A stretch of 46,627 nucleotides of DNA, from assembly GCA_013695765.1 (NCBI GenBank), contig JACCZW010000076.1, positions 1 through 46,627 of the forward strand, given 5' to 3'. Numbering within the stretch: the stretch's first letter is position 1; each line of letters begins with the position of its first letter. The notes beneath the pieces were generated by a model, which made no database searches, was not told the DNA's origin, and was given only the letters and a program-made list of their open reading frames with translations. Origin of the DNA: Gammaproteobacteria bacterium (GTDB taxonomy: Bacteria; Pseudomonadota; Gammaproteobacteria; JACCYU01). Positions 1 through 46,627 of the stretch are shown one piece after another. The position numbers were made by a program, and so were the translations under genes.

Positions 1-131
1 TGTACAACCATCACTTGCCGCAAGCCGCCCTCAATGCAAAGCCACCCATCCATGCGATGAAACAATGGCATGCCAAGCACCCTGAGTTGTTTCATCGTAA
101 GCCTTATAATTGTCCGGGACTTGACACGTAA
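1..131 (+). mobile_element. C-terminal tail of integrase-core transposase (left edge, partial)
   Basis: An open frame enters from the left edge and stops at TAA 129-131, giving about 42 residues. It begins YNHHLPQAALNAKPPIHAMK, continues through KQWHAKHPELF and ends YNCPGLDT. This matches the C-terminal tail of DDE integrase-core transposases of the IS3/IS481 kind, in which a 'YN..hPQ.ALg..tPi.am..W....PELF' segment follows the catalytic Glu. The catalytic domain lies outside the window, so activity and exact family cannot be judged. I see no clear terminal inverted repeat between here and 235. The element abuts a beta-helix gene remnant on the opposite strand, so an insertion may have helped break that gene. 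Confidence 0.7.
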
Positions 132-234
132 GCATTACCTCCAGCAGACCCCGTTCCTCAATCTGGTCACGCGGCTGGTTCGCACGCTCACCCTCAATGT
201 GGGCGGGCTCATCTTGGTCAGTCCGCCGTTCAAA

Positions 235-786
235 TTACTGTCGCTCAAACGAACCGACGTCGCAGGCCGGACCACCGTCGCCGTCTCCATCCTGTGGTCT
301 TCGAACACCACGCTGATCTCTCTTAACGGTGGTGCCGCAACCGTTCTGACCTCGCGCCATGACATCAACCGCCGGACTTCCTTCTAGAAGCGCAATCGTC
401 TGAGTCGGTCCACCGTTGTTCTTAAGTCCTTGGAGATCGAGCAGCGGATCGGTGGTTTGCGACGTAGATCGGGTCAAACCGCATGTACCATCCGTATCGA
501 TGTTATAGCCGGCATCCAGAATCCTTCCCAAGCCGTTTGAACAATTCCCACCCGACAACGAACTGTTGGCTACGATGGTGTTACGCAGCGTGGTCGCGCT
601 ACCGCTATCAGGAAAGATGCCGCCACCTTCAGGCGCGCTGTTGCCGGAAAAGGTGGTGTAATTCGCGGTGAGATTACCATCGTTATAGATGCCGCCGCCA
701 AGCGCGCCCGCGCTATTGCCGGAGAAGGTAGTGTTCGTTACGGTGATCGTGCCCTCAGAGGAACTGGAATCGCTCGAACCCGATCC
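235..786 (-). pseudogene. 3' remnant of choice-of-anchor Q domain beta-helix protein
   Basis: Read on the minus strand, about 180 codons are open, with parallel beta-helix repeats of the type 'TNTTFSGNSAGALGGGIYND' followed by 'FSGNSAPEGGGIF'. The C-terminus is a complete choice-of-anchor Q module: 'NNGGPTQTIALLEGSPAVD', then 'DQRGVRRPQDGDGDGG' and a terminal 'CDVGSFERQ' before the TAA at 235-237. These proteins are secreted or surface-exposed. No signal peptide or plausible start exists. Upstream of about 786 the frame becomes unrelated sequence and meets a stop near 859, so the 5' part is missing. A frameshifted but longer relative lies at 7632-9223 and aligns with this C-terminus. I call it a 5'-truncated pseudogene; the TTG at 556-558 is only an internal codon. 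Confidence 0.7.
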
Positions 787-1044
787 ATAAGGCGCAAACG
801 AGCGTCTGAGGAAAAGACTAATAAGGATATTGAAAAACGCGTTATTCGATATCCACTAACACGCTTGTTTGTAAACTGCGTCCACGATGAATGATGGATG
901 TGAACTGGGGTGATCTATCAAACATTACTTATATGTCAGTAATGTAGACTACAAATGACATTTTATTTATATTGTTAAAGGCAATCGTGTTGCAAGCTAT
1001 CATCTTATGAGTAAGCCGCGTCCGCTCAACGGAGTTTAACGATC
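787..1044. other. AT-rich intergenic stretch
   Basis: No gene is supported here. The stretch looks AT-richer than the flanking coding DNA and contains TTTTATTTATATTG-like runs around 960-980. It ends with GGAG at 1031-1034, which serves as the ribosome binding site of the next gene. The promoter for the polysaccharide-type genes may lie here, but I cannot point to a convincing -35/-10 pair. Confidence 0.4.
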
Positions 1045-2034
1045 ATGGAAACTGAATTAGACCGATCCGCGTCGCAGCAGGCCGATGCACAGCCACAAAG
1101 TGGAGTATCAGGTAAGCGTAATTCGCTGCTAGCGCGTGCGGCGCGCCGAATCAACACGGGCATCAGGCGAAACTACGATCTCGCCAGGCTCTATCATCAG
1201 GCCCAGTATCTGCGCGGCGGCTTGCGGCGCCAGCAACCAGTGATCATCTATCAGCGGGGCAAAGTCGGTTCTTCCAGCGTGTTCAAGAGCTTGAAACGTT
1301 CGTACACCGCTGGCCCGGTTTACCACGTCCACTTTATCCATGAGATCGAGCGCGAAATTGAGCAGATCTGCCGACAGGTGAACCTTACGCCACGCACCTA
1401 TTTTCTTAGGAGTGGCCATCTCGAAATCAGCCGTTATTTGCAGAAGGAGATCAGGCGCGGGCTCAAAGGAAAGAAATGGAAGGTCATAAGTCTGGTGCGC
1501 GATCCCCTGAAACAAAGGATATCGTCGTTTTTTCAAGTTATCGACATGCTCGTACCGGATTTCCAAGCGCGTCATCGATACGGGACGCTGTCCATTCAAG
1601 AGCTCACGGACATCTTCCTCGATCGATATCAACAGGAAGGCGCGCTTGCCGACTGGTTTCACCAGGAGATGAAGCCCGTCTTCGGGATCGACGTGTTTGG
1701 AAGCGAATTTCCAAAGTCGAAAGGCTACGAGATTTATCTTGGCGAACGCGCAGACTTGCTGCTGATCAGGCTCGAAGACCTCGATCGGTGCGCCGGCGAC
1801 GCTTTCGGCGAGTTTCTGGGACTGTCTCGATTCGAGCTGGAGGATGACAACGTCGCGAGCACTAAGGATTACGCCAGCGCCTATGAGGAATTCAAGCGCG
1901 CCGCGATTTTACCCGAGTCTTATGTAGATGTCGTATACGGTTCGATGTCCGCTCGACATTTCTACACCGAGGACGAGCGCGCGGTGTTTAAAGCGCGATG
2001 CGCCCGCACGGGCGGATCACCCAGCCCCGGCTGA
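1045..2034 (+). CDS. Sulfotransferase-like putative capsular polysaccharide synthesis protein (copy 1)
   Basis: The product is 329 aa and resembles the 'putative capsular polysaccharide synthesis' (NKWYS-like) family, which has a sulfotransferase-type nucleotide-binding core. Visible motifs are a P-loop-like 5'-PAPS motif, IIYQRGKVGSSSVFKSL (about 67-83), and a 3'-phosphate motif, SLVRDPLKQRISSFF (about 149-163), with Arg152 and Ser160 in the expected places. Transfer of sulfate to surface glycans is an inference from the fold. GGAG at 1031-1034 supports the ATG at 1045. A clear paralogue lies at 12748-13674 and shares almost every motif after residue about 35; this copy has an extra polar N-terminus of about 25 residues. 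Downstream are a glycosyltransferase and an oxidoreductase, which fits a surface-polysaccharide locus. The exact substrate is unknown. Confidence 0.75.
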   Translation: METELDRSASQQADAQPQSGVSGKRNSLLARAARRINTGIRRNYDLARLYHQAQYLRGGLRRQQPVIIYQRGKVGSSSVFKSLKRSYTAGPVYHVHFIHEIEREIEQICRQVNLTPRTYFLRSGHLEISRYLQKEIRRGLKGKKWKVISLVRDPLKQRISSFFQVIDMLVPDFQARHRYGTLSIQELTDIFLDRYQQEGALADWFHQEMKPVFGIDVFGSEFPKSKGYEIYLGERADLLLIRLEDLDRCAGDAFGEFLGLSRFELEDDNVASTKDYASAYEEFKRAAILPESYVDVVYGSMSARHFYTEDERAVFKARCARTGGSPSPG

Positions 2035-2041
2035 AAGAGCC

Positions 2042-2251
2042 GTGAGCATCGCTTCTTCAGAACCGGATTGTCCGCGCTGCGGCGCGCACGATTCACGCGC
2101 GCTTCCGGATCAGTATTCTTATGGCCGGCGCCGACTCCCTCGCGTTTCAAAGCGGTTCTCGCGGAACGAGACCCCGCAGTCGCAGTCTATCCTGTTAGAT
2201 AGCGATGGGAAAAATAACCCCAATCTATCTATGGGTGTTGAGAAGCATTAA
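2042..2251 (+). other. Short ORF, possible gene-start remnant (69 aa, GTG)
   Basis: A GTG start 7 bases after the preceding stop, with AAAGAG just upstream, opens 69 codons. The N-terminus EPDCPRCGAHDSRALPDQYS contains a CxxC pair that resembles the zinc-ribbon beginning of some methyltransferases or transposases. The second CxxC pair that would complete a ribbon is absent, and the rest has no recognisable features. It may be a decayed gene start or a chance frame. The sequence from 2252 to 2407 holds nothing further except the ribosome binding site of the next gene. Confidence 0.2.
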
Positions 2252-2407
2252 ACTATGAATCTGGAAGGACAAACTATGGGCCTACACGGATGATGACGGA
2301 ATTGGCGGTCTTGAACCGCGCAACGTGGTCGAGCAAGGGAAGGGACATTGTACCCGTGGAAAGGCGCGTCTGGTCACAGAGGAGTGGCGAATAAAGAGGG
2401 TAAACAC

Positions 2408-3493
2408 ATGAGTTTGCTCCTGACCATAGGTCTGCCAACCTTCAACCGCGCGCCACAGTTGGAAGCGCAGCTAGCTTGGTTATCAATGGCGCGCAAAGTA
2501 TTGGAGTCGCAAGTTGAGGTTATCATCTCCGACAACTGCTCAAGCGACGAAACGCCTGCCGTAATCTCCCGCTGGCGGGCAACTCACAGTGACCACAACG
2601 TCAGAGTAAACCGCAATTCGTTCAATGTGGGCGCGGTGCGGAATATCGTTTCATGCATCGAAGCCGCCAAAGCACCTCACGTCTGGGTTGTGGGAGACGA
2701 TGATGTCATTGGCGATGACGCCATACTTACTGTCATCAGCACTTTGCGAGAAGACCCAAAACTTGCGTTACTCGTGCTCAATTTTTCCAGTCGGAACATT
2801 CGCTCAGGCGAGGTTTTGTTCGAGCGCTGCTTTGATGATATTCACGAGGACAGAATTACGCCCGACGGCAAGGGCTTGTTCGAACATTGCCTCGGGTATC
2901 GAGATGTTGGTCGCTGGGGCGGCCTGGCGTTGACCACGGCCTTGGTGTGCCGGACGGATTTGGCGCTACGGGCCTTACAGGAATGGCCGAGGGGGCTCGA
3001 CAATCTCACGGTTCAGCTATTCATCTCGGGCTTCTGCGCTCGCGAGGGCAGCTTCAAGATTACCAAAGACGTGCACCTCGAATGTATCGCGGGAACCCAT
3101 CACTTTCTCGACAACAAAAGAGTTACGTTCAGTTTTCGCACCGCAGAGATGGCGGAAGCCTTTGAGAGGCTGGCTAGGCTGGGCTATTCACCAACACTGT
3201 GTAAACAGAAGATACTCGACCGGCTGCCGGAGATCCGCCAGAAGATACGCAGTAACCTGCGACATTGGCCAATGCCAACCATTAAAACGATGGCGCGTTA
3301 TCTAGCGGCGCTGCTGCGAGTGCAGTGGATGGTGGCGGCGACACGGTTCGAGCAGCCGCACCGTCCTACGCCCACACCGTTACACGAGCGGCGCATTGTG
3401 CAACGCCGGGCGCCAACGCGCTCCGGGGGACGCCGGCTAAGCGAAGTGAGTAAGGCTAGCACTACCAAGAAGACAAGCGAGCGTTCGGGCTAA
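2408..3493 (+). CDS. Family 2 glycosyltransferase
   Basis: The product is 361 aa. It is a GT-A fold glycosyltransferase that would move an activated sugar onto a growing polysaccharide or lipid carrier on the cytoplasmic side of the inner membrane. The N-terminus LLLTIGLPTFNRAPQLEAQL is the GT2 nucleotide-sugar-binding strand, followed by VEVIISDNCSSDETP. The metal-binding DXD-type motif is VVGDDDVIGDD, with Asp97-99. I start at 2408, not at the in-frame ATG 2348, because AGAGGG lies 9 bases before it and the GT2 fold begins at once. The last ~50 residues are basic, rich in Arg/Pro/Ser and probably disordered. The next clear gene is the GMC oxidoreductase at 3802. The sugar specificity cannot be read from the sequence. 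Confidence 0.85.
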   Translation: MSLLLTIGLPTFNRAPQLEAQLAWLSMARKVLESQVEVIISDNCSSDETPAVISRWRATHSDHNVRVNRNSFNVGAVRNIVSCIEAAKAPHVWVVGDDDVIGDDAILTVISTLREDPKLALLVLNFSSRNIRSGEVLFERCFDDIHEDRITPDGKGLFEHCLGYRDVGRWGGLALTTALVCRTDLALRALQEWPRGLDNLTVQLFISGFCAREGSFKITKDVHLECIAGTHHFLDNKRVTFSFRTAEMAEAFERLARLGYSPTLCKQKILDRLPEIRQKIRSNLRHWPMPTIKTMARYLAALLRVQWMVAATRFEQPHRPTPTPLHERRIVQRRAPTRSGGRRLSEVSKASTTKKTSERSG

Positions 3494-3594
3494 CATGCAC
3501 CACGCGCATTTCCAAGGACGCTGCCCGATTCCATTTCTTTGAAGCTTTTTAGGTGAGGTGGTGTGTTCCGGGGCGGCAGTCTAGCTTCATCTGA

Positions 3595-3801
3595 AAGGCG
3601 ACCGGAATCGTCCAGCCCAGGCGCCAGTTGCCTCTACTGTTTCGCAAGATCTCGAAGCGCACCGTTGATTTGTCTCGATTGATGGACGGATGTCCAGGAA
3701 TAACGGCAGAGGTGATACGTCGTTGGGCCTTCCTGAACGCCTACATACACGCGGTGGTCACCGGGGAGCCGAGGTCCCTTAAGGCGGCGAAGGAGCAATA
3801 G
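3595..3801 (+). other. Unrecognised reading frame, possible C-terminal gene remnant
   Basis: Between the glycosyltransferase and the GMC oxidoreductase a frame is open from a TGA at 3592-3594 to TAG 3799-3801. It has a protein-like composition, including LPLLFRKISKRTVDLSRLMD and WAFLNAYIHAVVTGEPRSLK. The only ATG is internal (3682; 39 codons). Its last codons contain the AAGGAG that serves the next gene, and the two are separated by no bases, as in translationally coupled operons. I do not recognise a family. It may be the tail of a deleted upstream gene or a small coupled ORF. The stretch 3494-3594 holds nothing recognisable. Confidence 0.3.
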
Positions 3802-5397
3802 GTGTTCATTGACGCGCGCGAGTTGTCGGACGGCGCCTCTGTGGAGACGGAGGTCTGCGTCGTGGGCGCCGGGTTAGCGGGAATTAGCTTGGCGCGCGCG
3901 CTGATTGGTCAGCCCTTTCGCGTCTGTGTCCTCGAGAGCGGAGGCCTGGAGCGCGACGACGACACTCAATCGCTCTACAAGGGCGAAAGCGCCGGTCTAC
4001 CGTACTTCGATCTCGACTTCACCCGTCAGCGATGGTTTGGCGGTTCGACCAATGAATGGGGCGGATGGTGCGCTCCGCTCGATCCGCTGGATTTTGAGCC
4101 GCGCGACTGGGTCCCGGACAGCGGCTGGCCGATTACGCGCAGAGAACTTGAGCCTTATTACGAGCGCGCCCACCCCCTTTTTCAGCTGGGGCCTTATTGC
4201 TACGACCCAGGCTACTGGGAGGATGCGCTCGACGGTAACCGATTTAGAAGTCTGGCGCTCACTGGATCACGGCTGGAGACGAAGATCTGGCAAGTCAGCC
4301 CACCGACCCGCTTCGGGCACACCTACCGGGAAGAGATCAGCCGGGCCGACAATGTGAGTGTGTACCTCCATGCCAACGTGGTCGAGATCGAGACCGATGC
4401 CGAGGCTCGCTGGGTCACGCGGCTTAGATGTCGGCGCTTCGATGGCGGCGGATTTACGGTCACGGCCAGGCAGTTCGTGCTCGCCACCGGGGGCATCGAG
4501 ACTCCGCGGTTGCTGCTGCTGTCGAACAATGTGATGGACACCGGACTAGGCAATGCGCAAGGGCTAGTCGGCCGCTATTTCATGGAGCACCCATTCTTCC
4601 GCTCGGGCATACTATCGCCTTCGGAGCCGAACACGCCGATGGATCTCTATTCTCACGCCGGCGTCAAGAAGACGCCGGTTCTCGGCGGCTTGAGCCCGAG
4701 TCCGCAGTTGCAGAGAGATGAGGGGCTGCTGAACTCTTGCGCCCGCTTGGGGCACAGTTACGGCGACCCACATAGAGTGGCCGCGCTCAAGCGTAGCATC
4801 CAATCCTTGCGGCGGGGCAGGATGCCCGATCTGCCCTATCAGCACTTCGCAGGGAATCTGAGCGAGGTGGTGCGGGGCGCGCGTGACGTGGCTGCGTACG
4901 CCTACCAAAGACTGCCTGGGCGCCACCGGAGGTTCTCGGCCTTCATCCTTTATCATTGGGTTGAGCAGGCGCCGAATCCGAACAGCCGCATCACCTTGAG
5001 TCATGAGCGGGATCGGCTGGGACAGAATCGCGTCCGCCTGGACTGGCGCTTGAGCGCGATCGACAAGCGCAGCGCTAGACAAACCCAGCGTCTCATCAGT
5101 GAGGCGTTGAGCCGGGCAGGTTTAGGCACTTTGCGGGTTGATCTTAACGAGAACGACTTCGAGTGGCCCCGCAACATGCGGGGGAGTCACCATCATATGG
5201 GTACCACGCGGATGAGCCACGATTCAAAACGGGGCGTCGTCGATCAGCACGGACGAGTTCACGGACTCGCCAATCTCTTCATTGCCGGCGGCTCCGTGTT
5301 CCCGACCTGTGGCTTCGCCAATCCCGGCCTGACTATCGCGGCGCTCGCGTGCCGCTTGAGTGACCGTATCAAGTACCTGCTAGCGGGGGGCAGTTAA
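3802..5397 (+). CDS. GMC family FAD-dependent oxidoreductase
   Basis: The product is 531 aa, typical for glucose-methanol-choline oxidoreductases, which oxidise alcohols or sugars with FAD. The N-terminal Rossmann motif VCVVGAGLAGISLARAL (about 18-34) binds the ADP part of FAD, and RQRWFGGSTNEWGGW is the second flavin-contacting segment. The C-terminal GMC domain has the GSHHHMGTTRM segment near residue 460, and LFIAGGSVFPTCGFANPGLT near the end supplies the conserved Asn. The start is GTG 3802, with AAGGAG 6 bases upstream. No signal peptide is visible, so it should be cytoplasmic. Its position after a glycosyltransferase suggests a role in modifying a surface sugar or a lipid, but this is inference from context. 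Confidence 0.85.
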   Translation: MFIDARELSDGASVETEVCVVGAGLAGISLARALIGQPFRVCVLESGGLERDDDTQSLYKGESAGLPYFDLDFTRQRWFGGSTNEWGGWCAPLDPLDFEPRDWVPDSGWPITRRELEPYYERAHPLFQLGPYCYDPGYWEDALDGNRFRSLALTGSRLETKIWQVSPPTRFGHTYREEISRADNVSVYLHANVVEIETDAEARWVTRLRCRRFDGGGFTVTARQFVLATGGIETPRLLLLSNNVMDTGLGNAQGLVGRYFMEHPFFRSGILSPSEPNTPMDLYSHAGVKKTPVLGGLSPSPQLQRDEGLLNSCARLGHSYGDPHRVAALKRSIQSLRRGRMPDLPYQHFAGNLSEVVRGARDVAAYAYQRLPGRHRRFSAFILYHWVEQAPNPNSRITLSHERDRLGQNRVRLDWRLSAIDKRSARQTQRLISEALSRAGLGTLRVDLNENDFEWPRNMRGSHHHMGTTRMSHDSKRGVVDQHGRVHGLANLFIAGGSVFPTCGFANPGLTIAALACRLSDRIKYLLAGGS

Positions 5398-5499
5398 CCC
5401 ATCATTTGCTTCAAAGAGCAACGGTGATCTCGGGAGCTACCTATCGATGAAACTGAATTGGGATACGTAAGATGACCTGACGCGTGGAGGGTGTTTAAT

Positions 5500-6076
5500 C
5501 GATAGTATTCAAGCATCTGCCATATTTCTTGATCATTGGCTCGGGAAAGGGGCATCACATCGGTATATCATGATTTAAAGCAGCATACGGATGTCTACAT
5601 GAGCCCCATAGAGGAGCCACTTTTTTTATGGGAAGGTGAGAAGCTGGATTTTCATGGACCCGGTGATCAGGTGCACCTGGACAGAAGGCAAATCAAAACG
5701 AATTTCCAAGCTTATTGTGCGCTTTTCGAAGCCGCTAACGGACAGAAAGCGATAGGGGAGGCCTCTACCTCCTATCTCTATATAGAACAGGCCGCTGAAC
5801 GGATACACCGCTGTATTCCGTCGGCCAAACTGGTGGCGGTGTTGCGGCATCCCGTCGAACGCACCTAAACCCATTATTCAAAGCTCGTCGCAAATGGATG
5901 CGAGCCGTTGGATGATATCGCTACGGCGTTTGAGGAGGAGGAGAATCGGATCCAAGCTCATTGAAATCCTTGTTGGAACTACAAGGAATGGCTTCTACTA
6001 TCAGCAGTTGAAGCGCTATTGCGCGCTATTCGATACAGAGCATATCCGGGTCTGCCTCTATGAGGATTTTAACTGA
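5500..6076 (+). pseudogene. Broken sulfotransferase-domain gene
   Basis: This region encodes pieces of a classic sulfotransferase in several frames. The pieces are HLPYFLIIGSGKG (5'-PAPS site), then after a shift near 5550 TSVYHDLKQHTDVYMSPI, then GEASTSYLYIEQAAERI and LVAVLRHPVERT (3'-phosphate site). A TAA follows at 5866-5868 inside the 3'-phosphate region. After it the frame resumes as HYSKLVANGCEPLDDIATAF, has a TGA where a Trp is expected (CAH*NPCW), shifts again, and continues GFYYQQLKRYCALFD to LYEDFN, then stops without the usual C-terminal domain. No start codon precedes the first piece. At least two frameshifts, two nonsense codons and a 3' truncation make it a pseudogene; substitution-type stops argue against pure sequencing error. 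The upstream gap 5398-5499 holds nothing recognisable. Confidence 0.85.
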
Positions 6077-6174
6077 ATATATGACCGACCTACTGACGCT
6101 GCCTCCAATGCGAACAAACCTATTCATGAAATGATCTGTACAAGCACAACCACTTTCAAGCAAGGAGTAATTCT

Positions 6175-7059
6175 ATGAGCAAGACCGATAGCAATCCGTT
6201 GGTTTCGGAGACGGCGATGCCAACGAATGTCTATACGGGCCGTGGAATGGACTATGCCACTTCCCAACCAGGCTATCCCGCTGCCGCGATCGACACCCTC
6301 CTGAAGGGGCTTGGCGAGCCGTCGAAGCTTACGGCTGCCGACATAGGCGCCGGCACAGGCATCTCCTCACGCCTGTTGGCGGACCGTGGCGTGCATGTCA
6401 TGGCCGTCGAGCCGAATGCGTCGATGAGACAGGCCGCAGATCCGATTGCGTTGATAGAGTTTCGCGACGCGGATGCGGAGCGAACCGGTTTGCCCGACGC
6501 ATCTGTTGACCTCGTAACGTGCTTCGCCTCCTTCCACTGGTTCAATCCTGACCCAACTTTGGCCGAGTTTCGTCGCATTCTGCGACCCCTCGGTCGCCTT
6601 GCCCTTGTCTGGTACGGCTGGGCGCCGGGTGACAAATTTTCCGAAGAGATGCGAAGCTTAATCTTCAAGGCGATGTCGAACGATCCCCCAAACCCTGGGG
6701 GCTCGGCTAAGCAGCTCGCGTCAAACGCGAATTTCGTTCGCATCCGCCGTTACACGTTTGAGCACAGGCATGAGCTAGATTTGTCCGGTCTTATCCGATA
6801 CGCGCAGAGTCTCGTGTTCGTTCCGCGCGAAGGAGAAGCGCAGCAGCAACTCGTCTCTGACTTGCACGCTTTGCATGCCCGCTGTGCGGACGAGAGCGGG
6901 CTCGTGTGCTTGGCCTTACGCATTACGGTGCACCTCGCCGATCCAAGGCTTGAGGGCTGGTCCGTCGCGCCGGCGCGGAGACTGCAGCAAGGAATAAGTG
7001 AGTTACTCCGCAATGCAGGATTAGGCCAATCTGGAAGCTGGCTCCGCAAATTCAGATAA
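6175..7059 (+). CDS. Class I SAM-dependent methyltransferase
   Basis: The product is 294 aa with a Rossmann-type methyltransferase core. Motif I is AADIGAGTGISSRLL (about 54-68), the acidic ribose-binding residue sits in VMAVEPNASM, and motif III/IV is SVDLVTCFASFHWFNPDP. This matches the methyltransf_11-type family that methylates small molecules. AAGGAG at about 6160-6166 supports the ATG at 6175. The N-terminus TGRGMDYATSQPGYP resembles SAM methyltransferases such as those acting on fatty or aromatic acids, but the substrate is not determinable. It follows the broken sulfotransferase and is intact, so it may be transcribed alone. It is cytoplasmic. Confidence 0.8.
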   Translation: MSKTDSNPLVSETAMPTNVYTGRGMDYATSQPGYPAAAIDTLLKGLGEPSKLTAADIGAGTGISSRLLADRGVHVMAVEPNASMRQAADPIALIEFRDADAERTGLPDASVDLVTCFASFHWFNPDPTLAEFRRILRPLGRLALVWYGWAPGDKFSEEMRSLIFKAMSNDPPNPGGSAKQLASNANFVRIRRYTFEHRHELDLSGLIRYAQSLVFVPREGEAQQQLVSDLHALHARCADESGLVCLALRITVHLADPRLEGWSVAPARRLQQGISELLRNAGLGQSGSWLRKFR

Positions 7060-7631
7060 GGGGCATAAGCAACGCGGAGCAGTTATCTGGCGCGTCCCTG
7101 GCTGACGCGAGACAAACCCGCCGGTTTCACCTTGCATGGCATGTGGGCGCTGCGGCTCTGGCGGCTGGTTGAAGCGCAGGCCGCGGCTCGCCTCGACAAA
7201 GTGATCGCCCCAATTGAAGGGGGGGCAACACGACTTGGAAGTAACGCGGGTTTGAGTGTGACCGATACTGTTGTTTTTTTTACGCCTCCTGGCATGTTAA
7301 TGATTGCATTCGATGCATCTCAGCGAGCTCGGGAAATTAATTACAAATGGATACGAAAAATCCTACACAATCACGTAGTTTTCGATGCTCCGAGTGAAAA
7401 TTAATGAATTTGGCGCGGGGAGGGGAAACAGGCGTTCAAGAACACGCCGTTGGAGGCCGATGGAAAATGGCGTGAGCGCTCTAAGTCGCGTATTGCGCCG
7501 GGCTTTAAGCGCTCACTCCGGATGTGCAACTATGACGATACGCGGAATGCGCGACTGACCGGATTAAGTGGGCCCGGTTTGACCTGACTACGAGCTTGTG
7601 GCAATGGGATACACGCTGCCACGCCAGGCAT
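7060..7631. other. Non-coding stretch with repeat copy A and an inverted repeat
   Basis: No gene is supported. It contains copy A of the ~195-bp direct repeat (7226-7420). A perfect 9-bp inverted repeat follows: GTGAGCGCT at 7472-7480 and AGCGCTCAC at 7508-7516, with a 27-base spacer. No T-run follows the hairpin, so I would not call it a terminator. Frames such as the one containing LWRLVEAQAAARLDKVIAP (from about 7141) show no known domain. Confidence 0.4.
7226..7420. repeat. Diverged ~195-bp direct repeat, copy A
   Basis: This segment aligns end to end with 9345-9540 in the same orientation. Shared blocks include GTAACGCGGGTT, ACGCCTCCTGGC, TCAGCGAG, GGGAAATT, ATCACGTAG and a final TTGGCGCGGG, with many point differences between them. 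Read on the minus strand, both copies carry an AGGAGG followed by coding-like sequence sharing VS-T-PALL. The repeat could therefore be the duplicated 5' region of a gene family or a small mobile unit. In this copy the ATG that follows AGGAGG in copy B is replaced. Confidence 0.75.
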
Positions 7632-9223
7632 TCACGGCGGCCCCAGACCCTCGACGGCGCCGATGTCGCAGGCCACGCCGCCGTCGCCGTTGCCATCCTG
7701 CGGCCTTCGAACTCCGCGATGATCTCGGGCGGGCGGCGGACAAGTGCCGTCGTTCACCGCATCACCGCAGGACTGCCGACCACCAATGCATGCGTTCGGG
7801 TGGGGCCGCCGTTACTGGCAAGGCTCCTGTTGAGAATCGCGCCCAGGCGCGTCGGCGAATCGCCATCCGAGATGGCAGTGATATCCGTGCCGCTGGACGT
7901 GAAGTTGACGAACGCCCGCGCGTTAGTCAAGCCCCTGTGGCCCAGCACGTTGAAATTCGAAGCCGTCACAGTGGCATTGTCCGGGATGTATAACTCCTGT
8001 CCGTCAGCGGCACTATTGCCGGATAAAATGGAGCCCTTCATGTCCAGACTGAAAGTGTATATACCGCCACCAGCGGACCGCGCCGTGTTAGCCGTAAAGG
8101 TAGTGTTGGCAACGTGCACACCGGACCCAGGCCTAGGATCATACGAATGAATTCCGCCGCCGTTGCGAGCTGCATTTCCCGAAATGGTGCTGTTGGTGAC
8201 CGTCACGCCACTCTGATAGCCGTTGAACACGCCGCCGCCATCGCTGCCGGCGGTGTTGCCGGACACGGTGCTGTTCGTCATCCGTACGGAGCCGTACTCG
8301 CCGTTACTGATGCCGCCACCGCGCTCCGATGCGCGGTTGCCGGACACCGTGCTGTTTATCAGCGTCAAGGAACCGCCAAAAAAGTTGCCAGTCGTGCCGA
8401 AGTCGCTGTATTGCTCGCCACCACCGGAACCGGCTGCCGTGTTACCGGACACCCCGCTGCCGGTCAGCGTGATCACTCCGCTGATATTCAGCATGGCGCC
8501 GCCGTCCGCGCTGAAGCGGGCAGCACTGTTTACAGCTTTTCCGCCAGTAAGTGTAGTGCCACTCAGCGTCAGACGGGAACAATCCGGACAAGTTGCGGGA
8601 CTGCCTCTATTGTCTACCACCGCCAATAAACGAAACGCGGGTGCATTCGACGCCCGCCTTATCGTGCTGCCGTTACCCATAATGGCCATCTGGGTGCGGA
8701 TAGTCGGAAGACCCGTGGCACCATAGTTGGTGTTGTTGACTGCGGTAAGCGTCTGCGTGCTGTTGCGCGGCAGAACGATGGTGTCCGCGCCGCGGCCGGG
8801 CCGACAGAAACCCTGCGGCGATGCATCGTTATTGACGGCTACGATGGCTCTGATCAACGTGCATTGCCCGCCTACGTTGATGGTTGCCGCCAGTGTGGGT
8901 TGCGCGCCCAGCGCCACGCCGGCCAGGGACCGCTTGCAATGTCGCTGCAAGCTGCGCCGCGTTCGTCGGGGCAGTTGCTTGAGCTGCTCGTAATGCTCGG
9001 CAAATCGCGGCAGCAGTTCGCTTTGCCTTTGCAATAGCCGTTGTCTCGAATCAGGATGCTTTGACGTCTGGGCCAAACCTTCACGCCAGGCGGACAGAAC
9101 GTCTTCATCGGGTTTTACACTGTGTTCCGGCTGCAAAATGCTGTGTCCTTTGCGATCAAGTTTTTGCTCAAAGTTTGGTGGATCGAAACCAAGCCGTAAT
9201 GCGTTGTAACGATCAATGTTCAT
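7632..9223 (-). pseudogene. Choice-of-anchor Q beta-helix surface protein with C-terminal frameshift
   Basis: On the minus strand ATG 9221-9223 opens a protein that stops at TGA 7754-7756 after the residues VVGSPAVMR. It has a polar N-terminal region of about 85 residues and then a basic/hydrophobic export-like segment (KRSLAGVALGAQPTLAA). After that come the CSLREA-like opening INVGGQCTLIRAIVAVNND and many 'NSTVSGNxA..GGGI' beta-helix repeats. The family normally continues GSPAVD...RGVRRPQDGNGDGG..CDIGA. That sequence is present here, but in the +1 frame, to a TGA at 7632-7634. One base is missing between 7763 and 7764 (codon 'GTn' before GAT). An in-frame start at 9262 exists but lies in a different fossil, so 9223 is preferred. 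It is probably secreted. Either the gene is freshly broken or the base was lost in assembly. Confidence 0.75.
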
Positions 9224-9239
9224 ACTCTTAAGTCTGATT

Positions 9240-9344
9240 GACACCGTGATCTCGGGCAACACCGCCGATCAGGGCTCGGAAGTGACTAACTTCGCTCCCG
9301 GGTCTATTAACACGGAGAACTTCAACCTTTTTGGTCGTGGGTGG
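9240..9344 (+). pseudogene. Plus-strand fossil of a second beta-helix protein
   Basis: On the plus strand, GAC at about 9240 opens a frame reading DTVISGNTADQGSEVTNFAP then GSINTENFNLFGRG. This aligns with the segment GSILSGNSAADGQELYIP...NFNVLGHRG of the neighbouring minus-strand gene. It is therefore a small piece of another family member in the opposite orientation. It has no start, and the frame leaves the family at copy B of the direct repeat. It overlaps the upstream end of the neighbouring gene, which explains the meaningless N-terminal extension that gene would have if started at 9262. Confidence 0.6.
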
Positions 9345-9540
9345 CAAAACGTGGTTGCAGTAACGCGGGTTGTGTGTGACTGACATTATTCATTTTTAAA
9401 CGCCTCCTGGCGTGTTAACGCTTCGATCTCGCTGCATTTCAGCGAGTTTGGGAAATTTGTCACAAATCGTTGTAAAAAACTCTACGCGATCACGTAGATT
9501 TTGACGATTCGAGCAAATATTTATTGAAGTTGGCGCGGGC
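9345..9540. repeat. Diverged ~195-bp direct repeat, copy B
   Basis: Same orientation and nearly the same length as copy A at 7226-7420. It contains a small perfect hairpin, ACGCC-TCCT-GGCGT (about 9400-9413). Read on the minus strand, the AGGAGG is followed at a suitable distance by ATG and a 23-codon frame beginning MNNVSHTQPALLQPRF. The two copies bracket the minus-strand beta-helix gene, with copy B on its upstream side. Confidence 0.75.
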
Positions 9541-9781
9541 ATGGGTACTTTGCGGCAGATGCAGAATCGCGTGAGCATCCTTTGGCGAGATATGGATAAG
9601 ACGTAAGGCGCGATCCGACGCTCTCGATCGACTGATTGGCTTGCGGAATTTGCCGCAGTGTGTTGTCGTTTTACAAACTGGAATTCGTAGCTTGCAAAAC
9701 CATCCCGTTTCTCAGGGATTACCTGCGGAGCGTAGCCCTGTAGCAGGGAAATACACCCCCATAAACCATACTATTTGGGCG

Positions 9782-10140
9782 TTATCCGGCTTTATCGTCC
9801 TGCGTGACGGTTATACGTGCACCGCTCATGTTCTTAAGCGTCGTACAATCCCGCGCCGGCTTACGGGACCGCAGCCCGAGTGCTTTCAGGATGCTCCGCG
9901 GGCCGCCGCCGATGTATTTGCGATCGATGTCTTTGGGCCGGGCTTTGCCAGTGCGTACCCTGATTTTTTTGTGTATTGCCGGTCAGCGTCGTGTGAGCGC
10001 GCGATGAATTGTTCCACCTGGCGCGCAAGATCCACGTGGCCCCTTCGGTGAGCGGCGTGATTAGTTCCTGGTAGCATGATTCCTGATAGGACCGGGACGC
10101 CTGATTCTTTATTTTCAGAGTCTTGAGCACGACCGACCAT
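9782..10140 (-). pseudogene. Possible broken minus-strand ORF, unrecognised
   Basis: ATG 10138-10140 opens a frame containing GHVDLARQVEQFIARSHDAD and RQYTKK, up to a run of seven T on the plus strand (9964-9970). If one base is added to that run, the frame continues IRVRTGKARPKDIDRKYIGG, GPRSILKALGLRSRKPARD and ends VTQDDKAG at the TAA 9782-9784. That would give about 118 residues with natural-looking composition. I do not recognise the family, and a chance open frame is possible. Confidence 0.25.
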
Positions 10141-10325
10141 GATTTGCCGCGTTCTAGAGCGACTTTTTTACAAGAGTCGGCTATTTATTGCTTTTGTCGA
10201 TGCAACGACCGTCGCCCGCGCCACAGGAGGCAATTTCTCCACGAATACCGTTATAATGCCGCCCGCGCGACATCGTCAATAGTGTCGATACACGATGTTA
10301 AGGTAATCCGGCGATGCGGCCATCT

Positions 10326-10414
10326 AGGGTGGATGAAGCCCGCCGCCCCGTTCCATAACCACACGCAAGCTTTGCGGGCATATCCACCGACCGCGATGCG
10401 CCTTAATCCACCCT
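10326..10414. repeat. Inverted repeat (AGGGTGGAT / ATCCACCCT) upstream of argG
   Basis: AGGGTGGAT at 10326-10334 is the exact reverse complement of ATCCACCCT at 10406-10414, and the flanks (GAAG / CTTA) pair partly. The arms resemble the ends of the 'GGGTGGAT-AAGC...GC-ATCCACCC' intergenic elements scattered in many gammaproteobacterial genomes. The interior looks decayed. It may also fold in the argG leader mRNA. Confidence 0.4.
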
Positions 10415-10499
10415 GCAAAGCTGATTCACATGAGAATAATGCGGCGGCAAACAGTTAACTGGTCTTCGACAATGGGCCCGGCGGGTACACCAATCAAGC

Positions 10500-11717
10500 A
10501 TGGCTGACAGCAATAAAATTGTACTCGCCTATTCCGGCGGACTCGATACCTCGGTGATCCTCAAGTGGCTGCGCGAGAGGTACGACTGCGAGGTGGTGAC
10601 GTTCACCGCGGACATCGGGCAGGGCGAGGAGATCGAACCCGCGCGCGCCAAGGCGCAAGCGATGGGCGTGCGCGAAATTTTTATCGAAGACCTGAGCGAG
10701 GATTTCGCGCGTGATTTCGTGTTCCCCATGTTTCGCGCTAATACTCTTTATGAAGGCGAGTATCTGCTTGGCACCAGCATCGCACGGCCGCTGATCGCCA
10801 GGCGCCTGGTGGAGATCGCAACGCAAACCGGCGCGGACACCATCGCGCATGGCGCCACGGGCAAGGGCAACGATCAGGTGCGCTTCGAGCTGGGTGCGTA
10901 CGCACTCAGGCCGGACATCAAGGTCATCGCGCCGTGGCGCGAATGGAACCTCAACTCGCGCGAAAAGCTGTTGGCTTACGCGCGGCAGCACGGCATTCCG
11001 GTCGAGCAACAGCGCGGGGAAAAGTCACCCTATTCGATGGACGCCAATCTGCTGCATATCTCTTACGAGGGCGGCCCGCTGGAAGACCCGTGGGTGGAAC
11101 CCGAAGAAGCCATGTGGCGCTGGACGGTCGCGCCCGAGCAGGCGCCGGCGAAACCGACCACTATCGAACTGACGTTCGAGCGCGGCGACGCGGTTGCGAT
11201 AGACGGCGCGCTAATGAGTCCCGCGACGCTGCTGCGGACATTGAATGGAGTGGGCGGCGAGAATGGGATCGGCCGGGCCGACATCGTCGAGAACCGCTAT
11301 GTCGGCATGAAATCCCGCGGCTGTTATGAGACGCCAGGCGGCACGGTTCTGCTGCGCGCGCATCGGGCCATCGAGTCGCTTACTCTGGATAGAGAGGCGG
11401 CGCACCTCAAAGACGAATTGATGCCGCGTTACGCCAGCCTGATCTATAATGGCTACTGGTGGAGTGCGGAGCGACTCATGTTGCAGGCGCTGATCGATGC
11501 CTCTCAAGCCCACATAAACGGCGTGGTGCGGTTAAAGCTTTACAAGGGCAATGTGACGGTGATAGGGCGCAAATCGGAAACCGACGATTTGTTCGACCCA
11601 TCGATTGCTACCTTCGAGGACGACGCCGGCGCTTACGATCAAACTGACGCCACCGGCTTCATCAGGCTCAATGCCCTGCGCCTTAAGCTTGCGGCGCGCA
11701 GGCGCGGCCTGAGGTGA
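10500..11717 (+). CDS. argG: Argininosuccinate synthase
   Basis: The product is 405 aa. It condenses citrulline and aspartate with ATP cleavage to argininosuccinate, the penultimate step of arginine biosynthesis, in the cytoplasm. The N-terminal PP-loop ATP motif is AYSGGLDTS (residues 10-18). Further signature segments are [14 protein letters not shown], the citrulline/aspartate contact region [19 protein letters not shown], and GCYETPGGT. The length and contiguous homology are those of the bacterial family. The ATG at 10500 begins directly with [14 protein letters not shown]; the ribosome binding site is weak. No other arginine gene is adjacent, and I see no clear ArgR box upstream. Confidence 0.95.
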
Positions 11718-11762
11718 CTGCTCCCCCTGAGCGAATTACCCCATGGCCGGATCGCGTTGCAG

Positions 11763-12545
11763 ATGCTAACTAAAACGCCTTATGTCAAACAACACGGCAG
11801 CGTGAACAACGCGCGGGGCAGCTGGCGCGGCTGGGTCGCAACGCTGGTAGTCAGCGTTGTCCTGGCGGGTTGCGCGACCACCAATGGGCCGTCGGACGAG
11901 CGAGATCCGCTGGAGCGCTACAACCGCACCGTGTTCCGCTTCAACGATGTGCTGGATCGCAACCTGTTCAAGCCGGTCGCGCAGGGTTACCGCCGTTATC
12001 TCCCCACACCGTTCAATATTGCGATCAGCAACTTCTTCGCTAACCTCGGCGACGTCGGCGTCGCGGCCAATAATCTGCTCCAGCTCAAGGTTGTCGACGC
12101 CGCGTCTGACGTGGGAAGGATCGCGATCAATTCGACCCTGGGGTTCGGCGGCCTGTTCGATGTCGGTTCACGCTTCGGTCTGCGCAAGCATGAAGAGGAT
12201 TTCGGTCAGACCCTGGGCTACTGGGGCGTGCCTGCCGGGCCGTATCTCATTTTGCCTTTATTCGGGCCCAGCACCGTGCGTGATACGCCAGGCCGGGTGG
12301 TTGACGGCTATTTGGATCCGCTTGTATATCTCGACGGCGATGTAGAGCGGATTGGACTGGTCGGCTTGCGGTTGCTGGACTATCGGGCAGATCTGCTGAG
12401 CACAGAAGAAACGCTGAACGAGATCGCGCTGGATCGCTACATCGCGCTTAAAAACGCATTTCTAGATAGACGGGAGTTTCTCGTACACGACGGCAATCCG
12501 CCGTTGGACGAGGATTTAATAAAAGAACTGGAGTTGCTGGAATAG
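11763..12545 (+). CDS. mlaA: MlaA/VacJ outer-membrane lipoprotein
   Basis: The product is 260 aa from ATG 11763; an in-frame TTG lies at 11757. MlaA sits in the inner leaflet of the outer membrane with porins. It removes misplaced phospholipids and hands them to MlaC for retrograde transport. The N-terminus is a lipoprotein signal, VVSVVLAGCA, with the lipidated Cys at residue 37. The family signature follows: RDPLERYNRTVFRFNDVLD, FANLGDVGVAANNLLQLK, then EEDFGQTLGYWGVPAGPYL and LPLFGPSTVRDTPG. The mlaBCDEF partners are not in this window. The gene lies 45 bases after argG on the same strand and may be cotranscribed. Confidence 0.93.
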   Translation: MLTKTPYVKQHGSVNNARGSWRGWVATLVVSVVLAGCATTNGPSDERDPLERYNRTVFRFNDVLDRNLFKPVAQGYRRYLPTPFNIAISNFFANLGDVGVAANNLLQLKVVDAASDVGRIAINSTLGFGGLFDVGSRFGLRKHEEDFGQTLGYWGVPAGPYLILPLFGPSTVRDTPGRVVDGYLDPLVYLDGDVERIGLVGLRLLDYRADLLSTEETLNEIALDRYIALKNAFLDRREFLVHDGNPPLDEDLIKELELLE

Positions 12546-12692
12546 CGACCGCAGACGGTCATCAGAGAGGCTTGCGTCGCGAATTTTGGGAGCGCCCTCG
12601 CCGCAAGCGCTATTGATGCGCGGCGTGATGGCATCGGGTGCGATGTTGCCGGCAGCACCGATGTTCATTTTACGCGAGGAGGGGATCTGAAT

Positions 12693-12746
12693 ATGTTGGA
12701 CAAAATCGAGTACCGCGCCGGTGCGGCGCGCGCGCCAGATAGATAG
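12693..12746 (+). CDS. 17-residue leader ORF ahead of sulfotransferase-like gene
   Basis: A strong AGGAGGGG (12677-12684) sits 8 bases before ATG 12693-12695. That ATG opens MLDKIEYRAGAARAPDR and stops at TAG 12744-12746. The next gene's ATG is at 12748, one base after the stop, and has no ribosome binding site of its own. This arrangement fits translational coupling. Alternatively it is the original start of the downstream gene, now out of frame with it. Confidence 0.4.
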   Translation: MLDKIEYRAGAARAPDR

Positions 12747-12747
12747 T

Positions 12748-13674
12748 ATGCCTTCGCTTGTTGCGGCAAGGGCGTTGATCGCTAAAGCCAGAAACGCGCT
12801 TACACGCCGCATCAAACGCAATTACTACCTCACCCGGCTGCACCAGCAGCTGATGTATGCGCGTGGGGATTTGAGGCATCAGGAACCGATTATCATCTAT
12901 CAGCGCGGCAAGGCCGGCTCATCCAGTGTCTACCATACTTTGCGGAATATGGATCTTGGTCGCCCCGTCTTTCACGTTCATTTCATCAACGCCATCGATC
13001 GCCGGCACCGGCAGATATGCAGCGATGTCAAAATGACGCCGCGCGCTTATTTCGCACGTGGCCGGCATCTGGTGGTGAGTCAATATCTGAGCAAAGAGAT
13101 CAATAGGGGCTTGCACGGCAGAAAATGGAAGGTCATCACCTTGATCCGCGATCCGCTGAAACAGAAAATGTCCTCTTTTTTTCAACTCGTCGATCTGATC
13201 ATCCCCAATTTCGAGCAGCGCTGGCGTAACAACACCTTGCCTGTTGAAACACTCACAAAAATTTTTCTGGGGCGCTATCAGGTCGATCGCGGGCAGAGTG
13301 ACTGGTTTCAACGTGAGATCAATCCGGTGTTCGGCATCGACGTCTTCGCTACCGACTTTGCAACGTCGCGGGGTTATCAAATCTATCACGGCGACCGCGC
13401 CGATCTGCTGCTGATCAGGCTGGAGAACCTGAGCCAGTGCGCGACCGAGGCGTTCGGCGAGTTTCTGGGTCTTACCGACTTTAAGCTGAGCAACGAGAAT
13501 ATTACGAGCGACAAGACGCATGCCGAGATATATCAGAAATTTGTAAACACCACGGTATTGCCGGAGACTTATATCAATGCGGTGTACGATTCAGTCTACG
13601 TCCGGCATTTTTATACCGCCGCGGAAGTCGAAACATTCAAGGCGCAATATCACTATTGTGCGGACAAGGTTTGA
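12748..13674 (+). CDS. Sulfotransferase-like putative capsular polysaccharide synthesis protein (copy 2)
   Basis: The product is 308 aa from ATG 12748 (an in-frame GTG lies at 12721). It is a paralogue of the gene at 1045-2034 over almost its whole length. The 5'-PAPS-like motif is [17 protein letters not shown] (about 49-65) and the 3'-phosphate motif is [15 protein letters not shown] (131-145), with Arg134 and Ser142. Other blocks shared with copy 1 include the stretches around [19 protein letters not shown] and EAFGEFLGL. The family is associated with capsule or exopolysaccharide synthesis; sulfation of a surface glycan is inference. Here it sits between housekeeping genes, not in a sugar locus, so it may have been copied or inserted. 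A coupled leader ORF precedes it. Confidence 0.75.
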
Positions 13675-13843
13675 AGCCGGGCGCCGGACGCGCGGACTCA
13701 CCACGCAACCTGGCCGGCGCGCAGCCAACCGTGTGTGCGGGAATGCGTGCATCCGGAAACGGCGCGCACGCGAGACGCGTTTGCCGATTGCGGATCGTAC
13801 GGTTATTCTGACGTTTAACATTTCGCGTGAACATGCCAGGGTT

Positions 13844-14476
13844 ATGAACGACCAGGTTTTGGAAAAATTGGCGTCGGGTCATTACGCCGGCAATCTGGAT
13901 GCCGAGCCGGGGGAAAGCTACGATCCTCGCTTCGAGGCTCTCGTGCGCGAAATGCTGGTGCGGCTGGGTGAGGATCCAACGCGCGAAGGTCTGGAGCGCA
14001 CGCCGCAACGCGTCGCCAAGGCGCTGGATTTCCTCACCAGCGGTTATGGCATGACAGTCGAACAGGTCGTGCGGGGCGCGGTATTCGAGGAACGCTGCGA
14101 AGACATGGTCGTGGTCAGGGACATAGAGTTTTATTCGCTGTGCGAGCATCACATGCTGCCATTTTCAGGGCACGCACATGTTGGTTATCTGCCCAACCAC
14201 AAGATCATTGGTCTGAGCAAGGTAGCGCGCGTGATCGACGTCTTTTCCCGACGTCTGCAGGTACAGGAGCGTTTGAGCCGCCAGGTGGCCGACGCGCTCA
14301 TGTCCATTCTCGGCGCGAAAGGCGTGGCGGTGGTCATGGAGGCCAGCCATTTCTGCATGGTGATGCGCGGCGTGCAGAAGCAGGACGCCCGCACCGTTAC
14401 CAGCGCCATGCTGGGCAAATTTCGCGAAGATACCCGCACCCGCGCCGAATTCATGGAGCTGGTGCGCCGCGCCTGA
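13844..14476 (+). CDS. folE: GTP cyclohydrolase I
   Basis: The product is 210 aa from ATG 13844. It converts GTP to 7,8-dihydroneopterin triphosphate, the first step towards tetrahydrofolate, in the cytoplasm. Zinc ligands are visible as Cys100 and His103 in [15 protein letters not shown] and Cys171 in [13 protein letters not shown]. The [17 protein letters not shown] segment (about 45-61) and [20 protein letters not shown] are family signatures. An upstream in-frame extension to 13577 overlaps the previous gene and has no homology, so I reject it. AGGG precedes the ATG closely. Folate also feeds the methionine synthase found further along. Confidence 0.95.
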
Positions 14477-14612
14477 GCGTCGCGTGTCCCGCTTCGGGCA
14501 ATTCAGCCTTTCACGGAAAAATGCAATACCCTCGCTACCGCGCCGCTGGCGCAGCCAACGTTTGAGCGCCCCTCCATCGAGTCAATCCTTACGGTCAATC
14601 TGTACAATCGTG

Positions 14613-15626
14613 ATGATCCCAAGACTGCTGATACTGACCGTCCTGATCCTGTGTTTCAGTAGCGTAGGCGCCAAAGCCGAAGCCCTGCGCGACTCGCCGC
14701 CGCCGCTCGGCATCGCGATGGAAAACTACGCTTACCCGTACCCCGTCGACTACCTGGACCTGGAAATAGAAGGTCAGGATCTCCGCATGGCGTACATGGA
14801 TGTCAGACCCGCCGAGGGCGCCGGGGATAACGTGGTGGTGCTGATGCACGGCAAGAACTTCTTCGGCGCCTACTGGGCGGATACAATCCGGTTTTTGACG
14901 GCGCACGGTTTCCGTGTCGTCGTCCCCGATCAGCTCGGTTTCGGCAAATCCTCCAAGCCGGATATCTACTACACGTTCCATCTGCTCGCGCGCAACACAC
15001 GGCTGCTGCTGGATCATCTGAAGATCGAGCAGGCGGCGGCGGTCGGGCATTCGATGGGCGGCATGCTGGCGGCGCGCTTCGCGCTGATGTATCCCGAGAT
15101 GACCTCGCGGCTGGTGCTGGAAAACCCGATCGGGCTGGAAGATTATCGGTTGAAGGTGCCGTTCAAAACCACCGAAGCGCTGTACCAAGGCGTGCTCGGC
15201 TACACCGAGGACAGCATTCGCGCTTACCACAAAACCTATTACGCCCAGTGGCGCGACGAGTACGAGGACTACGTGCAGGCGCATTACCGCTGGACGTTGA
15301 GCGGCGAATATCCGCGGCTTGCCTGGTCGTCGGCGCTGACCGCGCAGATGGTCTACACGCAGCCCGTGGTGTATGAATTTCCCGCGATCGCGACGCCGGC
15401 GCTGGTGGTGATCGGCCAGGAAGACCGCACTACCCTCGGCCGGGGCGAACTGCCGCCGGAGGTGCTCGCGACCCTGGGTCAGTACCCGGAACTGGGCAGG
15501 AAAACCGCCGCGGCCCTGCAAAACGCGAGGCTGGTGGAGCTTGACGACGTGGGCCATATTCCGCATCTGGAGGCGCCGCGCCGCTTCCACACGAGCCTGC
15601 TGAAATTTCTAACGCCAGAAAGTTGA
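14613..15626 (+). CDS. Secreted alpha/beta hydrolase
   Basis: The product is 337 aa from ATG 14613. The first ~23 residues (IPRLLILTVLILCFSSVGA then AKA) form a signal peptide, so the enzyme should be periplasmic. The alpha/beta hydrolase core shows the oxyanion segment VVVLMHGKNFFGAYW, the nucleophile elbow GHSMGG with Ser147, and a C-terminal catalytic His in DDVGHIPHLEAP. The acid is probably the Asp in VIGQEDRTT. A further upstream in-frame start at 14484 adds a non-signal leader and is not favoured. The substrate is unknown. The gene lies between folE and lpxA with no obvious functional link. Confidence 0.82.
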   Translation: MIPRLLILTVLILCFSSVGAKAEALRDSPPPLGIAMENYAYPYPVDYLDLEIEGQDLRMAYMDVRPAEGAGDNVVVLMHGKNFFGAYWADTIRFLTAHGFRVVVPDQLGFGKSSKPDIYYTFHLLARNTRLLLDHLKIEQAAAVGHSMGGMLAARFALMYPEMTSRLVLENPIGLEDYRLKVPFKTTEALYQGVLGYTEDSIRAYHKTYYAQWRDEYEDYVQAHYRWTLSGEYPRLAWSSALTAQMVYTQPVVYEFPAIATPALVVIGQEDRTTLGRGELPPEVLATLGQYPELGRKTAAALQNARLVELDDVGHIPHLEAPRRFHTSLLKFLTPES

Positions 15627-15696
15627 GCCGCGGCTCAACGCAGCAAGGAAAGCTCGCCTTTGTCGTGGGAAGCGTTAACTTGCAGGGCCTGGTGTC

Positions 15697-16488
15697 ATGA
15701 CCTACGCGCACCAGACCGCGTGTATCGCCGACGGCGCGATGCTTGGTGACAATATGACGGTGGGTGCGTTCGCGGTAATCGAGGCCGGCGCAGAAATCGG
15801 GTCGGGATGCCACATCGGCGCGCACGCGGTCATTCACGCCGGTGTCACCATGGGGTCTAACAATCGGGTTTATCCGCATGCCGTGCTGGGGGGTGATCCG
15901 CAGGATGTCAGCTTCGGCGGTGAAGACACGCGGCTTTGGATCGGCGACGATAACGTGTTCCGCGAATTCGTCACCGTGCATCGCGCGACCAGCCTGGAGC
16001 GGCCAACGAGCATCGGTTCGAACTGCTATCTGATGGCCAATGCACACGTCGCGCACGACTGCCAGCTTGACGACAAGGTGACCTTAACCAATCTCACGAC
16101 TCTGGGCGGTCATGTGCAGATCGGCGAGCGTGCGGTGCTGGGCGGCCTCGTGCCGGTGCATCAGTTTGTGCGTATCGGCAGCCTGGCAATGGTGGGCGGC
16201 AACACCACCGTGCGTAAGGATGTGCTGCCTTTCAGCCTGGTGGCGGGCGAACCCGCGCGGCATTACCGGCTGAACAGCGTGGGTCTGCGACGCGCGGGCG
16301 TAACCGCCGATCGCTTGCGTGCGCTGGGGGCCGCATTCCGCGCGTTACGTGGGGGCCGCCGTGATCTGAGCGGCGTGCCAGACGGGCCGGAAATCGCGTT
16401 GTTACGCGCGTGGCTTGCAGCGCCCTCCAGACGCGGACTGACCGGCTTCGCCGGCGCGGATGAGCGCGCGGACCATTCGGCTGGCTAA
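15697..16488 (+). CDS. lpxA: Acyl-ACP--UDP-N-acetylglucosamine O-acyltransferase (LpxA family)
   Basis: The product is 263 aa, the usual length for LpxA. LpxA transfers a 3-hydroxyacyl chain to UDP-GlcNAc in the first step of lipid A synthesis. A left-handed beta-helix of hexapeptide repeats runs from residue about 8 to 190, and the catalytic base lies in ANAHVAHDC (His120, with His117 as in known enzymes). HRATSL and VHQFVRIG are further conserved blocks. The C-terminal helical domain is present (NSVGLRRAGVTADRLRAL). Normally lpxA sits in an lpxD-fabZ-lpxA-lpxB cluster; here it stands alone after a hydrolase. It could therefore be a second copy or a relocated gene. The ribosome binding site is poor. 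Confidence 0.85.
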   Translation: MTYAHQTACIADGAMLGDNMTVGAFAVIEAGAEIGSGCHIGAHAVIHAGVTMGSNNRVYPHAVLGGDPQDVSFGGEDTRLWIGDDNVFREFVTVHRATSLERPTSIGSNCYLMANAHVAHDCQLDDKVTLTNLTTLGGHVQIGERAVLGGLVPVHQFVRIGSLAMVGGNTTVRKDVLPFSLVAGEPARHYRLNSVGLRRAGVTADRLRALGAAFRALRGGRRDLSGVPDGPEIALLRAWLAAPSRRGLTGFAGADERADHSAG

Positions 16489-16607
16489 CGTGGCGGCATG
16501 CCCCGCCGCGTGTCCGCGTACGTCGCGCTTTACACCCATTCAAGTCCTGATTGCCAGGTCATAATTGCCGTGTAAGCCCCGGGTTTTGACGTGCTATCCT
16601 TCGCCGC

Positions 16608-17126
16608 GTGTACGCGCTGATCAAACCCTTCGTCCGGTTATGTCTGCTCAATGCCAACCCTCAGGACTTGCCGGCCTCGACCTTACTGCTGGCGCTGTGC
16701 CTGGCCGGCTACCTGTCCGTAACGACCTTGATCGCGTTGCCAGTTTACGGGTTCGGCGTAAGCCTCGTGCAGGGCTTCATCGAGATTCTGCTGCTGCTGG
16801 CTTATACGCAGCTCGTCCTGTTGATTCGCGCGCGTCCGGAGCGCTATCTGCAGACAGTGATTTCTCTGGCCGGCACGGGGGTGATCATCGGTGCGCTGGG
16901 CATGCCGCTGATTTATTCGCTGTACCGGTCGGCGCAAGCGGGCAGTGTGAGTTCGCTGACGTTACTGTCCTATCTGCTGGTGCTGGGGTGGCTGCTGGTC
17001 GTTTACGGGTACATCTTCCGGCAAGCGCTGTCCATCGGACGGCCATTCGGGGTGCTGATCGGTTTCGGCTATATCGCCCTCACGTCGATTGTGATCGAGT
17101 CTCTATTTCCCTCCATGACCAGCTGA
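16608..17126 (+). CDS. YIP1-like multi-pass membrane protein
   Basis: The product is 172 aa with about four or five hydrophobic segments, for example TLLLALCLAGYLSVTTLIAL (about 25-44), EILLLLAYTQLVLLI, GVIIGALGMPLIYSL and LLSYLLVLGWLLVVYGYIF. It resembles small YIP1-domain inner-membrane proteins whose role in bacteria is unknown. The start is GTG 16608. Its stop overlaps the mpl start (TGATG at 17124-17128), so the two are translationally coupled. This suggests, but does not prove, a cell-wall-related role. Confidence 0.7.
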   Translation: MYALIKPFVRLCLLNANPQDLPASTLLLALCLAGYLSVTTLIALPVYGFGVSLVQGFIEILLLLAYTQLVLLIRARPERYLQTVISLAGTGVIIGALGMPLIYSLYRSAQAGSVSSLTLLSYLLVLGWLLVVYGYIFRQALSIGRPFGVLIGFGYIALTSIVIESLFPSMTS

Positions 17127-18511
17127 TGCACATCCACATCCTCGGCGTATGCGGCACGTTTATGGGTGGCGTGGCACTGCTCGCGCAAGCTGCAGGGCAT
17201 CGGGTGTCGGGTTCCGATGCCAACGTCTACCCGCCCATGAGCACCTTGCTCGCGAAATCCGGCGTGACCCTGTTCGATGGCTACGATCCCGCTCATCTTA
17301 AGCCCGCGCCCGACATGGTGGTGGTGGGCAACGTGATGTCGCGCGGTCAGCCCGTAGTGGAGGATCTGCTCAATCGCGACATTAGCTTTATGTCCGGGCC
17401 GCAGTGGCTGCGCGAATACGTACTCCGCGAGCGCCGGGTGTTGGCGGTGGCCGGCACGCACGGCAAGACTACGACGGCGAGCATTCTCGCCTGGATTCTC
17501 GAGCATGCGGGCGAGAGCCCCGGCTTTTTGATCGGCGGCGTGCCCGGTAATTTCGGCGTTTCGGCGCGCCTAGGGAGGGGCCAGTTCTTCGTGGTGGAAG
17601 CCGACGAGTACGACACCGCGTTTTTCGACAAGCGCTCGAAGTTCGTGCATTACCGGCCGGGCACCCTGGTGCTTAACAATCTGGAATTCGATCACGCCGA
17701 TATTTTCGATGATCTGGATGCGATCAAGCGCCAGTTTCATCACCTCGTCCGTACCGTGCCCGGTGATGGTCTGATCGTGTACAACGGCGAGGACGAAAAT
17801 CTGCGCGCAACTTTGGACATGGGTTGCTGGACACCTCGCAAGACCTTCGGCCTGGAGGCGCCTGCCTCCGATGCACTCGCAGCGCCCACATTGAACTGGC
17901 GCGCGCGGCTGACGGACGCCGACGGCGCTCGCTTCGAAGTCACGCGCGGTAACGGCCCGCCGATCGACGCTGCATGGACGCAGTGCGGCGCGCATAACGT
18001 CGCCAACGCCCTGGCGGCCGTCGCCGCCGCGCATCACGCTGGCGTGCCCGTCGCCGATGGTGTCGAGGCCCTGGCGGCGTTCAAGGGCGTCAAGCGTCGG
18101 CTCGAGGTGCGCGGAGAGTATGCGGGCGTCACACTTTACGACGACTTCGCGCATCATCCCACCGCCATTCGCGTGACCCTGGCCGCATTGCGCGCCCGCG
18201 TTGGCGAAGCGCGCCTCGTGGCGGTGCTGGAGCTGCGTTCCAACACCATGCGCATGGGCGTGCACCGGGAAGAGCTGGCAAAATCGCTGGCCGCGGCCGA
18301 TCGCGTCGTGGTCTTACAGCCGCCGGAACTGAACTTTTCGCTGCACGAGATCCTGGCGCCGCTGGGCGACAAAGCGTGCATACTCGAGTCCGTGGACGCG
18401 ATTGTGGAGACGTTGCGCGCGGAGCTTGTCACCGGAGATCATTGTCTGATCATGAGCAACGGTGGCTTCGGCGGACTGCATACCCGGCTTGCCGAGGCGC
18501 TGTCGCGCTGA
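17126..18511 (+). CDS. mpl: UDP-N-acetylmuramate:L-Ala-gamma-D-Glu-meso-DAP ligase
   Basis: The product is 461 aa. It reattaches the recovered tripeptide L-Ala-D-Glu-mDAP to UDP-MurNAc during peptidoglycan recycling, in the cytoplasm. The N-terminus [19 protein letters not shown] is the Mur-ligase nucleotide-sugar domain, and the ATP P-loop is [11 protein letters not shown] (110-120). [11 protein letters not shown] near residue 340 is typical of the C-terminal ligase domain. The ATG at 17126 overlaps the previous stop; the long upstream open frame is chance. AmpD, which releases the same peptide, is encoded at 28801. The next ORF begins inside this gene's stop (TGATG 18509-18513). Confidence 0.93.
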
Positions 18512-18779
18512 TGCGGCAGGGGCACGCGGCTTGTCCGCGCACTGGCACGGTTGCGAACGCGGCCATGTCGATGCGAGTGACTTACCACCGTTAGCCGCCG
18601 ATGCCGCGCTACACCAGGACGGTCGCGCTTACCATCGCGGGCGCAATCCCGGCTTTTATCGTCGCCCGGAACGCATCGAACAACTGGTGGATTTCATGGT
18701 CGCGCGCGCGCTCGATCATATGAATATCGAGCACGCCCTGCTGCCGCGCTGGGGCATGGGCAGCGACGGCGAGGCATGA
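18511..18779 (+). pseudogene. ubiX: Decayed flavin prenyltransferase (ubiX) remnant
   Basis: Only about 270 bases lie between mpl and the next gene, whereas UbiX needs about 570-600. The frame ending at TGA 18777-18779 carries an unmistakable UbiX C-terminus: [20 protein letters not shown] then [18 protein letters not shown]. Just before it, [11 protein letters not shown] resembles the internal 'RAADVxLKExR' block, but the ~25 residues normally between these blocks are missing. In another frame [12 protein letters not shown] resembles the UbiX 'CPCTxGTLAxIA' segment. The FMN- and substrate-binding N-terminal half is gone. UbiX makes prenylated FMN for UbiD in ubiquinone synthesis. The mpl-ubiX order is familiar from gammaproteobacteria, which supports the call. 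The stop overlaps the next gene's start (ATGA). Confidence 0.65.
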
Positions 18780-19357
18780 CGCAGCTCCCGCTGTTTCCGC
18801 TCAATACCGTCATATTTCCGGGCGGTGCGCTGCCGTTGCGGATCTTCGAGCCGCGCTATCTCGATATGGTCAGCGCCTGTCTGCGTACCGACACGGGCTT
18901 TGGTATCTGTCTGCTCAAAAGCGGGTGGGAAACCGACCGGAGTGCGCGCATCCATCTGGTAGGCACGTTGTGCAAGATCGTCGACTGGACGAAGCTGCCG
19001 GACGGACTGCTGGGGGTGACCGCGCAGGGGACGCAAAGAATCCGGGTCGTGAGTTCACAGGTGCGCAGCGATCATCTGATGATCGGCGAGGTAGAGCCGC
19101 TGCCGGCCGAAGCCGAACTGCCGCTGCCCATGGAATTCATTGAATTAAGCGCGTTGTTGCGTCAGATTATCGACGAGATCGGCCCGCCGTACAGCGACAC
19201 GCCCGCACGGTACGATCAGTGCGCCTGGGTGGCAGGGCGTCTAAGCGAGCTGCTGCCGCTGCAAATGGCGGTCAAACAGCGCCTGCTGGAGGCAGACGAT
19301 GTGCGGGGGAGGCTGGCGCTGCTGCGCACCGAACTGGCTGGCCTGCACTATCTGTAG
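18776..19357 (+). CDS. LON-protease substrate-binding-domain protein
   Basis: The product is 193 aa and consists of a LON N-terminal (substrate-binding) domain without the ATPase or protease parts. The signature is the N-terminus [21 protein letters not shown] with EPRYLDMV, typical of this stand-alone family. Its function is not established; the domain binds polypeptide in Lon itself. ATG 18776 overlaps the stop of the ubiX remnant (ATGA), so the coupling to the old ubiX gene was kept although ubiX decayed. It is cytoplasmic. Confidence 0.85.
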
Positions 19358-19467
19358 AGTCGTCATCGAACTGAATCGTTGAGCGCATCGATCGATGCGC
19401 GCGAGCGCCCGGCGGCTTGAAACGCCCTACCGGGGCCGTGCGCGCCGACATGTAACGGAGAAAAAAC

Positions 19468-20451
19468 ATGCTGTTTGTATATACCGCAGTGGATGGCTGC
19501 CTGCAAGAATCGTCTTACGCGTCCGACGACATCCTGCCGCAGGACGCGGTCTGGATCGACATGTTCGAGCCAACACCGGAAGAAGAACAGGCCGTGGAGA
19601 ACGCGCTCAAGCTGAATGTGCCCACCCGCGAGGAGCTGGAGGAAATCGAGATTTCCAGCCGCCTATATAAGGAAAAAGGCGTGCTGTTCATGACCGCCAC
19701 CTTGATCGCGCAGGCTGATACCCCGCGCCCGGAAACCACCGCCGTTACGTTCGTGCTGACGGAGACTCGCCTCGTTACGGTTCGCTACGCGGCGCTGCGG
19801 TCATTTCCGATGTTCATTTCCCAGCAGCGGCGCGGGCAGCGCCCGATCGGCAGCGGCGAACTGGTGATGCTCGGATTGCTGGATGCGATCGTGGATCGCA
19901 CCGCGGATCTGTTGGAAGGCGCCGGTAACGATCTGGACGCCGTGTCGCTGGAGATTTTCAGTCAACGCGGACCCACCGATGCGAAACGGCCCGCCGGCCA
20001 CTTGCAACGCAGTCTGCGCCGCATCGGGCGAAACGGAGACATCACCTCCAAGATCAGCGAAAGTCTGGTGACCCTGGCGCGCCTGCTGGCGTTCTTCGGG
20101 CAGACCAGAAAAGACCCGCAGGACCCGCATAAAATTAAAGGCCTGCTCGAGGTGCTGGAATACGACGTGAAATCGCTCACCAGCCACGCGGCCTTTCTGT
20201 CGGACAAGACGAATTTCCTCCTCTCCGCGACCCTTGGCATGGTTAACATCGAGCAGACCGACATCATCAAGATATTTTCGGTAGCGGCGGTGATGTTTCT
20301 GCCGCCCACCCTGGTGGCCAGCATTTACGGCATGAACTTCGAGTTCATGCCCGAGCTGCACTGGACGCTCGGTTATCCGCTGGCGGTGGTGTTGATGATT
20401 GCCTCTGCCGTCGTGCCGTTCATGTTCTTCAAGCGGCGCGGTTGGCTTTAG
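19468..20451 (+). CDS. corA: CorA-type magnesium transporter
   Basis: The product is 327 aa. It is a pentameric Mg2+ (Co2+) channel of the inner membrane. A large cytoplasmic N-terminal domain is followed by two C-terminal transmembrane helices (VAAVMFLPPTLVASIYGMNF and GYPLAVVLMIASAVVPFMFF). The signature GMN selectivity motif is at 288-290 (SIYGMNFEFMPE). The family-typical start MLFVYTAVDGCLQE and a GGAG at about 19456-19459 support the ATG at 19468. The C-terminus ends KRRGWL, as in homologues. The gap 19358-19467 is non-coding. Confidence 0.93.
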   Translation: MLFVYTAVDGCLQESSYASDDILPQDAVWIDMFEPTPEEEQAVENALKLNVPTREELEEIEISSRLYKEKGVLFMTATLIAQADTPRPETTAVTFVLTETRLVTVRYAALRSFPMFISQQRRGQRPIGSGELVMLGLLDAIVDRTADLLEGAGNDLDAVSLEIFSQRGPTDAKRPAGHLQRSLRRIGRNGDITSKISESLVTLARLLAFFGQTRKDPQDPHKIKGLLEVLEYDVKSLTSHAAFLSDKTNFLLSATLGMVNIEQTDIIKIFSVAAVMFLPPTLVASIYGMNFEFMPELHWTLGYPLAVVLMIASAVVPFMFFKRRGWL

Positions 20452-20477
20452 AATTCCCTGAACAAGTCGCCGCAACC

Positions 20478-20588
20478 CATTGCGAGCAACGCGATGCAAT
20501 CCAGAAAACCCGCAGATCAGTTACCTGCTGGAGTGCCACGTCGCTTCCCGCACGCTGCGCTCGCGGCTAAAGACTTACTCTCGCAATG
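20478..20588. repeat. Palindromic intergenic repeat between convergent corA and hemL
   Basis: The element begins CATTGCGAG (20478) and ends CTCGCAATG (20580-20588), with internal partly complementary blocks (GCAATCCAG / CTGGAGTGCC). This is the pattern of the widespread 'CATTGCGAGC...GCAATCC' intergenic repeat family. It fills the gap between two genes that point at each other, so the folded RNA could act as a shared terminator or protect 3' ends. Confidence 0.6.
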
Positions 20589-20643
20589 ATGATTTGTTCA
20601 GAGCTTCCCTTGAAGACGCGCGGGTTATACGGGAGCCTTCGAT

Positions 20644-21924
20644 CTATAGCGACTTGAGCACCGAGCCGGCCGCGATCAAAGTTTGCTCGATATCCTCTTC
20701 GCTGTGCGCGCTGGACATGAATCCCGCTTCGAACGGGGACGGCGCCAGATAGACGCCTTGCGCCAGCATGCCGCGGAAAAACGTCTTGAAGCGTTCACGG
20801 TCGCAGGCCATGACCTGGTCGTAATGAGTAACCTGTTTTGCGTCGGTGAAGAACAGTCCAAACATGCCGCCCAGCCGGTTGGACGCCATCGGCACGCCCG
20901 CCGCTTTGGCCTCGTCCAGCAAGCTGACCACCAGCGCACCGGTGCTGTCGGCGAGGCTCTCGAAGAACCCCGGCGCCGAAATCAATTCCAGGGTCTTGAG
21001 TCCGGCGGTCATCGCAATGGGATTACCGGATAAGGTGCCGGCCTGATATACGGGTCCTAGCGGAGCCAGTTGTTCCATGATGTCGCGCCGCCCGCCGAAC
21101 GCGCCTACCGGCATGCCGCCGCCGATGACCTTGCCCAGGGTGGTGAGGTCGGGCGTGATCCGATAATGCCCCTGCGCGCAGGTAAGGCTCACGCGAAAGC
21201 CGGTCATGACTTCGTCGAAGATCAGCAATGCGCCGTAGTCGTCGCAAATCTCTCGCAAACCTTCGAGGAATCCCGGCGCGGGGAGGACGCAATTCATGTT
21301 GCCGGTCACGGGCTCGACGATGACGCAGGCTATAGTCTCACCCGCGTGCTCGAATGCTTGGCGCACTTCGTCGATGTCGTTGTAGGCGAGGGTAATGGTC
21401 AGTTCGGCCAGCGCGGCAGGCACGCCGGGCGAACTCGGCACGCCAAAGGTCAGCGCGCCGGAACCGGCCTTGACCAGTAGCGAATCCGCGTGACCGTGGT
21501 AACAGCCTTCGAACTTGACGATCCGGTCTCGATTTGTGTAAGCGCGCGCCAGGCGGATCGCGCTCATGCACGCCTCGGTGCCGGAGTTGACCATGCGCAG
21601 CATGTCCATCGACGGCACCAACTCGCAGATGCGTGCCGCCAGCGCGGTTTCAATCTCTGTTGGCGCGCCGAAACTCAAGCCCCGTTTAGCCGCGTCGCAC
21701 ACCGCCTCGATAACTTGCGCGTGCGCGTGACCCAGAATCATGGGTCCCCACGAGCCAACGTAATCGATGTAGCGCCGGCTATCCGTATCGAACAGGTACG
21801 CACCCGCGGCGCGCTCGATAAAAACTGGATCCACCCCCATGCCGCCGAACGCGCGCACCGGTGAGTTTACGCCGCCCGGGATGTAGCGCCGGGCCTGTTG
21901 AAAAAGGTCTGCTGTTTTCGTCAT
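20644..21924 (-). CDS. hemL: Glutamate-1-semialdehyde 2,1-aminomutase
   Basis: The product is 426 aa, exactly the usual size. It uses PLP to turn glutamate-1-semialdehyde into 5-aminolevulinate, the precursor of haem, sirohaem and cobalamin. The PLP lysine is Lys265 in [18 protein letters not shown], and [11 protein letters not shown] supplies the Asp contacting the pyridine nitrogen. Other signatures are [15 protein letters not shown] near the start and [18 protein letters not shown] 21922-21924 overlaps the thiE stop by ATGA, which fixes the start and rejects the longer upstream frame. It is the last gene of a thiD-thiE-hemL operon. Confidence 0.95.
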
Positions 21925-22634
21925 GGATGAACGTCGCGGTCGGGGGCTAAAAAAAGCGCGGCAACTTCGCGCGCGGCGGCTTCGGGATCGGTTTGCGCAA
22001 ATACGCCGCTGATGATGGCCACGAGGTCCGCGCCCGCGCGGATCAGTGGTGCCGCATTGGCGGGCATAATGCCGCCGATCGCGCATATCGGAATGGGTAA
22101 CGCCGCGCGCGCGCGCATCAGTAAATCCAGGGTCGCGCGCACCGCATCCGGTTTAGTGGGCGACGGGGAAAAACTGCCGAAAGCGATATAGTCGGCGCCC
22201 GCCTGCCACGCCTTGAGCGCACGCGAAATATCGTCGTAACAAGATACGCCGATGATCGCGTGTTCACCCAGCATCGCGCGCGCTTCACCGATTGGCATGT
22301 CGCGTTCACCCAGATGCACGCCGTCAGCCCGTAATGCGCCTGCAAGTGCTGCATCGTCATTGATAATCAACGGTACGCGGTACTCCGCGCAGAGCGTGCA
22401 CAATGCCGCGGCGCGCTCCTGCCGTTGCTTGGCGCTGGCGGTCTTGTCGCGGTATTGAACCATGTGCGCGCCGCCTGTTATTGCGCGCTCGACATTCGCG
22501 ACAAGCGTTTCAGGTTCGCCCGTGGTTTCAGACCCGCACGCAGCGGTGATCGCGTAAAGACCGCGAGGGACTTTTGCATAACGCGCCGAAGCTAAACTCG
22601 CGTGCGAGCCGGTGTCCATCGCTGCCCGGTTCAT
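21921..22634 (-). CDS. thiE: Thiamine-phosphate synthase
   Basis: The product is 237 aa. It joins HMP-pyrophosphate (from ThiD) to the thiazole phosphate to give thiamine phosphate. The TIM-barrel motifs are [17 protein letters not shown] (pyrophosphate-binding Arg/Lys), [21 protein letters not shown], and the phosphate loop [20 protein letters not shown]. The start at 22634 overlaps the thiD stop (ATGA), as does its own stop with hemL. The N-terminal ~28 residues before RGLYAIT are longer than in many homologues; a second ATG at 22619 is possible. Confidence 0.93.
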
Positions 22635-23443
22635 CGCTGCGCCCAGAAAAACCGGTGTGGGATATGCTGACCCCGGCCGATGCGATAACCGTTTTGCAGC
22701 GCGCCCCAGGTGTATTCCTGCGCCTTGTGGATGGCGGTGAAGGGTTCGTTGCCCTGCGCGAGCAGCCCGGCGAGCGCCGCGGCCAGAGTGCAGCCGGAGC
22801 CGTGATATTTCGCGGGCAGCCGTTCCCATCGGTAGCTTTCGAGCACGCGGTTATTGCCGTACAGCATGTTGACCACCGGCTCGGCGCCGGTGCCGGTGTC
22901 GCCACCGGTAATCAATACATATTTTGCGCCGTAGGCCAGCAGCGCCATCGCGCAGGCGTCCGGCGTATCGGCTTCCGGGGCCAGCGCGTAGGCCTCTGAC
23001 CGGTTGGGTGTCACGACCGTTGCGTGTGGCAGCAACAGCATGTTGATGGCGGCGGTCGCGGACTGCTCCGCCAGCGCCCCGCCGCCACCGGCGACCAGTA
23101 CGGGGTCCAGCACGACGGGCATATCGGGGTAATCGTTCAACAGGGTATGGATCGCTTCGATCACTTCCACGCTGCCGGTCATGCCGATCTTGATGGCGGT
23201 CACTGGAATATCCTCCAGCACCGCACGCGCCTGCTGCACCACCAGCCCGGCTTCCAATGGCGTGAAGCCGACGACGTTGTTAGTATCCTGCACGGTGACC
23301 GCCGTGATGACCGGCGCGGCATGCGATCCCATGCTGGCGATGGCTTCGATGTCGGCCTGCAGGCCGGCGCCGCCGGTCGGGTCCAGGCCGCCCAGCACGA
23401 GCACGACTCGCATCCCTTGTTGTTCGATTTGCTCGTCAGTCAT
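22631..23443 (-). CDS. thiD: Hydroxymethylpyrimidine/phosphomethylpyrimidine kinase
   Basis: The product is 270 aa. It phosphorylates HMP twice to HMP-PP for thiamine synthesis. It is a ribokinase-fold protein. The N-terminal VLVLGGLDPTGGAGLQADIE is the family signature, VVLDPVLVAGGGGAL follows, and the C-terminal anion-hole segment GSGCTLAAALAGLLAQG closes the site. It is the first gene of the thiD-thiE-hemL operon and diverges from rubredoxin across about 115 bases that should hold both promoters. GTTAATCTTAAC at about 23471-23482 is a small palindrome there. Confidence 0.93.
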   Translation of the reverse strand: MTDEQIEQQGMRVVLVLGGLDPTGGAGLQADIEAIASMGSHAAPVITAVTVQDTNNVVGFTPLEAGLVVQQARAVLEDIPVTAIKIGMTGSVEVIEAIHTLLNDYPDMPVVLDPVLVAGGGGALAEQSATAAINMLLLPHATVVTPNRSEAYALAPEADTPDACAMALLAYGAKYVLITGGDTGTGAEPVVNMLYGNNRVLESYRWERLPAKYHGSGCTLAAALAGLLAQGNEPFTAIHKAQEYTWGALQNGYRIGRGQHIPHRFFWAQR

Positions 23444-23558
23444 CGGTCACGAATAATCGGCTGTTGCAGCGTTAATCTTAACACTGCCGATTCTATCCTT
23501 GTCAGCTCACGGCCACGGGCCCGCGCTGCCGATTCTGTCAAATTTTTAGGTGTGATCA

Positions 23559-23735
23559 GTGGAAGAAGACTACAAGACTTTTATGTGTACGGTGTGCGGA
23601 TTTATCTATGACGAGGCGCAAGGCTGGCCGGATGACGGCATAAAGGCGGGTACGCGCTGGAAGGATGTCCCGGAGACCTGGATGTGCCCGGAATGCGGCG
23701 CCACCAAGGACGATTTTGAGATGGAGGAGATTTAA
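23559..23735 (+). CDS. Rubredoxin
   Basis: A 58-residue protein is encoded from GTG 23559 (ATG 23583 is a less likely start). AGGTG lies about 6 bases upstream. The single iron site is formed by two CxxC pairs: Cys10 and Cys13 in [15 protein letters not shown], and Cys43 and Cys46 in [13 protein letters not shown]. The aromatic core residues (Tyr, Trp, Phe) are in the usual places. Rubredoxins shuttle single electrons in the cytoplasm, for example to oxidoreductases or alkane hydroxylases; the partner is unknown here. The divergent thiD-rubredoxin arrangement is seen in other gammaproteobacteria. Confidence 0.92.
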
Positions 23736-23764
23736 ACTGTGCGGATTTAGATCACCCTGGGGGA

Positions 23765-24364
23765 TCACTCCTGACGGGAACGGGTCAGGAGCGCCTCGAC
23801 CGCTTCGTCCAGGGTACCTGCCTGCCGGGCGATAAACGCGGTTTTGGCGGACTGTTCCAGCGAGCACATCCATTTGTAAGCGAGGTTGAGGCTGGCGCCA
23901 CAAGCGTAGACGCCGTGTCCACGCACGATCGCGACGGGGTGCGATGCCAAAAGTGCTGCGACCCGCCGCGGCGACTCGCGCAGGTAATCCGCGTACGCAA
24001 TCGTGACTACGGGCACCTTCGGAAAATACAACTGCCCTTCGAAATCGACCGGCACGAAGTCCTTGCCGTTCAAGGTCAACGCCACGCTATGGGGCGCGTG
24101 ACTGTGCAGCACGGCGCGCGCTTGCGGGTTGCGCCGGTAAACTTCAAGATGCAGCGGCGTATCCAGCGACGCGCCCGGCGCGCCCGGTGCGTCGATATCG
24201 CAGGCGATCAGCTCATCGATGATGAGCGTATCTGCGCAGGCGCCGGTGGGGGTTATCCATACGGTATCGCCTTCGCGCGCCGACGCGTTGCCGCTGTGCG
24301 AATCGTTGTAACCGTACCGCCGCAGCCAGCGGTAATGACGCACCAGTTCCTCGCCTATGCTCAT
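23765..24364 (-). CDS. Class II aldolase/adducin family protein
   Basis: The product is 199 aa, the length of fuculose-phosphate-type aldolases. These zinc enzymes cleave or dehydrate phosphorylated sugars in the cytoplasm. Zinc ligands are seen as His87 and His89 in AVLHSHAPHS and His150 in IVRGHGVYACG. The N-terminal NDSHSGNASAREGDTVWITP is the phosphate-binding loop region. The usual catalytic Glu of the 'SSET/SSEW' segment appears to be Asp68 (SLDTPLH). It diverges from a PfkB kinase at 24456. A kinase plus class II aldolase pair would fit disposal of a nucleoside-derived sugar, but this is inference. It converges with rubredoxin, leaving 29 bases between. Confidence 0.8.
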   Translation of the reverse strand: MSIGEELVRHYRWLRRYGYNDSHSGNASAREGDTVWITPTGACADTLIIDELIACDIDAPGAPGASLDTPLHLEVYRRNPQARAVLHSHAPHSVALTLNGKDFVPVDFEGQLYFPKVPVVTIAYADYLRESPRRVAALLASHPVAIVRGHGVYACGASLNLAYKWMCSLEQSAKTAFIARQAGTLDEAVEALLTRSRQE

Positions 24365-24455
24365 AGCCTATGTGTTCTCCGCATCGACACCGGTTTGAGA
24401 CTGTAGCGGGCATGCCGTAGGATGCCGCTTTCCATGCCATCTTCAAGGTAAATCC

Positions 24456-25391
24456 ATGTCAGCATTAATCTGCGGCTCGCTTGCGTTCGACACCATTATG
24501 GTGTTTCCAGATCGGTTCAAGAATCATATTCTGCCGGATCAGGTGCATATTCTTAACGTCTCCTTTCTGGTGCCGGAGATGCGCCGCGAGTACGGCGGGT
24601 GCGCGGGCAACATTGCCTATAACCTCAAATTGCTGGGCGGCGACGGCAAACCCATGGGCACGGTTGGTCGCGATTTCGATGTATATCGCGACTGGATGGA
24701 TGAATGCGGAATCGACGCTGCGCATATCACGCAGATCGACGACGCTTATACCGCGCAGGCCTACATCACCACGGATATGGACGACAATCAGATCACGGCG
24801 TTTCACCCCGGCGCCATGAACTACTCGCATGTGAACCAGGTGCCGACGGACGCGGGCATCATCCTCGGCATCGTGGCGCCGGACGGGCGCGACGGCATGG
24901 TGCAGCACGCGAGCCAGTTCGCTGATGCGGATATTCCGTTCATCTTCGATCCGGGCCAGGGCCTGCCGATGTATGACGGCGAGGATTTGCTGCGTTTCGT
25001 CGAGCAGGCAAGCTGGGTGGCGCTCAATGCCTACGAATCACGGCTGATGCAGGAACGCACCGGCCTGTCACTCGCGCAACTGGCAGAGCGCGTGAAAGCC
25101 GTCATCGTCACGCGCGGCGGCGAGGGCTCTTACGTCTACACGCAAGGCCGGGAGATAGAAATCCCCGCGGCCAAGGCAAAGGCGACCAAAGACCCTACCG
25201 GTTGCGGCGACGCCTATCGCGCGGGTCTGCTGTACGGCCTGATGAACGAGTTCGACTGGGAGACCACAGGGCGAGTAGCGGCGCTGGCGGGTGCGATAAA
25301 GATTGAGCAATACGGCACGCAGAACCATCGCTTCACGGCGGATGAATTCAAGACGCGGTATAAGCAGACATTCGGGCATGACTTTGCATGA
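24456..25391 (+). CDS. PfkB-family carbohydrate kinase, adenosine-kinase-like
   Basis: The product is 311 aa with a ribokinase fold. The substrate end shows ALICGSLAFDTIMVFPDRF and EYGGCAGNIAYNLKLLGG. The C-terminal ATP/anion-hole signature is DPTGCGDAYRAGLLYGL, with the catalytic base Asp252. The sequence resembles bacterial proteins annotated as adenosine kinase, which phosphorylate adenosine to AMP; ribose or another sugar cannot be excluded. The start at 24456 begins directly with the conserved strand. The promoter must lie in the 91 bases shared with the divergent aldolase gene. Confidence 0.82.
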   Translation: MSALICGSLAFDTIMVFPDRFKNHILPDQVHILNVSFLVPEMRREYGGCAGNIAYNLKLLGGDGKPMGTVGRDFDVYRDWMDECGIDAAHITQIDDAYTAQAYITTDMDDNQITAFHPGAMNYSHVNQVPTDAGIILGIVAPDGRDGMVQHASQFADADIPFIFDPGQGLPMYDGEDLLRFVEQASWVALNAYESRLMQERTGLSLAQLAERVKAVIVTRGGEGSYVYTQGREIEIPAAKAKATKDPTGCGDAYRAGLLYGLMNEFDWETTGRVAALAGAIKIEQYGTQNHRFTADEFKTRYKQTFGHDFA

Positions 25392-25543
25392 GGGTTGATG
25401 GTCGTACAAAGACGCCAAGTCCTGCGATTATTGGCAAGCTACTTAATCGTTTGCGAGATAGACAGTTTGCAAGAGAGTCATTGAATTGGCGCGTTCAGGC
25501 CCCATGTTTATATGTCAGTGATTTTCATCTTATCTGATTTTTG

Positions 25544-26008
25544 ATGCGACCATTCCCATTAATAGCCGCGGCGCTGATCGGCGTGCCGCTGCTGGAAATT
25601 TATCTTTTCATCAAAGTCGGCGGCGTCATCGGCGCATTCCCGACGGTCGTGCTCACCGTGCTGACCGCAGTCATCGGAGCGATGCTGGTACGCGCGCAAG
25701 GCACTGCGGCGCTGCGGCGCGCGCAGGCGAGTCTGCGGCGCGACGAGATGCCGGCGCGCGAATTGCTCGAAGCCGCCGCGCTGCTGGTGGGCGGCGTGTT
25801 GCTGGTGATTCCCGGCTTTTTTTCCGATGCGATTGGATTCTTGATCCTGTGGCCGACCAGCCGCGCGTTCCTGCTTAGCCGCCTGTTGCCGCGCATGCGG
25901 ATCGTCGCCGTACATAATGTAAACCGGCCGGCGAGCAGGGTAAGCGGGCCGGCGGAGAGAGCCGGGCGCGTAATCGAGGGTGAATACGAACGCAAACCTG
26001 ACGACTAG
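25544..26008 (+). CDS. fxsA: FxsA family membrane protein
   Basis: The product is 154 aa from ATG 25544 (a TTG lies one codon upstream). FxsA is an inner-membrane protein whose overproduction relieves phage-T7 exclusion by the F plasmid; its normal role is unknown. Hydrophobic segments are AALIGVPLLEIYLFIKVGG, TVVLTVLTAVIGAMLV and LLVGGVLLVIPGFFSDAIGF, and LLVIPGFFSDAIGFLIL is the family hallmark. The C-terminus is polar and faces the cytoplasm. It lies just upstream of groES, the common arrangement in gammaproteobacteria. Confidence 0.9.
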   Translation: MRPFPLIAAALIGVPLLEIYLFIKVGGVIGAFPTVVLTVLTAVIGAMLVRAQGTAALRRAQASLRRDEMPARELLEAAALLVGGVLLVIPGFFSDAIGFLILWPTSRAFLLSRLLPRMRIVAVHNVNRPASRVSGPAERAGRVIEGEYERKPDD

Positions 26009-26017
26009 TCGGGTTGC

Positions 26018-26045
26018 TTGACAAGTCGCCGACCGTCATTATGAT
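26018..26045 (+). promoter_or_regulatory. Probable promoter of groESL
   Basis: TTGACA at 26018-26023 is followed after 16 bases by TATGAT at 26040-26045, a good sigma-70 pair about 100 bases before groES. The CTTGAC context also overlaps the CTTGAA-type -35 of heat-shock (sigma-32) promoters, but no CCCCAT-type -10 is visible. No CIRCE inverted repeat (HrcA operator) is present. A GGCGAC/GTCGCC hairpin (about 26059-26084) lies in the leader. Confidence 0.5.
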
Positions 26046-26142
26046 TGGCGCTCACTACCGGCGACTGCCAATTAAGGCGTCGCCAGATCGCAATAAACTT
26101 CGACAGTTCAACAAGCTTGCTAAATTTCAGGAGTTATAGCCT

Positions 26143-26433
26143 ATGAGTATCCGTCCTCTTCACGATCGGGTCATTATCAAACGTATGGAAGAAGAAAGAA
26201 CCAGCCCCGGCGGGATCGTAATTCCCGACAGCGCCGCTGAGAAGCCCATCAAGGGCGAAGTTAGAGCCGTCGGCAACGGCAAAATTCTGGACAGTGGCGA
26301 GAAACGCGCCCTGGATGTGAGTGCCGGCGACAAGGTTCTGTTCGGCAAATATTCCGGTACCGAGGTCAAAGTGGATGGCGAAGACCTGCTGGTAATGCGC
26401 GAAGACGACATCATGGCGGTCATCGACGCCTGA
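26143..26433 (+). CDS. groES: Co-chaperonin GroES
   Basis: The product is 96 aa, the family length. GroES forms the heptameric lid that closes the GroEL folding chamber in the cytoplasm. The N-terminal signature [20 protein letters not shown] is present, followed by the mobile loop [16 protein letters not shown] and the C-terminal [24 protein letters not shown] at about 26130-26134 supports the ATG at 26143. It is followed by groEL with 75 bases between, forming the standard two-gene operon. Confidence 0.97.
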
Positions 26434-26481
26434 TAGCGCGTTAACGCGCGACTTCCGTCACCATCTTTCTATATGTTTTAA

Positions 26482-28191
<1,710 letters not shown>

Positions 28192-28220
28192 CCCATTGTG
28201 TCCGCAATGCTATAAATTCA

Positions 28221-28249
28221 AGCCCCGCCTTTGGTGGGGCTTTTTTTTT
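28221..28249 (+). terminator. Rho-independent terminator of groESL
   Basis: AGCCCCGCC (28221-28229) pairs with GGTGGGGCT (28233-28241) around a TTT loop, with one G-T pair, and is followed by a run of T to 28249. It lies 30 bases after the groEL stop. Confidence 0.93.
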
Positions 28250-28749
28250 GGCCGGTTGATTCTGCTTGGGGTTGTCCTGCTCATCGTGTACAGTCCAAAA
28301 AAACCCCGCGGAGCAGTACCATTCTATGCGTTTGATGTTGTGGTGATTCGCATTAAAGACGTAAAGCGTGTAGCGGAGAAAATCGCCAACTGCCCGCTGG
28401 CGGGAGCAGGGGTATCCGTTTCCGTTGTCAATCGATAGGCGCGCCAGGGCCGCGGGAATCGCATGCGCGGTTATGTGCGCTGGCATGCGCGCGGCGATGA
28501 CGACGATGCGCATGCTGGCCGCCGCGCTGGTGCTGGTCACAATTGCCTGCCTGCGCGCCATGGTCTCGGCGATCAACGAGGTGGGTCAGGCGATGGGTAA
28601 CGAGATTATCGCGGAGTATGCCGTATGCCGAAAGCAACGCCATATTGAGCGAACTCAGGCGTCTGGCGGTGGATTATGCGCAAGGTTACACGATATCCGT
28701 ACCGCAACCGCTGGAGATGTTTAAGCAACGGTTCGCGCGAGGCGCCTGA
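28250..28749 (+). pseudogene. Decayed GGDEF/EAL-domain gene (cyclic-di-GMP turnover)
   Basis: The right part encodes the end of an EAL phosphodiesterase domain. One frame reads LRAMVSAINEVGQAMGNEII then AEY. After a 7-base tandem duplication (TATGCCG at 28617-28623 and again 28624-28630) another frame reads AESNAILSELRRLAVDYAQG and YTISVPQPLEMFKQRFARGA. Removing one copy joins them into 'IIAEYAESNAILSELRRL', as in intact EAL proteins (AE.VE...L..L...G.DYAQG). Further left, VVIRIKDVKRVAEKIAN and GVSVSVV (about 28338-28430) look like the end of a GGDEF domain. The bulk of EAL, including the catalytic residues, is missing. The gene cannot work. Confidence 0.6.
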
Positions 28750-28800
28750 CGCGGCGCGAATACGCAATCCACGCTCGCCGGTCGCCCGTTTGACTCGATC

Positions 28801-29391
28801 ATGCGTGTGAATCCTGGCATCGGTTTGGTGGATTTAGCGCGATACGTGGCCTCGCCGAATGCCGATGATCGCCCACCGGGCACAATCGCGGAGTTGATCG
28901 TGGTGCATGGCATCAGCCTGCCGCCCGGCCAATTTGGCGGTCCGTGGATCGACGCGCTGTTTACCAACCGGCTGGCGCCCGATGCGCATCCGTACTTCGC
29001 CGGGATATGTCACTTGAGGGTGTCCGCGCATGCGTTGATCCGCCGCGACGGCGAGGTCATACAATATGTGCCTTTCCATCGCCGCGCCTGGCATGCCGGG
29101 GAATCCAATCATTGCGGACGCGGGCGCTGCAACGATTTTTCCATCGGCGTTGAAATGGAAGGCACGGACGATCTGGAGTACGAAGCCTTGCAATACACGC
29201 GGCTCGCGACGCTTGTCCATGCGCTGGTCGAGGCCTATCCGGCGTTATCGACGGACCGTGTGGTGGGGCACGCGGACATCGCGCCGGGCCGCAAGACAGA
29301 TCCGGGCGCGGTGTTCGACTGGCCGCGTTTGCGCCGCCTGCTCGGCGAACATCGGGCGCGTTTTCCGTCGGGTGATTCAACCGATGGCTGA
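28801..29391 (+). CDS. ampD: 1,6-anhydro-N-acetylmuramyl-L-alanine amidase AmpD
   Basis: The product is 196 aa. AmpD is a cytoplasmic zinc amidase that cuts the peptide from anhydro-muropeptides during cell-wall recycling, and so controls AmpR-type beta-lactamase induction. Zinc ligands line up with the family: His36 in LIVVHGISLPPGQFGG, His157 in VVGHADIAPGRKTDPG and Asp167 in the same segment. SIGVEMEG holds the catalytic Glu region. The ATG at 28801 starts the family-typical N-terminus. Mpl at 17126 re-uses the peptide that AmpD releases, so two recycling steps are encoded in this window. Confidence 0.94.
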   Translation: MRVNPGIGLVDLARYVASPNADDRPPGTIAELIVVHGISLPPGQFGGPWIDALFTNRLAPDAHPYFAGICHLRVSAHALIRRDGEVIQYVPFHRRAWHAGESNHCGRGRCNDFSIGVEMEGTDDLEYEALQYTRLATLVHALVEAYPALSTDRVVGHADIAPGRKTDPGAVFDWPRLRRLLGEHRARFPSGDSTDG

Positions 29392-29463
29392 GCAGAGCCA
29401 CCGCACCGACTGGAGTGTGTTCATGTCAAACACCTGTAACTCTGCGCGCGGGGCTGGCTTCCC

Positions 29464-30225
29464 ATGAGTCCGTTCGCGCGCACGGCCATCATGGCCGCCA
29501 GGGCCGCGCAGGCCGTGATCGAACGCTACTATCGCGGCAACTTCGAAGTTAAGTTAAAGGCGGATCAGAGCCCGGTGACGGTCGCCGATGTCGAGGCCGA
29601 GGAAATCATCAAAGGCCTGATTACGGAAGCTTTTCCCGAGCACGGTTTTTACGGTGAAGAAACCGGTCGCACGCGTCCCGATGCGGAGTACGTGTGGCTG
29701 ATCGACCCCATCGATGGCACCAAGAGTTTTGTGCGCGGGGTTCCGTTTTTCTCCACCCAGATTGCCCTGATGCACCAGGATCGCCTGCTGCTGGGCGTCT
29801 CCAACGCGCCCGTCGCGGGTGAACTGGTGTGGGCCGAGCGTGGCGCCGGCGCTTATCTGAACGATCAGCCGATCCGGGTCAGCGACATCAGCGATATAGC
29901 CCGTTCCACCTTAAGTTTCGGCAACATCAAAACGCTGGCCGCCGCGCCGCAATGGACGCAACTTGCCGAACTCATTGCGCGGGTCAACCGCACACGGGGC
30001 TATGGGGACTATCTTCATTACCACATGCTGGCAGTGGGGCAACTCGATATCGTGATCGAATCGGACGTGAATATTCTGGATATCGCCGCCTTGTCGATTA
30101 TCGTCGAGGAAGCGGGCGGACGTTTTACCGATCTCACCGGCAAGCCGCCCGGACTTGCCACAACCACCGTACTGGCCGCCAGCACACCCGCGCTGCATGA
30201 GCAGGTCAGGGTGATGCTGAAGTGA
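29464..30225 (+). CDS. Inositol monophosphatase family protein, probable histidinol-phosphatase (HisN type)
   Basis: The product is 253 aa, a Mg2+-dependent phosphatase of the IMPase superfamily. Metal ligands are GEE (64-66) in HGFYGEETGRT and WLIDPIDGTKSFVRG, where Asp81, Asp84 and neighbours bind Mg2+; a third Asp lies in ESDVNILDIAA. The sequence KSFVRGVPFFSTQIAL is characteristic of the HisN subgroup, which dephosphorylates histidinol phosphate, rather than SuhB or CysQ. No his operon is nearby, so the substrate remains inference. The start ATG 29464 follows a poor ribosome binding site. Confidence 0.82.
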   Translation: MSPFARTAIMAARAAQAVIERYYRGNFEVKLKADQSPVTVADVEAEEIIKGLITEAFPEHGFYGEETGRTRPDAEYVWLIDPIDGTKSFVRGVPFFSTQIALMHQDRLLLGVSNAPVAGELVWAERGAGAYLNDQPIRVSDISDIARSTLSFGNIKTLAAAPQWTQLAELIARVNRTRGYGDYLHYHMLAVGQLDIVIESDVNILDIAALSIIVEEAGGRFTDLTGKPPGLATTTVLAASTPALHEQVRVMLK

Positions 30226-30244
30226 AGCGACTTGATCTCGCCGC

Positions 30245-30958
30245 TCAGCCGGGACTCAACATGCGCCACTTGCCGTTGACAAGGCCCTCGATCGGGCGAA
30301 AGCGCGTCTTGTAGCTCATCTTGCGGTTGCCGGCGATCCAGTAACCAAGGTAGACGTACGACAGCCCGCGGCGGCGCGCCTCCTCGATCTGCCATAGAAT
30401 CGCGTGTGTGCCCAGACCCCGTTGCGTCTGCACCGGATCGAAGAACGTGTATACGGCGGACAAGCCCTCCTGCAGCCGGTCGCAGACCGCCACGCCCACC
30501 AGCGCGCCGTCAAGACGAAACTCCACGAACAGCGTTTCCGCCCAGGCGCAGCTCAAGAAACCGAAATAGGACTGTGGCGTAGGGTTATCCATTTCGCCGC
30601 CGGTATGCCGCATGCGCTGATAGTGGCGATAGAGCGCGAAATGTTCGGACCGGTAAGCCTGCGGCAGTATGTTCACCCGCAAGTCTTCATTGTGGCGGCG
30701 GTTGCGGCGCTGGCTGCGACTGGGTGCAAAGTGCGCGACCGGAATGCGTGTGGGGACGCACGCGCCGCAACCGGGGCATTGCGGTCGATAAAGGTGCGAG
30801 CCGCTGCGCCGGAAGCCCTTGTCCACCAGCCGCCCGTAAAGCATTGAGTTCAGCCGGGCGCGCGGATCGGCAAACACATTCACGGCTTCGCGCGCCGGCA
30901 GATAGGCGCAGGGTTCCGGCGGTGTCACGTAAAAAAGCAGCGGCAGAGATTGCGACAT
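30245..30958 (-). CDS. bpt: Aspartate/glutamate leucyltransferase (Bpt; arginyltransferase family)
   Basis: The product is 237 aa. It transfers leucine from Leu-tRNA to proteins with N-terminal Asp or Glu, marking them for ClpS/ClpAP degradation. The N-terminal Cys-containing segment EPCAYLPAREAV and the CPGCGACVPTRIPV motif define the ATE family. The C-terminal GNAT-like domain has VYTFFDPVQTQRGLGTHAI and YVYLGYWIAGNRKMSYK. It converges with the upstream phosphatase gene (19 bases between stops) and diverges from metH. It is cytoplasmic. Confidence 0.93.
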   Translation of the reverse strand: MSQSLPLLFYVTPPEPCAYLPAREAVNVFADPRARLNSMLYGRLVDKGFRRSGSHLYRPQCPGCGACVPTRIPVAHFAPSRSQRRNRRHNEDLRVNILPQAYRSEHFALYRHYQRMRHTGGEMDNPTPQSYFGFLSCAWAETLFVEFRLDGALVGVAVCDRLQEGLSAVYTFFDPVQTQRGLGTHAILWQIEEARRRGLSYVYLGYWIAGNRKMSYKTRFRPIEGLVNGKWRMLSPG

Positions 30959-31130
30959 CGACGCTTAAATGCTCAGTTCATGATTCATAACCGCGACGCC
31001 GGGGGGCGCGCCGGTGTGATAACATAACCCATTTTCAGACACCCTCACGCGTACGGGCGGCCCCCCCCAGGCTGATTGCCGGCCCGCGTTCACCGCCCGG
31101 TCGCGGGGTTCAAGTTTACAGGATTCAATC

Positions 31131-34100
31131 ATGTCGGACACGGATAAGCACACGTTGCTGCGCGAGCTTTTGGGCAAGCGAATTCTAATTCTGGACAGCG
31201 CCATGGGCACCATGATCCAGAGTTGCAAACTGGATGAGGATGACTATCGCGGCGAACGGTTCGCGGACTGGAAATCGGATCTCAAGGGGAACAACGATCT
31301 CCTGTCGCTGACGCAGCCCGACATCATCCGTGAAATTCACGCGAAGAACTTCGAGGCGGGCGCGGACCTGATCGAGACCAACACGTTTAACTCAACCCGC
31401 GTGGCAATGGCCGATTATCACATGGAGGATCTGTCGCGCGAGATCAACGTGGCTGCCGCCGAGATTGCGCGTTCGGTGGCCGATGAATACGGCAAGAAAG
31501 ACCCCGACAAGCCGCGCTTCGTCGCTGGAGTGCTGGGCCCGACCAACCGCACCGCGTCGATCTCGCCTGATGTCAACGATCCGGGTTATCGCAACGTCAG
31601 CTTCGATCAACTCGTGGAAGCGTATTACGAATCGACCTCCGGTCTGGTGGAGGGCGGCGCCGATATCATCCTCATCGAAACCATATTCGACACACTGAAC
31701 GCCAAGGCCGCGATCTTCGCGGTGCTGAAGTATTTCGACGACAACGATACGAAACTGCCGGTGATGCTCTCCGGCACCATCACCGACGCCTCGGGTCGCA
31801 CCTTGACCGGTCAGGTCACCGAGGCTTTCTGGAACTCCGTGCGGCATGCCGAACCGATCTCGATCGGGCTCAACTGCGCGCTGGGGGCCAAGGAATTACG
31901 TCAGTATATCGAGGAGTTGTCAGGCATCGCCGACTGCCACGTGTCCGCGCACCCCAACGCCGGTTTGCCCAACGAGATGGGCGAATACGAAGAAACGCCG
32001 GAGGACATGGCCGAACATTTGAGCGAGTGGGCGGAAAGCGGCTTTATCAACATAGTCGGTGGCTGCTGCGGGACCACGCCGGAGCACATCGAGGCCATCG
32101 CGGCGGCGGTGGAAAAGTATCCACCGCGCAAGCTTCCCCACATCGAACCTAAATGCCGACTGGCGGGGCTGGAGCCTTGCAACATCGGCAAAGACTCGCT
32201 GTTCGTCAACGTCGGTGAGCGCACCAACGTCACCGGCTCTAAACGCTTTCTTAAATTGATCAAGACCGAAGAGTACGAGACCGCGCTGGAGGTGGCTCTG
32301 CAACAGGTGGAAGACGGCGCGCAGGTCATCGACGTGAACATGGACGAGGGTCTGCTCGAATCCGATGAAGTGATGGTCAAATTCCTGAACCTGGTCGCCG
32401 CCGAGCCGGACATCTCGCGCGTGCCGGTGATGATCGATTCGTCCAAGTGGGAAGTCATCGAAGCCGGCCTCAAGTGCATCCAGGGCAAGGGCGTGGTGAA
32501 CTCGATTTCGATGAAAGAAGGCGAGGACAAGTTCATCGAACAGGCGCGGCTGGTGCGCCGCTATGGCGCCGCGGTGATCGTGATGGCCTTCGACGAGAAA
32601 GGCCAGGCGGATACGGTGGAACGCAAGGTGACGATCTGCGCCCGCGCGTACAAGCTCCTGACCGAGAAGGTCGGTTTTCCCGCCGAGGATATAATTTTCG
32701 ATCCCAACATCTTCGCCATCGCCACCGGCATCGAGGAACACAATCCTTACGGCGTGGCTTTCATCGAGGCCACACGCAAGATAAAAGAGACATTACCGCA
32801 CTCGATGATCTCGGGCGGCGTGTCCAACGTGTCGTTCTCGTTTCGCGGCAACAATCCGGTGCGCGAAGCGATCCACGCCGTGTTTCTTTACCACGCCATC
32901 AAAGCCGGCATGACCATGGGCATCGTCAACGCCGGGCAACTCGCGATCTACGAAGATATCCCGAAGGAATTGCGCGGCATCTGCGAGGACGTGGTGCTCA
33001 ATCGCAACGACGAAGCAACTGAAAAGCTGCTTGACATCGCGGAGAAATACAAGGAAGGCGGCGGCGAAAAACAAAAGGCCAACCTCGAATGGCGCGAATG
33101 GCCCGTGAACAAGCGCTTGGAGCACGCGCTGGTCAAGGGCATTGCGGATTATGTCGAGGGCGATACGGAAGAAGCGCGCAAGCAGGCGGAAAGACCGCTG
33201 CATGTAATCGAAGGCCCGCTGATGGACGGGATGAACGTGGTGGGCGATCTGTTCGGTGCCGGCAAGATGTTTCTGCCGCAGGTTGTGAAAAGCGCGCGCG
33301 TGATGAAAAAGGCCGTCGCCTATCTGCTGCCTTACATGGACGCGGAGAAGGACGCGAAAACTCAGCCCAAGGGCAAGATCGTGATGGCGACCGTCAAGGG
33401 CGACGTGCATGACATCGGCAAGCACATCGTCGGCGTGGTGTTGCAGTGTAACGGCTACGAGGTTATCGATCTCGGCGTGATGACCCCCTGCGACAAGATC
33501 CTGGAGACCGCCAAGAAAGAACAATGCAACATCGTCGGTCTATCGGGGCTGATCACGCCCTCGCTGGACGAGATGGTCCATGTAGCCAAAGAGATGAAGC
33601 GTCTCAAGCTGGAATTGCCGCTGCTGATCGGCGGGGCGACCACTTCGAGACTCCACACGGCGGTCAAGATCGAGCCGAATTACGAGCATTCAGTGGTGCA
33701 CGTGGGGGATGCCTCGCGCGCCGTAGGCGTGGTCAGCAAGCTCATCAGCACGGCCAACAAGGACAAGTACGCGACCGGCATTCGCGAGGAATACGCCAAG
33801 ATTCGCGAGCAGCGCGCGGGCCAGAAATCAAACCGAAAATTTCTTGAATTGGACAAGGCGCGCGCCAACAAGCTGCAAACCGACTGGTCGGAACGCAAGC
33901 CGGTTGAGCCTGAATTTTTAGGCGTCAAAACCTTCGATGACTATCCGCTCGATGAACTAGTGGAGTGCATCGACTGGACGCCGTTTTTCACGGCCTGGGA
34001 GATGGCCGGCCGTTATCCAAAGATTCTCGACGACGAGGTAGTAGGCAAGGAGGCGCGCAAGCTGTTCGACGATGCGCAAGACATGCTGAAAAAACTCGTC

Positions 34101-34823
34101 GATGACAAATGGCTGACCGCGAAAGCCGTGATCGGCTTCTTTCCGGCGAATACCGTCAACGACGACGACATCGAGCTCTACACCGACGACGAACGCGAAA
34201 CGAAGCTCGCGACCTTGCATCATCTGCGTCAGCAGATGGAGAAGAGCAGTGGCAAACCCAGTTCGTGTCTGGCGGACTTCATCGCGCCGAAGGACTCGGG
34301 TGTCAAGGATTATATGGGCGCGTTTGCGGTCACCGCCGGTTACGGTATCGAGGAACACACCGAACGCTTCGAAAAGGACCATGACGATTACTCGTCCATT
34401 CTGCTTAAGGCGCTGGCCGATCGTCTGGCCGAGGCGCTGGCCGAACGCATGCACGAGCGCGTGCGCAAGGAATTGTGGGGTTACGCGGCCGATGAGCATT
34501 TGGGCAACGATGAATTGATCAAGGAGAAGTATCAGGGCATACGGCCTGCGCCCGGCTATCCCGCGTGTCCGGAGCACACCGAGAAAGGAACTTTGTGGGA
34601 GTTGCTCAAACCCGAGCAAAACATTGGTCTTACGCTCACCGAGAGCTACGCGATGACCCCGACCGCCGCCGTCTCCGGCTGGTACTTTTCGCATCCAGAG
34701 GCGCGTTATTTCGGCACCGGCAAAATCCAGAAAGATCAGGCGCAAGACTACGCTAAACGCAAGTGCATGAAGCTGAACGACGCCGAACGCTGGCTGGCGC
34801 CGGTGCTCGCCTACGATACTTGA
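31131..34823 (+). CDS. metH: Cobalamin-dependent methionine synthase
   Basis: The product is 1230 aa, full length for MetH. It moves the methyl group of methyl-tetrahydrofolate through cobalamin to homocysteine. Domain order is homocysteine-binding with zinc ligands Cys249 ([10 protein letters not shown]) and Cys312/313 ([11 protein letters not shown]); pterin-binding (about 355-640, [16 protein letters not shown]); the cap; cobalamin-binding with the axial His760 in [13 protein letters not shown]; and the C-terminal SAM-dependent reactivation domain (about 900-1230, ending with [18 protein letters not shown]). These positions are those of the E. coli enzyme plus one or two residues. CAGGA before the ATG serves as the ribosome binding site. 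I recognise no cobalamin or SAM riboswitch in the 172-base gap to bpt. Confidence 0.97.
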
Positions 34824-34843
34824 GGTGGATAAAGCGTCCCTGA

Positions 34844-35362
34844 TTAAAGGTTAGGGGGGTTCCCCAGGTGGATATCGACGGGCTTTTTTCCATCCTCGTC
34901 GATCTCCGCGAGCGCACGGAACAGGCGTTCGTTTGCTTCTCTAAGCCGACGGCTGAGTTCCCTGGCGAGATTCATCTGAATCAAGGTGAACTGCGCCATA
35001 TCCTCGTTATAGACCTCGAAAAGCGTGGCCGCTGTCAGTTCGATCGCGAGACAGTCTTCCTCCGCCTGCGCGGAGGCACTGCGTGGAAAGAGATCGATCA
35101 GCGCCATCTCGCCAAAGCAGTCGCCTTTACCCAAACAGCCCAGGGTAACGCTGCGATGCTTCCAGGTCTTGAAGATGGCGACTTTACCTTCCTTCAACAC
35201 GAACATAGAGCGCGCCTGGTCGTCCTCTCGAAAAAAGAAACCGCCCGCGGGGATAGGAATAACGGGCGCCAGCCGCAGTAGTAAGTTCAATATATCTTCG
35301 CGTACGCCGCCGAATACCGGCATGTCCTGCAACAATTTAAGCTTGCGCATGCCGGCCGACAC
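34844..35362 (-). CDS. Stand-alone cyclic-nucleotide-binding domain protein
   Basis: The product is 172 aa and is a single Crp-type cNMP-binding domain followed by a charged helix. No DNA-binding helix-turn-helix is present. The phosphate-binding cassette is GKGDCFGEMALIDLFPRSAS (about 79-98), with the Glu and Arg that contact cyclic nucleotide both in place. The tail NLARELSRRLREANERLFRA could form a coiled coil. It may be a cAMP or cGMP sensor that signals through a protein partner. It lies downstream of the Crp/Fnr gene on the same strand (45 bases between) and converges with metH. Together with the divergent cyclase at 36416 it suggests a local cyclic-nucleotide circuit. Confidence 0.82.
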   Translation of the reverse strand: MSAGMRKLKLLQDMPVFGGVREDILNLLLRLAPVIPIPAGGFFFREDDQARSMFVLKEGKVAIFKTWKHRSVTLGCLGKGDCFGEMALIDLFPRSASAQAEEDCLAIELTAATLFEVYNEDMAQFTLIQMNLARELSRRLREANERLFRALAEIDEDGKKPVDIHLGNPPNL

Positions 35363-35407
35363 TCACGTCACGGTAACCGCGGTTGCCACGCCTTCACCTG
35401 CGCCCGC

Positions 35408-36052
35408 TTACCAGGCACGCGGCAGTGGCCGGGCGATGGTAAATTTGCGGTCCTTGATTTCGACGTATCCGCCGGTCGTCAGGTCTTTCATGATGTGGCT
35501 TACCATCTCGCGCGATGCGCCTACCATGCTGGCAATATCCTGATGCGTAAACCGCTCGGCGATTGTCAGCCGACCCTCCCTCTCCTCAGCCAGATTCATC
35601 AAGGTGCGCGCTACGCGGCCATAGACATCGTTTAATGCGAGGTTCTTGACCAACTCGGTGAGGACGCGCACGCGCTGCGCTAGATCGCGAATGAGTCTGA
35701 AAGCCACCGCCGGATTCTGCTGAATGCACGCGCTGAAGGCCGCGCGTGAAACACACGCGAGCCGGACGGGTTCCAGGGTCATGACGGATGCGGATCGCTG
35801 GCCGGCGTCGAGCAGCGCCAGTTCGCCGAAATACTCGCCGGGTCCCTGTACGTTCAGGATGATTTCCTTGCCCGCGGCTTCGCTGGCATAGATTTTTACC
35901 CGCCCCTCCATGATCACGTAAAGACTGTCTGTTTCGCTGCCCTCGGTCACTATCACGGCGCGTCGGGGATAGGTGCGGTTCACACCACATCGGGCGATGA
36001 ACTGAATATCCTCGGGCGAGGGTCCTGCGGGTGTCAAAACGTCGGCATTCAT
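35408..36052 (-). CDS. Crp/Fnr family transcription regulator
   Basis: The product is 214 aa from ATG 36050-36052; the longer upstream frame has no homology. The N-terminal cNMP-binding domain has the cassette GPGEYFGELALLDAGQRSAS with the cyclic-nucleotide Glu and Arg. The dimer helix is RLIRDLAQRVRVLTELV, and the C-terminal winged helix shows FTHQDIASMVGASREMVSHI then MKDLTTGGYVEI, in which the recognition helix carries 'SREMVSH'. No FNR-type N-terminal cysteine cluster is seen, so it is more like Crp. It probably controls the neighbouring divergent cyclase, but no symmetric TGTGA-N6-TCACA site is obvious between them. Confidence 0.88.
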   Translation of the reverse strand: MNADVLTPAGPSPEDIQFIARCGVNRTYPRRAVIVTEGSETDSLYVIMEGRVKIYASEAAGKEIILNVQGPGEYFGELALLDAGQRSASVMTLEPVRLACVSRAAFSACIQQNPAVAFRLIRDLAQRVRVLTELVKNLALNDVYGRVARTLMNLAEEREGRLTIAERFTHQDIASMVGASREMVSHIMKDLTTGGYVEIKDRKFTIARPLPRAW

Positions 36053-36415
36053 GCGGAAGCCTCGGGCCTGGGCAGGGCATAGATCGGGTCGAAATGCGTT
36101 GCGATTGTCGGCGCATATGTCTATCGGTGCAAGGCGGTTAGCGGAGCGGGAGCGTCTCGCTCGCTTTTGTGCGCCCTCGTCTTCGAAGAAAGCGCGCGAG
36201 TGCGACGCGCCCAACAATGCCGCGCACGAAAAGGTTTTTCAACAGCCCCTCAATATGCTTTCCAGGCGCGCAGGAACTTCGGCACGCCGCAGTGGTGTTC
36301 TGTCGCCGATTCTGTTATCCGTATCACCGTCTCCGAATCGAGGGAGCGATCAGGCGGCAGTACCGGCTGAGTCTCGGCGACTCCGATCCCAATGTTGTGC
36401 CAAATATAACCGGCC
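36053..36415. other. Divergent intergenic region between Crp/Fnr and cyclase genes
   Basis: This stretch of about 360 bases holds no supported gene. It must contain the promoters of both neighbours. I looked for Crp (TGTGA-N6-TCACA) and FNR (TTGAT-N4-ATCAA) sites and found none that is convincing. Overlapping short frames on both strands show no known domain. Confidence 0.4.
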
Positions 36416-38713
36416 ATGACATTCACACTGCCAAGGCATGCGGTAAACAAGCGACTCGTCAAATCGCTGGTGCTGGGAAGCTTCATGGGTCTGCTCGGGC
36501 TCGTGTGCTCCGCCCTGCCGCTGATCGAGCGCCTGGAGCTTGACTTGGGTCTGGCCACGCTGTTTCACCTGCGCGGCGCGCGGGCGCCCCCCGATGAGGT
36601 CGTAATCGTCAGCATCAGCGGTGCGTCTTCACGAATACTTGGTTTGCCCAACGAACCCGAAGCCTGGCCGCGCTCGCTGCACGGGCGCCTGGTCAGGAAT
36701 CTCACGGACAAAGGCGCGCGCATGATCGCATTCGACCTTATCTTCGACCAACCTGGCCGTGGGCGAGAAGATCGTGCTTTCGCCCAGGCTATGCGAGCAG
36801 CCGATAACGTGGTGCTGTTTGAGTACCTGCGCCTGAGCAAGCAGCAGCTTGTCGGCGCCGATGGCGACACGCCCATATCGCTCGTAAGCTCGGACATAAG
36901 CATCGAGCAAAGGATTCCTCCCATTCCGACGTTTGCGCGCGCCGCGGCGGCGGTCGCTCCCTTTCCGCTTCCGGAGGTACGCGCCAAGGTGAGCCAGGTA
37001 TGGTTGTTTAAGCCGGGCGCGGGGGATGCCGCAACGCTGCCGGTGGTGGCGTTACTGGAATATGCACGTTCGCATTATCGAGCTTTCGTTGCGGCTATAA
37101 CCAAGACCTGGCGCGCGCTGGAGCCGGGGGCAGAGCTTCCGCTGCTGCCAGGCGGCAATGATGGAGCAACGATTCAGGCGTCGGCGCTACGCGCGTTGTT
37201 ACGCGCTCATCCCAGGCTTGTCTTGGCGTTGCGTGAGCGGCTTGTCGCGCGCGAACATGGCATGGACACGCAAGCCCGCCGCGTCATGCTCGCGTTGTTG
37301 CACGCGCACCTCCGGGGCGATTCCCGCTTCATCGACTTTTACGGTCCGCCGCACAGCGTCACCACGGTGCCGTACTACGAAGCATTGAAGCCCTGTACTG
37401 TCCACACTATGAGCGGCAGACCAATCGACCTGCGCAATAAAGCGGTCTTCGTGGGTTTTGCCGAGCAATCGTATCCGGAACAGCGAGACGACTTCTACAC
37501 AGTTTTTTCGCGGACGGATGGGCTGGACTTAAGCGGCGTGGAGATCGCCGCCACGAGCTTCGCCAACCTGCTGGATAACCGCGGCGTGCGCCCGCTTGAG
37601 GCGCCGTGGTGGGCGCTGTCAATCCTGTGCAGGGGCCTCGGTGTCGGCATGCTATTGTTCTGGTTGCCCGGCAGCGCTGCGGTCGGCGGCGCCGGATTTC
37701 TGGCCGTAACCATGGCAGGAACGGCGTACGCTCTATTCAGCACTTACGGCATCTGGCTGCAGTTGCTGGTGCCATTGGCCGTACAACTTCCAGCGGCGAT
37801 GGCCGGGGCATTGCTGTGGCAACGTCTGGATAGCCGCCGCGAGAGCCGGCGTCTGCACCGCACGCTGGGATTATATTTGCCCAGGGGCGCGACCGAAGCG
37901 CTCGCCCGGCACGCTGGCGATGTGGCCAGTCTCGGCGGCCGATCGCTCCAAGGTGTGTGTATGGCGACCGATGCCGCGCGCTACACCCGGCTCTCCGAGA
38001 GCATGCAACCGGATGCGCTGCGCGCGCTGTTGAATCAATACTTCGACGTATTGTTTGCGCCCGTACGCCGGCACGGCGGGGACGTATCCGATGTCGTTGG
38101 CGACGCGATGCTGGCGATCTGGAGTCGTGGTCCGGCACCGGCGCTGCGCGAGGCCGCTTGCCGCGCCGCCCTGGAAATCATAGCCGCGCTGGACGACTTC
38201 AATCGCACCAACGGCGAGGCCCGTTTACCGACGCGCATCGGCCTGCATTGCGGCCCGATTCAGCTCGGCAATGTCGGCGCTGTGGATCACTTCGAGTATC
38301 GCGCCGTGGGCGACGTCGTCAACGCGGCGTCCCGCATCGAAGGCTTAAGCAAACATCTGGGCACCCGCATTCTGGTCTCAGCCGCGATGGTGGAGGACCT
38401 GCCCGGATTCATCACGCGCGAGTTGGGTGAATTTCGGCTGGCCGGCAAGACACAATCATTGGTCATCTATGAGTTGCTGGCGACGACCGGCCAGGAAGCT
38501 GACCGATACCGCGGGTTGCGGGAGGCGTTTGCGCGTGGCTTGCACGCATTCCGCGCTCGCGATTGGCTTGCAGCCATAGCCGCCTTCAACGCTTGCCTGG
38601 AACACACCGCCGACGATGGACCCGCGCGATATTATCTTGAGCTTTGCCAACGTTACCAGCGCAAGCCGCGACCGGCCAACTGGCACGGTGTGGTGTCCAT
38701 GCGCCGCAAGTAA
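36416..38713 (+). CDS. CHASE2-domain class III nucleotidyl cyclase
   Basis: The product is 765 aa. An N-terminal membrane anchor (SLVLGSFMGLLGLVCSALPL) leads into a periplasmic CHASE2 sensor (about 50-380; for example VVIVSISGASSRILG and MIAFDLIFDQPG). Two or three transmembrane helices follow (about 400-470), then a cytoplasmic cyclase domain (about 505-690). Metal Asp519 (MATDAARYT) and Asp563 (VVGDAMLAIW) and the transition-state Asn636/Arg640 (VVNAASRIE) are present. The adenine-specifying Lys is replaced by Asp559 and the second specificity position is Arg629. The product could therefore be cAMP, cGMP or unusual; this comes from my manual alignment. The C-terminal ~75 residues look TPR-like. 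It likely signals to the cNMP-binding neighbours. Confidence 0.87.
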   Translation: MTFTLPRHAVNKRLVKSLVLGSFMGLLGLVCSALPLIERLELDLGLATLFHLRGARAPPDEVVIVSISGASSRILGLPNEPEAWPRSLHGRLVRNLTDKGARMIAFDLIFDQPGRGREDRAFAQAMRAADNVVLFEYLRLSKQQLVGADGDTPISLVSSDISIEQRIPPIPTFARAAAAVAPFPLPEVRAKVSQVWLFKPGAGDAATLPVVALLEYARSHYRAFVAAITKTWRALEPGAELPLLPGGNDGATIQASALRALLRAHPRLVLALRERLVAREHGMDTQARRVMLALLHAHLRGDSRFIDFYGPPHSVTTVPYYEALKPCTVHTMSGRPIDLRNKAVFVGFAEQSYPEQRDDFYTVFSRTDGLDLSGVEIAATSFANLLDNRGVRPLEAPWWALSILCRGLGVGMLLFWLPGSAAVGGAGFLAVTMAGTAYALFSTYGIWLQLLVPLAVQLPAAMAGALLWQRLDSRRESRRLHRTLGLYLPRGATEALARHAGDVASLGGRSLQGVCMATDAARYTRLSESMQPDALRALLNQYFDVLFAPVRRHGGDVSDVVGDAMLAIWSRGPAPALREAACRAALEIIAALDDFNRTNGEARLPTRIGLHCGPIQLGNVGAVDHFEYRAVGDVVNAASRIEGLSKHLGTRILVSAAMVEDLPGFITRELGEFRLAGKTQSLVIYELLATTGQEADRYRGLREAFARGLHAFRARDWLAAIAAFNACLEHTADDGPARYYLELCQRYQRKPRPANWHGVVSMRRK

Positions 38714-38716
38714 ACA

Positions 38717-39157
38717 GCTTTCGGCCCGCGATCATCACCGCAATCTCCTGCGATCGTCGTTCTCGCCTGCTGCACGTACATATCGATCAAACGCGGAGAA
38801 CGCGTACCGCGGGGTACAACGGGCAATGCCTTTCATGACGGATGCCATCGCCGTCCTGTCGGACGACCTGGACGCCATCTGGACTTTGGCGATGGTTGTT
38901 AATTAGGCGGCGCGTAGATGGTAGAGCGCAGCGACCATCGATGGCCCTTGGTCTGCCGACGGGGGTCGCTCACGCGCCTCTACCCATTGCGTTGCTCGGG
39001 TTATTTTTCACGCCGAGACCGTGCATTCTTCACTGCGCTCACACGGTGCGATCCCGATACTGCGCCTACAGTAAAAGCTGTGGAGCGAGCCCACTAGCCG
39101 CGCTTGCATTTCTAACCTTAAATACGTCGTGATCGTCGATACGGACAGGAGTTTTTT
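38717..39157. other. Non-coding gap after the cyclase gene
   Basis: I see no supported gene in this ~440-base stretch. A run around 38901-38925 resembles a tRNA D-arm, but no anticodon or T-arm follows. The right end contains AGGAG (39148-39152), the ribosome binding site of the small ORF at 39158. A promoter for the FecR-type gene may lie around 39100. Confidence 0.4.
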
Positions 39158-39340
39158 ATGAATTCGTGGCAGTTCTGGCTTCGTGTCTCTCTGTATTGGT
39201 GGCAGGTTGCCGCGCCGCGCGCAGGCCAAGTCGCGGACGATAAGCGAGAAGAGTCTGTCATGCGACCACAGGCTAACGTCATCCGAGTGGACTTCAGACA
39301 CGCGCGTCGATGCTCGCGTACGTTGCGCGCCGCTCGCTAA
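39158..39340 (+). CDS. Small ORF ahead of FecR-TPR-barrel gene (60 aa)
   Basis: A good AGGAG lies 5 bases before ATG 39158. The peptide begins MNSWQFWLRVSLYWWQVAAP, an amphipathic aromatic stretch, and then becomes charged and basic (RVDFRHARRCSRTLRAAR). No family is recognised. It overlaps, in another frame, the 5' open extension of the large gene but ends about 200 bases before that gene's likely signal peptide. It may be a leader or small membrane-associated protein. A chance ORF is possible, but the ribosome binding site is better than that of the large gene. Confidence 0.4.
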   Translation: MNSWQFWLRVSLYWWQVAAPRAGQVADDKREESVMRPQANVIRVDFRHARRCSRTLRAAR

Positions 39341-39542
39341 CGGAAAAAACTCAGTGCTTTTCGCATACAGCGTTATGGCTGCTATACTTTTAGAACGAAT
39401 CAAATTCGCTCTTGGCAGTAGTGAGATGGGGCACGCGCGGATGGGGGCTGATGCGTGTACGGATGGCGACAAGCCGGCACATCCCTGTAGAAAATTAGCA
39501 GTCGCCGCGCGCGTAGCTCGGCACCGCAGGCATCATCTCCTC

Positions 39543-42500
39543 ATGCGTCTCGCCTGCGCGCAAACATTCGCATGGTTAGCGATCGCGCCGGGACCGGTGA
39601 TGGCCCAGTGCATAACGTCAGTCGCGGAAGCCGTCTCCGTGCAGGGCACGGTGGAGGTGTGGCGCGCGGATCAATCCTTCTGGGAGCGCTTGACGCGCGG
39701 AGACAGTCTCTGCGCGGGCGACAGAGTCCGCGCGGACTCACACGCTCGCGCCGGTATCCTGCTGGGTGGCCACACCTTGATGCGCCTGGACCAGCGAACG
39801 ACCCTCACTTTCCCTGCGGCACCCACGCAGCGCACCTGGCTGGAACTCCTTAAAGGGGCACTCCATTTCATCAGTCGCACGCCGCAGCGCCTGGAGGTGG
39901 AAACCCCATTCGTCAATGCCGCGATCGAAGGCACTGAGTTCGCGCTGCGGGTGCAGGATGCCCGCACGTCGGTGTGGGTCTATGAAGGCCGCGTAGTCGC
40001 CGAGAATACGGGTGGTGTACTCGCGCTCGAGACGGGCGACGCCGCGGTCGCGACCCGAGGCGCCCCGCCCCGCCCGCAGGTGGTGCTGGATCCGCGCGAG
40101 GCGGTTAAGTGGGCGCTTTATTATCCGCCGCTGCTCGATCTGCGAACACTTGATGCCGGCCACGCGCGCGGCACGCTTGCGCAGTCCGTCGAGCGTTATC
40201 GCACAGGCGACGTGCGTGGTGGGCTGATGGTGCTTAAGCGCGTGCCGAACATTGCACGCGATGCGCGCTGGTTCAACATCCAGACTGCCTTGCTGCTCAG
40301 CGTTGGCCGCGTCGAGGCGGCACAAACGGCAATAGCGAACGCGCGCGAACGCGATCCACAAAGTGCCGCGCCGCTCGCCTACGAAGCCATCATCGGATTG
40401 ACACAAAACCGCAATGAGGCGGCGCGCGATCTCGCCCGGCAGGCCGTGGCGCTGGCGCCTGCATCGCCCATTGCGCACGCGGCGCTGTCTTATGCGCGGC
40501 AAGCGTCGTTTGATCTTGAAGGTGCGCTCGCCAGCGCCCGGCGCGCCATCGAGCTCGCCCCCAACGACGCGCTGGCATGGGCCAGACTTTCCGAGCTGGA
40601 GCTGGCGCGCGGCTACTCCGATGCCGCGGTTCGCGCCGCGGAAAAAGCGCGGGCTCCCGATCCGGCCGTGGCGCGCACGCAATCGGTGCTGGGCTTTGTA
40701 AATCTAGCGCGCATCGATACTGACCAGGCAACCCACGCTTTTAACACTGCCATCGGGCGCGATGAAGCCGACCCACTACCTCGCCTAGGCCTGGGTCTCG
40801 CCAAGATACGCGAAGGCGATCTTGACGGCGGCCGCCGCGATATCGAGATCGCCGCGAGTCTCGATCCAAGTCAATCGATTGCGCGCAGCTATCTGGGCAA
40901 GGCCTATTTTGAGGAGAAACGCAGCGCGCTTGCCGCCGAGCAGTACACCATGGCCAAGGAACTGGATCCGAACGATCCCACGCCCTGGTTCTACGACGCG
41001 ATCCTGAAGCAAACCGAAAATCGTCCGATCGAGGCGCTGCAGGACATCCAGCGCTCTATTGAATTAAACGACAACCGGGCCGTGTACCGCTCGCGTCTCT
41101 TGCTAGATGAAGACCTCGCCGCGCGTAGCGCCAGTCAGGCGCGCATCTATAGGGACTTGGGCTTCGAGCAACTCGCGCTGGTGGAGGGATGGAAATCCGT
41201 CAATACCGATCCATCGAACTATGGCGCGCATCGCCTGCTGGCCGACTCGTATTCCACCTTGCCGCGTCATGAAATTGCGCGCGTCAGTGAGCTGTTGCAG
41301 TCTCAGCTCTTGCAACCACTCAACATCACACCCTTACAGCCGCAACTTGCGGAAAGTGACCTGTTGATACTGGAGGGCGCAGGTCCGTCGGAGCCCTCTT
41401 TTAATGAGTTCAATCCACTCTTTACCCGTGATCGGTTAGGCCTGCAGGTGTCCGGCATCGGCGGCAGCAACGAGACCTTAGGCGAGGAAGTTACCCACTA
41501 CGGTCTGTGGGGCCCGTTTTCGTACAGCCTCGGCCAGTTCCACTTCGAAACCGACGGATTCAGGGAGAACAACGACCTAGAACACGATATCTATAACGCT
41601 TTCGTTCAAGCATCAATTTCTCCGCAGACAAGTGTGCAGGTGGAGTTCAGACAGGAGGAAACCGAGAGTGGCGACCTTCGATTGCGTTTCGATCGAGATG
41701 CGTTCGACAACCAGCGAAGTAATATTCGAGAGCAATCGTTGCGTCTCGGGCTTCACCATGAACTGAACCTAGGGCATGACATCATCGCTTCACTCGTTGA
41801 TACCGATCTGGATTCCCGCCTAGCACTCGGGGAGGAGGAGGTTTTTGCGCAGAACCTCGAAGCTGGCGGTGCCGAAGTACGGTATCTGTACCGCAACGAG
41901 CGGATGAATCTAGACCTTGGCGGCGGTCGTTTCGATCAAACTGGCGACCGCGCATTTTTTTTCCCGCAAGAAACAGATGTGGGCATCCGGCATACGAACG
42001 CCTATGGATATACCGACGTCAATATATCACCGAGTCTAGTTGGAACCTTGGGACTGAGCTTCGATGCTTTCGAGTCTGAGGCGGCCCCTCTGAGCTCCTA
42101 GAAAGAAACCGGATTAATCCCAAGTTGGGTCTCATCTGGGATATCTTGCCGTCGACAACCCTGCGGGCGGCGGCGTTCAGCACAGTCAAACGTCCTTTTG
42201 CGGCGAGCCAGACAGTAGAGCCTACGCAGGTAGCCGGTTTCAATCAATTCTTTGATGATGTAGACGGCACGAAGACCCGGCGTTATGGCGTCGGTATCGA
42301 CCACACACTCTCCGCTGACCTATTTGGTGGCATTGAGCTGTCTTGGCGCGACCTGGAAGTTCCTATACTTCAGCTGAATTTTGACGAGCGCACCCTGGCG
42401 TTTAATCTGGAGGACGAAGAGGAGCAGCTTCATCGAGCCTATCTTTACTGGACGCCGGCGCCGCGTTGGGCGTTTAGCGCAGAAGCCCAGCGCGAACAAT

Positions 42501-42865
42501 TCGAGCGAACCGATGAGGTCGGGGATACACTTCGTCCAACCGCCCTCACGACGCACCGCATCCCGTTAGTCGCGAACTACTATCACCCGAACGGACTGTT
42601 CGCTCGATTTGGCGCCACCTATGTGGATCAAGACGTGGATTCGCTGGCTGGCGGTGAAAGTGAGGGGGAAGAAAATTTCTGGACCGCCGATGCGACGGGT
42701 GGTTACCGACTGCCGAATCGCTTGGGTATCGCTGAATTGAGCGTCAGAAATGTCTTCAATGAAGATTTTCGGTTCGAAGATACGAATTTTCAGCTCGGAG
42801 AGCCGCGCATTTCGATACTTCAGCCGGAGCGCCAGATCTTTGTTCGGCTTATCGTCTCGTTTTGA
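39543..42865 (+). pseudogene. FecR-TPR-outer-membrane beta-barrel protein, one frameshift
   Basis: The likely start is ATG 39543, where MRLACAQTFAWLAIAPGPVM then AQ forms a signal peptide; the frame is open from 39183. A FecR domain follows (VQGTVEVWRADQSFWERLTR, TPFVNAAIEGTEFALRV, VWVYEGRVVA). About ten TPR-like helical repeats come next (for example PLAYEAIIGLTQNRNEAARD, NDALAWARLSELELARGYSD). The rest is beta-barrel-like, similar to TonB-dependent-receptor C-termini. The first frame stops at TAG 42099-42101. The next frame continues without a gap in homology as LLERNRINPKLGLIWDILPS and TLRAAAF to RQIFVRLIVSF, ending with the aromatic residue expected of barrel proteins. One base is lost or gained between about 42088 and 42098. 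Joined length is about 1107 aa. Possible roles are export or sensing; it may also be an assembly error. Confidence 0.72.
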
Positions 42866-42971
42866 TTACGCTGGGACGCGTCGTAACGAGCGTTCAAGAG
42901 TCCAAGTGCCACTGGGGGCGCTGCTAGTGGCTCGACTACGGTTTGCACTTAAACGAAAGAGGAGCGAGCAG

Positions 42972-43163
42972 ATGAGAAGGTCGACATGGATACTGGTAAT
43001 CTGTGTTTGGGCGTATGCCTGTGCGGAACCGGCGAACAGCGTTACTTGTAGGAGATGCTATACGATTCCCTATGTTGGGCCAACATGCGCTTGTAGAACG
43101 TTCCCGAGCAAAAATACCAGTCGGGCCGTCGGCCCCCAATGGAGACCGCGTACCCCGCCCTGA
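42972..43163 (+). CDS. Small secreted Cys-rich peptide (63 aa)
   Basis: A strong AAAGAGGAG (42956-42964) lies 7 bases before ATG 42972. The first ~23 residues, MRRSTWILVICVWAYACAEP plus ANS, form a signal peptide. The mature part is short and holds two CxxC/CxC pairs, VTCRRCYTIPYVGPTCACRT, followed by a Pro/Arg-rich tail ending PRTPP. No family is recognised. It lies 106 bases after the beta-barrel gene and before a terminator, so it probably shares that transcript. It might be a substrate, ligand or accessory of the barrel protein; this is speculation. Confidence 0.5.
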   Translation: MRRSTWILVICVWAYACAEPANSVTCRRCYTIPYVGPTCACRTFPSKNTSRAVGPQWRPRTPP

Positions 43164-43304
43164 CTCACGCTGGCGTAGCGTGGAATGCTTTAGCGGTTGC
43201 GCCAATCGATGCGGGCGTAACGCTCACGATTGCGCCCAACGATGATAATTTTATCGATTGCGATCATTCGCAAGCTGGTTTGTCGGTTCGTTAGCTCGCA
43301 TAAA

Positions 43305-43332
43305 GCGGAACGCATAGCGGTTCCGCCTTTTT
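43305..43332 (+). terminator. Rho-independent terminator
   Basis: GCGGAAC (43305-43311) pairs with GTTCCGC (43320-43326) across an 8-base loop and is followed by CTTTTT. It ends the possible beta-barrel/peptide transcript. The gap 43164-43304 holds nothing else recognisable. Confidence 0.75.
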
Positions 43333-43421
43333 GGAATTCGCGCTAGGCGCAGACCTTGGCAACATGACCGACAAGTGGGGAGTTATCTAGCTTGCGCAAC
43401 TGCATTACAGGAGATGCCGAG

Positions 43422-43651
43422 ATGGCTATGTCACGAGACGATCTGGAGCAAGAGTTAGAGCGTTTGCCGCATCAGGAGCGAGTGCGCGTGGCTGCCTGTT
43501 GCTTGCGTCGCTGGAGCCTGTTGAAGAGAAAAACGTCATGGAGGCTTGATTAGACGAGGCGGAGCGACGACTCGATGAGCTAGACAGGGGCCAAGTGGAG
43601 GTTGTTTCGTTGGACGAAGTACTCGCGGACGCTCGACGCGGATTACGTTGA
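43422..43651 (+). pseudogene. Addiction-module antitoxin fossil
   Basis: AGGAG (43409-43413) precedes ATG 43422. The frame reads LEQELERLPHQERVRVAA, then loses one base near 43496. The correct frame continues LLLASLEPVEEKNVMEA, has a TGA where Trp is normal, and resumes LDEAERRLDELDRGQVEVVS then LDEVLADARRGLR, ending TGA 43649-43651. The pattern 'AERRL.EL..G.VE....EEV...R' is that of the putative addiction-module (Unstab_antitox) family. One frameshift plus one nonsense codon make it inactive. Confidence 0.7.
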
Positions 43652-43860
43652 GCCGCGTTATCCTCCACCTGTCGGCCCGCGCAGAGTTACTGCAGGCCCG
43701 TGACTATTAGAATGTGTGGCCGAGGCTTGGCCGCGATTTTCTTGCGGAGCTCTCGTAGGACGAACGCTTTAGCGATTCGGTCCATCGATGGTGATGCAAC
43801 CCCTCGCGGATCGCACCTTTGGAACGATCGATTTGCTGAGACGATTATTTCCGGCGAGGG
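43648..43860 (+). pseudogene. RelE/ParE-type toxin fossil
   Basis: The start TTG 43648 overlaps the antitoxin stop (TTGA). The frame reads SRVILHLSARAELLQARDY, then TAG 43708-43710 replaces the usual Tyr/Glu, and NVWPRLGRDFLAEL follows before another TAG at 43756-43758. Further right, another frame has DLLRRLFP, like the ParE 'LLRRFPY' core. It is the natural partner of the preceding antitoxin, and both are dead. Confidence 0.6.
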
Positions 43861-43866
43861 ACGGAA

Positions 43867-44250
43867 TACCCACCGGCGCCGCTCAAGGCCCGTGTAGCAA
43901 GCACGCGGGTCACAGGATATTTACCTCGTCTCGGAAGGTTGTTCTATGTTTCGGCGGAACTGCCGGCCCGGCTCGATCCAAAGCATCGCCCTACAGCCGA
44001 TCTGGTGATCGAAGTCGTTTCTCCCGGCTAAGCCGTCTACGACCGCAACACAAAGGCCGATACTTACGGAGCGCTAGGCGTGAACGAACTCTGGCTGGTC
44101 GATGAAACGCTCAGGCATGTGGAAGTGCGCAATCAAAGCGGTAGCGATTTTGGTGAAGGGCTAACATTCACGAAGCAAGAAACAATCGTCTCTAGGATAT
44201 TGCCAGATATTGGTTTCGCCGTGACGCTGTTGCGGCGGAAAGCTTGGTAA
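43867..44250 (+). pseudogene. Uma2 family endonuclease fossil
   Basis: One frame reads GRLFYVSAELPARLDPKHRP and TADLVIEVVSPG. It meets TAA at 44029-44031 where Ser is usual and continues AVYDRNTKADTYGALGVNEL then WLVDETLRHVEVRN, up to SRILPDIGFAVTLLRRKAW and TAA 44248-44250. The 'ADLVIEVVSP.....D...K...Y...GV.ELWLVD' block is the core of Uma2/DUF820 nucleases, which have a PD-(D/E)XK fold. The N-terminal half is missing or unrecognisable. Confidence 0.7.
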
Positions 44251-45361
44251 TTCTTCACATCTTGACTGCGCATTTTCTCACTTCGCCGCAAGCACGAGAT
44301 CTCGACACTGTGCTCACAGGGAAAGGTATGAGGCCGCGCCGGGGCGATGGGAAGGATGCCATAGCTCGCTGATTGATCAAGGACCGCTAGGAAAAGGATC
44401 TCCTGCAAGAAAGCGAAAGCGACGATCGCCCCAGCGCGGCCTCCAGGGATGGACAGTGAAGGGATTGGCTTCATGCATTTGGCGATTACGAGTCCAGTTG
44501 TCTTAAAGGTCGATGAACTATACGGATTGGGCACGATTTCCTGTGACTTTGAATGTTTTCCGAACGTTGATGACTTCGTGAGCGCAAGGGCGGACCAGGT
44601 GTTTTATGTAGCCATGGGAACTCTGGCTACGCCTATCCCTGTGCTGGTGACAGGCTGCCGCGTGGGTCATTGATGTCAAACCAAAGCAACCCGTTACCTG
44701 GCAACAGGGTAACGTCATGTGCGTAAACTTTAGGAACGCGCGTCGATCATCCCCTTCTTTGCGGATTGCTCCTTTATGGAATAAACCATAGAAATTCCAG
44801 CAAGTCAGTTGGACTCATGTTTATAAGGCGCGCTTCAGGGAAAGTGCCGCTCATTCCAGCCGTTACCACCGGTCAAGATGCTACTCGGATGCATATTTCA
44901 TTTGAGAAAGCGTTCAGAGTTTTCCTATCCGCCCACGATGCGCTACGTATCTCAATTTCAATCATCGGTAAATCAATCTTGATTGTGAGATTGCAGCGCA
45001 TTGAGCAATCCATTCCAGCGTCTTCGCTGTGTGGGCTATCTATTCGTCATCACCTTCTAATAGTTCGGTGTTCTCTCATCCAATACGCCGCCAGCTTGCG
45101 CTACTTTTCCCTCATACCCTCTGGCCATCTGTGCGTGAACCATGGGTACTAATTTACAAAGTAGCATGGGAATACTTCACCGATGGCGCTTACCGAGTGC
45201 GTGACACTAGCCGCATGCAAGGGAAATCAGATGCATAAGGCGCAAAGACGGATGCTTGCCCACGTAGAATTTAACGGGTCGAGAAAGTGGTTCGATAGCA
45301 CAACCGCTTAATTCACGAAGGGGCGCCGGAAACATTCCTGATAATTCCACAAGAGCCTCTA
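44251..45361. other. Gene-poor stretch
   Basis: I find no supported gene in about 1.1 kb. The composition looks AT-richer than the core. Short frames, for example at 44449-44673 and 44766-45152, have no known domain and no good ribosome binding site. A small hairpin with arms CGTTACC (44692-44698) and GGTAACG (44708-44714) is present, without a T-run. The stretch may be old decayed DNA. Confidence 0.4.
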
Positions 45362-45379
45362 ATGCTAGAAGGAGTCAAA

Positions 45380-45799
45380 TATGTTTACGCCGAAATTTAC
45401 AAAACTGCTCTTCATCGTCCCCTTATGTCTTTTGCTCAGACAGCATTTGGTGGATTAGCTGTATCCCAGTGGTATCACGGCTGGTGGGACTGCAATATCG
45501 ACGGGCGGCCAGCCAAAATGGTATGGCAGGTGGTAAATGATTCTCGCACTACGTGTAACGGAAATGTGTGTTCGACCACTTCAGGCGTGAAGACGATTGG
45601 CTGGTTCAGCGACAATCGCTCGCCCTGGGTACGGCTAGGTATAAACTATACCATTGGCGATCGTCTTGGAATTCGCTACTTGGGCAGCGAGCCGGACAAC
45701 TGGGAGTTGACCTTCAACGCCAGCACCCTGACCGCGAACGGATGGACGACATGGAGAGGGAATCGCTATCCGCTCATGTGCTGGAATCGCCTTCGATAG
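45380..45799 (+). pseudogene. DUF6006-like secreted protein, frameshifted in the signal peptide
   Basis: AAGGAG (45367-45372) is placed for ATG 45380, which opens the signal-peptide start MFTPKFTKLLFIVPL. In that frame it stops after RQHLVD. The mature protein lies one frame away: SFAQTAFGGLAVSQWYHGWW, DCNIDGRPAKMVWQVVNDS, RTTCNGNVCSTTSGV, then NGWTTWRGNRYPLMCWN, ending TAG 45797-45799. Restoring one C in the run of C at 45418-45421 joins them as FIVPLMSFAQ. The mature part matches DUF6006 proteins of unknown function ('WxVV.D..TTCNG..C.STSG', 'WTTW.G.RYPL.C'). An ATG at 45362 is in frame with the mature part but would give no signal peptide. It is followed by a strong terminator. Confidence 0.65.
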
Positions 45800-45815
45800 C
45801 TTGTCTTGGTAGTAA

Positions 45816-45845
45816 GCAAAAGGCCCCTTCATAGGGGCCTTTTGC
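45816..45845. terminator. Bidirectional Rho-independent terminator
   Basis: GCAAAAGGCCCCT (45816-45828) and AGGGGCCTTTTGC (45833-45845) form a perfect 13-bp stem with a 4-base loop. The A-run and T-run at the stem base allow function in both directions. It lies just after the DUF6006-like gene. Confidence 0.92.
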
Positions 45846-46066
45846 GTTCCTTCCCCCGGTAATTGTTCACACGATTACCAGCGATGATTTCACCGATCAA
45901 GGCTACAGCGCGCGGGATACTCAGGCGACGTTGAATCTGAGTACAGCGGCGGTACCCGTACCGCCCGACTAACTCACGTTCAGTGTATGGCTCCTCCGGC
46001 GTCACCCGGCATCAGGCATCTCACGCGGGGCGCAAGGGGGCATTAGGCATCACCAAGGGGAACAAG
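45846..46066. other. Intergenic stretch with a short coding-like remnant
   Basis: A plus-strand frame from about 45861 to TAA 45970-45972 reads ITSDDFTDQGYSARDTQATL then NLSTAAVPVPPD. This looks like the end of a secreted-protein gene but has no start or known family. The rest holds only the AAGGGG (46055-46060) ribosome binding site of the next gene. Confidence 0.3.
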
Positions 46067-46627
46067 ATGAATCATCCATTAAGCCTTGTATGCCGACGGG
46101 GCAAGCGTTTCGTGCTAGGTTTCGCGGGGGCTATCGCTCCGTTATCCGCACACGCGCACGTCAAGTGGTTTTCCACCATCGCGGATACCCGCGCTTCACC
46201 GCTGACTCCGCTTGAAGCTATTTCCTCGCCGCTTTTTATTCGCGTTAGCCTGATCGCCGCCGTTGTGATGCTTGCCGTTGCGCTCATAGACGGACGAGTT
46301 TCGCGTCGAACCAACCCGTTGATGCATCTTGCGACGTTACTGGATCGGCGGGTCGATGACTTCATATCGCCCCTGTTACGTTTTGGCGTTGCCATCTATT
46401 TTGTCGCTGGCGTTTGGTACTTTCACGACTCGCCCATCATCTTGACTCCGGAGCTAAAGACAACGGCGATCTGGGTGCCAATGCTGCAACTGGCAATCCT
46501 AGTGACAGTGCTTTTCCGCCGCACGGTCGTGATGGCGGCGCTTGGGATCGTCGTGCTGTACGCGTACGCCGTGAACAACTATGGTTGGTTCCATATGCTC
46601 GATTATCCGGTTTTTATCGGTATCGCC
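46067..46627 (+). CDS. Multi-pass membrane protein, 3' end outside window
   Basis: ATG 46067, with AAGGGG 6 bases upstream, opens 187 codons that run off the right edge. The first ~28 residues (RRGKRFVLGFAGAIAPLSAH) look like a signal or first membrane segment. Hydrophobic helices follow: SLIAAVVMLAVALI, LLRFGVAIYFVAGVWYF, WVPMLQLAILVTVLF and VMAALGIVVLYAYAV. The segment FHDSPIILTPELKT and the YGWFHMLDYPVFIGIA end resemble DoxX-like or related hypothetical membrane proteins, but I am not sure of the family. No function is assigned. Confidence 0.6.
   Translation, partial: MNHPLSLVCRRGKRFVLGFAGAIAPLSAHAHVKWFSTIADTRASPLTPLEAISSPLFIRVSLIAAVVMLAVALIDGRVSRRTNPLMHLATLLDRRVDDFISPLLRFGVAIYFVAGVWYFHDSPIILTPELKTTAIWVPMLQLAILVTVLFRRTVVMAALGIVVLYAYAVNNYGWFHMLDYPVFIGIA

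Follow-up and report, generated by a model that had tools for sequence, protein, structure and literature searches.

The genes for a Crp-type regulator, a CHASE2 cyclase, and a FecR-TPR-barrel protein form a conserved gammaproteobacterial module, identified in a 46,627-nucleotide stretch of DNA (here referred to as the window) and in its relatives at the class level. Given the homology of the barrel protein to NsrA, our best reading is that the module would be a gammaproteobacterial variant of the known NsrA-CyaK-Clr kind of relay, with two conserved differences, one concerning a small protein and the other the predicted messenger.

Organization of the module in the window

By translation and profile searches, we confirmed the presence of the genes that an earlier note, made from the sequence alone, had described, with a cNMP-binding protein and a Crp/Fnr regulator on the minus strand and a CHASE2 cyclase on the plus strand. 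In particular, the Crp-type regulator (35408 to 36055, minus strand) contains a cyclic-nucleotide-binding domain and an HTH_Crp domain; its frame stays open up to 36217, and the probable start is at 36055. The plus-strand gene at 36416 to 38713 was assigned by profile search to a protein combining CHASE2 (residues 37 to 404) with a class III nucleotide cyclase catalytic domain (residues 517 to 680, approximately).

The FecR-TPR-barrel protein with its signal peptide had been taken for the product of a single open reading frame (ORF); the domains are all present, but a frameshift between about 42077 and 42101 splits the gene. The 5' part (39543 to 42101, plus strand; NsrA type) encodes the signal peptide, the FecR domain (about 39720 to 39995), the TPRs, and the first part of the barrel, and it terminates with a TAG at 42099 to 42101, while the 3' part runs in another frame (42101 to 42865, plus strand) and features Phe as its final residue, as in outer-membrane proteins. 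The complete homologues are uninterrupted ORFs of about 1,070 to 1,190 amino acids, which match both halves in order, with an identity of about 36 to 52% for the 5' half and of about 28 to 47% for the 3' half. Since both halves still match the homologues well, the frameshift, owing to which the receptor gene is not intact in the window's genome, appears to be either recent or a sequence error.

Downstream lies a 63-amino-acid ORF (42972 to 43163, plus strand) with a signal-like hydrophobic N terminus and several Cys residues, at the position occupied by the small secreted protein of the relatives. The terminator previously noticed after this ORF corresponds to a hairpin followed by a T run (43305 to 43333, plus strand), recognized by consensus match only.

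Two further components of the system as first proposed did not withstand the comparison with related loci. The lone cNMP-binding protein (34844 to 35362, minus strand), which had been assigned a part in relaying the signal, was rejected as a member of the module because its gene is not found beside the barrel gene outside the window's own genus, and the closer orthologues in genomes having the barrel gene are located on other contigs. In a genome of the same genus (89% nucleotide identity), metH, the cNMP gene, and crp are kept together, and the cyclase and barrel genes are absent; the similarity to the window ends at window position 36197. Upstream of crp in that genome (L097, positions 1 to 1298), the sequence has no relationship to the window; it contains short ORFs, among which one resembles, by eye, a fragment of a membrane-fusion protein (HlyD). 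The 60-amino-acid ORF (39158 to 39340, plus strand) has a homologue in none of the related loci and overlaps a 5' extension of the FecR frame, and it was likewise rejected.

Elsewhere in the window, positions 45362 to 45799 encode a DUF6006 protein (E value of 4e-55), belonging to a family of unknown function, and two ORFs (1045 to 2034, 329 amino acids; 12721 to 13674, 317 amino acids) are similar to each other and look by eye like sulfotransferase paralogues.

Recurrence of the module among Gammaproteobacteria

Since the taxonomic order of the window holds only three genomes, we extended the search to the whole class (369 genomes), where the FecR-TPR-barrel protein was matched in 47 genomes. 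A scan of contigs yielded three loci, and the genome search supplied most of the loci; the named records among the loci are gammaproteobacterial metagenome-assembled genomes. Of the 40 loci, 31 have a CHASE2 gene directly beside the barrel gene, encoding a cyclase in 29 cases and a histidine kinase in 2, and a Crp homologue is found beside the module in 22 of the 40. As for the nine loci devoid of an adjoining CHASE2 gene, two end at a contig edge and seven have usable flanks. With the exception of the small protein, no other recurrent neighbor was found among the nearby ORFs of the loci. The co-occurrence of Crp, CHASE2, and the FecR-TPR-barrel protein, which the earlier note had put forward as a check, holds across genera, unlike that of the lone cNMP protein and the 60-amino-acid ORF.

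The two loci in which a CHASE2-histidine kinase replaces the cyclase (L037 and L069) show that the enzyme can be exchanged beside a barrel gene of the same kind, which points to CHASE2 and the FecR-barrel protein as the conserved, constant pair. In both of them (L037, 10454 to 12505; L069, 6129 to 8198), a small ORF ending in Cys occurs between the CHASE2-histidine kinase gene and the barrel gene. We could also notice that the FecR-TPR-barrel gene is duplicated, in tandem or nearby, beside one cyclase in L060 and L079, and that genome G322 possesses a second FecR-TPR-barrel gene (L052, 11334 to 14171) located directly 3' of a gene for a TIR-nSTAND1-FGE-sulfatase protein, not of a CHASE2 gene.

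Regarding the fold, the barrel matches PF00593, the TonB-dependent-receptor barrel family, above the cutoff in the three homologues L036, L048, and L057, and no plug domain is listed N-terminal to it in these three proteins. No Slam TPR or Slam-type barrel model matched the FecR-TPR-barrel proteins. The AlphaFold model of the L036 homologue, obtained from four sequences, has a mean pLDDT of 40, and the usable information is limited to the succession of beta, helical-repeat, and beta regions.

Small secreted proteins encoded next to the barrel gene

In 27 of 40 loci, the barrel gene is followed by a small ORF with a signal-like N terminus, compared to 13 of 219 control genes of the same loci, and, when a Cys-containing C terminus is added, the figures become 21 of 40 and 2 of 219. 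The corresponding Fisher P value (about 1e-17) is indicative only, given the relatedness of the loci and the fact that we set the Cys criterion after the sequences had been seen. Profiles from which the member under test had been left out, along with its near relatives, recovered 20 of 24 small proteins at an E value of <0.05 among 9,389 ORFs. Furthermore, all 24 matches of the family profile at an E value of <1e-7 in the 369 genomes adjoin a FecR-barrel gene; many of them were already included in the profile, and the point is that strong copies do not occur elsewhere. The members tested (eight and six) received no Pfam or NCBIfam assignment above the cutoff.

The family shares a recurrent C-terminal pattern around IT.....GS..Y/C....G..Y, and many members carry a lipobox-like signal peptide, while some have no signal peptide. 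The median identity is 0.19 for the small protein, 0.27 to 0.34 for the barrel, and 0.54 for the TPR part. A hypervariable, mostly secreted small protein of an unnamed family, linked to the barrel gene, looks new. Since both the small protein and the barrel are variable, these sequences suggest that the two could be partners at the cell surface, with the small protein acting as a ligand, plug, or co-receptor.

The inclusion of the secreted peptide in the system, as initially proposed, is therefore sustained by many relatives, but for the window it rests on the position and the signal-like N terminus. The Cys-rich peptide of the window did not score above noise against the small-family profile, and we do not count it as a recognizable member of the family; an E value of 0.004, obtained with a profile that contained the peptide itself, was circular and was discarded. 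Short Cys-rich proteins are likewise found at the small-protein position in L042, L055, L061, L064, and L066.

A second copy of CHASE2, decayed and containing stop codons, is also present in the window's own genome (L078, contig C72 of genome G000, positions 115 to 1113). Given this copy, the frameshift in the barrel gene, and the missing small-family member, the module may be decaying in this genome, unless the frameshift is a sequencing or assembly error. The window is a damaged example, for which the relatives represent better material.

Residues of the cyclase and Crp and the predicted messenger

The residue comparison covered 30 cyclases, including that of the window, and 22 neighboring Crps. 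The metal-binding Asp residues are kept in all 30 cyclases, and the transition-state residues are Asn in 29 and Arg in 30 of them. The base-specifying pair features Asp in 27 of 30 and Arg in 28 of 30 cyclases (Asp559 and Arg629 in the window), different from the Lys/Asp or Lys/Thr pair of adenylate cyclases. In CyaK, the pair consists of Lys and Ser. It has been argued that an acidic residue at the position of the Lys usually marks guanylate cyclases and that a Lys or Arg at the partner position could bind the O6 of guanine (PMC4886424).

In Crp, the Gly, Glu, Arg, and Ser residues that bind the phosphate are conserved in 22 of 22 proteins, and 21 of 22 have Leu at the residue of the cAMP pocket that corresponds to E. 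coli Thr127, as does the Crp of the window. For its part, Clr responds to both cAMP and cGMP and employs Thr140 and Thr141. The evidence from the Leu is suggestive only, because the T127L substitution in E. coli CRP has been described as presumably lowering the cAMP requirement. The spacer between crp and the cyclase gene showed no enrichment in E. coli-type CRP sites.

The Asp/Arg pair of the cyclase and the Leu of Crp also look new; as both are conserved, we predict that cGMP, and not cAMP, may serve as the messenger. To our knowledge, few cGMP pathways are established in bacteria, and, if Asp/Arg cyclases make cGMP, they would represent a broad cGMP branch. A full cGMP relay, in which a guanylate cyclase with CHASE2 and a Crp responsive to cGMP would serve strain-specific sensing through a self-made small protein matched to the barrel receptor, is unlikely as a whole.

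Proposed mechanism and alternative explanations

The module probably operates as an outer-membrane-to-cytoplasm relay of the NsrA-CyaK-Clr type. The FecR-TPR-barrel protein would reside in the outer membrane, extending its FecR and TPR parts into the periplasm, and act as a receptor or co-receptor for an outside signal. It would hand this signal to the cyclase, anchored in the inner membrane, through the CHASE2 domain on the periplasmic side. The enzyme would then make a 3',5'-cyclic nucleotide, whose binding by the adjacent Crp-type regulator would change transcription. Where it is present, as in many relatives, the small protein would most likely act at the barrel as a ligand, plug, or co-receptor. 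We infer from these sequences the membrane topology, the direct contact between FecR/TPR and CHASE2, the identity of the messenger, and the role of the small protein. The idea, already expressed in the earlier note, that the cyclase and the barrel protein read a signal of the envelope and that Crp relays it finds support in the gene order and in the studied NsrA-CyaK-Clr pathway. Some observations weigh against this reading: the barrel half shows no detectable alignment with that of NsrA, seven loci with usable flanks have no CHASE2 gene next to the barrel gene, E. coli-type CRP sites are not enriched between crp and the cyclase gene, the barrel gene of the window is frameshifted, and the genome of the same genus has crp but neither the cyclase nor the barrel gene. 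How signals get from the outer membrane to a cyclase of the inner membrane is poorly understood, and the targets recognized by CHASE2 domains have been stated to be unknown (PMC5192318). The cassette, its histidine-kinase variants, and the small protein together offer a compact set composed of a receptor, a sensor, an output, and a candidate encoded ligand.

The same relay could operate with a small protein that inhibits the barrel/CHASE2 complex, or assists its maturation, in the periplasm, which we consider possible, even though the balance of the evidence is tilted against it. The lipobox-like signal peptide of many members fits anchoring to the inner leaflet, and the rhizobial nsrA and cyaK genes touch each other, leaving no room for a small gene, so that the small protein would not be essential to this kind of relay. 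However, the small protein diverges along with the barrel and not with the TPR part, which points to the exposed side. It is rather improbable that the TPR-barrel protein is instead an outer-membrane secretion pore for the small protein or for a polymer, regulated by the cyclase and Crp. Periplasmic TPRs joined to an outer-membrane barrel are indeed the plan of known exporters (Slam, PgaA, and BcsC), and a small protein, often bearing a lipobox, is encoded next door, as for many Slam substrates; on the other hand, the barrel matches PF00593 and no Slam barrel model, genes for polymer synthesis do not recur nearby, and some of the small proteins have no signal peptide. Between sensing and export, which the earlier note had left side by side, sensing is the more likely role, since the barrel matches that of the TonB-dependent receptors, with no plug, and NsrA, the homologue that has been studied, functions in the perception of signals. 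Finally, it is extremely unlikely that the genes are chance neighbors with unrelated functions: this explanation holds for the lone cNMP gene and the 60-amino-acid ORF, but the succession of the Crp, cyclase, and barrel genes is encountered across many genera and families, and chance proximity is excluded for the three-gene core because of the many genera that the loci span.

Comparison with known systems

A search of annotated plasmids with a full-length homologue retrieved nsrA on pSymB of S. meliloti, with cyaK directly 3' of it. NsrA, reportedly the subject of a study by Garnerone and colleagues in 2018, consists of FecR and TPR domains followed by a long C-terminal part, and the Sinorhizobium module serves the sensing of the plant host. 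The FecR and TPR parts of the window protein align with NsrA (E value of 1e-15), while the barrel does not detectably do so by BLASTP. The NsrA-CyaK-Clr pathway of Sinorhizobium meliloti (PMC13001267, PMC10127613) is the best-studied relative. There, the outer-membrane protein NsrA mediates the production of cAMP by CHASE2 cyclases in response to a signal, with Clr acting downstream (PMC13001267). The two systems have in common a FecR-TPR-(barrel) protein encoded beside a CHASE2 class III cyclase and a Crp-family regulator in the pathway; as in an nsrA-like locus, the FecR-TPR-barrel gene here lies next to the CHASE2 gene, the class III cyclase has its catalytic residues intact, and Crp possesses the cNMP-binding residues. 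Different from the rhizobial system, crp is located beside the cyclase gene, the cyclase gene precedes the barrel gene, whereas nsrA precedes cyaK, the base-specifying pair is Asp/Arg instead of Lys/Ser, and in many relatives a small-protein gene follows the barrel gene. In S. meliloti and in Rhizobium sp. BG4, where it lies beside the nsrA homologue, a divergent gene of the PycTM/DUF5706 (Pycsar effector) family occurs just upstream of nsrA (L084, 8328 to 8873, and L085, 6178 to 6717), i.e., a cyclic-nucleotide-linked effector near a module that makes cyclic nucleotides.

In Campylobacterota, the cluster around CHASE2 adenylate cyclases comprises an outer-membrane protein with FecR, a TPR protein, and a phosphodiesterase (PMC9239204); different from the module described here, it is described with FecR and TPR on separate proteins and includes the phosphodiesterase. 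The BiofilmReg operon of Burkholderia combines a secreted LysM-FecR protein with a CHASE2 histidine kinase (PMC5192318). It shares the pairing of a secreted FecR-domain protein with a CHASE2 signaling protein, but it features LysM-FecR instead of FecR-TPR-barrel and a histidine kinase with a response regulator instead of a cyclase with Crp. The FecA-FecR-FecI cell-surface signaling system relies on a FecR domain, a barrel of the TonB-receptor type, and an ECF sigma factor as the output, whereas in the present module a secreted FecR is fused to TPRs and a plugless barrel, and the output would be a cyclic nucleotide. The Slam exporters of surface lipoproteins likewise join periplasmic TPRs to an outer-membrane barrel, often with the substrate encoded next door; compared to them, the module presents a barrel of another family, an added FecR domain, and a coupled signaling enzyme.
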